NCBI GenBank assembly: GCA_025642065.1
Contig: JAODUP010000065.1
Span: 1,263,562-1,327,561, forward strand
Direction of reading: 5' to 3'
DNA: 64,000 nucleotides
Source of the DNA: Paralvinella palmiformis
Taxonomy: Eukaryota > Annelida > Polychaeta > Terebellida > Alvinellidae
Below, piece after piece: positions 1 to 64,000 of the stretch. A program made the position numbers and the translations under genes. Numbering within the stretch: position 1 is the stretch's first letter; every line of letters starts with the position of its first letter. The notes under the pieces were generated by a model, which saw nothing but the letters and a program-made list of their open reading frames with translations, was not told the DNA's origin and searched no databases.

Positions 1-430
1 TGCAATCATTTCAGCTAACGCATTCCCGAAATTCTTTTATGTTTTAATTTGAGGGCATTGAACTTTACCCGAGATTTTCTTTATCATTTTCCATATTGTA
101 TTCACGGAATTTCACTTATTTAAATGGTAGATATATTCCCTTCTAGAATTTCGCAAGTTTCTGTGAATGACCCGAGAAGACCAGAGATATTCTATATTAT
201 AATTGTTAAGATTTTTTGAGGATGGAGGGCTCTTGTAAATTGGTTTATAGCTCTTTTTAGTTTTTTTTTCAGAACTTCATCGCATCCTCCTTTCCACCAG
301 GACTTGTGGAGTGGAGTGAAATCGTTATTTCGCTATGACACATAGCACTGATATAAAAGGTCACATCCGTTTTCTATAATAGTCTTGAAGGTATTTCTAT
401 TAATTTATGTTCTACATTTAAATTTAAAGT

Positions 431-921
431 TGCTCCATTTTGGTTTATTTAGAATTGTTGCCTTGTTATTGTAATGCAGGAATGTGAGAAAATAGTCACT
501 ACCACAGCTATCCTCGTGAACAAATCATTCAAATTTAAGAAATAATGATGGGCTGCACAAGGACAAGTCGATGGCAGATGGTGACCCAGTTGCTGAATTG
601 ATATATGTCTGTGTATTATCATTTCACAAGCACAGTTGATTGTGTTCAATCAAGTTTGCTAATGTGTTTCCCTTAGTAATTATTTGATGCATTTCCCATA
701 TGGTGCTGTGAGGCATTCATATCACCGATTAAAATGCGAGGGGAAGGAAGCTGGCTTATTAATTGGTCCAGTTAATTTCCACCTAGTTGGTAGCTTGGTG
801 GAATATATATTCAAAACAATGTTATTATATTGTGGAGTTACAGCGTCACAACAACTGCCTGCAGGTCGGTCGTTAAACTGATTTGTCGGCGGGGAATCGA
901 TGTTTTAATCATAATGGTGAC
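431..921 (-). repeat. Partial tandem duplicate of the LINE endonuclease segment
   Basis: Positions about 455-921 repeat the content of about 925-1400. Both contain the block beginning gccttgttattgtaatgcag / gccttgtttttataatgcag, the block around aataatgatgggctgcaca, and the block around ggaaggaagctggcttat, in the same order. At about 905-935 the first copy (ending aatggtgactcc) joins abruptly to the start of the second (tctgccttgtt). This is a head-to-tail duplication of about 0.47 kb inside the element. The left copy has more frame damage than the right. Confidence 0.8.
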
Positions 922-1589
922 TCCAAGTCTGCCTTGTTTTTATAATGCAGAAATGTTGGGAAATGGTCACTGCCACAGAGATCTTCATGTACAGACCACC
1001 CAAAATCAAGAAATAATGATGGGCTGCACAGGAACAAGTCTATGGCAGATGATGACCCGGTTGCTGGATCGATATATGTATGTGTGTTAACATTCCACAA
1101 GCACAGCTCATTATGTTCAATGAACTTTTCTAATGTGTTGCCCTTATTATTATTTTGTGCATTCCCCCATATGGTGCTGTGGGCATTCATATCACCAATT
1201 AAAATGAAAGGGAAAGGAAGCTGGCTTATCAATTGATCCAGTTCATGTCCACTAAGTGGATAGCTTGGTGGAATATATATTGAACAAAATATCATGGTAT
1301 TATATTGTGACATAGTCACAGTAACTGCCTGCAGATTGGTCTTTAAAATGATTTGTCTATGGGGGATAGCTTTCTTTATCATGATGGTGACTCCTATGAA
1401 TGCTTTGGTGTCGATTGCTTCAGAACATGTGTGGTATGAGGAGTATTTCTTCAAATTAATTATATTTGTGATTGTCATATTAGGTTTTTCAGCAGAATGC
1501 AATGGGTCATAGTTCCGCATTAGCATTTTTATTTCGTCTGTATTATTTCTAAATCCTATACAATTCCAATTTATGAAAGACTGGTCCAA
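909..1589 (-). mobile_element. APE-type endonuclease domain of Jockey-like LINE (copy 1, 226 codons open)
   Basis: A 226-residue open frame. In order it shows an N-terminal NWNCIGFR block (about residue 8), GDMNAHSTIWG (about residue 132, the metal and catalytic Asp/Asn motif), SSSAIDLFLC (about residue 180) and GSDHFPT (about residue 207, the catalytic Asp-His pair). These are the diagnostic APE/EEP endonuclease motifs that nick target DNA for target-primed reverse transcription. The usual QE(T) motif is damaged here (AEKPNM), whereas the copy at 12875-13099 keeps CCQETYM, so this copy lacks a catalytic glutamate. The frame is open but the surrounding RT is absent, so it is a fragment, not a working gene. 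Confidence 0.88.
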
Positions 1590-1990
1590 TATATTTTTAA
1601 TTGTTAATCATTTAATCAGAAAAGGGTCTCCGATGGACCATGATATAGATTATCCAGGTCATCATAGACCATGGAGGATCTATTCAGAATATCCCCCAAG
1701 ACATTATATTTGTTTTAGGCAATAATGTCTTCTTCTTCGTTTCTGGTTTTTGACGGGTTGTTGGTTTAGTTCCAATATACGATGGTTTATTATTTAGCTA
1801 ACCTTCATTTGAAGACACTGTCTGAGTTGTAGGGGATTCCATTACTGAAGAAAGTGATGGGGTATCCCCCTTTTTGTTTGTGGCCTAGTTTTTGTGGATG
1901 GTGTTACCTCTGACTGTTCTGTATTAGCACTAGTCATGATATACACGGTCTTTGATACAGTTTTGGTATTTGGCTTGGATGCAGAATATC

Positions 1991-3478
1991 AACATCCCTA
2001 AACAACATGTTAGCCATATAACTCGATAAATATATACATACATGTAAATAAAACCTATATAAAAAAAAATTGTTCAACATATCGATACATATGTAAACCT
2101 GTATATGTGTTTGGGCTACTAATCAGACTGTATGGACCAGCTAGTCCACTTTTTGTATGCGACAAATATGTCACACCCACAGGGAAGCATTTACATGCTG
2201 GCCACGTATAAAAGTCGAATAACCAAATAAATCCTACCTATATCAACCGTATCGATAAACGTCCGACAGGTCTGACTTTGTAAGTTCTTATCTAACCTAA
2301 GTGAAATACTATGATTTTCTCAAACCTAACAACTAATCATCATATGTTTCCGTTCATCACTTAGTGAACATTCATCCAAGCCTAATTTAGCGACCCTTTG
2401 TAGATGCACTTACGTGTAGTGGGATATACATTAAAGCGGCTTTCCGTTTGGTGTATTGACATATTAGTGAAAACAACGGATTTCAGGCAGATCTCCGATA
2501 CTGGGAATGACACGTCGAGATTCTATTAGCTATGCAGCCCAGCTATATGAGTGTAACCTGCCAGAGTAACAAACGACTCCAATATATAATACATCCATCA
2601 AACAAAATATACGCTTCCTTGTTATATTTATGTATCATTGTCGTTGATACTTGTATAGCGCCCTATTCTTTACAATATTGTTATCCCTGATTCAGATCTG
2701 CACATATCTTAACTCCAAAGGCAACATACAATGCATGCTGCCATCATAGGCGCAAAGTGTTATTCAAACACATAACCATCGCTTCGTATCAGGTACTCAT
2801 TTTTAATGAATTAGTGAAACAATCGCAACATGACATCATTGTAGCTGACGGAGCTTCGAACCCGCGACCGTTCGGCTACGAGTCCTACGAATTAGTAGAT
2901 AATATTTCCAAGGATGTCTGGGTTTAGCTTTTTATGATGATTTGTCCTTGCTTTGATGTATAGTGAGCTGTCTGATCAACATCCTATGGCTACAATTATT
3001 TATTATTCAATGAGCTCATCGAATTGGTTTATGGACAACTACACATCTAAATTTAGTCAAAGCTTAAGCCCACCCTAACAGCATGACGTCAGGCTATAAT
3101 TGGCCGACATCATGTTGTCTGCTCTTGTCAACGCTTAAGAGTCTTAATTAGCCCGATAATTGTAACACATATCAGAGTAGCCAATACCCATGCTTACAAT
3201 TATACCGTTTAGACTTCAGACAGTTACTAAACAAAGGCACATATAATCACAGAAAAAGTTATTGATAGGATACATATATATATTAAAGGAATTCCATTTT
3301 TTTGATGATTTAATGATAAAGGTATTCATGACAACATATTGTTTGTTGGGCGAAAGTGCTAAGCATGAGTATTTACTTATGTGTCTTATTTAAAATAAGT
3401 GATGGACAGATAATTAATATATACCGACTTACTCTGATGACGATGACTATGGTGACGCAATTATGATGATGCTGACTA

Positions 3479-3480
<2 letters not shown>
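1991..3480. other. Anonymous AT-rich DNA, no gene seen
   Basis: No coding family is recognisable on either strand. A short tRNA-like SINE relic lies at about 2845-2895. A tatagcgccctattctttaca motif at 2655 resembles the 3' tails of invertebrate SINEs. The rest looks non-coding. Confidence 0.5.
2845..2895 (-). repeat. tRNA-derived SINE relic (B-box region)
   Basis: On the minus strand this reads ...ggactcgtagccgaacggtcgcgggttcgaagctcc. The segment gggttcgaa fits the Pol III B-box core GGTTCRA, preceded by an anticodon-arm-like stretch. No A-box or full cloverleaf can be drawn, so it is taken as a decayed tRNA-derived SINE head rather than a tRNA gene. Confidence 0.4.

Positions 3481-3481
<1 letters not shown>

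Positions 3482-3557
<76 letters not shown>
3482..3557. repeat. (TA)n microsatellite
   Basis: About 38 uninterrupted TA units. Confidence 0.98.
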
Positions 3558-3560
<3 letters not shown>

Positions 3561-4157
3561 TGACAAATTTACAATACTAAATATAATCAACTAATACTAA
3601 CAAAAAATACAGGAATTTCACATAAAAGATTTTGAACTGAGATTAAATGTTTATATACATTTTGTCAGCCTTTAAAAATATATAACTTTCTGTATTAAAG
3701 ACATTGGTAGGCGGGTGAAGTCAAGTTCATTATAAATAATTTATAATTAAAGCCAAAAGTATTACTAATATACAAACTGTGAACAGATATATTTGAGATC
3801 GGTCTCAATAATAGAATTCTGAAAAAAAATAGGGTAATGATTAAATATTTGATGTCTATGTAAATCAATCAAACTTCGTGAAAACATGTGTATATGTGTT
3901 TCTGATTGTTTGAAATAAAATGAATATTTGTAAATAAAGCGCGATTATGTTGCTGGACACAGATATAAACAATCGGTATATAAAACCGATATACTTACTT
4001 TATTATTTCACAAGAATATTCTTTTTAAATTGATAATTAGATAAATAGCTACTCATGTTCTATTGTTGCCAATGGTTATCATACCAGCTTTTGCAGTAAA
4101 CTAGAAAAGGTTCATTAAGTGCAAGAATAAATAGTTGGAAATGGATGTTGGGTAGAT

Positions 4158-4220
<63 letters not shown>

Positions 4221-5400
4221 CGTAACTGATGAAAAGGCTAAATATGTTGTTAACAATAATAACAATTATCATTAAACACATATATGTTCCATCTTCAGTT
4301 CTAGTGATCAACAATTCCATGAAACAGTACCATTTAACCTTCTATGTTAAAGCAAGTACTTTAATTATCCTAACCAGTATAATATTAGATCAACACTACG
4401 AAATCATCGTTACCAATAATGGATAAATATATACTGATTGAACCATACAATATTTCAGTAATAACATCAACATCATCTGATATAATATTCTTATATATTA
4501 TAATAATGAAATTGAGGATGTTCTTGCAAAATAACAGTTTCTTCATACCTGTCTTTTTCAAAACTGATAATGAATCCGATATCGGTATATAATGTAGAAT
4601 ATTTTAACAGATTATAGCATCTCTCTAAGAATGTGGCTTACATTACAGGTAACTCTTTATGCCTTCGAGGAATGTAACCTTTTCGTTCCAAAATATCCTC
4701 CAACACTTTAACATCGCTAAAGCCATTTCGATATAATTCATCTTATTAACACGGTTCCCTATATACTTCTGCATATGCAAGATAATGAATCTATTCAACC
4801 TGAAAATCATAGGATATTAATAAGTTAAATAAAGAAAGAAACCATACAAACATAACACACTGCTATATTTGATTTTGCAGTTTAATAACATATTTAATAT
4901 GAACATAATTCTTTGCTTGTGATAGATAGATGTGGAACATGTATTCAGCATAATCTATTAGTAATTTACTCAGTTCTATGAGCATTTCGTAATACCCAGC
5001 ATTGCCTGTCAATATATATATATATGCTAGAACAGAGTTTAATATAACATATTTCAGTCACCACCATCGTGCGAATTCAGATAATTGTAGAGCTCTTCTT
5101 CATTTTCAATTCGATTCAAAGCAGTTGCTGAACCTGCACAAACATCTTTGTCATAAAGTCCCCTATGCACTAGCATCGCACCATCATGATGATGTTGGTT
5201 CCCTGGATAGAGTTTTGGTATTAATGGTTAACTATTGTCCTGTATCAATGATCAAGTGGATCCAATGACAGAAAACGTAAAATGTTATTTGATGGCGTCA
5301 ACTATAAGTGTCGGGTTATCACTACGTCACATAAAATTGCAGAAAATATGCCATTGCGTTACCGGCATGGCTTTTATCTGAATTGCCTTTGCACAAAATT
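3558..5400. other. AT-rich intergenic DNA, no gene seen
   Basis: Apart from the AAT-type microsatellite at 4159-4220 and a short (TA) run at about 5011-5026, no repeat or coding family was recognised. A reading frame at 5002-5268 shows no known motif. It lies just upstream of the gypsy remnant and may be chance. Confidence 0.45.
4159..4220. repeat. (AAT)n microsatellite
   Basis: About 20 tandem AAT units. They give long poly-Tyr and poly-Asn frames that are not genes. Confidence 0.98.
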
Positions 5401-5439
5401 ATCTATTCAATGACATTGATAAAATTACCCATGCTTCGT

Positions 5440-7545
5440 CCATTACTGTTCTACCATCAGAGGGTTCTCAGGTAATCGATGATGGCGCCATCCTTGCCGT
5501 TGAATATCCTGAACGATGTATCTCTTTTACACCGCTGAAACCAATCTAGTATTTGTACCGAAGAGGGCAAGAGCTATTGCAGGCGCTTCCTTTTTCTAGA
5601 CCTAAGACATACTAGGTTGGGTTGATGCCTATCTTATCCGATGTCATGCTTTTAGTTGTGTTCATTGGCAGTACATTATCAGTGGTTATGCGAACATAAT
5701 TGTTAGGTGAGAAGAATGTCACGGCAGCCAAGAATATGTCAGTTCCTGGTGTGATTGGATCCAATATATTCAGCGAGATGATAACATATTTGGCTAATGT
5801 GGATGACACTGAGTTGAAGACATGGTACATTGATGTCCAATATGGCAATCTTTGGTACTCGTCCTGTAGTTGTGCCACCTAGAACGGTTTAAATTATCCA
5901 AGCATCGGTGTGTCCAGCCAGTGGAGGTCAACTGTATTTAGGTGTGGTTGAAGAACTAGAGACAGTGGTACTGCCCACAAGGATGAAGATTTGCCTAGCG
6001 TAGGTAGCTGTTGACAAACAATAAGCAGAACCCATGTTCGATCACTTATTTAGGGGATAAGAAGATTTACTTGAGACCAAATACATCGTTGTTAACTTTG
6101 CAGGTAACATTCAATGCTGAAGAAGAACGCATACAGGCTCAAACTGGACATGATTTTACAACATAATAATTACTAGACAGGATGGATATTGGAGTTGGTG
6201 TCGCGGAAGATCATCGTCAGATTTTGAGCGAATTGATTGACGGATATAGGGTGACTTCAGCAAATACGATGGGAATCTGGGTTGATATGAAGAGGTTGTT
6301 TCATCATATTATAACTTAAGATGATAACCTAGTTCGTGTTCCATGCCGCACTGGGACGAACATCGGGAATATATGATACAGTGGATAGAAAAGGGGTGAT
6401 CTGAGAGAGTGTACCAGTGCATACGCTGGACCGATAGTGATTGTACGTACGAAGGCAAGGGAGATCTGCATGTGCATTGTCTCAATGCCAAAACTTGTCA
6501 AGATGCGTATACAAGAATTGAAGAAGCTGTCGATGTTATACGAGGAGTCTAGTACAGTGTAGCTTAGATCTGTCTCTAGGTTACTATTAAGTACCATTGG
6601 CAGAAGAAGATATTCATAAGACAGTTTCTATATCAGGAACAGAGGTACTTCATGAGTTCACTAGGATGTGTTTGGCTTGACAGAAGCTCTGCAATATTTA
6701 TGAGGTTTTTATGATTGCCTACCCATTACACCGCCTAAATGAAGATTGTGGGAATAAAAGAAAATGCCATTGGCCCAGGCGGTTAACTGCTATCCGTTGA
6801 GAATGGATAGATGATAGTGAGGCAACATTTATCAAACTGAAAAGTGCATTAACTGGAGAACTGATACTAGGTTATCCAAACTTCAAACAAACATAAATAT
6901 TGAAAATTGATGCCAGTTACCTTGGGCTTGGGATAGTCTTATTCCAATAGCAAGATGGATAAGTAGTAGTTATCAGCTATGCCAGCCGGACTCTGAGGCC
7001 TTCTGCGAGGAATATGGAGAATTAATGTACCATGAAATTGGATCTGCCAGGAATAAAGTGTGCAGTAACGGAGAATTTCAGGGATTATTTGTTGGGATCT
7101 AAATGAACGGCTTAAACTGACAATAACATATTATATTATCTCCATACAACAGCAAAGTTGGGGACTACAGATATGAGGAAGTCTGCTAAGTTAGCGTAAT
7201 TCCGGATTCAGATTACTTATAAATCCAGCAAGTCTAACGTGAATGCAAGCGTTCTTAGTCGGAAGTCACAGCACCATTGTGACCCACATTCAGTGCGGTT
7301 TGAGGAGGTTTTACTTAGTGATGAAATGGAAAATAAGCTTGGAGATCATCTGCGCACAAAGTGTCAATTATGGAAGAAATGGTCAGCACTGATATAGTTT
7401 CTTTTGCAGGAAGGTCAGGGTATAGCACCAAACACTACAGCTATTGGAACGTTTTTCTCTCTTTCAAGTAAGGAAATACAGAAGCTAATGACAGCAGACA
7501 GCATCAATGATAAAGTTTGTTCTACTGGTAGCGTACTAAACTAAA
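5440..7545 (+). mobile_element. Ty3/gypsy retrotransposon pol remnant, unit 1 (protease-RT-RNase H)
   Basis: Frameshifted and stop-laden gypsy pol on the plus strand. Around 5700-5880 one frame reads VPGVIGSNIFSEM, resembling the protease-to-RT linker of gypsy elements. Around 6340-6560 several frames together give the start of the RT domain (SAYAGPIVIVR, then LNAKTCQDAY, then RIEEAVDV). After a shortened RT core, positions about 6760-7260 give the RNase H region: an aspartate strand (ILKIDASYLGLGIVLF), then YASRTLRPSARNME, MKLDLPGIKCAVTENFRDYLLGSK, TDNN, and SKSNVNA before the expected A(D)LSR. The RT palm is largely deleted compared with unit 2. It is non-functional. Family identity is secure; an exact lineage is not claimed. 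Confidence 0.85.
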
Positions 7546-8820
7546 TTGGAGAACGAGTCTAAACTCCGAATCTCAACAGATCTGTCTTCCGGTTACTATT
7601 ACTTTCCATTGGCAGAAGAATATATTCCAAAAACAGTGTTTAGATCGGGAACAGGGGTACTGTATGGGTTCACCAGGATGTGTTTTCCTCGACAGAAACT
7701 GCGGCAATATTTGTTGAGTGTTATTGACAAACGATTTAGGGAACTAAACTTTAGAAGCCTATTGATGTACGTTGATGGTATGTTAGTTTTTGGATCAATA
7801 TTGGTGAAGTTGCTAGGCGATTAGAAGTAGTAATACAAAGGTTGCACAAAACAAATCTGAAGGTTAAGGTTTTAAAAGTTCAGTTGTTCCATCGGATGTT
7901 GTGTATCTATGACACCTTATTTACGAGATTGGTGTAGAACCACTCTCGAATAATATCTGCTATCAACGTAAGGTCGAGGTCAAATATTGAGAAGGAAGTA
8001 CATCAATATTTGAGAATTTAAGGTTATTATGATTGCCTACCCATTACACCGTCTAAATGGAGATTGTGGGAATAAAGGAAATCGCCATTGGCCCAGGCGG
8101 TTAACTGCTATCCGTTGGGAATGGACGGATGATGGCGAGGCAGCATTTATCAAACTGAAAAGTGCATTAACTGGATAACTGACACTAGGTCATCCAAACT
8201 TTAAACAACATAAACATACATATTGAAAATTGATGCCAGTTACCTTGGGCTAAGGGTAGACCTATTCCAAAAGCAAGACCGAAAGGTAGTAGTTATCAGC
8301 GATGACAGCCGGACTCTGAGGCCTACCGCGAGGAATGTGGATAATTAAAGTACCATGAAATTGGATCTGCCAGGAATAAAGTGTCCAGTAACGGAGAATT
8401 TCAGGGATTGTTTGTTGGGATCACAATGCACGGCCTATAATGACAATAACCCATTTTATTATTTCCAGACAACCACAAAGATGGGGCTACAAATATAAGG
8501 AGGTCTGATGAATTAGCCCAATTCCAGATTCAGATTAATTATAGATCCTGCAAGTCGGAAGTCACAGCTTAATCGTGTGCCACATTCAGTGTTGTTTGAG
8601 GAGGCTTTATGGAATAATGAAATGCAAAATATACTTGGCGTTCATCTGGACACAAAGTGTCAATTATGGAAGATATGGTCAGCACTGATATAGTTTCATT
8701 TGCAGGAAGGTCAGCGTATTGTACCAAACACTAGAGCTATTGGAAAGTTTTCCTCTCTTTCAAGTAAGGAAATACAGAAGCTAATGTCATTGGAAGTTCT
8801 ATCCCAGTTTTAATGGTGTG
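7546..8820 (+). mobile_element. Ty3/gypsy pol remnant, unit 2 (RT + RNase H), tandem copy
   Basis: Repeats the pol content of unit 1 with better preserved RT. Frame 7546-7824 (92 codons) gives the fingers/palm block LRISTDLSSGYYYFPLAEEY, then FRSGTGVLYGFTRMCFP, then RSLLMYVDGMLVFGS. The catalytic box reads YVDG where active gypsy RTs have YxDD, so the second metal-binding Asp is lost. From 8030 the RNase H part follows (PLHRLNGDCGNK, then WTDDGEAAFIKLKSALTG, then LTLGHPNFKQ) in shifting frames. The 3' part (gctattggaa... ttcaagtaaggaaatacag at about 8730-8780) matches 7438-7490 of unit 1, showing a head-to-tail arrangement. Confidence 0.88.
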
Positions 8821-8839
8821 GCATGGTAGTGATTTGTGA

Positions 8840-9620
8840 ATGAAATACCACAGGCAGAAATGTTTTTTATGGCCTGGCAGTTTTGTAGTTGCAGATTATA
8901 ATTATCAACATTGCCTCACCATGAATGAAATGAGCAGAAGATCAATCGATTGGAAAGATAGTTTTGAGAAAAAAGTATTGAATGAGAAAATCTATTCAGA
9001 GTCTAAGGATTTGACGAAAAAACTGAGGAGAACACAAACATAACAAAACCTATTGAACAAGCTTAAGCTTGTATGTGTCACCGCAAGAAACAGTAGAAGG
9101 GATTCGTGAAAACCCATCCAAGATCATTGATCTATCTGTCCATATGTTCACAGAAGACGCGAAGTAGCAGCTGGCAACAAGAAAATGGAATGTGAAGGAA
9201 CCAATCGCTTACATAGTGGTTAAACTTACTGGCAAGGCCAGGAGTGAAATACTAAATGGCAGTTAGGTGTTTAACAAAAATCTGAAGAAGATATTTGAAA
9301 TCTTGATAAAGATGTTTGGTTATGGGGAAACTTCATCTCAAGCGCACATAGCGTTTTATTCCTATGAACAGCTAGACGGCGACAATATGGTTGATGTATC
9401 TCTGAAGCTAGTGGAGCTGAGGAATAGAGTTTGTCAGTTTGATACACCATAGAAAGCTATCCATTAGTTGACTTTGAAATACCAACAGGCTGATGCGGTT
9501 AAATATAAGGTCTTATAGAGAGAACACTACCACCATGCAAAGACTCGGAAAGAGTTGCTGGACAATATTACCCCAGACACAATTTTAAACTTTCTAAGAG
9601 AAGTTGATATTTTTTCCTTA
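8840..9620 (+). mobile_element. Ty3/gypsy gag-like fragment downstream of pol
   Basis: Frame 9267-9452 reads FNKNLKKIFEILIKMFGYG, then AFYSYEQLDGDNMVDVSLKL, then VELRNRVCQFD. This fits the retrotransposon gag domain pattern: a helix ending in iLkevFG, then FY.rkQ.dgEs...yslkLmeL..rv. Just upstream (about 9080-9260), other frames give SPQETVEGIRENPSKIIDL and AYIVVKLTGKARSEILN, the preceding gag helices. Frame 8840-9043 is open but not recognised. Gag normally precedes pol, so its position 3' of two pol units on the same strand means this is the start of another element copy or a rearranged tandem, not one intact provirus-like unit. Confidence 0.7.
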
Positions 9621-9801
9621 AAATTAGTTAATTTAAGTGAGAATATCTAGTCAATGTCATAACCCTACCTTTTATTTCCTCTATCGAAGCAGGTCTTCTC
9701 TTTTAACAGAAATCTATTTAATTACCTCTAGTCAAAACTAGTCATTATCTTCTATATCTCTTACGTGTTATTTACCCTGTTGGACGATTAAGAATCTGAT
9801 T

Positions 9802-10500
9802 TTATCTTTTTAACAAGCTGTGGTGGTATTCTGAGCAATGAAGAAGGATGTGATCGACTGTCAGGCGTTCTTGGCAGGAGATACACTCTGGTGGATCTTC
9901 TCCAGCCAAGAGGTATCTATGGGTGAGGAAAGAATGCCTGATCGGTAAACGGCAGAGCACAATTTCCTCACGACGCCTTTCACAACAAGACCACACCGAA
10001 CATCATAATGCAGGCTCCTGCATGCAATTTATTTTCAGATTGCAGTGACCAGAAATCTGACCACTGCTTTCTAATGTATTGCTTTATGATAGGTCGGAAG
10101 TCAGTGAACGGTAATGGAATGTTGATCTTCCGACCTTTTGGAGCAGTTTTGGCAGCCTTATCAGCGAGTTAATTGCCATGAATACCGACATGGCTCGGTA
10201 ACCAGCAGAATACTACATTCATTTTTAGAGTTTTAAAGGTGGAATGTAGTTCTAAAATACTGAGGACAAGTGAAATTTCTATTTCTAGATTTTCTATTGC
10301 CTGTAAGCAGGACAAAGAATCCACACATATAATGAATTTGTCTCCTGTAGAGTTAATACCATGATGCGAGGTAAATAGCTCGACGTTCTGCTGTGTATAT
10401 GAAGGCCACGTCAGGCAGACGTTCCATCACGCACTGCCTACCACAAACGACAGCGCATCCTACTCTATCGCCTTCTTTTGAACCATCAGTATTGATGAAC
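9802..10500 (-). mobile_element. LINE RNase H domain and C-terminal knuckle (copy 2)
   Basis: Near 10440-10500 the minus strand reads INTDGSKEGDRVGCAVV, the first RNase HI strand with its catalytic Asp. Near 10150-10170 it reads LADKAAKTAPKGR, corresponding to the last RNase H motif (normally GNE.ADKAAK). At 9802-9996 the C-terminal tail reads FLTHRYLLAGEDPP, then ECISCQERLTVDHILLHC, a C-X2-C-X8-H-X4-C knuckle common at the end of these ORF2 proteins. RNase H here would remove the RNA template strand after cDNA synthesis. The segment is broken into at least three frames. Confidence 0.82.
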
Positions 10501-10515
10501 TGATGGTCATCATAT

Positions 10516-10764
10516 TTATTTTGTATGATGTGAAAGCGGCTCTGAAATTCCGATGGACAAATCGGATTTCTTCCCCGCTCTCAGAATATACAAAATTGTT
10601 GGTTCCATCATACCCCAAATCGGGATATGAGGTAGGCGTATATTTTCTATTTGATATGGTTCAATCTCCAAGTCTTCTCTCAAAGACCGAATTCTGATTC
10701 CAAAGGTTGGGATAGTTTTCGGTCTGAGTAAGAAGTTATCTTGGAGTTTTGGGTTGAACACCAT
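10516..10764 (-). mobile_element. LINE RT thumb to RNase H connector (copy 2)
   Basis: An 82-residue frame, MVFNPKLQDNFLLRPKTIP, then FGIRIRSLREDLEI. It lies between the RT and RNase H domains of copy 2 in the same orientation. It has no catalytic motif. It is assigned by position and by continuity with TDGSKEGD just downstream. Confidence 0.6.
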
Positions 10765-10965
10765 ATCAAATGTAGGATTTGCCGGAGAACTACTTAACTG
10801 TAATGCATATTGCAGAGACAGTCGTTATCTCCGTCTGTAAAGAGATTCCTCATTAGATTCAACATAAAGACTCTCCACTGGGGAGGTCCTAAGTGCCCCT
10901 GTGGCTATTCTCAAGCCCTGGTGGTGTATAGGGTCGAGTATTTTGATGTATGATTTACGAGCCGA

Positions 10966-11990
10966 TCACAAAAACAATCGCCCCCTAATCAAGTTGAGAT
11001 CTAATGACTGCTCTATAGAGTGTTGTTCGATCTGCCCCCAGTCAAATCGAGAAACGACTTTTAATAGATTTAGGGATTTATTACATTTAGTCTTCATATA
11101 ATTTATTTGTGGAATGAAGGAGAGCTTGCTGTCGAATATTACTCCGAGGAATTTGGTTTGTTTTAAAACAGGAATATCAACCCCATAAAGATTTAGAGTC
11201 TGGTCTGGATTAAATGTTCTTTGTTGGCAGAAGTGCACACAGACTGTTTTGGACCTGGATAATTTGAAGCTATTCTCATCAGCCCAATTTTCTAATTTAT
11301 TGAGGCACAACTGGATAATTATTTCTATGGAATTCATGTTTTTTGACTGGTAGCTTATCGGGAAGTCATCTACGTATAAGGAACAGTTAACACCATTCAG
11401 CAAGCATTTAACTATGCTATTTATTTTCATGCTGAATAGTGTTACTGATAATTTGGAAATAAATGTTGGCATATTCCCACGAAGTCCTGCATTATATAAG
11501 TCTTTTGTAATTCCATATTTCCATGTTGTGTCGTATGCCTTCTCTGGATCTAAAACTATCCCCACAGTATGTTGCCCCTTTATGAATCCCTCCCTTATTA
11601 TAGTTTCTAATTTAATTAGGTGATCTTGGTGGATCTATGTTTTCTAAAATCACTCTAATGGGATATGACAATGGCATGATATTCGAGATACCAGACTAAC
11701 TTGGTATTTACCATCCGCTCAAAAGTTTTACAAATACAACTTGTGAGTGCTATTGGACGGTAATTACCAGGATCTGAGAGATTTGTTCCTGCTTTGGGGA
11801 TTGGGATGATGGTGGCTTCTTTCCACTGGGTAGGGAAGTCACCACCATTCCATATTTCATTGTATATGACGAGCAGGACTTCTAATGATTTCTCAGGAGT
11901 TTTAATATCTGGTAGTGAATATTATCAGGTCCAATGGCAGTATCATGGGCTTTCTTGAGAGAATCCAGTAGTTCTCTCATAGACAATATT
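10966..11990 (-). mobile_element. LINE reverse transcriptase domain with internal deletion (copy 2)
   Basis: Near 11660-11990 the minus strand gives the RT fingers: KEATIIPIPKAGTNLSDPGN, then YRPIALTSCICKTFERMV. Frame 10966-11565 then shows LDPEKAYDTTWKYGI (first catalytic Asp), a jump from FISKL to SVTLFSMKIN, then CSLYVDDFPISY (catalytic YVDD), WADENSFKLSRSKTVCVHF and TKFLGVIFDSKLSF. The jump removes the QG(S/I) region that normally lies between the two. The frame stays open across the deletion. The enzyme would copy LINE RNA at nicked DNA, but without that block it should be inactive. Confidence 0.9.
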
Positions 11991-12419
11991 TTGTTATAAA
12001 TTTCATCATTTGTTGATGTAAAATTTATGGGATTCTGCTCCATGGTATTTTTTTAATTGTATTAACGGGAGTTCTATTATTTAATTCCCTCCAAGAATTT
12101 CGCATGTTTCTGCGAATGACCCGACGGGCCCTGGCATATTCGATTTTGTCATTTTTAAATGTTCATGGGAGGGATGTCTTTTAAATTGGTTTAAAGCTCT
12201 CTTTCTTTGTTTCAGAGCTTCCTCGCATTCTCCATTCCACCAGGGCTTTGTGGAGTTTTCTTGGAACTGTAGAGGATTTTGGTATCGTTATTTCTGCTAC
12301 GAAGTGTAGCACTGATGTAAAGAGTTCACAGCGGTTTTCTTTGATAGTTTTGAAGGTGTTTCTATTTATTTATTGGCTACATTTAAATTTGAAGTTGTAA
12401 CAGTCTGCTTTTTAGAACT

Positions 12420-13099
12420 TCATTTTGGTGTATTTAAAAGTGCTGCCTTGTTATTATAATGCAGAAATGTTGGGAAATGATCACTGCCACAGAAATCACC
12501 ATGTACAGACCATTCGCAATCAATAAATAATGATGGGCTGCACAGGGGCAAGTCTATGGCAGATGATGACCCAGTTGCTGGATGGATACATTTATGTGTG
12601 TTACCACTCCACAAGCACAGTTCATTGTGTTCAATGAAGTTTTCTAATGTGTTGCCCTTGATATGGCTTTGTGTATTTCTCCTAATGGTGCTGTGGGCAT
12701 TCATATTGCGAATTAAAATGAAAGGGAAAGGAAGCTGGCTTATCCAGTTTATTTTCACCTAATGGATAGCTTGGTGGAATATATATAGAACACAATGTCA
12801 TGGTCTTGTTGGGTAACAACATCACAGCAACTGCCTGCAGATTGCCCTTTAAATTAATATTTCGGTTGGGGAATCTACTTTGTTATCATAATGGTGACTC
12901 CACCAGAAGCTCTAGTGTCAAGGGCTTCAGAAAATATATAAAAAGAAGAATATTTTCTAAAATTAATTATATTTGAAATTTTCATATAGGTTTCTTGGCA
13001 GCAGAATGAAATTGGGTCATAGTCCCGCATTAGCATTTTTATTTCATATATATTCTTTCTAAATCCTGTACAGTCCCAATTTAGTATAGACTGGTACAT
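12420..13099 (-). mobile_element. APE-type endonuclease domain (copy 2)
   Basis: Two frames joined by a frameshift near 12760-12870. The first (12875-13099) has LNWDCTGFRKN and CCQETYMKI with the catalytic Glu retained. The second (12420-12758) has FILIRNMNAHSTIRRN, where the usual GDMNAH.. W has become RNMNAH..R, then SSSAIDLPLC and GSDHFPTFLHY. The loss of Asp in the GDxN motif makes it catalytically dead even if the frame were intact. It is the nearest relative of the copy at 909-1589. Confidence 0.87.
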
Positions 13100-13449
13100 T
13101 TTTATTTCTTGATAATTTATTCTAGATGGGTCCCCGATTGGCCATGATTATCCTAGATTATCCACGTCATCATAATCTATGAAAGACCCATCCAGAATAT
13201 CCTCCAATATATTGTAGTTATTTCAGACAGTGTCTTTTGTTGGGGGTGGGGGGGTGTAGACTTAGATGTGAGGGCTTATGTTTGTTTGCACTTCTTTTCA
13301 TAGACACTGCCTGAGATGTTGGGGACTCCATCATTGGCTAATGTGATGGGGTATCCCCGTTTTTTGTTTGTGGCCTAATTGTTGTGGCTGGTGTTACCGT
13401 TGACTGTGCTGCGTTAGTAGCAGTCATGGTAGACACAGCCTTAGATATA

Positions 13450-14600
13450 AGTTTCTGCACTTTGTTCAGCTTCTAGGCCCCGAGTGGCCAGGTCATTTCA
13501 GTCTGGCAGGCAAAACTGCATTTGTTTGCCTCAGCGACATCAGAATATGATTTCACTAAAGTAGGAGTATTACCCTTCTGTTCGATAATTCCTCTTGTCA
13601 CCTTGAAGGGCTGGATCTCCATCACAATTAACGCAGTTAGATATTTGGCTACAGTCCCCATCCTCATGACCTGTTTTGCCACATTTGGCACAGGAAAGCT
13701 ATCGCTTACAGGCCATTATGTGGTATCCGTACCTTTGGCACTTGAAACACCGCAGTGGATTAGGGATGTAGGCATCAACCTTAACCCTAAGGAATCCAAA
13801 TTTTACAGAAGCAGGAAGGACGTGGAGTCCAAACGTGTGGATGATGGTGCCGGTATATACTCGGCGACCATCACGCTGGACCCTAACTTTCCTTACTTAT
13901 GTAATGCCCTGTGCTGACATAGTAGCCTGTATCTCCTCTTCTGATGTATCGGTCAGGTCACAACAGCGTATGACCCCTGTGTTCGAGTTCATGGTACGAT
14001 GAGGGACTACTTTTATCGGATAATCTGCCAGCACTGTGGAACGCAGCAAACAGTCTGAATGGCTCTTCTTGGGTAGCTCAATAATGATGACTCCAGATCT
14101 GAGCCTTTTGCAATGGCAAAGGGATTGGGCTTTGCCAAGGGGATGTCCTTAATAGTGCGCTGTATCACCACAAACCTAGATCATAGTGTTAGAAATGGTT
14201 CCTCGGTGTCCGATGAAGGATCGACATCTAGAGCACGCTTTCTGTGAAAGTTCTTTTGAGGGGGGTGTTGCGTATCCATATTTTGTTATATTTGTTTCGG
14301 CACAAATGCTTCCACCCGCCTTGGAGTCCAACAAGGGGATGCACCGAAGTGTTGTAAACCAGCACTTGTACATCAGGGATACAACTGTGTTATACCCCCA
14401 GAAGACAGTATTACAAGGGAGAATCGAGTGGAGGAGTGTCATCCACCCGATTACCCAAAATAACACCATCCTCCAAGGTTGACCCATCAGCCATTGCCTT
14501 ATGGTTAGTGAGGGCTTAAGGACCAAAATTTCGAAAACAATCACCTCCAGAGCTGAACGTGACTAGCAGATTGGTCAGATCGGTCCTTTCTTATCTCCCG
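13450..14600 (-). mobile_element. LINE ORF1 (gag-like, RRM-type region plus zinc knuckles) (copy 2)
   Basis: Near 13880-14000 the minus strand reads VIRCCDLTDTSEEEIQATMS, then RVQRDGRRVYTGTIIHTFG, then VKVDAYIPNPLRCFKCQ. This is the usual lead-in from the RNA-binding core to the knuckles in Jockey ORF1 proteins. The first knuckle reads CFKCQRYGYHIMAC, with Tyr where the metal-binding His of CX2CX4HX4C should be. The second, CAKCGKTGHEDGDC, is canonical. A third partial one reads CVNCDGDP. ORF1 proteins bind LINE RNA. At least one in-frame stop lies between the knuckles. The N-terminal part (14176-14544) is open but not diagnostic. Confidence 0.78.
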
Positions 14601-14861
14601 TCTTAGAAGGAAATTAGGGCTAAAGAAGTGTGTTGCAGTGTTTCCACCACTCAACTACCAGGATTCCCTTTTCCTCTCCTACCGGTCGCAACCCACGCAA
14701 ACAGGTTGCCCCTTTTAGTTGCCTTTTACGACATGCAGGGGATACAGCGAACCTATTCTAAATCTCAGACCGGCAGGAGGGCTTATAAATCCAGACCAAC
14801 TGTCGATCAAACACAGGGAAGTGGGCTTATGCTCTGTTAAGTGTGCTTTCTTATGGATAGA

Positions 14862-16740
14862 ATGAATGAATGAATGTGGTTTTACGGCACATCGGCAACA
14901 ATGGTCATGTTGTGCTAAACTAGTTAATGGTTTATGTTAAAATCACAAGCTTATTATTCTAAGAAAACATTCTTCCTCTACTCTATCAATAAAAACAGTG
15001 AAGACCAGTTTCCGCCTGTATATAATTAATGTTATACAAATTATATGTAGTTTATAAAGACCAGCTTCACGTAAAAATTGAAGCACCACTTTGAAGTTAA
15101 TATCTTTAAAAAGTTCATTTAAAGTTGAAACATTGAAGAATTGTTTCGGATGTTATTAAACTCAACACAGTGTAGGTTTAAATGTTCCATTGCGAGAATT
15201 TGGTGGCACGAAATACAGAACTGGGGACTCTCCCCAGCTAACATATATTTGTGTGTAAGATAGGTATGCCCTATGTGTGCACGAGAAACTAATTCTTCTG
15301 ATCTCTTTAGGTTTTCGGTGAGCCAGTCTCCAAGGAGAGGTCTGACAAAATGTAATTTTTTGGAAATTTGATCCTCCCAATGTTGCTGCCATTTTGTTCT
15401 GTAGTGATATCTTAAGGTATGCCTAAAGTCTAAGTGGAGTAATTTGTTTCTTAAGCTGAAGGGCCCGTTTAGCAGGAACATCAGCCTTTACATTTTCCTT
15501 TTATGCCCATGTGAATTGGTACCCAACAAAATATGTGTTTTTCCCATTAGTATCGTGTGTATTTGTTAGCAATTTCTAAAGTAATACTATTGTCGATTTG
15601 TAGACCTCCAATTGCTTGGAGGCTGGATAATGAATCGATGCAAATGACTTATTTATTATGGATTGATCTATCTATTTCAAGGCCAATAAGATGGCTCGAA
15701 GTTCAAATGGAAGCTTCATCAGGTAGACGTTCTGTCAAACACCTGTTACCCATTATAGCAGCGGAATCAAATCGATTGTCTTTCATCGGTGTAAATAAAC
15801 TTGAAAGAGGGATACTGCTGTTTTATTTCTGTAAATTTGATAATGAACAAATTTGGGCTCGTGTCTATTTATTTTCTGGATGAATGGAGATCGTATCGGA
15901 TAATGGGAAACTTCATATCTCATTTTGGCCTTCCAGGAATCATATTAGTTGCTACTTGCTTGATGTTTATATTTATATTTTTTCAATATCTGTTGGATGC
16001 GTATACCAAAGATAAGTATTGCATTTGGTTTATTGTCAATTGTAATGAAATATGTCTAAATATGTTAGGTTCTGAGGTTTTGATTTTAGTTTAAGTGCAT
16101 ATTGAAGTGATAACTTTTCGCGTCTAATGATGGTTCATTGGGTTCCACATAAAGGCTTTCCATTGGAGCTGTACGGAAAGCTCCCAAGCAGAAGCTCAAT
16201 CCTTGATTTTGTATTGTGTCTCATGATATTATGTATGATAGTCGTGCCGATCCATATACAATACATCCATAATCTAATTAAGATCGAATTAGGGCTTTGT
16301 AAAGACTTTGCGATCAGCTACCCAGTCCATATGTGATATTACGTTCAGAAGGTTGAGAGCATTTTGACACCCAAAAATTTGTATTCGTTTAAAACTGGTA
16401 TTCGGATTTCATTTATTGTAAGGTATGGCTCTGGATGAGGGGTTCGCAGGTTGCAAAAGTGCAAACACACAGTTTTGAACATGGAAAATTGAAAACCATT
16501 GCTATCTGCCTATCTTTTGAGTTTTATTTAAACATAGTTGGAGCGGTATGTTAATTGTGTGTATATGCTTGGACTTGTAGCAGATCAACATAGTGTCATC
16601 CGGCATTGACTGTTCTCAATATGTTGATGACTGTCATTTACTACAAGTTTTTACTATGCCATTTATGTTTACACTATATAAAATGTTGGTTTGAGTCATA
16701 CCGTCTTCGTCGATTTAACATAGGTAGCGGTCAAGCTCTC
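14862..16740 (-). mobile_element. Jockey-like LINE, copy 3 (3' half only)
   Basis: On the minus strand about 16330-16700 gives an RT C-terminal part (NGFQFSMFKTVCLHFCN, then IPVLNEYKFLGV) matching copy 2. About 15700-15800 gives an RNase H remnant (FIYTDER, then NRFDSAAIMGNRCLTERLPD). About 15119-15481 gives the C-terminal tail. The 3' untranslated part ends at 14862-14880 in a (CATT)n-type tail (plus strand gaatgaatgaatg) preceded by a conserved block (tttagcacaacatgaccatt on the minus strand). A simple-repeat tail is typical of Jockey-group 3' ends. The element lies immediately 5' of copy 2. Confidence 0.8.
15119..15481 (-). mobile_element. LINE ORF2 C-terminal region (copy 3)
   Basis: A 120-residue frame: RTKWQQHWEDQISKKLHFVR, then PLLGDWLTENLKRSEELVSR, then AHIGHTYLTHKYMLAGESP, then QFCISCHQILAMEHLNLHC. 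The pattern (W..W, then R.EE...R.RIGHTYLTH, then a C..C...H...C knuckle) is shared with the end of copy 2 at 9802-9996. The frame ends at a stop before the 3' tail. It is a fragment of a longer ORF2 polyprotein, so the apparent start Met is not a real start. Confidence 0.85.
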
Positions 16741-16744
16741 CTCG

Positions 16745-17429
16745 GATCCTTTTAATGGATCCTTGTGTTAGTGTAGTGTCACGCACAGGGGCAAATGTAT
16801 GGCAGTTTTGTCGATACGCATGAAACGAACTCCGTAATTGGATTCAGTATTCCCAATATTTGCGTAACACATTGCATGGGTGAGCACATTTGTGTAATGG
16901 GATATACGCCCTTGCATAAACGATCTAAATGTAACACGCGCCAAAATCATAATAATACATATATGATTAGTTCCCCGGTAAAATAATATTTCCTAAAGTC
17001 TACATTAAATATTTTTAAATCTTCATTAAAATCAATTTACATTATTTTAAAATAATTTATTTAACCCATTGAAAGCTATACTAAAAATCCCCTACAAGTC
17101 AACATGAATAAGTAAGGCTTAGCTGTATCGAAAAGGCCGTACCAACAACACGTGGAGTGGCATACGGTAATAGATGTTTCAGAAAGCTGCTGCAACCTTA
17201 TGGAATAATATTCCATTAACCATCAGACCCCTGATACCTCCAAAAAGAAGATAAAAACTATTTTTTTTGTTTCAGCCTTTCCTAGCTGAATATATTACGT
17301 GTTTGGCTGGAAAGAATTATGTATTTTTAAAGATGTAAATCTGTTACATCCACAGAATTATTTGTTGTCAATCGCCTTAGAATAACCTTCTTACAGGTTA
17401 TATAGGGCGCTATATACATTTTGTATATT
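16745..17429. other. Non-coding, no gene seen
   Basis: No recognisable family. The 3' portion contains a gcgctatatacattttgtatatta block (about 17406-17429) that resembles the tail of invertebrate SINEs and leads into the minisatellite. Confidence 0.45.
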
Positions 17430-17945
17430 ATTATATGAAACGGAAATGTGTGTAATGAGCACGCCACAAGTAGCGTTATTGCAACTTACATGTTCACGTT
17501 ACGATTTCTGTTTGTACTATATGAAACGGAAATGTGTATCCAGCATGCCATGCGTGGCGTTATAGAACCGTACGTGTGCGTGTTATAATTTGATGTATTA
17601 TATTAAACAAAAATGTGTGTCCTGATCATGCAATGCCTAGAAAATAGCACCGTACATGTTATAATTTCATGTTCTACTGCTCCGAAACAGTTGTGCGCTT
17701 AGATCATACCACGGATCGCATATAGCACTATATATATATATATATAAAATAGAGAGAGAGAGAGACGTTATGATTTAATGTACTGCATCGTCCGGAAATA
17801 TTGTTCACATGTATTGCTTAGAACACCCTACACACGCGCGTTATGGTTTTATGTTGTACTACATAGTCGGGAAAAGTAGAGCGTCCCGCTCATGCCATAA
17901 AGCACATTGATTTAATGTTGTACTGTATTTCACACGTTATGATTA
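17430..17945 (+). repeat. Degenerate minisatellite, about six copies of a ~66-108 bp unit
   Basis: A recurring unit carries three landmarks in order: a (g/t)tactatatgaaacgg-aaatg-like box, a cat-gccatgcgta-gcgttatag-acc box, and an acgtg(t)gcgttatgattt box. Unit starts fall at about 17430, 17516, 17598, 17672, 17780, 17853 and 17919 (the last truncated). The fourth is lengthened by an internal (TA)n(GA)n tract at 17731-17765. Divergence between units is high, so the array is old. Confidence 0.75.
17731..17765. repeat. (TA)n(GA)n compound microsatellite
   Basis: A short TA run followed by a GA run, inside the fourth minisatellite unit. Confidence 0.9.
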
Positions 17946-18683
17946 TAAGGTTAGTCCGTAAGGTGCTGCTACCTAATCTTTGCAAATGTACATAGCATTG
18001 TGTTGCCATTTATAAAACGACTGCCTCCAACGTAAACGCGTCAAGTTTGTTACAACATTGACCCAGTAGCCAAACATTAGACCACATTTGTGTGTTCTGA
18101 CGAATTCTAATTAAACCCGATATATTCAAAGCTAGAATTAATTACATCTACAGTTGTACTGACGTATTATAGATTTAGCAATGTGATGAAAATTGGAAAG
18201 CCACTAGAACTTGTTGAGGTCATAGCGGTAGACTGGCCTTTACCGGAGAACCCACGGATCCCGGAAATAAATACGTACGGTATGTATACATGACGTGCGT
18301 GACATGGTACGTGATATGACGTTGAAATTCAACGTCATTGTCTATACCTCGACCCAATATCCAAGAATGGATAATACAGAGAATGTACCTCTACTGAATA
18401 CCTGAAACTATTTTCTTTAATGCTTATCAGTGGCCATGTCTGATGAAACGGAGATCATTGTCAGCAAAGTTATATTAATTCCATTTGGATGAATTATTAA
18501 TATTATTGTCGAGTTATTGTGAAGGTGTTCAAGTTATTAGTAGAAGGAAGATTAGTTGCTATGGAGAAAGCAATTGTGAAAATTTGAAGATTTCCAAGCT
18601 TTATTGGTGTGACAAATGATATCCACATACCCATCAGAGAGAGCTTGAATTAGTATAGTTTGATAATTGCTTTGTGGTGGTAG

Positions 18684-19079
18684 TTAGGAATGGGAGAAAT
18701 CACAGCCTTTAATAAGAGCACTGGTGTATGTGCTCAGGTCAACTAGAAAAATCCCATCTTTCTTGATGAGTTTTAGCAAGGGAAGTGATTGGTAACCATC
18801 ATCTACTTCACATACCTGATCATCAACTTGCATAGATTTGATTGATTTGGGAGGAGCTGGGTCAATATTGACAGTCAAATCAGGCCTAAAGCTACAGCCA
18901 AAAGGAACATCTTTAACTTGACCTTTACCCTTCCCTTTCTCCTTTGTGTTCTCAGTACCAACTTTCGTATTTTTCTCAGTCTCAGTCCTTTCTCTGATAG
19001 GAGTGCTCGTTAAGACTAAAATGGCACCTTTCTTTTGAACTCTTTTATTCTTCCGAGGGGATGATTTGGGAATTGGCAA
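18684..19079 (-). mobile_element. C-terminal frame of pogo-like transposase
   Basis: A 131-residue open frame starting with the basic PIPKSSPRKNKR tract. The LTSTPIRERTE motif is the C-terminal signature often seen in pogo/Tigger proteins (S..lTdTP.k..iE). The remaining 90 residues (RPDLTVNIDPAPPKSIKSMQ, then VDDQVCEVDDGYQSL) are not recognised and may be element-specific. The preceding frame (19140-19390) is in a different phase. Confidence 0.7.
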
Positions 19080-20270
19080 TATGTTTTCAAATGTTGAGAC
19101 ATCTGCTTCACCTCCATGATGCTTATTCGTCTCATGGCCTTACTTTTCTGCTTTATCCTCTATGCTAGTTGCAATTGTATCGTGATTCCCAGCTAACGGT
19201 TCATCAATGGGGCCTTGACCAATGATGGAGGATTCAGGGTCTAGGTCACTGGTAGAGCATTCGATTCCCTCTGCAATTTCGCAGTGGTTCCATTGGATGG
19301 TCAGCGACGAGGGAAGGAGCAAACTCTTCATCACCAAAGATATTGTAATAGAAGGGAGATTTTCTTATTGGTCAAAACCCATATATAATATTTTGTGATG
19401 TGAACACATGATGTAAAGTATACTGACTTGCCTATTACCAAGCCGTTAGTGTCTAGTGAACCGTTGATAGCTAGGCTTCACGCAGTTCACAGAAACACCC
19501 GGAGCGTGATAAAGCAAGCGGCAGGCATCATACTATTTAGAAATAACTAATAAATTTGATATTAATGGAAAAACAACGACTTAAAAAGAGAGTGTCAGAT
19601 TACTGGGATTATTTAATAAACGATAAAAACCGTGATATGAAATCCAAACGAGATAGAGTTAAATTTATATAAGTGGGCATGCACCGATATGAAAAGATAA
19701 TACTAAGTCAATTAGAAACAAATTATCTTTAGAGTTATCAATTAAGTACTGATACGATCAGATAATTGATGCCTGGCCGCAAGTATCACGCTGGGTCCCT
19801 GGTCCGGGGAATGGCTGTATAAGCCAGTAGCGACTGACTCATGGCACAGGCTGTGCCGAATAAACGACAGCCTGGTGATTCTCCCCAACAACAAAGCCAA
19901 CTCATGGCAGAGAGCGAATAAGTAGTGAATGAAGCAGTGTCTCTCGCAACTAGATATAGCGACATATAGGCTATACTGAGGTGGAAAGGTCAAAATAACC
20001 CCATTTTCTTTTGCAAAGTTGATGACCTGAGCCCAAACGGGGAATCGTGGTTATACAAGACAACCCCAATACTGCCGGGTGAAGCTCCTCTCAATATGTT
20101 GTAACAAAAATGACCCTAGGAAATACAAACATTGGTGGGACATAATTCTCAAAAGTATATTGATGGGCATTAGCATTGTAACTAATGTTCCACACTCTGC
20201 TGATGTTCCTTTTCCGACTTGTTTTTCCTGTCTAGGAGCTATAACCTGGAACTTCCCCATATCTTGAACT
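18684..20270 (-). mobile_element. pogo/Tigger-like DDE transposase remnant A
   Basis: Read leftward. At 20160-20270: MGKFQVIAPRQEKQVGKGTS, then AECGTLVTMLMPIN, the block that in Tigger-type transposases reads vlA.+g.KQVGKvTSaErGtLVT (normally followed by PPmFVFPR, present at 20110-20160 in another frame). At 19742-20010: VINFAKENGVILTFPPQYS, the second DDE strand region. At 19290-19390: NIFGDEEFAPSLVADHPMEP, the conserved segment after the catalytic core. At 18684-19079: PIPKSSPRKNKRVQKKGAI, then LVLTSTPIRER, the basic C-terminal tail. The order and orientation agree with one element. Frames shift at least three times and the Asp motifs are not all intact. Confidence 0.82.
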
Positions 20271-20838
20271 TGTCATGGTAGTTAGGCCCACTGTTTCCCG
20301 CTATTTCCTATAATAATAATTTCTAAATAGTGACAACAAATAATTGTGCTTCGTGCCTCTCAATATCTCTCCCACAGAGGACAAATTACTGGATTATTAA
20401 AAATAAAGGGGGACGTTAAAGACCCCATGAGGCAGTAAAACACTCTGGCAGTGACCACCTTCAGGATATTTCGGCTTCATCTTTCCGTACTGCTCCCCTG
20501 TGAGTGGTAGGGGAGGAGTATTTTCAACCACTCCAACATAGAGGCTCCCTGAAAAACAAATCAATCAATCAATAACTTGCTATCAGATTCACTTCTATGA
20601 TTGTCAAAATAATAACAGAGCAATATGTCCAGTGAGAAAACGTTGTAGCGTTAATATTTCTCCTGCCCAGAACTGTGACATCTGTCAACTAATTCCACTA
20701 AACAGACCTTTATGTTGGATTTTTATTCTGGTAATTTATTGTCATAAATGTTCAAAATAAATAAATAAATACACCATAAGACTATAAGTGTCATTGGAGT
20801 TCCAATGGATGTTGATATTATTTGGTACCTACAACGGA
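20110..20838. repeat. Tandem unit copy I, S segment
   Basis: A 0.73 kb segment (landmarks gacataattctcaaaagta at 20139 and ggtacctacaacgg ending at 20838) that recurs at 21391-22118 and 22805-23510 with almost no differences. It contains the pogo transposase block (20160-20270, minus) and a headless SINE body (20400-20575). Copy I is the one whose left flank continues naturally into the rest of the pogo transposase, so it is probably the original junction. Confidence 0.9.
20400..20575 (+). repeat. SINE body without tRNA head, unit I
   Basis: Runs from ataaagggggacgttaaaga to a (caat)n tail, gaaaaacaaatcaatcaatc. The body matches 52992-53144 downstream of a tRNA-like head, so this copy is a 5'-truncated member of that SINE. 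It also occurs at about 21680-21857 and 23060-23239. Confidence 0.75.
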
Positions 20839-21390
20839 CTTTTAAAAACAGAGTGTCAGATTACTTTTTGGGGTTATTTAATAAACTCATAAAAACCGGG
20901 CATAAATTTCCCAAACCGGAAAATTAAATTTATATAATCATCCCGTATAAAAGATTTAAAACTTTTTGTAATTAAAACCAGTATTTCTCTCAGAGTTCTT
21001 CAGCTTAAATATGTAGGGATCCCCCGGTTTAATAAATGTGGCCGTTAAGGGAACACGGCTTTTGGGTCCATTTTGGGGGAAACGCATACCCGGAAAATTA
21101 AACTCATGGCACAGAACTGTGCCGAATTTTAATTCATTAGCCTTATTCTGCCCTCAAAAAGCCAACCCCAAAGACAATAATTTAGTGAATAAACAGGGGT
21201 CTCAACGCCAAACTACAACATAGGGGGAAAAAATATACTATTAATGATCCGAAAGGGCCCCCAAAGGTCGACCCCATCATGCCTTTTCCAAAGTTGAGCC
21301 TAGCCCCAAAATGGGCCAATTGGTTAATCAACCACAAAACCCGTAATAATACCGTGTGACGCTCTCTCAATCAGAGAGTAGGACAAACAA
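20839..21390. other. Hybrid-consensus segment (probable assembly artefact)
   Basis: This block alternates every few bases between two unrelated neighbours: X (19579-20109, left flank of the first S copy) and B (22119-22810, right flank of the second). X-specific runs include gagtgtcagattact and actcatggcacag. B-specific runs include tatttctctcag, aacgcataccc and aatatactatta. Homopolymers are inflated (for example gggcccccaaagg). No ordinary recombination interleaves two sequences at this scale; merging two read populations in a consensus step does. Confidence 0.85.
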
Positions 21391-22804
21391 ATGACCCTAG
21401 GAAATACAAACATTGGTGGGACATAATTCTCAAAAGTATTGATGGGCATTAGCATTGTAACTAATGTTCCACACTCTGCTGATGTTCCTTTTCCGACTTG
21501 TTTTTCCTGTCTAGGAGCTATAACCTGGAACTTCCCCATATCTTGAACTTGTCATGGTAGTTAGGCCCACTGTTTCCCGCTATTTCCTATAATAATAATT
21601 TCTAAATAGTGACAACAAATAATTGTGCTTCGTGCCTCTCAATATCTCTCCCACAGAGGACAAATTACTGGATTATTAAAAATAAAGGGGGACGTTAAAG
21701 ACCCCATGAGGCAGTAAAACACTCTGGCAGTGACCACCTTCAGGATATTTCGGCTTCATCTTTCCGTACTGCTCCCCTGTGAGTGGTAGGGGAGGAGTAT
21801 TTTCAACCACTCCAACATAGAGGCTCCCTGAAAAACAAATCAATCAATCAATAACTTGCTATCAGATTCACTTCTATGATTGTCAAAATAATAACAGAGC
21901 AATATGTCCAGTGAGAAAACGTTGTAGCGTTAATATTTCTCCTGCCCAGAACTGTGACATCTGTCAACTAATTCCACTAAACAGACCTTTATGTTGGATT
22001 TTTATTCTGGTAATTTATTGTCATAAATGTTCAAAATAAATAAATAAATACACCATAAGACTATAAGTGTCATTGGAGTTCCAATGGATGTTGCATATTA
22101 TTTTGGTACCTACAACGGCATGTCTTTATGATATAAACATGTGTGATGCAGATTATCGTTATGTCACGGACTTAGTATTCTGAAATTCTCATTTATCCGA
22201 CATATTTCCAAACCTTGGAGCATTAACTGATTCTGACCGTATTATCATCCTCGTCATCATGTTATTATTATTGTAATTAAACCTAGGTATTTCTCTCAGT
22301 GTTGCTTCTAGGCTCTAGCCTATGTGAGGGAGCTCCCCCTTAGGTTTTAAAAATGTGGAGGATTTTAAGGTAACACGGGCATTTGGCATGAATACCATTT
22401 AGGGGTGCAAACGCATACCCCCGGAATATTTAAACTGAACATGTAAAAGCACAGAACATTTTGATATTTTAATTTTCATTAGCATCTTATTGTGCCCGTT
22501 CAGAAATAGGCAACAAATACATATACACTTTACTTAATAGCAGGCGATCTCAACGCCAATACTACAACATGGGGATACAAAATATACTATTAAATGATCC
22601 CGAAGTCCCCATCACTGTCTATGGGTCGACCCTCGATCATGCCATTTTCCACTGAAGTTGCAGCCATAGCAGACTGGAGCCAATTAGAAGCTCTAACCTC
22701 AGACCACATAACCACAGTAATAATACTATGTGACGCTTTTACGAACATACCAGAGAGCCTAGGACAATACAAATGGGACACCAACAAAGCAAACTGGAAA
22801 CAAT
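21391..22804. repeat. Tandem unit copy II (S + B)
   Basis: S segment 21391-22118, then B segment 22119-22804. B holds the end of a LINE endonuclease (GDLNANTTTWGYKI at about 22531, plus strand). It is followed directly by unit III, with a spacing of 1391 bp measured at gacataattc (21420 to 22811). Confidence 0.9.
22531..22800 (+). mobile_element. LINE endonuclease C-terminal part (unit II copy)
   Basis: Reads YLIAGDLNANTTTWGYKIY (the GDxNA..xxW motif of APE endonucleases), then in shifted frames VPITVYGSTLDHAIF, then IADWSQLEALTSDHITTVI (the SDH catalytic pair) and YKWDTNKANWKQ (the start of the linker to RT). It is truncated by the tandem-unit junction at about 22800. Its identical twin in unit III continues further. 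Confidence 0.78.
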
Positions 22805-24195
22805 TGGTGGGACATAATTCTCAAAAGTAGTGATGGGCATTAGCATTGTAACTAATGTTCCACACTCTGCTGATGTTCCTTTTCCGACTTGTTTTTCCTG
22901 TCTAGGAGCTATAACCTGGAACTTCCCCATATCTTGAACTTGTCATGGTAGTTAGGCCCACTGTTTCCCGCTATTTCCTATAATAATAATTTCTAAATAG
23001 TGACAACAAATAATTGTGCTTCGTGCCTCTCAATATCTCTCCCACAGAGGACAAATTACTGGATTATTAAAAATAAAGGGGGACGTTAAAGACCCCATGA
23101 GGCAGTAAAACACTCTGGCAGTGACCACCTTCAGGATATTTCGGCTTCATCTTTCCGTACTGCTCCCCTGTGAGTGGTAGGGGAGGAGTATTTTCAACCA
23201 CTCCAACATAGAGGCTCCCTGAAAAACAAATCAATCAATCAATAACTTGCTATCAGATTCACTTCTATGATTGTCAAAATAATAACAGAGCAATATGTCC
23301 AGTGAGAAAACGTTGTAGCGTTAATATTTCTCCTGCCCAGAACTGTGACATCTGTCAACTAATTCCACTAAACAGACCTTTATGTTGGATTTTTATTCTG
23401 GTAATTTATTGTCATAAATGTTCAAAATAAATAAATAAATACACCATAAGACTATAAGTGTCATTGGAGTTCCAATGGATGTTGCATATTGTTTTGGTAC
23501 CTACAACGGCATGTCTTTATGATATAAACATGTGTGATGCAGATTATCGTTATGTCACGGACTTAGTATTCTGAAATTCTCATTTATCCGACATATTTCC
23601 AAACCTTGGAGCATTAACTGATTCTGACCGTATTATCATCCTCGTCATCATGTTATTATTATTGTAATTAAACCTAGGTATTTCTCTCAGTGTTGCTTCT
23701 AGGCTCTAGCCTATGTGAGGGAGCTCCCCCTTAGGTTTTAAAAATGTGGAGGATTTTAAGGTAACACGGGCATTTGGCATGAATACCATTTAGGGGTGCA
23801 AACGCATACCCCCGGAATATTTAAACTGAACATGTAAAAGCACAGAACATTTTGATATTTTAATTTTCATTAGCATCTTATTGTGCCCGTTCAGAAATAG
23901 GCAACAAATACATATACACTTTACTTAATAGCAGGCGATCTCAACGCCAATACTACAACATGGGGATACAAAATATACTATTAAATGATCCCGAAGTCCC
24001 CATCACTGTCTATGGGTCGACCCTCGATCATGCCATTTTCCACTGAAGTTGCAGCCATAGCAGACTGGAGCCAATTAGAAGCTCTAACCTCAGACCACAT
24101 AACCACAGTAATAATACTATGTGACGCTTTTACGAACATACCAGAGAGCCTAGGACAACACAAATGGGACACCAACAAAGCAAACTAGAAACAAT
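22805..24195. repeat. Tandem unit copy III (S + B)
   Basis: Nearly identical to unit II. Differences seen by eye include attatttt versus attgtttt at about 23488, caatac versus caacac at about 24156, and actgg versus actagaa at about 24186. Beyond 24186 the B segment continues into the rest of the LINE (24190-24470), so unit III carries the natural right junction. Confidence 0.9.
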
Positions 24196-24470
24196 TTGCA
24201 GACATACTACACAAATTATCTGCCGACGATACCGACAACAATCTATCTCTAGATGACCTCCTTCTCAAATTAACTGTCAATATTAACGAAGCCGTAATAG
24301 CAGCCACCACATAGTCCTTCAAAATAGCCCAAGCTGTCCACGCTCCTTTTAACAACATGCAGAGGCAAGGAGATGGACTAAAGAAGTCACTAAACTGACA
24401 AAAAAATTAAAGCTCACCCGACAGATCAAAATAGAACAGAACCAAAGATCGTATAGGAGAAGATGAGACA
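23922..24470 (+). mobile_element. LINE endonuclease end and linker (unit III copy)
   Basis: Same endonuclease motifs as unit II, continuing as HKWDTNKAN, then KQFADILHKLSADDTDNNLS, then LDDLLLKLTVNINEAVIAAT, then RWTKEVTKLTKKLKLTRQIK. This is the usual basic linker between EN and RT in Jockey/I-group LINEs. There are in-frame stops at about 24186 and 24313. Homology stops near 24465, where the P-element-like transposon begins, and LINE sequence resumes at about 26780. Confidence 0.75.
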
Positions 24471-24568
24471 GCTGGCTGTTTGGCCTGTAATAAACATGCA
24501 GCGCTGTCGCCTTGTGGTAGACACGGTAGATTACCAGCAAATTTAACAGTATCATTCATAGCGCGAAA

Positions 24569-24686
24569 ATGAATAGATCTAAACAACTGAAGACAGGCGA
24601 TTATTGTGCGGCCCATCATTCCCACAATAGTCGAGAAAAATGTCCAGGACTATCATTTTTTTCAAATTTACAAGGGGGAAAAAGAG
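24569..24686 (+). CDS. THAP domain first exon of P1 transposase
   Basis: ATG at 24569 opens MNRSKQLKTGDYCAAHHSHN, then SREKCPGLSFFQIYKG, matching the N-terminal half of a THAP zinc finger (C..xC/H.N....pg.SFf.fPk). In canonical THAP (C2CH) the second ligand is Cys; here the position is His (CAAHH). The exon ends at a good splice donor, aaagag/gtaggt (24686/24687). The second THAP half with the C..H ligands was not found in the following 300 bp, so the DNA-binding domain looks incomplete. THAP domains recognise the transposon's own ends. Confidence 0.68.
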
Positions 24687-24999
24687 GTAGGTAACATGCC
24701 AAATGTGATTGAGAAAAAGCAGCTGAATAATCGTAATACCTATATTATCTCCTGCTCAGGGCAGTCAGACTGCTAGCTGCCAATCAATAATCCTTGAATT
24801 TCTGTGTAAAATTCTGAAATATTTAATATTAATATTGAAATACAATTAATGAATTGATGCTGAATAAATTACTATGATTGTGATTATCAAGAGTTTGGTC
24901 AACTGAATAAATAATCCATGTTATTTGACACTGATAGTCACTTAGCCATAGAGGTTAGTCATAATTAAATCACATGGTTTTCTTTATTTACAGTTGGTC

Positions 25000-25690
25000 T
25001 AAAATGGTCACCATCTACAGATCTAACACCCAGGAAAAAGAAACTCAAAGCATGTAGACTCTTCATTTCAGACTAGTAATTTGTGCTGGTAGTCTGGATA
25101 TAATGTGCTCAAGGCCACTCAACTCAATGTAACAGCTCCGGATGACACGTCTGTAGCTCAATTGGTGAACGAACTTGCTAAGCATATGTCTGGTCCAGCT
25201 CTTGATCTTGTGTGATCTCAATTTCAACATCCCAGTCCACAAAGATAACAGCTCCTTGCTAAAGTCTTCCTGTTACCACCAGTGAAAATACTCCATAGAA
25301 GTGTTACGAAACTCCAGATTTTTTCAGGTTTTAGTAAAGCTTTGTTGGACACTTTCAAACTTAAAGTTAGTGTAATGGCAGACCAGTTGAAGTTATGCTG
25401 TGTTCTTCTTGATGAACTGGCAATAAAAGAAAATGGGTCAAATAACCCTGAATATGATGAGGTGGAAGATTTTGGAGATGCTGGAAAATTGTAATATTTT
25501 GCCAGTCGTTGTGTTTATGTTGAGAGGTTTAGCATGTAAGTGGAAGCAACCAATTGGCTATTCTGTAACCAGCAGTACTCCAAGTGGTGATTTGCTGAAA
25601 AATCTTCTTTTGAGGTGTATTGAAATTGTAAGTAAACATGCATGTTGCCTTATTGTCAAAGCTATGATAGGTGATCAAGGGTAAAATAAT
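25000..25690 (+). CDS. P1 transposase catalytic core, first part
   Basis: Preceded by a strong acceptor (tttctttatttacag/t, near 24995). Frames read WSPSTDLTPRKKKLKACR, then ELAKHMSGPALDLV, then KVFLLPPVKILHRSVTKLQI, then LLDTFKLKVSVMADQLKLCC, then VLLDELAIKENG, then YDEVEDFGDAG. In P-element/THAP9 proteins the corresponding text is (c)vLlFDEMaIk...Y....D.i.GfeD.G, where the Asp is catalytic. The next part, VVVFMLRGLACKWKQPIGYS, then LKNLLLRCIEIVSKHACC, then AMIGDQG, carries the GLxxKWKQPIGY and cDQGxxN signatures. Several stops and frame changes interrupt it. Confidence 0.82.
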
Positions 25691-26550
25691 CAGTCAAAAC
25701 TAAGAACATCTATTAGCAAGCCACATTTTATGCACAACAATAATCATGTCATTATCTTCTATGATCCACAACATTTTTTTGAAGAATATACACAACAAGC
25801 TTAAACAGTTAGGTTTCAAAGTTGGAGAATAATGTTGTTTCATTTCACTATAGTGATTCAGTGTTACCTATCAGAATAGGTCCCAAGTTAAGGCAAAAAC
25901 ATGTGGATTTGCCAGTGTTTTCAGGGAGGTTTCATATTGCCTTCTGACAGATCATGGCCATATGTTGTACACAAATGATTTGTCTAACTGTCAGCAGGAT
26001 GTTGATAGATTTCTATTTAATTTGAAATGTATTACTCCATTCCAACACAATGAGCCTCTACACCCACCAGTTCCTTCTTCTTCCAAGATACCTGATGCCA
26101 TTAGGTCTCTCATAGTTATGTTTAGCCCACAAACTCTGCTTACAGTAGAGGAAGACAATATTATCATTTATATAGTTGGATAGATTGCTTTTCTTGAAAA
26201 ATTACAAAAATGGTGTGTAGTAAATGGGCTGCAGGTTTAGTTGGTCTTTTAAATAAAGTGAACTCTTCCAAGTGTTTATTGCTGCTAAGCAGTATCAAGA
26301 TCGTCCCACCGGTGGTCTTATTGTACCCAGTTCAGATTTAATGGAAGTGTGTATATTGATAGAAGCAGAATTATGTAATAGTATTGAAAGGATCCTCCAC
26401 ATGAGTAAAGTTAGTTCTGTGTTAGTAACACTTATGCTGCCAAGGAAAGTTAGAATGTGATTCTTGTAAAACTTACAGTTGGTTGTACACTTGTCTATTA
26501 ATATCCGTCTACAACATGTTTTACCTGTGAATATTAGAGAATTCAATAGT
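25690..26550 (+). CDS. P1 transposase, C-terminal part with internal deletion
   Basis: After SKPHFMHNNNHVIIFYDPQH (the yD.pHllK region) the sequence passes within about 120 bp to DLSNCQQDVDRFLFNLKCIT, which in full-length relatives lies some hundreds of residues later, so the insertion domain is mostly deleted. It continues with LLTVEEDNIIIYIVG (the usual L..eEenil.YIaGYI), FIAAKQYQDRPTGGLIVPSS, then DLMEVCILIEAELCNSIERI, and a final C..C (CDSCKTYS). The reading frame breaks repeatedly. The element cannot encode an active transposase as assembled. Confidence 0.78.
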
Positions 26551-26779
26551 TGCAAAGGTAAAAAAAGTATTTTTTTAAATTAACGCATTGTTGATTGATC
26601 AGTGTCATTAATTATTATTTCTTGTGCCTTTATGTACACAATTTTAATTATTACTTTTAAATTCAAAATATAATAAAGTTCACTGATTTAACTCACTGCC
26701 TTGTTTTATTTCCAGAATATATTTGCTCATTGCCCAATATATTTTTAGCTTGCTAACATTTTATTTCACAAAATGCCGT

Positions 26780-27660
26780 AACCTATCGCTCGCTGTCCGG
26801 TCTTATTCTATATGGTCTTTGGCAGAACTAAGAGCAGCTCAAGGAGAAATGAGACGACGACTTCACACAATTAAACAAGGTCAATTTGACAGTTGGTGCA
26901 AACAACTCGGGGACATCGGCTCGGCGCAAATTTGGCGCAAGATTAAAAAATCCGGGGTAAATCTTCCCACCCTAAAGCAAACGACCCTAAAGAAGAAGCA
27001 AACAAAATAGCACACCACTTCGCCACTAGAGCTGACCACCAAACCTTACCTGTAGAGGTCAAATCAGCTCTAGTAAAACAACAACCAGACAGACTGCACT
27101 CAAAACTGCACTGCACACCACACGAACTGGAAACAATTGTATCAACCCGAACAAATTCCGCCCCTGGAGAAGACAAACTTACATACATCTTTTATTCCAA
27201 ATCTGTCCCCCCTCCTTCAAAGATAGACTTCTAAACTTCTTTAACAAATCCTGGAGAGAAGGACGAATTCCCAAACTCTGGAAAACTTCAATAGTCGTCC
27301 CTATCCCTAAACCTGGTGGCAGAGGTCACAGACTAATATATCCCCACCCTACAATACTAAAAATCATGGAAATACAAATTTTTGCCAGACTAATATTTAA
27401 ACTCTCCAGACCAATTCTACATTAAGTGAACCTAATCACCAACAGCAGAAGAAAAATCCGATCCAGCACAGTCTACACTGCCTTTCTGGATTAAACTAAG
27501 CCTTTGAAAGGGCTAACCACATCGTCATCTTAGACGCATTAATCTCCCTGGGGATCAAGGGAAGAATAATATCATGGGTAGAAGACTTCCTAGACAATAG
27601 AGAAATTAAAGTTTCAAGGGGTAAAAAAAAGTTAATTACAACAGCCGGTCATCAAAGAGT
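26780..27660 (+). mobile_element. LINE linker and reverse transcriptase N-terminal half
   Basis: Reads AELRAAQGEMRRRLHTIKQG, then QFDSWCKQLGDIGSAQIWRK (linker), then in the next frames ANKIAHHFATRADHQTLP, then NSAPGEDKLTYIFYSKSVPP, then LLNFFNKSWREGRIPKLWKT, then SIVVPIPKPGGRG (RT fingers), and AFERANHIVILDALISLGIK, then GRIISWVEDFLDNREIKVSR (RT palm). The SAPGxDxxxY and P.PKPG motifs identify a LINE RT of the I/Jockey group, of a different subfamily from copies 1-4. It stops near 27660, about where the (n)GxPQG motif begins. The Asp of the usual FLDLEKAFE is replaced (LSGLN, stop, AFE). Confidence 0.82.
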
Positions 27661-27689
27661 GATAGGCTAGCGATGCGGCATGTATGGTG

Positions 27690-28660
27690 GACAGTCTACC
27701 TCTAATGGATTCACTCAGTGACGCTCAATCACACATGTATATATGACCCAGTAAAAGAGAAACTAGTTAAGCCGAGTTTCCACACACGCAATATGCGTAA
27801 TGCAGCATGAGAATGCATATGCGACATTGTGGTAGTGCATGCAACACTGCGGTATCGACGTGATTGGGACACACTTCTAACCTTCTGACATATGGGGTCG
27901 TAAAATTCTGGATTCAACTGTCTGATTCATATTTTCTGTGCCAATCGCTGGGATACCTATTTCATAAATGATATAAACTTATTTAAAACTATATATTCCT
28001 ATGATGTTATAATGAGCCATTATCGTGTTTGGTATTAAGATGATAATCAAATGTGTTAAGTGTGCGAAGCATTTTCAGTTTATCGTTTCAGTTATAGGCG
28101 GGGGGGGGGGCATTATATAAGCAATGCTGCAAGTATCATGCTTTTCAACATTCTACATGTTGAAATATGTAATAAACTAATTGAATGGAATAAAAGAAAA
28201 TTGGCTATGGTTCCATGGGCTGTATCTTGAAAGACAAGTGTATATTTTAAGGTAGGTTCGTACCTTCATAAAATATGATTTACAGGAAGAACAGTAAAAT
28301 ATACTTTGATAGTACCTTAAGATCAGTGATTACCATCACCAGTTTTACTGTATAACATTCATGTCTTAAACAAGCAAAACTAAGGTTCATATACCTTTGA
28401 TAAGTTGGTCTTTTGTTACACGATTGGTACCAGAGTCTGTAGGAGAATGACATTAAGGTTCATTTCTGTCTGTTTTTCATATGAAGAAGGTGATGATGTT
28501 TTGATCTGTTGAGTCATATTTGGCAGCAATCAGACAAGCCAATGATCCTAAAGACAGGGAGAAAGAATAATTTGATTAAAACATTGAAAATATTGAGGCA
28601 ATACAAAACCTTTTATGTTAAATAATACATATATTTATAAAGGACTCCCATGTATTAAGA
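27690..28660. other. Non-coding AT-rich DNA
   Basis: No coding family is seen. A G10 run lies at about 28101-28110. Confidence 0.45.
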
Positions 28661-28667
28661 TCTACAC

Positions 28668-29075
28668 TACAGTGGTCCCGGCTTTGAGCAACCACTGTAA
28701 GGAATGGCCACCTGCTTTATATGACCACTTTTCCATGTAGGGATCATTCTTTTACAGATATAATGAAAAATAACAACCAAAAATATACAACATTATTCGT
28801 CAATATCCATAATTCCAAACCATTAGATAGGCCTACAAGTGATGATTTATGTTTTATGACCACTTGTGTGCACATGTTATGCTAAATGGACCGAGCAACC
28901 TCCAAAGCTAATAAAGCGAAGTCAAACATGAAACACGCTCCAGATATTTTAAGCAAATGGACAAACATATAAAGACCTACTATGTGTTGTATACCCCAGT
29001 AGAATTCCGCCATTAAGACCACCTTCAGAACAAGACTATTTGTCTTAATAGAAACAGAAACGTTTTCATTTATAT
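28668..29075. mobile_element. MITE-like repeat with Tigger-type terminal sequence, carrying a SINE
   Basis: The left part reads acagtggtcccggctttgag and then gaatggccacctgctttata; the right part, on the other strand, reads tctgaaggtggtcttaatgg. Runs of the type GGTGGTC(T/A)TTA.. in opposite orientation at the two ends are typical of Tigger-derived miniature elements. The SINE copy at 28839-28950 sits inside. This is inference from pattern, with imperfect ends. Confidence 0.4.
28839..28950 (-). repeat. tRNA-derived SINE family 2, fragment
   Basis: Shares tgtgcacatg-ttatgctaaatgg and aagtcaaacatgaaacac with the copies at 36858, 44931 and 49785. The tRNA-like head is missing here. Confidence 0.7.
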
Positions 29076-29169
29076 CTTAATTCGTATTTATTTATATAAT
29101 AAAATACTATTTTTGATATATTTATCACTAATAACAATATAAGACCCTAATTATATGGAAGAAGATCGA

Positions 29170-30160
29170 GCAATCAGTTGGATTAGCAGATAACTGCAGA
29201 ATGCACAGATTAAACCTCACTTCATACAGACAGAAAGATAGTGAAAGTATTAATGAATTCCATACTAGATGCGGAGGTCAAGGATTAAATAGTCAGTTCT
29301 AGGATATGGACGATAGAAAGAATTATCAGCTGATTAATAACGCTGTGTTAAATGACTCACGAAAAGAGTTGTTGAAGGAGTCTGACTCACTTACTACTGA
29401 TGATGCACTGAAGAAGTGGAGAATGCATGAGGCATCGCAAGCCCATATGAAAGCATTAGAAAAGCGATTGGTCAAACATTGTCAATGTGATAGAAAAAAG
29501 ACCAAAGTACAAGCAAGGTACATCAAAGATTGTAATGTCTGTGCCACTAGCCATGAATCAAAGCTCACAAGGGCACATTATGGTGGAAAGGATAGGCGTC
29601 ATAGACATATACAAATGTCAGTACTATTAATATTGAAGTAGATGAATTGTGAACATGGTCCTTGTCAATGTTGATATTCCAAACTACAAGGACAAACCAG
29701 AGCTCATTTGTAAAGTGTATACAGTGTACAGTCTATATGACTATATAAAACTATGTTGTCTCATTTGGTTGGGAAACATGGAAAGAAGCCCTATCTGATG
29801 CTGAATGCATATGACGGTAGGATTTACCACAGTGTGGTTATATTTGTCTACGTGCATTCCATTGATGACGAGAATCCAGGAACAATTATAATAGGGAGGT
29901 GTACAAATGAAGCGGTCGAAATAATTATAGTGACTACTGTAGCTGAAATGACTGTGTGTAGTGAACCAAGGAACATTCAAGATGCACATGCACTTAAAGA
30001 TGCATACCCTGATCGATTTGATGGAATTGGTAAATTCCTAGAAATTAAACCAATCATTAGCCCACCGAGAAAATATCAAGTCCAGTGGTTTAAGCTCAGA
30101 AACTGTTTCAATCCGAGAACTTTTAATCTAGCATTGCAACGTACATACCATTGAACTCCA
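29170..30160 (+). mobile_element. Ty3/gypsy element B: gag end, protease and RT entry
   Basis: At 29210-29640 the frame reads LTSYRQKDSESINEFHTRCG, then LLKESDSLTTDDALKKWRMH, then EASQAHMKALEKRL. This matches the gag helix region common to gypsy elements annotated as K02A2.6-like (R..dsEsideF.tRC...r..LL...d.Lt...al...r..Ea), followed by a knuckle-like CNVCATSHESKLTRAHYGG. Frame 29753-30154 gives the protease/RT junction: RIYHSVVIFVYV, then DAYPDRFDGIGKFLEIKPII, then RNCFNPRTFNLALQRTYH, the last matching (L)DPrdLN.Al.R.hH just before the RT core. Both frames are long, but the element is frameshifted between them. Confidence 0.8.
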
Positions 30161-31540
30161 ATGGTGGAAGAGTTAAAGTTAAAGTGTTTATTAAGCTAGA
30201 TGCTAAGCACGGTTATTTGACCATACAGCTCTTTGTCTGCGAGTTTCTCAAGATGTGTTCCAGGAGAAAATGGATATTATTCTATCTAGATGTGAAGGAA
30301 CAATGAATATTGCCGATGATATTCTAGTGTTTGGAGAGGGTGACGAAACTCATGATCATAATCTGCATAATCTAAATTCTAATGTAAAGAGCCAGAACAA
30401 GTGGCTTGATATTTATGTTAAATGAAAATGAATGAAGTTGATTTTTTCAGTATGACGTACACTAGAGATTGTGCAGTACATAGCTCCATTCATGCTGATA
30501 CTCTGAGAGAAAATGTCAGTAGTAAGAGACTTAGTAAAAAAGGATAAACCATGGATATGATACACGTGTCAGAGTGATGCTTTTCAAGCTATCAAAAATC
30601 AGATATGTAATACAGTAACATCAAAAGGCCTTAATTTTGGGGGAAATTTACAAAAAATTAAAAAAAGCAAAACGAAAAAAATTTTCAATTGGGAAGGGGG
30701 TTAAAAGGGCCAGAGGGGGGAAAAAAAAAATTGATATAGCTCAAAAACAGAAGTCAAGCACCTCCAAGGTTGTAATCATTGTTGTTAAACAAACCCAACC
30801 ATAAGATATCATGATAAAGTATAGGCCGGGAAAAGAACTGAACATTATTAGCTTATGTATTGTCACATCTCAACCGTCTTATGAGAAGATCACATAACAC
30901 TGGATCATTCGCTATATTATTTCGTGTTATGTGAATTACTGGATGTTGTAAAAAGAAAGGTTGACCTGAAAAAGCACGGGATCCATGTAAGATGATCAGA
31001 CATTATTGGTCGTTGAAAGACTTTATTTCAATAGAAAATGCTGTTTTATTTAAAAGTCACAGAGTTATAATTCCACAACTTCAGTCATCGAGGAATTGAA
31101 AAGACACATTGACTTGTAAGAACGTGAGTCTATTGAAGAGGCATAGATCAAGACATTGAAAGTCTAATTAGCACATGTCATATTTGTTTGATAATACAGT
31201 AGAAGTGAGCAGAAAGAGTTGATTACTACACGACGTTCCACCAAGAGCATGATAACATATCAGGACTTTTCTGTTTAAGTTAAGAGTTCATCATTGTTAC
31301 AGATTATTCTAATAAGATGGCACTCATCAGATGTATTAACTCGGAATCAAACAGGACTGTTCAAAACTTGTAAACTATATTTGGTGAACACGGAATTCAG
31401 GACACGGCATAGACTGATCCAGGCGAAATGCATGTTATTTCATATAACACGGAGACTGAGACTAGTATTTCAGCTGAATGATTGTCTTTCCAAAGGATTT
31501 AACACAATAGTTATCATGTTTTCCAGGACGTTTGAGAACT
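30160..31540 (+). mobile_element. Ty3/gypsy element B: decayed RT, RNase H and integrase
   Basis: Near 30190-30230: IKLDAKHGYLTIQLF (RT, the catalytic Asp strand). Near 30300: NIADDILVFGEGDETHDHNL, where the catalytic box reads ADDI, so both Asp are present in that reading. Near 30990-31090: RHYWSLKDFISIENAVLFKS, then HRVIIPQLQSS (the linker before integrase). Near 31210-31290: LLHDVPPRA, then a short remnant of the integrase core. The stretch between 30600 and 30740 is unreadable (homopolymer-rich). Frames change often. This lineage differs from gypsy A at 5440-9620. Confidence 0.72.
30625..30740. other. Homopolymer-rich, low-quality-looking stretch
   Basis: About 115 bp made almost entirely of A, G and T runs (gggggaaattt, gaaaaaaattttc, ggggggaaaaaaaaaattg). 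It falls in the middle of the gypsy B RNase H region, where codable sequence is expected. It has the same look as the hybrid block at 20839-21390. Confidence 0.6.
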
Positions 31541-31779
31541 CCGTGATATGGACTTTTGATATTGTTCTCATTCTCCTTTTCTTTACAATTATAATTGGAT
31601 ATAATACAATACACCGCCCCCCCCCCACCCCCAATTGTGATATTTTAGCTCCAAAGTATGGAATTCCATATACAATATAGAAATCATTAAGCCATGTTAA
31701 GAAATGCCATCTGACCAGTTATGTATTTACTTACCCTAATCTGATAGAATGACGAAACTAACAATCATCATAAAAAAGG

Positions 31780-32480
31780 TAAAAACTAAATATGACCATA
31801 ACTAAGTTACAAGATACAATGAGCCAGAAGAATAAAGAAAATGGTGATCTAGTGTGAACAATAACAGAGCTACGAGCTCAAAATACTAAGTTCATCCACA
31901 GAGGAGCCTGATCAAAATAAGTGAGCTGGTTTCCGAAATAAGCCATCTGACCAGAGTACTGTCATCAATGGGTGCAATGTTAGCCAATGATATTGACTAG
32001 AATAAACTGTTAAACACCGATATCAAATGTCTTGCTGGTGTGAAAATCAGTGACATGACTAGGGAAGTAGTACACTGTACAGCTGACAAATGACAATTAT
32101 CCAATCATCGTTCTTGTAGGTGGGTGGCAATGATTGCTCAGATACAAAAGATGGTAAAGTTTTAAGGATTTAATCAGTACAGGCTGCCTCAGTGCAGTGG
32201 CCAATATTTACCCGAAAGGTGATCCAGAAATTCAGAATTGTACTGATAATGTCAGTACTACAGTACAGGGATCTGGGATGATCTGATGGGCACATACTGT
32301 GACAACAAGCTTATTTTAAAACTTACTGATGGAACAACTTTCTTCATTTAACATAAAAGGGACATAATAAGAATGTCACAGCCAGATATCCCATATAATG
32401 TAGTCTCTAACCAGCTAAGTTGACAGAGGACATCCCAGGGAAAGAATGATTTTAAGCAGTAGATGTTGTTAAGATGGTAG
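31780..32480 (+). mobile_element. LINE ORF1-like fragment with coiled coil and SGNH-type esterase motifs
   Basis: Upstream (31810-31890): KLQDTMSQKNKENGDLV, then TITELRAQN, a heptad-like coiled coil. Then near 32120-32170: VGGNDCSDTKDGK, resembling the GxND block of SGNH/GDSL esterases. Near 32190-32350, in another frame: AVANIYPKGDPEIQNCTDNV, then STTVQG, then DDLMGTYCDNKLILKLTDGT, a spacing typical of the later SGNH region. The His-containing final motif (DgvHL) was not found. Coiled coil plus esterase is a known ORF1 layout in CR1-group LINEs. Several frameshifts make it a dead copy. An esterase-like accessory protein of another retroelement remains possible. Confidence 0.55.
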
Positions 32481-32499
32481 TAGGATTATCCTTTCTGTT

Positions 32500-33285
32500 T
32501 TCGGCATCATATAGAGCTGTATATTGTTTGTGTGATTCATGTGTAAAGGCTTACTACATATAATGTTTATAAATATCAGCCTTCCTGTCCCATTTACATT
32601 AATTTTTCATTTGATTTTTATTACTATTGTTATAATACCGCAATCAAATAAATGACAGTGTGAAGGTTTTGTAAATTAGACTTGGCACTGCTCGCATCAA
32701 GGATATATAGCTGAGTGGGACTAACACCATTGGAAATGATTCAAAGAAACACGCAATACCAGGATTTGCTCCCACCTCCGGCAGGCTTGAAATGCAGTGT
32801 GCTATCAACGGCAATGAGTAAGGTAGTCTTCTAATTAAAGGATGTACACCTAAATATTTTAAGAAACCCTTTCTTCATTATTGAATAAAGCTATCAGTTT
32901 GTGTGATAATGGGTAAAGAAAACAAATTGAGAAATATCATCAACCACAATTGCACAAATTGTAACATACGTTGTGATGTGGAGGAAACAAAAACTGGGTG
33001 AGACATTATTATCGTGCTAAGCAGACCTAGTGCCATGACAACAGCAGACCCAGTGTTAGGGTTTACAAACAGACATACTAATAGTGAAGTGTGAATATTA
33101 TGATCATCTAGTTGCTTACGGCTGGAATCTGTGACATCATATGGACACCATTAGTATAGAGATGAGATTTACTAAAGCTCTCAATGATGATCCACCTACA
33201 ACAGAGATGGGTTAGGGTTATTATCCGGTGGCATGTAGATAGCTCAGTGTATATTACCATTATCATGTTTCTAGTGTATGTGGGG
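32500..33285. other. Non-coding, no gene seen
   Basis: No recognisable coding or repeat family apart from AT-rich sequence leading to the (TA)n tract. Confidence 0.45.
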
Positions 33286-33288
33286 GGG

Positions 33289-33290
<2 letters not shown>

Positions 33291-33331
<41 letters not shown>
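33291..33331. repeat. (TA)n microsatellite
   Basis: About 20 TA units, immediately left of a hAT-like terminus. Confidence 0.97.
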
Positions 33332-33333
<2 letters not shown>

Positions 33334-33340
33334 ATACAGG

Positions 33341-34370
33341 GTTCCCACAGAAATCTCAAAACTAATTTCCATGACTTTTCCATGACTCTCCATGACATTA
33401 ATATGCTTTTTCCAGGAGTACTATTTTGACAAGTTAGTGAATCCTATATACAAGTACATTGCATCAAGATGAATGCGCAGTGTATATCAATAAATGTTTT
33501 TTTTCTTTTTTAAATATGGCCCCTCCTCCGCTTACAACCATCTGACTCACCCACCTCTTATTCATGTCAATTCACTATTTTGCAACTACAATGAAAAACA
33601 AAACAAAAGTTACATTAACAAGCCACCCATAAAGTTATATTCACAAATAGCAAAGCTATAGAGCACAAACAAAACTCAACAATTACATTGTGAACATTCT
33701 GAGAACAAATACAAGGCCTAGAAGTAGAACTGTGACATTGTTACATTTACTCTATACATTTAAGTTTATCTCTAAGTTCTTTGAGTTTCTTTTCCACTTT
33801 CAAGGTTTCATCTGCTTTATCACACACCTTCTCTCTGAAAGCATTTGATTTAGATAGCAAAGTGAAATCATGTTTCTTCTCTGCTTTCTGTTCCAGCTCA
33901 CCAGCATCATTGCACATGGACTGCACTGTACCATCCAGTAACCATTTCTTCTTTTCTAAATGGTTGAATTCATCTACTTTTCACTTTTTAATTTTCTGAT
34001 CATCCATCTTTGTCTTCTTAATGTCTTCAAGATACTGACTGTATCTCATCCGGGCAGCCTTGACATACTGTTTCATCATGGGGGTCAAGTGCAGATCGGT
34101 AATTTCAGTACTAGTAGCTGATAGAGCATCATACATCGTTCGCAAAGCAACAACCATCTTTTCTTGCATATTCTCAATGAGAAGATCTTTGTTGATGGAG
34201 TAGCCTCTCTACTGATGCTTGGCCATGTGAAATAGTCAGCAGCACCTTTATAACTTCCCACAAATTTGGTCTCCTTCATGTAATGGCGAAGACATGTATC
34301 TAGCCTCCCATCACTCTCAGCTGTGAAGTTCTTGAAATCAGAGGCATGTTCCTATCTGTAGGATATTCTC
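33341..34370 (-). mobile_element. hAT-like element 3' end with coiled-coil C-terminal coding region
   Basis: The left edge cagggttcccacagaaatct, followed by repeated ttccatgac motifs, is the end type of a widespread animal hAT-like family. The minus-strand coding fragments end toward this edge, as expected for its 3' terminus. Fragments in order: SDGRLDTCLRHYMKETKFVG, then SYKGAADYFTWPSISREATP, then LHLTPMMKQYVKAARMRYSQ, then YLEDIKKTKMDDQKIKK, a stop, then WLLDGTVQSMCNDAGELEQK, then KSNAFREKVCDKADETLKVE. The last 150 residues are charged and predicted coiled coil. One frameshift (about 34190) and one stop (about 33981) break it. The other end was not found. Confidence 0.6.
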
Positions 34371-34440
34371 ATAAACTTTCACTACAAATACGGCAATCTA
34401 CTTGTACAAGGGAAATATGTTCTGTGAATTACCACAAAGA

Positions 34441-34603
34441 ACTTCCTATTTAATCTATTTTATTTATTAAATCAATCTTCTTTGAATAGAAATATACTAA
34501 ATATCATCTTAACTTTAAAATAACTTCCTATTTAATCTATTTTGTTTACTAAATCAATCTTCTTTGAATAGAAATAAACTAAATATCATCTTAACTTTAA
34601 TTT
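34441..34603. repeat. Tandem duplication, two copies of ~82 bp
   Basis: Copy 1 at 34441-34521 and copy 2 at 34524-34603 share acttcctatttaatctattt, aatcaatcttctttgaatag and ctaaatatcatcttaacttt in order, with only a few differences. Confidence 0.92.
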
Positions 34604-34864
34604 TCCTTAACTGACTGTTGGAATCGTGAAGTATTATCACCGGCAATGATCGTTAAAATACACAAACAAATCTCGCAAACACACTGAAAAAGAACGGTGA
34701 TCCAGACTCTGCGATTAACAGGCCATGTTTACGACCTGATTGTTGTAGTTCAAAATCCTGCTGACAGATGTCACTAGCTTAATTGGCAAGGTCTATTGTC
34801 AGTATAACCAATTTTCAACGTATCATTGCTTGAACAAATATATTATATCAGATAAACTTTCACT

Positions 34865-35000
34865 GTGACAATACTTCACCATTTCGACATCCCTGGGAAT
34901 ACCGGTGAAAACAACAAGGCCAAATGTAGATATTGTCAAGCACTGATATCTGATGAAGTCAACTGGGAACCCAATTACAACATACATTTACAGTTACATT
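34865..35000 (+). mobile_element. BED-type zinc finger fragment of a hAT-like transposase
   Basis: Frame 34865-35113 begins HHFDIPGNTGENNKAKCRYC, then QALISDEVN, then NYNIHLQLHF. The C-X2-C followed about 20 residues later by H-X3-H, after an HFD motif, fits a BED finger (w.HF......kakC..C...is....nt.nl..HL). BED fingers bind transposon ends. It is cut off by palindromic repeat DNA at about 35000. Confidence 0.5.
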
Positions 35001-35003
35001 TTC

Positions 35004-35155
35004 CTTGCGGTTTATCTAGATACATTTGGAATGTAACTGTAACTTATCTAGATACATTCATGAATAATCATGTATCTAGATACATAACTGTACCTGAGCT
35101 CATTTCAATGTAACTGTACCTTATAAGTTATATAGATACATTTGAAATGTATCTG
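35004..35155. repeat. Cluster of short palindromes built on TATCTAGATACAT
   Basis: tatctagatacat occurs at about 35014 and 35046, its reverse complement at about 35070, and derived forms near 35134. The pair 35046/35070 makes a 13-bp stem around a 12-nt loop. agatacatttgaaatgtatct near 35134-35154 is a 10-bp stem with a single-base loop. It could be stacked transposon ends. Confidence 0.75.
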
Positions 35156-35169
35156 CCCCGGGTCTCCCC

Positions 35170-36857
35170 TTCAGCCAGCCAAATATGCTCTTATTAGGCA
35201 GGTGGTCGTATTTATCAGATTCCTTAACATGGAGATATAGTGTTAGTGACAAGAAGATGATGATTGATGTTTCACAACCAGGCCAATCTTTAAAAAAAAT
35301 TAGTTGGGGGTTACATGGCCAAAACAATCCATACAGTAGGTAGGAATTAATTTTTTTTAAATATTTTTTATAGATTGTCTAGTGGACTATATTATTCATG
35401 AAGCATTTTTTCATCCAACTACACGCATGCCAGTAATCATTCAGATTAGATAGATATAATACAACTTACAAGCTTGTTTCAGATATAGACTCACTCAATT
35501 CAACTAGTATTTTCGGAGTGTACTAACAATTCACAATCATCACAACTCACCCTTGTTTTGGACATTCAAATTTGGCGCCAAAAAGGAAAATCTACCGTGA
35601 AACTGCATGTGAGTTCTGACAACGTATTTACGTCATCGATCAGATGATTACACATAAATGTAAAAGCACTGTTTATTTGTTAAAATCACCAACAATGTAT
35701 TGAATATCAAAACGAACTAATTTGTTAACCTTTCTAAATCAATATTTATGAATAAATAAAAAAGTTCTGTGACCAGATATCATGTGGGACCCCCCACCTT
35801 CAGGCATATCTTCCCTAATGATAGTTAGCTTTCCTTCATCCATCTTGTGGTGAATATGATAATGTGTGGAACTGGAAAAAATTATTGTTTCATTCAAGGT
35901 CATTTAGTCCAAAAAGGAAAACATCAATCTACTTGCTATTGTTGTAGTACGAATGTACACAAAACAACTGATTTGTTGAAAGATTTTTAACAGGAACTTT
36001 GTTGCGTAGCCAAGCATTGGAACTGTGTTCGTTGGTGTTAAAGGTCCAAGCACTCAATGCACATGTGCTAAATGTGCATTTATCCAGTGCTCAGACACGG
36101 AACTGTGTATGCTGGTGTAAAACAACTGAGCAGTGAATGCACAAACACCTATGTTGGCTTGTTTTAGATGCTCAGGCACAGATATATAAAAATAAGAGCC
36201 AACGTGTTACAATCATGTGGATATAGTTGGACAGATGTGATATCTTTGCTCTCCTTTATTCTTGTTTGAACATCTTCAAATATGTCGAAAGCCTCAACCT
36301 AACATTAGACCAAATAAAAGTGTATTATGCTCAATCGGCATATTTAAAAAGAAATAACGGGTTCGACAGTTAGCACATGTGCAAGACCTTGCCGCCATCG
36401 CGAGTCAGCACATTCATATTGAGTGTTGGACCTTTAGCACTAGCGAACATGGTTCCAATGCTCGGCTATGCAACCACTTCATTTCAACAAATATTTCTCA
36501 GTCCGCAGATAATCATATCTGCATGTGGTTTAAATGTCATTCGATAGATAATGTCATCATGCATAATTGCCTCCACATGCAAGACAATTCGTCCTATATA
36601 CACACACAGTGAAGAAAGCGTAAGTAAACCTATATTTGAATGACTGAAAGGAATTGGTATTACCGAAATTTAGAGAGTACGATTCATCGTGCAGGCCATC
36701 AAAGCAAAACACCAATCAAATGACAAATACAAGCAGAATTTAAGCATGAAAAATAGCTGAAATGTGTTTTTCATTTCTTCACAATTCCAAATGGCCATAA
36801 GGCAGTTTTGGAGTCATACAGCCGGGTAACCCCCAAAAAGATTATTTTTAAGACTGG
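35170..36857. other. Non-coding, no gene recognised
   Basis: No known family. Around 36010-36180 two loosely repeated phrases (ggaactgtgt-tcgttggtgt / ggaactgtgt-atgctggtgt, and agtgctcag / gatgctcag) suggest an old local duplication. Confidence 0.4.
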
Positions 36858-37013
36858 CCCCACTTTTGTGCACATGATAGGCTAAATGTGCTGCGACCCT
36901 CAAAGGCAATGAAGTGAAGTCAAAGATCAAACACCCTTCAGATATGCCCATGCCGAGATTCAAACTCAGGTGGTAGTGGTCTGTGGTTTAATGTGCTACA
37001 AACTAGACCACAG
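36858..37013 (-). repeat. tRNA-derived SINE family 2
   Basis: On the minus strand it starts with a tRNA-like head (ctagtttgtagcacattaaac, an A-box-like part), then cctgagtttgaatctcggc (a B-box-like part), then a body ending at ggctaaatg and cacaaaagtg. Closest relatives are at 44931-45194. Confidence 0.75.
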
Positions 37014-37720
37014 AAAATACAGTCTTATAAATAAAAGGCAAGTGGTCTTTCCTTGCAGTGGTCTTATAAGACAGGGATGATACTACAAACTTAGTGCCCA
37101 TTCACATTAATACAGGGATACAATAATTAATATAAATAGGTAATAATAATAAAAATAATAATGTAATTTTTACGTAAATGGTAATATTTAAAGGAATATA
37201 TGAACAGCAATGTAGATCAGCCCTCAACAATTTTGAAGTATAAAGATTCAATACTTAAAAAGGAATCTATAATACATGCATGATGCTATCATTATCATGT
37301 AAAAGTAAATTTACTTCATCATGCAATGAACATGCACTCCATCAACATGATGAAATAAATGGAATATAGTTGTGTACCTTTGTTGGTTTTCCAATCTTTT
37401 CTGGTAGACAACAATTCCACATTGAACTCAGATCACTTGTATGATGGATGAGGCGCCTCTGCCCTGTGAGGTGATAGTTTCGCATCATTGAGAGTAATCT
37501 TCAGGAAGTGTTAGCTGCAATTTATATTAAACATGTTACAAGCTTTGTGACAAGAATAAAATATTATTAAATATATGTACAAGTAGTGCCCCCCCCCCCC
37601 ATGCTTCTGACCTTTAATGGGCAACCACCTGTCTCACGCGACCAATGACATCTCAATCTTGGCAAAAAATCTATTTTCTGAGTGGCATAAAAAATTGCAT
37701 TTTAACTTTTGTGTACCGTA
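37014..37720. other. Non-coding, no gene recognised
   Basis: Contains a short GGTGGTCTTA-like inverted motif near 37045-37072 (aagtggtctttccttgcagtgg), possibly a Tigger-type end, and a C13 run at about 37589. Confidence 0.4.
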
Positions 37721-38000
37721 AATACTGATGTATAAGTCACACTTTTTATACTCCAAAATTATTTAATCCAATGTTCCAACTAGTAACGTGATCACAAACA
37801 GACTAAGAGGTGTCATTACTATCGAAATATGTCAGTGTGTGTAATTGAACAGAACGGTAAATGAGGCCATGCAAAGAATGACCATATTAGCCACATCAAA
37901 GGAAAATTATCACAGCAAACAATGTGTTAATTATTTCCAAAGCTGATACATGTGAACTACTAATAAACTACTTCAAACAACATTACGGAAATTAACGCAC
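37721..38000. repeat. Dispersed MITE-like repeat family 1, copy a
   Basis: Starts taccgtaaatactgatgtat, aagtcacac. The interior (atttaatccaatgttc, then tcgaaatatgtcagtgtgtg, then aatgaccatattagccacat) matches 47428-47660. Its left end and the right end of copy b (inverted) share a TACxGTA...TATAAGT..CAC pattern, consistent with terminal inverted repeats. Confidence 0.65.
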
Positions 38001-40310
38001 AGCAGCAGGTAACGATGGTACAACCTTCTGGTAAATGAAAGATGAATTATTACCACCATAATGTTGCTGCCATCTGGCATATGATCGATGAACTAGTCCT
38101 GGTTTCTGGCATATTCTTTATATAAATAGTTTGTGTCATTGGGTAAACCAAAAAATCGGGAAAGGTATATTACCTAAAGTATCGTGCTCCAGTTCATATT
38201 TGACTGACAGTTCAGCTAGCAGTCCATCCGGAGATTGGCCTGGACATCAAAGTCGACACACCGATCAAGCTGTCTTTTTCTCCGATGCAAACAAGCTTCA
38301 CCTGTATTCGCTTCCGAGTGTTATTTAAGACCAGGTTGTTTACAGATTTCAGAGCTCAATTTGGTGCATGGCTCCATTAATGGGTTACTGTCAAACTAGA
38401 AGTGAAGCATGTAGCGTTTGTTGTAGCACAGGTTAGGATCAGCTTTTCAACCTTAGATTATGCCTCCCAAACACCTAGAAGGTTGTGCTGATACTTTGAC
38501 ATCTTCTCTTTCTGAACAATCACATGCTCTGGTGTCATTGGATTAATGATGTGAGCCTAGTACAGTACTTAGGGGTGTTCAAAGTCAACCTCAAGGATAA
38601 AGCCTTTACACAATTCTTTAAGGTTGTTACCTTCAATATGAGTTTTTACTTTGGACTAGAATTTGCTTGTCTTGGAAATGCCACTCCACATTGCTTTCTC
38701 ACTTAAGACGCCTGTTTTATTCAAAAGAGCGTACCAACTCAGCCCCAGAAATTACAATCTTGGATCATCAAGGTCTCTGAAATTAAATAAAATGCTCATT
38801 ATAAAATGTTTTATTTGCATCTTAGTTGTCATAATGAGAAATAATTATTAAAATATGACCAAAAGAATCCAATATTATAGCCCTTAGATCACTTAATATC
38901 CCATAAAACTGAGAGAAAAACTTCATGAAAGTAAATATTGAAAAGAGCTGAATCAGTTTGTCGATGTGAAAATTTGATTTTTTAAACATTTGTCAAAGTT
39001 TATTGCTCTCTACTACAAAAGTCAAAAAGATTTTCATAATATATTTTAGTATTAAGTGATAGGGGGACATGTCCAATTATCAAAGATGAATTATATACAA
39101 GGGTAGACCTGGCACAATGTTCTGGTTGTTATAATAATGGTCCTTTGGAAAGTGTATACCAATTTCTATATTAGCATAAGACAAAATAATGAAATCCGAC
39201 CTTTAGGAATCTTCTTCACATCATCACGTCCACTTATTGCTTCAGATCTGTATGACTTTCAGTACATCTATTTACTATCATGAAGCGCCATGGACCCTGA
39301 AATTGTATAAAGTGCTGAGTATAATATGTTTTGTTTGCATCTTAAGATGCCATAAAGAGATGAAACATTAAATGGATGGATCGATGAGTGCTGTTTAATG
39401 ACACATCAGCACAATTTAGGCCATTCAGTGTCCTAGAACGCTTGCAAATAAAACCATATTAGAGATTATGTATAAAAGGTTAATAAGTCGGATTACTGGC
39501 ATCGATAAAAGCTATTTATAAGCTAAAATGTAAAGGTGTAAATTATTGAGTATAATTGGTAAATATCTAAACAATACGTTGGTGTATAGAGAGGTGAAAG
39601 GTTGTTCAAAAGATAAAATCAGATTCTTAATCTTAGAAAAATCATGTAGATGAAATATTAAAATGTCACCAAAAAACACAATGTTATATTTCTTAGATCA
39701 CTTAGTAACAAAAGGAATCAATATCAAAACTCTGAGACAGTAAATGTGTAAAAGTTGAATAATCCATGATGACAGAAGTGATGTGCTTCATTGTTCCCGT
39801 CATTTGAGTAAAATGTGTAACATGATTAAAAGTACTGTACATTTAAAATGATTATGAATAAACAGTAATGTAATAGAACATACACCACCACCAAAATTTA
39901 ATATATTGTGTTCATCCTAATATTTAATATATGTACCTAACTTTACAGCCTTCCAGATCTGCCAATCCAGTCTCATACCACATGATGGAATCAGCCAGAG
40001 TAGCATCAGTGCTTTAAAATTTGAGAGATTGCCAATGCAATAGACACACAACTTCCTAAAGAGAGAAATATAAACAATTTTACATCTTAAAATGTATAGT
40101 AGTTCATATTTTAAATATGTATTTTGTAATTTATTGATTTAAAATCAACATAGAATAATGTTCCATTGATTTCCACTAACTTCTAGCAATGTCATCAAAG
40201 CGAGCATCTCCTTCTGTAACAACATTTTAACCAGACCCTCTGCTTTGGTACTGTAGTGGCTGGCAATGCTTAGCTGTGTCTCATATGCTGGAAGTTTCTA
40301 AATAGATTTG
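38001..40310. other. Non-coding repeats, no gene recognised
   Basis: Open frames at 38131-38328 and 38524-38851 show no family motif. Short repeated tails occur at about 38780-38900, 39290-39370 and 39655-39720. Near 39608 aaaagataaaatcagattct matches the minus strand of 9785-9810 just after the LINE stop codon, so a LINE 3' scrap is present. Confidence 0.4.
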
Positions 40311-40314
40311 TTAT

Positions 40315-40900
40315 TCATTGGCTTATGTGAGCCAACCATCGTGTACCGAAGTTTCCAAATATTTTGGTGTAATTACTTGATCCTGAATGATTAGATATTG
40401 TTTTTGCCAAGGTATTGACAATTTTGTTGATATTGGTTATTTTATAACAATTTCTTTCTAATTGTTTTATTCCTTGCCATTGTCCTTTACCAGTTATCCT
40501 TCTTATTATATCCCATGTTTTTTTTATAGGAGTTCTGCTGTTTAAATTAGAAACATAAATTTGCCAACTTGTTTTCATGCTTTATTTAAAAACTCGTCTG
40601 GCCCTAACATATTCTTTTCCAAAATTTGTCCAGATGATATTGAGTTGGTTGTTTTTTACAAATCTTGCCAGTTTTTTATTCTAATGTGATGGGCATCTTG
40701 GCATTCTTCATCCCATCAAGGTTTGTTGAGTCCTTTTGGATTCGTAGAGGTTTTCGGAATAGTTTTTTTCTGGTATGTTGTGTAGAAATGTATTGTTCCC
40801 TGGGATTTTATAAGTTTTCTGATTTTAAGTTTAATTTGCACATTTACATGGAGAAAGTTATGTATATTTTAATTACAAAAATTACAAGTATCTTTGTTGC
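40315..40900 (-). mobile_element. Jockey-like LINE fragment, copy 4 (EN-RT linker)
   Basis: Minus-strand frames read NKP(stop)WDEECQDAHHIRIKNWQ (about 40660-40720, the P.WN.EC.. motif after the endonuclease) and, at 40315-40578, KTSWQIYVSNLNSRTPIKKT, then WDIIRRITGKGQWQGIKQ, the linker leading into the RT. This matches copy 2 at about 12000-12300 in content. Neither EN nor RT core is present. Confidence 0.75.
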
Positions 40901-41002
40901 AGTTTAAGATTGGTATGGCTGTTAGGAAACATTCATTTGAATACCAAATGAAGGATGAATTAACATAGCCTTGATAAATGATCTCTGTGTGTGTGCCATG
41001 AA

Positions 41003-41390
41003 TTGAGTGAACGCTATAGGTATCATTATGCCTTACTTATCTTATGAACCACACACATTTTCAAGGCGATCAAATCAACCCATGCAGAATATTGAACACC
41101 TCTCATTGGTGTGTAATATATAAAGACCACCTTCAAAATTAACTTGTGATAGATATCTCAGTAGTACTGCTGTGTAGAGTGATCCCACAATTTAAACTCC
41201 TCAAATACTTGTTCCATTCCATAAACAAAATACAAGAATAACTGGCACAGACACTGAACTCTACTTGATAAAATTCAATGTTGCCAGTTACTGAATTAAT
41301 GTCCCCATTCTCAATGATATGATGTTAGTACTTAGGATTTAAATAAGTAACTATTGTGTGGACGTTCAATGGATCATGTTTATAATACTG

Positions 41391-41395
<5 letters not shown>
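41003..41395. repeat. Dispersed repeat family 2, copy a
   Basis: Matches 48985-49295 plus 49697-49735 in the same order (taggtatcattatg, then attgaacacctctcattggt, then ttcaaaattaacttgtgata, then aataactggcacag-cactga, then tcaatgttgccagttactga, then actgtgtgga). The family is unassigned and there are no coding motifs. Confidence 0.85.

Positions 41396-41430
<35 letters not shown>
41394..41430. repeat. (TA)n microsatellite
   Basis: About 18 TA units. Confidence 0.97.
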
Positions 41431-41433
<3 letters not shown>

Positions 41434-42116
41434 AAACTTGTACCTATGATCCATTATAATAATAAAAAATTATTAAATGACCACTTGCTTTGGTCCTCTG
41501 ATTCTTTTTCCAATGGAAATTAACTTGTCTTCAGTGACCATAGTCTCTTCATGGGCATATTTGTTATGCACCATTCACTTCATCAATCTAACAATCATTG
41601 ACTAATCATAAGTCAGCCAATCCCAGTCCCAAACAAACATAGATGATCAGTGCATTGCTGTTTCAAAATACTGCACAATACTGATGATATGACGATGGCT
41701 TCTCCCTCATCCCAATAGGGTATCAAGAGTGTTTTGTAATTACAATCACCATGGTTAATGTGGCTTCATTATATTTAAATTGTGCTAAGGGTTGGCTAGA
41801 GCTTGTGCATCATCGAGTTAATCATAGTGTCTCCTCTGACTAATTATAATTGTGGAAAACAGCAAATTCTTTGATAAATGTGTATAAATACAGCTAAAAT
41901 TTGTATGATATTATTGTTCATAATTGTTCATTGCAAACAGCATCTAAATGTGTTTATAATGAAAATATGGGATAACGTGAGCAGAAAATATTGTCACTGA
42001 AGTAAAAATTTTACTTATAAAACTACAGCTGCCATCTAATCATAGTCTGCATGATTCAGCTGAAATTCAGGTACAAGTGATTTTGAAGTGAAAAGAAGAA
42101 TAACTTAACATGGGCA

Positions 42117-42460
42117 TGGTTTCAGCGCGAGCACAGTCAGCCAATTTCTACTTCCAGCCCATCACTACAAGAAACGTTAGGAATTGACTGAGAAACTCAA
42201 CATCGAAGGATTCAAAGCATCCAATGGATAGTTGGAATCATTTTGTTGTCAAATGTGCTATAATCTCTGGCAAAAATTCCAGTATCAACCAAATATCTTG
42301 ACCAGCTGGAAGAAGCTTAACAATATCGTAAATTGGTATGACCCACATGACATCTACAACCTCGACATAACAGGCCTCTTCTATTGTACCCTGTCTTAAA
42401 AGACCTGTAATTAATGAATACCTTGGGTGGTCTGAAGGGTGGACTCTTTAAAACAGGTTT
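42117..42460 (+). mobile_element. pogo/Tigger-like transposase fragment B (CENPB-type DBD to first Asp region)
   Basis: Reading from 42117 in shifting frames: WFQREHSQPISTSSPSLQET, then RKLTEKLNIEGFKASNG, stop, LESF, then VNWYDPHDIYNLDITGLFYC, then TL. This is the HTH_Tnp_Tc5/CENPB region and the start of the DDE domain; intact relatives read YnaDETGLFY, and here the catalytic DET is DIT, so only the first Asp survives. From about 42425 tggtctgaagggtggactct, then taaaacaggttttattgta, resembles a Tigger-type end (on the other strand acaataaaacctg), after which a (TA)n tract begins. It is a short dead copy with the core deleted. Confidence 0.72.
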
Positions 42461-42461
42461 T

Positions 42462-42463
<2 letters not shown>

Positions 42464-42512
<49 letters not shown>
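42464..42512. repeat. (TA)n microsatellite
   Basis: About 24 TA units, at the edge of the pogo fragment. Confidence 0.97.
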
Positions 42513-42514
<2 letters not shown>

Positions 42515-42515
<1 letters not shown>

Positions 42516-44010
42516 CATATAACTTCAGCAACAAGAAAAATATAGGTCAAAGTAGCAGGATGTGTTACTTAAATAATGGGTTATGTCATAACATCAATGT
42601 ATTTCTCATTTAATAGTTTATCATCTGGACAACATGGACAACAGGATGGCAACCATCATTCTATAATAATCTACAGGCTGAGATAAAGACTACTTTCTTC
42701 ACAAAACAAAGATTATTATGAATATTTCCAAACATTTCTAAAAATCCATCACAAACACACATTATGCTTCCCAATGCACATTTTAACATAACCATTCACT
42801 CCCCCTTTTACTTAATCACTTATTCTCTCACTCACATCTTTCACTCAATCAGTAACACATCCTCCAATTCATCCAAAAATCCCACCCATCCACCTAGAAA
42901 TACACACACAAACATTCAGTTATGGTACAACTTATATGTGTATCACCTATTCTAGGATCCCATTTATTCTGTCAACTCCAAGCCATCAATACACACAGAA
43001 CAAACAGAATTACACACTGAGCCACTCAGCCTAAGCATTTTCCTGGATCATCAAACATTGATCATGATGTCAGATGTACTAATGCATCAGTTAGGAACTA
43101 AAAATTGACATAATGCAATGTTCGAGGAGAATACATACGAAATTTCACACATAAAAACAAGTTCAATAGTGCATACATAAAAACAAATTGGACAATGGTG
43201 TTAGAAAGACTGACAGAAATGAAACAGATCAAAGACTGTTATACACAAGGGATGTGTAGACAGGAGCAGGCCAGCACAGGCTGAGTATGTCTGGCAATCA
43301 GAAGCTGGGAAGGCCCTCTTAATATTAAAGAACAGATCTCTTTTAGATCATAGCTATTTAAGAAAAGGAGAAACCAAAGGCTGATACAGGAATACAAACC
43401 CAGAAAGAAAATCAACATCTAGAACTAACTGTACATACATGTAGCCACTGGCCAGTATTTGATATTCATGTTATTATCAGATAAGCTCATCACAGAAAAT
43501 AATACACAGATTAAAATTAACCTGTCTATGTTGTATAATCAAATAAATTATTTATATTGTTTACTGGAGGTAAATTTACTAAACACAAGAGATCATAAAT
43601 ACAAGCCAACATTACATATTGTTTTCAAATTCAACACACACACACACACCACGCAAGTATTAATTATTATAATAATTATTAACAGAGAACCTAATTATTG
43701 GAATGTTTCCTTCAATAAATTTCAAATACCCAACAATTTAAAGTTTATATATTTCTCTAGTATTTTCAAAACAGGGAGTGAAATAAACAACAGACCCAAA
43801 AATCATCTTTGACACTGATATAAACAAAAACAAATCTATGATAAGCATACAACTGCTTTGTCATAATTAATGTTCCCTGATACATTATCAGAAAATTATG
43901 TACAAGACTCTTACAGATTGGTAATAACTGAAACATCATTGTCTATAATTCTAAGCTAATCATCTCTAAATCTAAGCTAACATATTGCTTGTTAATCTAA
44001 ATTATCACCT
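42515..44010. other. AT-rich non-coding DNA
   Basis: Frames at 42764-42955 and 43459-43812 are low-complexity and unrecognised. No repeat family is seen apart from an (AC) run at about 43637. The first ~70 bp (aacttcagcaacaagaaaaa, then atgtgttacttaaataatgg) also occur at about 46482-46552. Confidence 0.45.
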
Positions 44011-44017
44011 AAATCAT

Positions 44018-44800
44018 CTACTCAAGTGATGGATTATAACAATGCTCAATCACAAAACATAAACAAGAAAGATTATATAACATGTTATTACTGAGACATC
44101 CACAACTCTCAATACCACATGACCCCTCCCCCACCATATAGTCATAGTTAACTAGATCAGTGAGAGTCTGAGGAGTCGGAAGAACAATGTCAAACACAAG
44201 ATGACAAAACATCTACCCTCAACTCCCAAACAAACTGTGGAGTATCCACCATTGGAGATCCAGACAGATCAGACAACCCTCCACTATATCATCCAAAGTG
44301 TGTTCTATGAACATGGAAAACATGTTTACTTCTGTAGAAGGTAATATTGTGACATATATAGACCCCTCCACCAACTCCTCGAGTAAATTCCAGAAGATGC
44401 CCCACTCATCCTGAACCCTCCCAATGGCCAAAGGGTGACTCTGAAGAACTTGTGATCTATTTCCACTGAATTTAAACTTGTGGCATCCTCCTTTCTATCC
44501 ACATCAGCAGATGTCCATTAAAGGTGCAATTCTTTAGCACAAACACTGGTAACTTCATTGATGTATTCATTCCCAGACTCTGTCTACCTCACTGATGTCA
44601 CTGAATACTTGAAGAAGATTCCAGCCTGAAGCTTGTAGAAAGTGAACAAATATACACCAGCCACTAATTTTCTTTTGTTACAAGTCTCTGTTTCCACTTC
44701 AGATAATATCATTGTTGACATAGAGCAGATCCTTGAACAAATTCGCTGATAATCATTTAGGGTTGCCTCTGAACTCAATGGTAATGTCAAACAACATGTA
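44018..44800 (-). other. Cluster of unrecognised open frames
   Basis: Three minus-strand frames (44584-44790, 44219-44431, 44018-44212) follow one another with similar, fairly complex composition (for example RVQDEWGIFWNLLEELVEGS, then IYVTILPSTEVNMFSMFIEH). I do not recognise a family, splice structure or catalytic motif. It may be exons of a host gene, an old element, or chance. Listed only because the composition looks less random than the surrounding DNA. Confidence 0.2.
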
Positions 44801-44930
44801 CACTGTTAGTGCCCTGATAAGGACATTTTCTATTACCTCCTCCAACTCAATAAGATGATTTGTTAGATGATGTTCAGTCTGGGTACCACTAAGAGTGAGA
44901 TGATGATTGAAGTTTTACGGCCACTTTTGT

Positions 44931-45194
44931 ACACATGATAGGCTAAATGGGCCGAGTGACCTTCAAAGGTCATGAAGTGAAGTCAAAGATGAAACAACCT
45001 TTAGATATGCCCACGCTGAGATTCGAAACAGGTGGTAGTGATCTGTGGTCCAACACGCTGCCTCTATAACACAGAGTGACCTCCAAAGGCAATGAAGGAA
45101 GTCAGAGATGAAACACCCTTTAGATATGCCCACGCCAAGATTCAAACTCAGGTGGTAGTGATCTGTGGTCCAACGCCCTACCAACTAGACCATG
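44931..45194 (-). repeat. tRNA-derived SINE family 2, two tandem copies
   Basis: First copy about 44931-45071, second about 45072-45194; the second lacks the distal body. On the minus strand the second starts tggtctagttggtagggcgt (A-box-like TGGTCTAGTTGGTA), followed by cctgagtttgaatcttggcg (B-box-like). Confidence 0.82.
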
Positions 45195-45659
45195 GAGGCG
45201 TTTCATTAAGAGTGAGATAAATTAAAGAATTTACTTGAGGAGAAGGGGAAAAGCCTATACATATCATTGCATTACCTTCTACAAAAGGAAATATGAATTC
45301 CATGTTCACAAAACACAACTTCAGACAATACAGTAGAAGGCAAGCTGACCCACCTAGATCACCAAAGGTGAACATCTCACAGTTTCATTGGAAAGTGAAG
45401 GCAGATATTCCATCACCCTATGATGACAATGATCGCACCACACCTCAAGAGCCACAATGATCTCATTAGCCATGACTACAAAGTAGAAAAAAAGGCATGC
45501 AGCATTGGCAGTTATATCAGCCACAAAAAAATAACATGTTTATACACTGCCAAGTGGCCATATTTAGTAGTTAATGGGTGATGTAATTCATCACTAGAAG
45601 TTATGAAAGAAATGAGAATGAAAATAAACCCCATACAAAAAAAAACTTCGCCTAGACAA

Positions 45660-45873
45660 ACCTAAACCTATATATACACATATACCTAATTGTATATGTA
45701 TGCATACCTAAGCCTATATATAAATAAAACACACCTAATCCTATGTAAACCATTACCAAAGCATATATCTATATCTATATCTAAACCTATATATATATAT
45801 ATATATCCATACACACAACTAAGCCTATATATACACTTATCTAAGCCTGTACATCACTAATCCCACATATAAT

Positions 45874-45913
<40 letters not shown>

Positions 45914-46135
45914 ATATATTAATATATATATATCCATACACACAACTAAGCCTATATATACACATATCTAAGCCTGTACATCACTAATCCCACATATAAT
46001 CCCTATATATATCCATACACACAACTAAGCCTATATATATATATATATCGAAGCCTGTACATCACTAATTCCACACATTCATAAACCTATATTTACACTA
46101 TATAATTTGTATATATATATATATAAAATTCATAA
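45660..46135. repeat. Complex tandem repeat with embedded (TA)n tracts
   Basis: A unit containing ccatacacacaactaagcct, then atctaagcctgtacatcact, then aatcccacatataatcc recurs at about 45806, 45934 and 46011, separated by expanding TATA tracts. It is flanked by shorter versions (cctaagcctatata) from 45660. Confidence 0.88.
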
Positions 46136-46381
46136 AAATTTTAATATATTTAAAATTAGCACAAATCTATACATCTGTAAGTCTACAACACACACAAATA
46201 ATATATATATATACCTAGATCATCTGCTTTCTTTACATGAAGAAAATTCCCTTTCTCTAATAAGTATATTTTAACTAAATAAACATGATATCTAATGTAA
46301 TAATACCTCTGGATGCAGTAAATTGGACTACAGTGATTATATGTTAATATTATGATTATTGCATTTTGAAGGGGGGCATAA

Positions 46382-46431
46382 TACCACAATCTCACTCACT
46401 CACTCACCCCTCTCTCTCTCTCTCTCTCTCA

Positions 46432-46462
<31 letters not shown>
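46382..46462. repeat. (CTCA)n(TC)n(TA)n compound microsatellite
   Basis: ctcactcactcactc, then a (TC)n run, then a (TA)n run. Confidence 0.95.
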
Positions 46463-46467
<5 letters not shown>

Positions 46468-46559
46468 CAATTATATACATTAACTTCAGCAACAAGGAAA
46501 ATATATGTTGAGATAGCAAGATATGTTACTTAAATAATGGATTATGTCATAACAGTTCA

Positions 46560-46609
46560 TACACACACACACACACACACACTATATATATATAATATAT
46601 ATATATATA
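46560..46609. repeat. (CA)n(TA)n microsatellite
   Basis: acacacacac repeat followed by TATA repeats. Confidence 0.95.
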
Positions 46610-46639
46610 GAACCCTAATTGACTTTCATCTACCATATA

Positions 46640-47310
46640 TACTTGCAATTTATACGCAGGTAATACCATCCATTAAGCCAACCTAAAAATCTTAACCTTT
46701 CCCTCAAATAGCAAAGAAACTTCAACAAACATCATGCTTGCAAACCAGAAAGTGAACCATGAGAACAGTGAAAAGTATTTAAAAGATGAGATTGCATTGT
46801 GAAACGATGATAAAATTATTGAATTCAATATTTTTATTTAAACTGAACTTTTTTTGTTTTCAATAATCCTATGTTATTACCAAAACAAATGAGATACAAC
46901 ACTCTTGGGTACGAATTGTTGTGTTACTGACGCTGCCTTCAAAGTGAAAGTCATGAAATGTGCTACGGAGTCCAACAACATTTATCCATAATTACAAAGA
47001 TCTGATAATTCTACATATAATTATTGATTTTTGTTATAAAGCCATGAATCATTATTATCATGTTTTTTACTTCTACTTTCACTCCATGACTACATGAGTT
47101 TAGATCAAAATGATGACTGATGGCTGTTTGCCTACACTAATGAATGATTATCTGATATAGATCAAGTCTGTCTAGAGAGCTGGTAACAAACTGAAATTTC
47201 TTCTCATGATTACTGAATTTCTTGACACTGAAATAGCCCTAGCCATTAAGCCGACCCTCAAAAATAAGGGTAATAATATTGGCTTAAAGTATTGGCTTAA
47301 TTTAGGGGGA
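46640..47310. repeat. Dispersed MITE-like repeat family 3, copy a
   Basis: Begins near gtaataccatccattaagcc. The core (aatgagatacaacactcttg, then ggtacgaattgt, then attctacatataattattga, then cactccatgactacatgagt) matches 61660-61900. A second aagccgaccct motif lies near 47252. No coding sequence. Confidence 0.65.
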
Positions 47311-47419
47311 AATACAATAATATTGTTTTTCAACATTAATAACAAATATATGAAACATTAAAAAATGTATTAGGGGTTTTAACTGTTGTCAAAGATAAAC
47401 TTAATCATGATAACTGTCA

Positions 47420-47870
47420 TTATTATTTAATCCGATGGTCTAATTAATGAGGTGATCACAAAGACATATTACTATTGAAATATGTGAGTGTGTGTAATTG
47501 AATGGAACAGTAAATGAGACCACACAAAGAATGACCATAGAAGCCACATCAAAGGAAAATGATTACAGCAAAAACACTCTGTTAATTACTTCCAAAGCTA
47601 GAAAATGGGAACTACTAATAAACTACTCCAAACTGCATCATGAACACAGCTCATAACGCATTGAATCAATCCCACTATCATTACAAAATCATTCAAGAAG
47701 TGCACTATCAGCTATGATTTAGATGGCATGGAAGATGATGTATTATGGGCTGAACATATGTGTCTTATATGTGGGTTTGACTCTACAGGGGCTTATTGGT
47801 ACTAGAAACAGGTCCATCTTATATGCGGGTGCCACTTATATGTGAATATATACAGTATTTATTTATGTAT
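47420..47870. repeat. Dispersed MITE-like repeat family 1, copy b
   Basis: The interior matches copy a (37721). The right end, ccacttatatgtgaatatat, acagta, is roughly the inverse of the left end of copy a. Copy a lacks the right end and copy b lacks the left. Confidence 0.65.
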
Positions 47871-48960
47871 CTCTTTATACAAGGAGGCACACAACTCGCT
47901 TAATATGTTAAAAATTAAATAACCTTTTTATTATAATTTATTATATTTCTTTCTTTCAGTGATATTTAATAAATATTTTGGAGATATACCATGTAGAAGT
48001 ACATGACTAATGAAAGAACAAACATTGTTCAATTTTATTTTGAAAACAGCCATTCCATTTTGCTCACATAAAGAAGATATATTGCGATGATAATCGTCAG
48101 AAATAGAACTCAAGACCAACCAGCTAAAGTACATTGAGTGTTTTCAAGACCAAGGGTCTGTTTCCGACTTGCCACAGTTTGGACGATCTGCATGCAATCA
48201 AGAAACTATTAATTGTGTTCCAAAAGAACCAGGAACATCAACTCAAACACTTTCTAGGCATTTGGATGTTTCCCATATATCACTACAGCACATTTAAAGG
48301 AGTTACATCTCTTCCTGTACAAGATTCAGCTGATGCAATAATTTTACAGACTAATTAAGTCCTATGAAGCACATTTTCACATAAATAGTTTCATCAATTG
48401 GCAGAACTGCAGAATTGGGGGTTCTGTAAATCCAAGAGCTATACTGCAACATCAGCTTCATCCCCTTAAATACACAGTCTGGGGCGGAATCACATCAGAA
48501 CAAATAACTGAACCCTAATATTTTGAAGATTATGAAGGTAATGTCCAGAGATAGGTCACAGAGAAAACATATGGCTTCAGCAGTGTATACTACAAGAGCA
48601 ACAACAGAACTTCATCATCAAATATTCAATGAGACACTAACTTCACATGGAATGGAAATTCGTTCACCATATTTAGCAGCTCCCAATTTTTTTCCTTTGG
48701 TGTCATTTAAAGGAACGAGTTTATGTAAACAAACTTTGAACACTCCAGGAACTGAAGAATAATATTTGACAAGGAATTAGAGCATTGGAGTAAGAAACAT
48801 TACGAGCTACCATATAACAGGTCTATAATATAAATAATGACAAAGAATAAGTAATTGAAAAGCTTTTAGTTTAGCCATACCATTGATCACTCTTGATTAC
48901 ATCTATTTATGTTTTATGTGTATACACTAAATTGAAATTATTAAGAGAATTATCAACAAA
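47871..48960. other. Unrecognised stretch with open frames
   Basis: Frames at 48134-48358 and 48523-48762 (plus) are open but match no family I know. The second contains TTRATTELHHQIFNETLTSH. No splice evidence was worked out. Confidence 0.25.
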
Positions 48961-48984
48961 ATTCTGTGTTGTTTTACATTTTGT

Positions 48985-49735
48985 AGGTATCATTATGTCT
49001 TACTTTTTATGAACCATGCAGTTTGAAGTAAGCCAGAGAGAAAATTGAACACCTCTCATTGGTACATAATATATAAAAAAACACCTTCAAAATTAACTTG
49101 TGATAGAGATCTCAGTAATACAGTAGTGTAGTATGATACCACATTTTAAACTTCTCAAAAACTTGTTGCACTCCACAGGCAAAATACAAGAATAACTGGC
49201 ACAGCCACTGAATTCTGCTGGATAAAATTCAATGTTGCCAGTTACTGAATTAATATGCCACCATTCTCAATGATATAATGTTAGTCATCAGAGTATATAT
49301 AACATGCTTCCCTCAATGAAGGAAGTATTATTTTCAAGGACATTTTCAAATTAAGATATGTGCATAAAGTGTATCATATTTATTCAATGTATGATCGATT
49401 ATTAACAGTTTTATGGTACATCCTACTCCTCAGTCTTTCTAGCTGTTTGATCCATTCACTTTTATATAAATTTTAACTAACATGGGATATTAAGACTATG
49501 TACTGGTACTCTTTTTCTTCTACAATCAAAGTTTTCTTCTACAGGTATAATATTTATTCTCAGGCTTTTTTGTTCTAAGTGGATTTTTTCACAGCCAATA
49601 TTTTATCAAGGACATTTCCTGATTTTGCAAATTTCAAGGACATTTCCAGGACCTGGAAATGAATTTGTTATTTTCCAGGATGTGCGAGAACCCTGTATAA
49701 ATAACTACTGTGTGGATGCTCCATGTATCACATTT
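48985..49735. repeat. Dispersed repeat family 2, copy b, split by a hAT-like insertion
   Basis: Repeat family 2 runs 48985-49283, then resumes at about 49697 (aaataactactgtgtggatg). The intervening ~410 bp are the hAT-like repeat below. Confidence 0.7.
49284..49696 (-). mobile_element. hAT-like non-autonomous element
   Basis: Its right edge, read on the minus strand, is cagggttctcgcacatcctg, then gaaaataac, then repeated tccagg/ttggaaat motifs (about 49590-49695). This is the same terminal type as at 33341. The left end is not clear. No coding sequence is seen inside. Confidence 0.6.
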
Positions 49736-49770
49736 CAAACTTGATATAATCTTCTGAAATCATGGCGGGA

Positions 49771-49910
49771 TGATGATGATTGGTGTTTTACACTGTATTA
49801 TAGGCACTTTTTGGCACATGGTTATGATGGTAGGCTAAATGGGCTGAGCGACCTCCAAAGGTAATAAAGTCAAAGATGAAACAACCCTCAGATATGCCTA
49901 TGCCGAGAGA
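49771..49910 (-). repeat. tRNA-derived SINE family 2, fragment
   Basis: Contains aggctaaatgggctgagcga, then cctccaaaggtaataaagtc, then gatatgcc-tatgccgag, as in the copy at 44931. The head is missing. Confidence 0.75.
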
Positions 49911-49950
49911 AATCATGGGATGAACAACAAATATTTTCACACCAAAAAAT

Positions 49951-50035
49951 ATATATATATATATATAGACTATATAATTATATACAAATCTATCTAATAT
50001 ATTAATATATATATATATACTAATACATATATATA
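49951..50035. repeat. (TA)-rich microsatellite cluster
   Basis: Several short TA runs separated by single substitutions. Confidence 0.9.
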
Positions 50036-50039
50036 TTAA

Positions 50040-52860
50040 ATAATTAATTGGTATTGAAGAATTTTGTATCTTGAATTTCCATCGAGCCTAGTTTTTGTAC
50101 CATGTGGCTGGGAATAAAAATACTTAAGTGTTCTTGGTATATTATCAACTGTGGTCTTGAAGTTGAATACAAAGACATAGTAGTAGGGAAGGTGGTCATT
50201 TTTTCAAAATGGAGCTTCAATTCATTGGATAGGTCTTGTCATAACTAAGAAGAAAATATATAGTTTAATGGGGCTATCTTTTATAATTATTGAGTAACCA
50301 GCTAAAATATGCCACAAATATCCCCACTTATTTGACAGGTCACAAAAGTCTAATTCCAGAAATGTACCATTGCCAGAGGGGAAGGTTTATGAACGTCATA
50401 AATCACCAAATAATTGTATCAGTGACCTGTTTTCATCATTTGTGTAATGTAATATTTATGTATAACACATAAAAAGAAATAAATATGTATCAAGTTATCA
50501 TATTTTTCAGAAATAAGGCTGCAAAATTGGCCCAAACACCAATCAGCAGCAACAAAGTGAGAAATGGTGAAATTTTCAAATTAGTCCATTTTTGTTTCAT
50601 TAGGTAGGTCTTGAAGAGGCTATAAGTAAATATATAATTTGACATGGTTTTCTGACATTATTTAGGAAATATATACTTCAATAAGGTAGAAAATGACCAC
50701 TGTAAGGTCCAATGCATATATTTTTAATCTGTATGCATAAAAAAATTAAAGTCAACATACAATGAAAAAGAAGTTGTGCTGTTATATATTTTATAAAGAA
50801 ATTAACTCCAATAGAATAAGTTTTATGATTAGAATGTAGTTGTATATACATATTATATGCATTTAAATCATATTACGGTGACAAATTTGATGAATTATTT
50901 TTCAAGCGAGATGGACAAATCCAATCGAAAAGACGACGTTGCATTGATACAATTTTAATGTTGGACATAATCCATGGTCTCATTAAATCATGCATCAATT
51001 GTTTTATGTACATCTAACAAACTGAAATGCAGATAATCACGAACACAATGCAACTTTATCCCCAAAAATTGCCTTTCAGTGTTTTATCTTAGGCCGGCAA
51101 ACTTGAACCAAGCAACTTTTTTAAAACAAATGTTTAATTCTCTAGTGCATCTTAAATATTCACAATGTGCACGAAATATAGTCAAATATAATATATATGT
51201 ATATATTATGCATATATCATACATAAAATAGGATGGATGGTCTAAATTAGGCAAGATTTGATCGGATTGTATAACAACCTAGACATGTTGAATTGACGCT
51301 GCGAGAATTTACGAGATTTTACGCTCGGGGACCTCTGGGTTTTTCTCATTGCGCAGCATGGATAGTTTCGCATCAAAACAAAATCATACCATTAAATAGA
51401 AAACATTCTCAGCTTTATCACAGTGGTGGTTTCGCTTCTCTAGCTCAATTATTAATAGATGTGTTATTGCTGTTTAGATTTAAAAGTGATCACAAACTAG
51501 GTTAGTTTCGTATTTTCATAGGGAAACCAGCATATTTAGAAAAAGTGGAATATTGGCAAAACAACATGGCTAACTTCGTTTGTTAATAGGTATTGCAAAG
51601 GCCGTGAGCAGAGTTTAAACAGACCCCCTATCGCGGAGCATTTTGTCAATAAATCGTTTGGGCTTCATTTCTGACCCGTTTTTGACGTAAAGACATTTAA
51701 CAATTATATCCCCGATTTCAAAACAAATTAAATTGGGGGATAGGTGCATTCTGTCTAAGTGTTTAATATATAGTTATTACGTGAAATATTAAGGCAACCA
51801 CAAGCAAAACAAAAACGACTTTCATTTCACGCGTCATTTTCCTTACGCCCATTTAAAATCACTTGTCAAATAATATTCACGACGTATTCACGTAACGACG
51901 CCCCTAATAGTAGATCTGAAGATGACAAGAACAACAGGTATCAACTAATCTACTAGTTCAACCAGATAACTACTTAAATTAAGATATAATATAGGAAACA
52001 GGCTTAATTGTCCGGTTGTACAGCAGAAATAGTAGTTAAAACTGTTCTTCATTCACCAGTACAGTGGATATAGCAAAAACATGCATTGTTATCGCTTTGA
52101 ATGCAGAGAACCAAGCAACAACTACCACGTGGTATCATATACTGATATAGGTGACGGTCGTCCTAAACAACAATTTTAGCGATACTTCTTCGGCTTCCGG
52201 AGAAGTAATACTACCCAATAAAAGAATAAACGTTAATTAAATAAAATACCTCACAGTGACATTTCCTCAAACACAGCATTAATGACATATCATCGTATTG
52301 TTTTCCTCTCAACAATTGGCCTCCGTCCCTTTGGAGCCATGATTGATCACGTGCTCATTCCCGCCAAAACATAATGAGCTGTTAATATCTGGCCATCAAT
52401 CTATAAATCAAACGAAACAGATCTATCTGCTATATATTTATTATTTATACAACAACTAATTTAAAAAAATAAATTTATCTTATATTCATCCAAGTTATTG
52501 CCCGTTTTCTAGAAAAAACTGTATGTTTTATTAAAATGCCTCAGTTTTGATTCGAGAGTATCCTTTATCTATGGTCATTGTCTTAAGTATAAAATTAGAC
52601 CGAGCAGTCAGTAGCGTTTGAATTGGCCGGCATGACCAAAAGCTCTGACTTCCGACAAGGGAAAAAACACAACAATGAACAATGTTATTGAGTAAAACGT
52701 TCATTTGCGGATAACATTATTATTTATGGTGCGATTTGAAAAATTCAAGATGTTTGTGTAATGGATTATCATATAAAGCGTAAAGTAAAAATATTATTAT
52801 GTCCGTATGACCTGGTTGTATGGCATAATAAAAGCACTTCCGGCTAAAGTTTCGAAACGG
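50040..52860. other. Non-coding, no gene recognised
   Basis: Open frames at 50290-50472 and 51293-51505 show no known motif. From about 51600 to 52340 the DNA is less AT-rich, with more CpG-containing words (cgacg, gtcgtc, cgcg), but no promoter or exon could be defined. Confidence 0.4.
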
Positions 52861-52861
52861 T

Positions 52862-53144
52862 GAGCTCCGGTGGCCTAGCGGTTAAGAACCCGGCACTTGG
52901 TGCCAACGGTCACCCAGGTTTAATTTCTCGGCTCACAACATCGTGGGTGGCTGACCACGTTAAATGGCGCTGCCGTCTCCACTGAATTATTTAAAAATAA
53001 AGGGGGACGTTAAAACCCCCTGAGGACGTAAAACACTCTGGCAGTGACCACCCTCAGGGTATTTCGGCTCCATCTTTCCATACTGCTCCCCTGTGATTGG
53101 TGGGGGAGGAGGTTTCTCAACCACTCCAACATAGAGGCTGTGTG
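52862..53144 (+). repeat. tRNA-headed SINE, family 1 (full-length form)
   Basis: The head 52862-52934 carries an A-box-like tggcctagcggt (52871-52882, consensus TRGCNNAGYNGG) and a B-box-like ggtttaatttc (52918-52928). The body from 52992 (aaataaagggggacgttaaa) to about 53144 (actccaacatagaggct) matches the S segments at 20400, 21680 and 23060. This is the copy that shows the SINE is tRNA-derived and Pol III type. Confidence 0.85.
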
Positions 53145-53219
53145 TCAACGTCTTGTATTCTGTCATTTGTTTAAAATATATTATAGTATGCAAACACGAT
53201 AGTGAGATATAAATTAAGC

Positions 53220-53500
53220 GACTGGGCCTATTATGGAAGCCAACATGACAAATAATTGGTTTTCTTAGGTTCATATTCTAAATCAGTACGTTAGGAATGC
53301 ATACTCTGAAGATAGGAGTTAGGACTGACACCTTGGCTTGGACTTGGACCCTTGACTTCAGGCTTCACAATTACTCTTGCCTGTCACACTTTTCATCGTT
53401 TTTATCAATAAAAATGTTAATAGAAAATTGTATTTACTGGATTATGTAAGCCAACTTGAGAAATAATTGCATTATTAGGTTCATATTCTTATTCACTTGG
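53220..53500. repeat. Short local duplication
   Basis: gaagccaacatgacaaataa, ttg ... ttcttaggttcatattct (about 53234-53277) recurs as gtaagccaacttgagaaata, attg ... ttattaggttcatattct (about 53447-53491). Confidence 0.65.
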
Positions 53501-53525
53501 TATATCCATAAAACTTGGTATATCC

Positions 53526-53873
53526 AAAAGTGATTGGGCTAAGATTTTAAAAGGAATCCCACAGGGATCCATCCTGGGGCCACTTTTATTTAACATTTTA
53601 ATCAATGATCTTATGTACAGCCTTGCACAGTTGGGTTCCTGCACCCTCTACAATTATGCAGATGACAATTCCATATCATGCCAAGCTGACAATCTAAATG
53701 AAGTCAAGACAAATATTGAACATACAGATATGTGCATTAATTGGTTCTACCAAAATCAGATGAAAGCAAATTCATCAAAGTTCCAATCAATTGTCTTGGA
53801 TAATGTATCGACTGATGAGATGACAAACTTCTCCTTTAATGTCAGAAATGCCAAGATAGGACTGCCGCCTTAG
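53526..53873 (+). mobile_element. LINE reverse transcriptase palm fragment
   Basis: A single open frame of about 116 codons: KSDWAKILKGIPQGSILGPL, then LFNILINDLMYSL, then LYNYADDNSIS, then INWFYQNQMKANSSKFQSIV. It contains both the GIPQGSILGPLLF motif and the catalytic YADD box, typical of CR1/L2/RTE-type LINE RTs; this PQGS-type palm differs from the Jockey-like copies in this window. It ends at a stop (53871) before the thumb. Upstream RT motifs are absent, so it is a short truncated insert with an intact local frame. Confidence 0.9.
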
Positions 53874-54700
53874 TTTCGCCTAGTATAATTTTTATCAGGA
53901 GATATGTTCATAGAAATTGTATATATCGGAATAGACAGCAAAAAAATCGACCCATTAATTTAAGGTTATCGGATGAGTGCACATACACGTATCCGGGGGT
54001 ACTATATAACTAAACACGTGAATTACTTGAGATTTTTTATTAGCATACCCATTGATGCACACTAATAATATACAATGCAGCATATTATATGATAATGAGT
54101 ACATGTTATAACTTATATTCAGGGAACACCATAACTTAATAACACATCAATTACCCGGGAGAGGTTTTATTAGCACACCTATTGATGCACATTAATAATA
54201 TAATATATTTGAAGAAATAACACCATACAAGTTAATTGACTCTCCTATAGGAATAGTTATAATATTATCACTAATTATTAACCATAACTTAACAAGACAT
54301 CAATAACCTGGGACAATTTTTATTAGCACACCCATTGATGCACATTAATAATATAATATGTAGTATATTATACATACAATATTACATGATAAAATGAACA
54401 AGTTATATTCATCATCTCTATCGGAAAATTCAATGATTATATCCATAACATAGCTGGGAGTCGAACTTCAATTACAAAAGTCTATGCTAAATGGTACACC
54501 AAACAATAAAAGATGTAGAAGAATATGATAACTTAGAAAAGGTTTGTGTTATATTTGAAGAAATAACAACTTACAAGTTGACTTTCCAATGGGAATTGTC
54601 AAAATATTATAACTAATTATATTATTTACTTATATGAGGGATTTGGGAGTCGCAACGCACAACTTGCGCCAAACATTGAAGTACCATCAATAACTGCTTT
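53874..54700. repeat. Three-copy repeat in AT-rich DNA
   Basis: attagcacacccattgatgc, acattaataatata and close variants lie at about 54039, 54168 and 54317, with 129-149 bp spacing and also sharing caccataacttaa..acatcaat. No gene. Confidence 0.75.
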
Positions 54701-54708
54701 CTTGAAGC

Positions 54709-56415
54709 TTAAACAAGACTGTTTTGTGTTAAGTTTGTGTCTGATACTATCACCGCGAGGTATAAATTAATTAGTTTTATTGTGTAAAAACGACGAAGTT
54801 TAATAAATTCCGAACAAATAATCTTTACTAATATAAAACAATGTGTATTTATGCCATTAGAAGTTTCCATAAAATGTTGTTTCAACTCGGAGAAACAAAT
54901 CACACGGCATATCTAATAACATCCTAGACACCAGCAGTTTCTCCCATTCCTCAGATACTACCCTTTTAATGTTCACAGAGGAACGCATGATAACTTCACA
55001 ATGTTTAAAATTTTCATTACATTAACTGATGGTATAACTAACCCACCATTATTTTTTATGATTAACAATGCATTGGTAGACTCTGAGGCAGATCTCACCA
55101 GTGCCAATGAACAATATTTACATGAAACACATTTGGTACTACCCACCCCACAATATATTCAATAATGCCCTCAACAAAGGATAAATATTTATAGAACTAT
55201 AAGTATGATCACATAGTGCTGTCTCAAATGTAAGAAATGGCTTTACTTAATCTGTATTGGCCACATTTAACAGTGAAGTTGTGTCCTGAGATAAACAGTT
55301 AGATTTAATAGAATATTTAATAGATACCGCTGCATGACTCAATAGTGATCTAAAGGCATTGCTAAATTGTATGGCAGAAGGATTATTATTCCAACCCCCT
55401 AACTGATGTACAGCGGAAAAGAACAATTCAAAATAATCTTATGATAATTTATATGTTAATACCTAGAAGACTCTCAATGTTAAAAAGAAAACCAAGTATA
55501 CATATTTTGCGCTTACCATCACAACCCGTTTACCAGTCATGTCTGTCGTATTAAGCAACACCCCTTGGCTTTTAATAAAATGATCTCAACACCCCGATAA
55601 TATTCTCCCATCTTAATGCACTTTTGTACCCATTTGCCAATAGTGTCCTACTGTTGAAAATATCGAACAAATGATCAGTAATTGAAACAAAATTAGCAGT
55701 ACCCAGGCAACTGTCGAACCCCTCACAACCAAGCTAAAAAGCATATTTTAATGCAGAAGCAACAGCGGCACTCATACTTTGTGCTGCTAATTTGACATTC
55801 ATTTTATTTTGTTGTAAGTTTGTTGGCTGCATGTAAGCCTTCTGATGCCTGAAGTTCCTGCAGACGGACAATATCGGTCCACCTTGCTGTCCCTACAGAG
55901 GTGTTGGTCTCTTGTAAGGCATGCAATGCTCCCCTTATATTTTCAAAAGATGACAAGCATCAAAGAATATATACACATTCTGTGAACTATCTGAAGGATG
56001 TGGGATACTGCTATTAATAGTATCTGACATTATTTTACAACCGAGTAAGTTTACCATTTTTTGGTTTATAGTATGACCATCATGTAAAGAACTGATGACT
56101 GACAGTACAAGTTGACTTTGAACTTCAGCAGAAATACCATTGATCAAGTAGTACCCCATCTTGAAGTCCCACAGCCATAATGACAATGACCTCTATTGCC
56201 TCCGCCACATCATTATCAAGGGATCCAGCTCCGAGATCCACAAATCCAACCATCTGTTGACGTTTAGGGTCCCAGTCAAGAAGTTTTCTAATTGACATCC
56301 CATCAATCATTATACTGCACTGGCTGTTATTTTTGGGGATCGGTAGCTACCCTTTCCTTCAGCATTGCTAGCAATTCGCTGGAAATGCCTGTTCTGGCAA
56401 CTATGTTACTCACCC
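54709..56415 (-). CDS. P2 exon 4: transposase catalytic core and C-terminus
   Basis: The acceptor (ttcttgttag/atgg) completes the split codon from exon 3 and reads WVSNIVARTGISSELLAMLK. After one shift: QCSIMIDGMSIRKLLDWDPK, then RQQMVGFVDLGAG (DGMSI carries the first catalytic Asp), then IVIMAVGL, a deletion, GYYLINGISAEVQSQLVLSV, then DGHTINQKMVNLLGC (second Asp), then VYIFFDACHLLK, then WTDIVRLQELQASEGLHAAN. Near 55350-55480: YKLSQDYFELFFSAV-like and GGWNNNPSA-like pieces. Near 55080-55170: LALVRSASESTNALLIIKNN, then GGLVIPSVN. The last frame (54709-54903) reads HCFILVKIICSEFIKLRRFY. At least five frame changes. Confidence 0.83.
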
Positions 56416-56979
56416 ATCTAACAAGAATGAAAAAAACAATACTGTTAGCATGGAAATGTAGAAAGATAGTAGTTAGTACACACATTAAATCCAAACCACT
56501 GCCCTATTTTATTCCTGGTGAAATATTAATAGAAATATAATCCATGTACATTGATGACATACAGGTATAATACAAATTTAAACAGCATTTGTCAACATTT
56601 TAATTCAATTTTTACTTAAATGGAAAGAGGTTTTACACAGTTTACATGTCAAATATTCAGTACATGTAGATATACTACACTTAGAAATGTGCAAAGTTAC
56701 GTGCATGATATACTTTCATGGAAACGGGTTGATTTTCCACAATGCACGTATCTACTTCAGGTTCACGACTGTTTCGTTTTTTAGTGTTCTGCGTCAGCTT
56801 TAAACGTAACCTTAGTTAAACGAAAACCTGTAACTGCAAAGAAAACACAACAAAACTTATATTATTTCTAAACAAAAAGAACAGTTTAAGGATATTAGTT
56901 ATATGAAATACAGTACGAACACAAATATAGGTTCAATTTTATCATTTACAATGTAGCAATTGCATTGCCCATTAGTCAC

Positions 56980-57109
56980 CTTGGGATTGTTACTTGATGA
57001 GGTAATGTAAGCTTTTCTCTCAAGTAATTATATGCTTTGGGGCTGTAGAACAATAAAGTTGAGGCAAACTGTTTTTGATCATCTGAATATTCCAAGTCAA
57101 CAGAGATAT
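56980..57109 (-). CDS. P2 exon 3: pre-catalytic region, intact
   Basis: A 130-bp exon, acceptor gtcatttacag/atatctc and donor cccaag/gtgact. It encodes ISVDLEYSDDQKQFASTLLF, then YSPKAYNYLREKLTLPHQVT, then IP, matching the conserved (Y..e.r.FA.tLhfySpkAY.ylR..l.LPhpstir.W) block of P-element transposases. It is fully open with phases 1 and 2 that agree with both neighbours (split codons for D and R). No mutation is visible. This exon is the best evidence that the locus is, or recently was, a spliced gene. Confidence 0.92.
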
Positions 57110-58373
57110 CTGTAAATGACACAAAACTTTTTGAGATTTAACATTATTTTTAAGGTTAATATTGTTCACCCAGCTCTCCTTTGAACAAATTGAACAGCAT
57201 CAGGAACTGTTTATTCAATTTCTTGATTTACAAATCCATCGACTTACATCATTTCTATACAAATACAAACTTAATATGTACATTAGCTATGTGAAACACA
57301 ATACAGCATTTGCAAGAAAGAACACGCAGATATGATCACATCTTAAATCTTGTCATCTCTCGTGATGATGACAATTTGATTAAGGTGTGTGTCTGTATCT
57401 TCCATGCTGTCTTATCATTTTCTTACTGACATTGATGTATCTTTACAGCAGGGTTGCCAGTTTCTGCTGCTTGTCAGTGTCTGCCATTACAGCAAACTCT
57501 GAAACTGACTTGGTATGGCCAAGACAGCAAAGTTGGTTCTCTGTTACAGGATGCCCAGAGGACACACATACTTGGACTATTGAATTGAACATTGTAGTGC
57601 ACCTAATCACATATTATTATTGATTGACTGATTATAGTGGCTTCCTTCATTTTTTGGCTAAATGTTGCCCTACTTAATGGCAGTTGAATCGATTAATAAA
57701 TGTAGCAGAATATATACTGGCTTATGCTACATATGAATATCAACTAAATAAACTTGGTTGTGTTTTTCAAATCAGTTGTTCCTGCCAATTTCTCTGTTCT
57801 TGAAACCCTTATAAATTCACAACTACCAATCCTTAAGAAGCCTCCCACAATCTTACTGTAAATTTAGAGCTTCAATAGTCCCCACTTTCAGAATTATCAT
57901 TTCTGCCGGCATAAAGTAATTTCTGCATGATGTGCAGCAGAAACCTCACACTGCTTTACAGAAACAATCTGTTTCAGCTAAATATATTTCACACAGAAAA
58001 TATATATCGATTTACATGGAGGCCTTTCTTGCTGATCCCTTCTCTGGTATTGTTTTATGCATACATGTTATTTGTGATATTATTATATTGCATATTATTT
58101 GTACAGCGCCTTAGAATGGCACTTGCGAGTAAAAAAGTACTGATTAAATATACATTATTATTAATACAAACACTAACCATGTGTTCAATTAAAGTTGTAC
58201 TCCTAATATTAATACCCACCACATACATCAGTTGTGCCTCTATATTATTTAAAAAAATACATATTAACAGACATGATCAGGAAAATGAAAATATTCCCCA
58301 ATATTTTGTTATCTTAATTGAAATATTTTAATTTGATAACTAGGCACACCATTTGCAAGACACTAAATCAAAC
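57110..58373 (-). other. P2 intron between exons 2 and 3
   Basis: Carries no coding motif on the minus strand. On the plus strand 58092-58167 contains acagcgccttagaatggc, then acttgcgagtaaaaaagt, then a TTATTA tail, the typical end of an invertebrate SINE. A plus-strand open frame at 57927-58331 is low-complexity and not taken as a gene. Confidence 0.6.
58092..58167 (+). repeat. SINE 3' tail
   Basis: tgtacagcgccttagaatgg, then cacttgcgagtaaaaaagta, ending in tacattattattaata. This matches the common 'acagcgcc ... gcgagtaaaaa ... ttattatta' SINE tail type of lophotrochozoans. Confidence 0.55.
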
Positions 58374-58666
58374 CTTTGTATGCTTCAAGCATTTGCTGGG
58401 CCTCCTCTGAGACTTTTGTTGTTCCTTCATATCTCGCCACAAATGTTCTATACAGACCTTGGCCGTTTTCTCTCTCCTTTTTGTATTCAGGGGGTCCTTT
58501 TGAGTCTGTTCTAACTTATGGAGTGTTTCTTGATATTTTGTCTTAAATATATCTGGCTCACACGTATAAGAGTGCTTTGTTTTGATAGCGGTTATAGTGG
58601 AACACTAAGGGTGAGGGATCTCTGGCTCTAAGCATGTCACAAGATGTTTCTGTGTCTGGTGAGACA
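58374..58666 (-). CDS. P2 exon 2: linker after THAP domain
   Basis: A 293-bp exon, acceptor ttccgacag/tgtctc and donor tacaaag/gtttga. The frame reads SHQTQKHLVTCLEPEIPHP, a stop, AIKTKHSYTCEPDIFKTKYQ, then ETLHKLEQTQKDPLNTKRRE, then KTAKVCIEHLWRDMKEQQK, then after a one-base shift EEAQQMLEAYK. The region is helical and basic, as between the THAP and catalytic parts in THAP9-type proteins. Exon 1 must use the gtag/gtagct donor (end 59156) for the frame to continue. Confidence 0.8.
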
Positions 58667-59155
58667 CTGTCGGAAAACAAGTTAATCGAAGTTAATCATT
58701 TTACTTTACAGCACGTCATAAATTTACATAACCAGTTTCTAACTTAAAATAATGGTTCAATCGGAAAAAGGTAGCTATTCTATGATTTTATTATTATCAT
58801 ATATACTATATAGCATGTTACATTAATCTGTTTTCTGTTTTTTTGTATACAAATTATTACCTATTTTGTCTTATTCAATACATCATCATAAAATCATGTA
58901 AATGAGTTGTATACAGAAATATATGTAAAGAAAAATACAAAATCTATACATACAAAATATATTAGCATTCTGGTCTATAATACACATTTAAATACATAAC
59001 TGATACATTGACATCACCAGAGATTGAATCTTAAACTCCATTATCTTCTTAACTCAAAATGATTTTTTTTATAACTTTTCCAAACTTACACTATAACTTC
59101 ATATGAATGTCATCCCACTGCAAGACGTGCAACATAAAATTAATAATACAGCTAC

Positions 59156-59377
59156 CTACCTGAAGCTGGATTTTCCAGGCAAATATTGAAGTTACTGCTG
59201 TATCGTTTAGGATCTTCAGTTTTTTTTTGTATTTTGACAGGATAAAATTATCTGCAGAAAAATGATCTGAACAGAGCATATCAATATAATCCATGGGTCC
59301 AGGGTTTTCTTGTTATAAAATCAAACCTATTAATTGCTTTCAGCCAGAGCTTCTGTCTTTCTTCATTAGATGATATA
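59156..59377 (-). CDS. P2 exon 1 (as found): THAP domain C-terminal half
   Basis: The acceptor ttttatttcag/tatatc (59378/59377) opens SSNEERQKLWLKAINRFDFI, then TRKPW; after a one-base shift it reads MDYIDMLCSDHFSADNFILS, then KYKKKLKILNDTAVTSIF. CSDHF supplies the last two zinc ligands (C..H) of the THAP C2CH finger, and LK.(d)AVtSIF is the THAP terminal AVPTIF-like motif. The donor is either cag/gtaggt (59160) or gtag/gtagct (59156); only the latter keeps frame with exon 2. The N-terminal ligand half must be on an earlier exon that I could not find. Confidence 0.85.
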
Positions 59378-59977
59378 CTGAAATAAAATAATAATAAATA
59401 ATTATTAGGCGCGAGACATAGGCCTATTAATATAAATAAAATACTGGTCTCAGAACAATTTCTATCAATTTTCTATGTTTATAGTCCACCCACTAGACAT
59501 TTCAGATTGGAATTGATGGCCAATTCCAATTCGAAATTATCATTCCCACATTAGACCTGTTTACAAAATATAAATACATATAATAACTTGCAACGTTGAA
59601 GCGGCTGCGTTTCGAGTTTTGAACCTATGAATACCTGAATTTATTGTGATATGTGCATTATAATTTTGTTTGTGCAGAGAATCTGTTATCCTCGTGTCGT
59701 ATTTTGTGGCATCAAATATGTAAATAACGTTTTATGCAAGTTCGTAGACGTAGTTGGGATCAGACGTCAGAGTCAGAGACGCCGAGTTTGGCTAATTCAA
59801 TAGAGAATTCCGTGGTTTGGGCTAAAATAGCAATATTACCCAGAACCCTTTCCGGCGGCCATTACGGTAGGTTATCACTCGTTTCGCGGTTTTTCTAGAG
59901 TAATCAGTGTAGCAGAATCGTATGCATATTTTCAGTTATTTCACTAGCAGCAGAACATAATATCACCCTTCGGCATT
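59378..59977. promoter_or_regulatory. Head-to-head intergenic region, possible shared promoter
   Basis: About 0.6 kb between the P2 exon found on the minus strand and the SWIM gene ATG on the plus strand. Near 59850 it contains ctttccggcggccattacgg, with a YY1-type CCAT core and an Ets-like TTCCGG, surrounded by CpG-bearing words (gacgtcagagtcagagacgccg, ggtttcgcggt). TATA-less animal promoters often carry such elements. No transcript evidence is available. P2's missing first exon could lie here or further right. Confidence 0.35.
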
Positions 59978-60654
59978 ATGGAAACATATTATGATTTACT
60001 GGATAAAGCAGCAAAAGGTCTGTATATGGAAAACATCGCCTCTGTTGGAAAACAAGATCCATATCAGATGGAACAGGCAAAATGGAGATCGGATCCAAAG
60101 TTATTCCCTGGTCTTACATACGTGGACTTTTTGATATTTAATTCTAGTCCATTTTATACTCTCAAAAACTTGAAGCTTACGATAGGTTTGTGTGTGGCTG
60201 GGTAATCGGCGTTTCTGTCTACATCTATGATGAAGGGGACCTTCCCATCCATGTTGTCAGAGCTCGTGTTATGCATTCCCAGCGAATGAATGGCACACCT
60301 CTCTTTCCATTAATAAATTATCCATGAAGCGGGTAACGTAAAATCAGCTCATTGTAACTGTAAAGCAGGACTTGGTGAATCATGTTCATGTGTTGTCTCA
60401 GTGCTTTTTACATTGAGGCTGCTGTGTCCACTGTCACCCAAACACCTGCATACTGGATACTTCCCAGTTCAAGGATGGGTGTGGAATATGCCATGCTGTC
60501 AGATATGAATTTCACATCTGCTCGTTTGATGAAGAAGCGTTTAGACAACAGAATTGGTTCAATTGCAGTTTCATCTGGTGTCTCGTCTCACTCATCAACT
60601 GTTACTTCATCCCTGCCATTGTCGTGTAGCTTACTTGGGGGATTAAACCAATAA
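59978..60654 (+). pseudogene. SWIM-type zinc finger protein gene, intronless, frame broken at homopolymers
   Basis: ATG 59978 opens METYYDLLDKAAKGLYMENI, then GKQDPYQMEQAKWRSDPKLF, then PGLTYVDFLIF. After one shift at an A5 run (about 60166) it reads LEAYDRFVCGWVIGVSVYIY, then VVRARVMHSQRMNGTPLFP; after a shift near 60325 HEAGNVKSAHCNCKAGLGES, then CSCVVSVLF; after a shift at a T5 run (about 60407) YIEAAVSTVTQTPAYWILPS, then FTSARLMKKRLDNRI, and a stop at 60652. This is the SWIM-finger protein family (slEAYd.fv.GWV, then HSQR, then aHC.CmaGLGe.CSH) expanded in marine invertebrates. The SWIM ligand set reads CxC...CxC instead of CxC...CxH. Function is unknown. It is intact apart from three single-base shifts, so sequencing error is a real alternative to a pseudogene. 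Confidence 0.78.
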
Positions 60655-61190
60655 CTCTACACGAGTTCAATAATGTGGGACCGTGTTTTTTGCAGATATT
60701 ACAATATATCCGAATTCAGACAATGTCCTGCGGATGGTGTGTGGTATTGGACAGAATCACTAACAAAAGCCCCCAGCACATGCTGCGGTCCAGTTTTGTT
60801 AAGCTTCAGGCAATTAATTAAGTAATAAAGCTAGACCTCTGGCGGCTAATTGGCTAAGCCTGTGTGTCAGGCCGGTGACCAGCCATCTAGGCTGCCGTGA
60901 GGATCATATATCTTAAAAAGGGGTGGGATTACACACTGTCCGTGGTATATGTGATATCTACTATCTATATTGTAGCATGTACATACACACGAGCGCGCGC
61001 GCACACACGAACTATGAGTTGTTTAATATGGTGGAACCTCAGTTTACTATAGAAGTCAATTTCGGAGGAGATCATATATCTTAAAAAGGGGTGGGATTAC
61101 ACACACTGTCCGCGGTATATGTGATATCTACTATCTATATTGTAACATGTACATACACACACGCGCACACACACACACACACACACATAT
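60655..61190 (+). repeat. Tandem duplication of ~100 bp, ending in (CA)n
   Basis: gatcatatatcttaaaaagg, then ggtgggattacacac, then ctatctatattgta-catgta, occurs at 60900-60999 and again at 61070-61162, 170 bp apart. Both copies end in CA/CG-rich dinucleotide runs. The segment 60840-60900 before it (ggcggctaattggctaagcc) has a weak A-box-like look. Confidence 0.88.
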
Positions 61191-61970
61191 ACCGTAGGAC
61201 GTTTTTTAGGCCTAAATATCATGATTTATGGTATTACCGTCCAATTAGCCGACCAGGTGACGTTTTAAACACAGAAAATACTTTTGTTTTCATAACTCGT
61301 TATTCATACCAATGTGTTTTGTATACTGTCAATAGATCAAGGCAAATTATAACGATCGTTTACGCAAACTGTTAGCGCATACGTAGGACCTCAAACTTAA
61401 ATTAACGGCGTGATTAAACATTCAATGAACCTATATGAAGTCAATGGCTTAAAAGTAATTAAATATATTGTCAATTACTACTGAGCCTTTGATGGTACGT
61501 TTTGGTCACTAAAGCGGCAATAACCAAGACAATGTAAATTACCGGTGTATGAGGTCAGTTATAACTCTCTATTGAAATTGAGTAATTATCCCGTTATTAA
61601 TATAAATATGCCCACACAAAATATGTATATGGGGGCACCCTAATGTCTATGCCGCCAAACGAATGGGATACGACGCTCTTGGGTACGGGATGTCTTGAGT
61701 ACGAGTTGTCTTGTTACCGGCGCTACCTTCGTGAAATGCTCTACTGAGTCAAACAACAGTTAATCCATAATTACAAAAAGTAGATAATTCTACATATAAA
61801 TATTGATTTTCATTATAAAGCCATGTATAATTATCACCAACTAGTTTCACTTCTATCTTCACTCCATGACTGCATGAGTTTAAATCAAAATAACGATTGA
61901 TGTCCGGAATATTGAAAAACGTGTCCCACGTTTTAATAGTTGGGGTAATACAACGATTGAGGAGGAGTCA
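61184..61970. repeat. Dispersed MITE-like repeat family 3, copy b
   Basis: The left part has attaccgtccaattagccga. The core (gggatacgacgctcttgggt, then attctacatataaatattga, then cactccatgactgcatgagt) matches 46880-47130. No coding sequence. Confidence 0.65.
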
Positions 61971-63050
61971 AGGGTGTCTTCCTTAAAGCATGGTAAACTA
62001 TTCAACGTATCATTTCAATTAGTCCAATAGCGACTTGTAACAAAATATACACTATAAGACGTATTTAGCGTTCTAATAAGAAAAGTGAAAATAAAATACA
62101 TATAATATAACACATATGCATAATAGTGTGTACAATCAAATATAATCTTCGTCTCTCCCCACAGACGCTCAAAGAGTCAGTTCAGAGCCTAATATGCATT
62201 TCTTGAACCGTATACTCTTGTAGTGACGAATTCCAGCATTTCATGTGAGTTACCAGGAGAAATATGAAGTTCTCAATGCAGCGATTTCAACGAGGCTCAA
62301 ATAATCTAGCAAACATCAACCACTATCAACAACAACAAAGTCACATGACCTCATGCATGACTGAAGTCTATAATCAGGGTTAATTTCTGGTTCGTTGGAC
62401 CAGTGACACATTTTTTTTTTGCAAAAGGGAAATCCATGTATAAAATCACAGCTAACAATTCAGTAGAAATCATCCCACTACTATACCCTGCTTTCTAACT
62501 AGTATTCCCCATCGACAAACTACGCTAATATATAAATCATGTTAATCCCGGGTCGTGGTGGTGTGAAATGTCAAACAATTTGGCCACAGCCCAACCATGT
62601 ATTTCGGGAATAACGGCTTCCTCACGTGTCGGCAACAGGTATAACAATAGACTCTTGAAATGAAGTCAATTCGACTGCTATGGTGATAGGAAGTTTATGG
62701 TAAATTTGCGACGCAAACATGCCAGAATCTGCTGTCCACAAGCAGTTCGGCTAAATAAACAATACAGAATATACTAATAGCGAAGATAAGGCAATGACTA
62801 TGTAGGATATATCAGTTTCACGAGGGCCTCATAACATACAGATAATTTTCGATGTGCGAGAATAACACACCGATGTCTTATAACGACCAAACAGCGTGTG
62901 ATGGGCTACTCATTACACTCCACATCTTCGTAATTGAAATGAGTCTCCGAGATAATAAAGTCTTCACTTGTAAGGGCAATCTGGCACTCACAATCGGAAT
63001 TCGTCTATTCAACGCAGGGGTGCGGATTTTGATGCACGTTTTTGTGTAAT
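61971..63050. other. Non-coding, no gene recognised; may include LTR downstream flank
   Basis: No coding family. If the LTR starting at 63373 is about 0.5 kb or longer it extends into this region, but its right boundary (on the minus strand) is not identifiable. Confidence 0.35.
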
Positions 63051-63059
63051 TAATGGAAA

Positions 63060-63405
63060 CCCGCCATTAATTAAGTTTAAAGATTGCCGCAAACGACCGC
63101 GATCCCGGATGAGTTTGCACCTGGCAAACTCGACTTTAAGGGATAGAGATCTTAGGGAGCCTGGATGATCAATTTGATATGGAGTATTAACCTGTGTTAA
63201 CAGGTAAAAAAGTTTGGGGCAAACCCTACCGTAGGGGATAGAGATCTTAGGAAGCCTGGGTGATCATTTTGCTATGGACTATTAACTAGTGTTAACTGGT
63301 AAATAAGTTTGGGGCAATGTGTTGGAAACATTTCTCAAATGCAGATGCCTGTCGCTCCGTTCAGCGCGTTACATTTGGTTTAGTTTTTCCCACCATCCTC
63401 CCCTG
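63060..63405 (-). repeat. Probable 3' LTR start and polypurine tract of gypsy C
   Basis: On the minus strand, downstream of the integrase/chromodomain stop (63542), a purine-rich tract acaggggaggatggtgggaa (about 63405-63386) is followed by tgtaacgcgctgaacggagc (from 63373). A PPT followed closely by a TG start is the expected layout at a 3' LTR. The LTR start could instead be the TGG inside the PPT-like run. The LTR body contains the 96-bp tandem duplication at 63139-63317. Confidence 0.5.
63139..63317. repeat. Tandem duplication (2 x ~96 bp) inside the putative LTR
   Basis: gggatagagatcttagg-agc, then ctgg-tgatca, then attaac-tgtgttaac-ggta, then aagtttggggca, at 63139-63221 and 63235-63317. 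Each copy holds a short inverted repeat (ACCTGT/ACAGGT in copy 1, ACTAGT/ACTGGT in copy 2). Confidence 0.9.
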
Positions 63406-63541
63406 TCTACCATCCAATAACGACTAGTTAAACAAGAATAAGGGTTGACTATTACATGATTAACTATACTTATTACGACATTTAAGTTGGCAGAAATTAT
63501 GGCTTCCCAGTCCCAAGAGAAAGTATATTGTATTTGTTGGT

Positions 63542-64000
63542 TTACACGTTGGGGATTTCTTTATCATTTTTCCTTACAAATATCTGGCTATTACTGTCGA
63601 GATTGTCGTAGGGTTCGAAACTATCATGTTCTGGGGCAGAGTTTTCCCATCTTACTTTATATTCAGTATTTCCACGGGCATTTGTCCGTTTACCTAATAT
63701 TTTTTAAATGGGATATACCTTGTCCGATTTCTTGTTGGGGTCAGATTTCTTCACTTGCGATGTATCGGCAGGGTTCGCATCGGACGGTAGGTTATTTACA
63801 ATAGGTTACCCTCCACCAGATTAACTCTCGTGATTAGGTTTATCAGAAGTATCGGGTGGCCCATATTGATTATCACTGAGTTCGTCCTCAGTGACTTGTA
63901 GGGGCGGAAACATCTCGCCATCTATAGGAATGTCACCCTCTGATGGGAACTCGTGTCGGGATATAAGTCACTTCAGTCTATTGGCGTGGATAGGCACACG
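63542..64000 (-). mobile_element. Ty3/gypsy element C: integrase C-terminus and chromodomain (partial)
   Basis: Enters from the right edge. The minus strand reads RVPIHANRLK (the RpvHvnRLK motif near the end of gypsy integrases), then an acidic stretch (ISRHEFPSEGDIPIDGEMFP, then EDELSDNQYGPPD), then at about 63560-63720 a chromodomain: VYPI, a stop, KILGKRTNARGNTEYKVRWE, then NSAPEHDSFEPYDNL. The aromatic cage is expected at Y, W and the F/W of FEP; W is present, and FEP stands in for the more usual WEP. It ends with stop 63542. Three other in-frame stops (about 63808, 63824 and 63970) disable it. A chromodomain after integrase marks a chromovirus-type lineage that targets chromatin. This is a third gypsy lineage here. 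Confidence 0.82.

Follow-up and report, generated by a model that had tools for sequence, protein, structure and literature searches.

When reads of another copy or another haplotype are recruited in repeats, switch errors and overcorrection can arise in consensus or polishing, as described in the available parts of PMC8081667 and PMC12016036, with overcorrection in repeats being described in PMC12016036. In false (homotype) duplication, differing consensus quality is a mark described in the available part of PMC8081667. Here, we analysed a window of 64 kb at the very end of a 1.33-Mb contig, taken from an assembly of 594 Mb and 2597 contigs. Judging from its short ORFs and AT microsatellites, the window is probably eukaryotic. 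The window contains a block at 20839-21390 (forward strand, as are all features of this locus), hereafter H, which fits both of two neighbouring sequences, X and B, and which we judge not to be real sequence. H is like the repeat consensus errors described in the available parts of PMC8081667 and PMC12016036 in that reads of another copy would have been mapped to one place, with bases taken from both. Unlike the cases in those parts, which concern alleles or highly similar repeats, the sources of H are unrelated and share only their neighbour S; since the merged sequences are unrelated and S alone is common to them, the product would be a whole nonsense block. The locus is also like a false (homotype) duplication in its apparent extra unit, and unlike one, as far as the available part of PMC8081667 describes it, in that the junction at 22803 itself looks real. 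A search of open-licence full-text literature found no title or abstract start describing such a block.

The order of parts over 19.5-24.3 kb is X, S copy I, H, S copy II, B copy 1, S copy III, and B copy 2, beyond which other sequence continues. X (19579-20125) is an inner part of a repeat element, lies directly upstream of S copy I (20126-20838), and is one of the two sources of the blend. S copy II spans 21405-22117 according to the pairwise S comparison. B copy 1 (22119-22802) is made up of the end of the repeat element (bases 1-393) and, for the remainder, a LINE-like fragment; the initial annotation had placed B at 22119-22810, of which the start stands and the end moves to about 22802. 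S copy III (22803-23508) begins at the clean B-to-S junction of a tandem duplication, and B copy 2 (23509-24195) runs on rightward without a break. The S copies are identical at 706-709 of 713 positions in pairwise comparison. Copies I and II share 709 identical positions with 8 gap columns and no mismatches, and an extended comparison placed their differences near the two ends only. The two B copies differ at 2 of 684 bases. Thus, the same near-identical anchor S adjoins both sources, after X at 20126 and after B at 22803. No Rfam match was found in the window at the gathering score. Retroelement-type sequence is also present further away in the window, where an ORF at 909-1589 (reverse strand) matches a retroelement-type endonuclease (PF14529, E 6e-22) and an ORF at 10966-11565 (reverse strand) matches reverse transcriptase (PF00078, E 1.7e-9); judging from these matches, both are probably other retroelement remains. 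Tandem repeats of about two copies occur at 34436-34600 (unit of 82 bases), 44954-45174 (120 bases), 45763-46075 (127 bases, with 81), and 63140-63317 (95 bases).

Genome-wide searches with X, S, and B parts, in each of which 40 of many candidates were scored, show that X, S, and bases 1-393 of B are successive parts of one natural repeat. The S-B order was counted over 67 loci, and 16 distinct loci outside the present one carry the 3' end of S. Among the matches listed, the first part of B (1-393) follows S in 15 of these 16 loci at a distance of at most 25 bases, the exception being contig C1971, which has the S 3' end without B. On the other side, the end of X lies 13 bases upstream of S in all 7 loci that have S from its first base, again among the matches listed; this count leaves out C1596, an eighth listed locus with S from base 1, and in a larger search set the X-S order holds in 6 of 7, the weak X match of C2303 falling below threshold. 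Relatives of X at other loci reach 93% among the matches listed. In all 7 loci that match B over a long stretch, the match stops at base 392-394, and a second family starts there, with relatives of up to 97% over 162 bases among the matches listed. This second family appears to be a LINE endonuclease part, a LINE-like fragment read from protein pieces; a Pfam scan of three between-stop ORF pieces near B and downstream gave no match at the curated cut-off, so the label LINE is a reading of protein pieces and not a family hit. The repeat holding X, S, and the B head reaches upstream to at least 17.1 kb in the window; it measures several kb, occupies 17087-20838 together with 22119-22511, and has relatives elsewhere in the assembly. 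In contigs C1002 and C2303, arrays of short X and S subrepeats lie between X and S. Two short contigs, C1348 (locus L048, 14.7 kb), which ends inside S, and C1506 (locus L049, 12.4 kb), each carry X at 92%, and the assembly may be prone to break at the X-S-B repeat.

Because the B match ends at 392-394 with the second family beyond it, the tandem unit of the duplication at 22119-24195 can be given as 1391 bp that comprise S and the element end, followed by about 294 bases of the second family. The junction at about 22803 is clean, passing from ...aacaatt into the S start ggtggg..., with about 3 shared bases (att) as judged by eye. Tandem duplication with microhomology at the junction is an ordinary, known type of event. 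The present 1391-bp unit resembles it in its clean junction at about 22803 and its roughly 3 shared bases, with no difference noted, and the duplication looks real. The initial annotation had proposed an X-S-B structure with S-B repeated, and the X-S-B order seen at independent loci agrees with this.

H resembles two sequences that are unrelated to each other. In global alignment, H scored 247 to X (maximum of 200 dinucleotide shuffles, -77) and 359 to B (maximum of 200 shuffles, -86), whereas X and B scored -152 to each other, which is within their own shuffle range. Elsewhere in the window, 4692 stretches of 552 bp were compared, taken on both strands at a step of 25 with stretches overlapping X, H, or either B excluded, and none matched the H-X or H-B scores, the best reaching -38 and -24. 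The block had been described at the outset as a hybrid of X and B, and these scores, far above those of shuffles and of other stretches, bear that description out. Pairwise alignment with per-base assignment, as suggested in the initial annotation, attributed 347 of the 552 bases of H to both sources, 61 to X only, 130 to B only, and 14 to neither. Three alternative scorings gave similar values (both 342-358, X only 54-60, B only 125-132, neither 15-18). The assignment switches between X and B 56 times in 552 bases. Mixing on a fine scale is therefore confirmed, but not the picture of phrases of 5-20 bases each assignable to X or B, as most bases fit both and the source changes about every 10 bases. 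H keeps the bases that align in both sources and often drops those in between; for example, ggggatacaaaatatac in B becomes gggggaaaaaatatac. A 2×2 table of X-match against B-match within H showed no significant skew (p 0.12-0.55 over four scorings), and was rejected as a discriminator between a common ancestor and a merge, as it gave no separation.

The homopolymers of H set it apart from its neighbours. Its mean homopolymer run is 1.678, compared with 1.375 in X, 1.379 in B, and 1.426 in S, so that the inflated homopolymers reported earlier for the block are real features of the assembled sequence. The value is the maximum of the window: one of 1269 segments of 552 bp, starting at 20801 and overlapping H, reaches it. 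The blend extends beyond H on both sides. By eye, the end of S copy I (about 20813-20838, the last ~25 bases) lacks bases that are present in copies II and III and agrees with what lies upstream of X, so it is already blended, and the start of S copy II (about 21437) shows an intermediate state of a small indel; the final ~25 bases ahead of S copy II are X. The block first delimited at 20839-21390 accordingly stands as a core, and the whole blended, unreliable consensus spans 20813-21440, with borders judged by eye.

We then asked where in the assembly the two components of H could come from. A search of the whole assembly (594 Mb) with H returned 6 matches, of which one was full-length, namely H itself; next came the two local B copies (71%), the local X, and two short matches of the second family. 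Private sites, at which no aligned relative agrees with the local X or B, were examined in each part. The local base is present in H at 9 of 10 X-private sites (against 3 relatives), 13 of 16 sites private to the B head (against 6 relatives), and 6 of 11 sites private to the LINE-like part (against 3 relatives). When pooled, H agrees with the local copy at 28 of 37 sites and with the relatives at 1, and has a gap or third base at the other 8, with some lean towards the local base, as H was aligned to the local copy. When the LINE-like part was compared with 13 relatives, 5 of 10 sites had the local base, 1 the relatives' base, and 4 gaps. Moreover, H scored 193, 209, and 195 to the three local parts and at most 151, 119, and 136 to their relatives. 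As H shares private mutations of the local X and of the local B, it was made from these two neighbours; the sequence comparisons thus show a derivation from X and B of the present locus together, and not from other family members.

Consensus procedures were simulated with X and B as input. When simulated noisy reads of X and B were combined by plain partial-order consensus (3 scorings × 3 mixing ratios), homopolymers were not inflated, with a mean run of 1.36-1.40 in 9 runs. Six of the 9 results scored below B alone (586) to H, and the other three, at 587-588, were the 9:3 mixes and practically B. Some mixtures were seen, and in its simplest form this procedure was ruled out as the mechanism for its lack of inflation. 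Median-string optimisation of error-free X and B was run at five cost settings from two starts (10 runs). Flat costs left the starting sequence unchanged (mean run 1.38). The mean run was 1.47 and 1.39 when insertions alone were cheap, and 1.45-1.95 over the 6 runs of the three settings in which homopolymer deletion was cheap. These results led to a read-based polishing test, in which 3 X and 3 B noisy reads were polished after a partial-order draft at one setting, with extra read bases and missing homopolymer bases made cheap; this setting was picked post hoc after five had been tried. All 4 runs came close to H in texture: the length was 659-682 (646 for H with the same flanks), the mean run 1.78-1.85 (1.68), and the number of switches per 100 bp 10.0-12.6 (10.1), with shares of 0.60-0.62 for both (0.63), 0.12-0.15 for X only (0.11), and 0.24-0.27 for B only (0.23). 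Bases in neither source made up 0.003-0.007, lower than the 0.025 of H. The 4 matching runs do not spell H, scoring 301-476 compared with 506 for B and 353 for X. Two other cost settings (3 runs, one with 3 X and 4 B reads) fitted H more poorly. Mixes of 2 X and 4 B reads (2 runs) were mostly B-like, indicating that near-equal mixing of X and B is required. In the controls with pure X or pure B reads, mixing was practically absent from all 4 runs, and the mean run was 1.39. A polisher of the homopolymer-tolerant class can make the texture of H; as the costs were chosen after the median-string results, the simulation shows that the mechanism is possible and speaks to this class, not to the program behind H.

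Taken together, we put a probability of about 96% on H being an artefact of assembly consensus or polishing inside a real tandem duplication X-(S-B)n, with n at least 2. The initial annotation had likewise read the block as a consensus merge, and the local private sites, the single full match, and the X-S-B order support this; the polishing simulation agrees for one class of polisher, but not for plain partial-order consensus. We infer the read pile-up, the polisher type, and the value of n. The proposed course would start from a repeat element (X-S-B head) beside a LINE-like fragment, of which S, the B head, and about 294 bases of the LINE-like fragment (1391 bp) would have been tandemly duplicated. 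Reads across X-S and reads across B-S would then have been stacked on one draft position with S as the anchor, because S is the same in every unit. Facing near-equal numbers of unrelated X and B reads, the consensus would have retained the bases that co-align and taken a single source in places, and homopolymers would have been stretched because changes of homopolymer length are cheap in the consensus error model.

The assembly contains clean junctions of X-S once, S-B twice, B-S once, and B copy 2 to the right once. These fit X-S-B-S-B exactly, in which case S copy I with H, or H with S copy II, would be an extra false unit; X-S-B-S-B-S-B with the first B overwritten fits equally well, as do two alleles with different n. 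A special case of the artefact reading is that the blend joins two haplotypes, an X-S-B allele and an allele with more S-B units, collapsed into one. In that case too, X-S and B-S reads would be stacked at the first B, in the near-equal numbers that the 3:3 simulation requires. A piece of the right flank (29300-30300) searched against the assembly gave 7 matches including itself, the others at 86% or less, with no near-identical second contig and a best other long match of 78%, which fits a collapsed single contig. The same findings are met by mis-placement within one allele, from which nothing sets the two-haplotype version apart, and we regard this version as possible, with the odds somewhat against it.

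H might instead be a real biological mosaic of X and B that arose through gene conversion, through repair, or through serial template switching. Its alternating X and B bases are collinear, and it lies beside a tandem duplication that looks real. Such a process would be expected to leave few switches, placed in shared homology, but H has 56 switches in 552 bases without X-B homology as a guide, and the majority of its bases are compatible with X and B simultaneously. Template switching copies whole stretches and is not known to lengthen homopolymers throughout a block, whereas the mean homopolymer run of H is above that of both parents and of every 552-bp segment not overlapping it. No recombination process is known that would connect unrelated sequences 56 times within 552 bases and lengthen homopolymers as well; the earlier statement that recombination does not interleave in this way agrees with the switch count and the absence of X-B homology in H. 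That H is real DNA, produced by template switching about every ten bases between non-homologous neighbours in a tandem duplication, is extremely improbable, and we hold gene conversion or repair to be no better placed. Finally, the similarity of H to both X and B would also be expected if X and B had both diverged from one ancestral sequence and H were a real third copy of it, but X and B are different, mutually unrelated successive parts of one repeat elsewhere, the private sites in H are local in 28 of 37 cases and agree with the relatives in 1, and an ancestor model adjusted to give roughly the H-X and H-B scores observed (replacing an earlier simulation that was too little diverged) predicts mean X-B scores of 18, 8, and -25, with -85 as the lowest of 300 simulations, against the observed -152, so that we give this explanation next to no credence.

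The artefact reading has direct consequences for the use of this region. H is most likely an ordinary assembly artefact with no new biology. The interval 20813-21440 should be masked and left unannotated, and the assembly should not be relied on for the number of S-B copies. A consensus step can write several hundred confident-looking bases, with no N and no gap, that are probably present in no molecule. Such blocks are detectable from sequence by three marks combined, namely likeness to two unrelated neighbours that abut the same repeat, an excess of homopolymers, and the presence of private mutations of both neighbours. H is a clear example of a long consensus chimera that is recognisable without reads.
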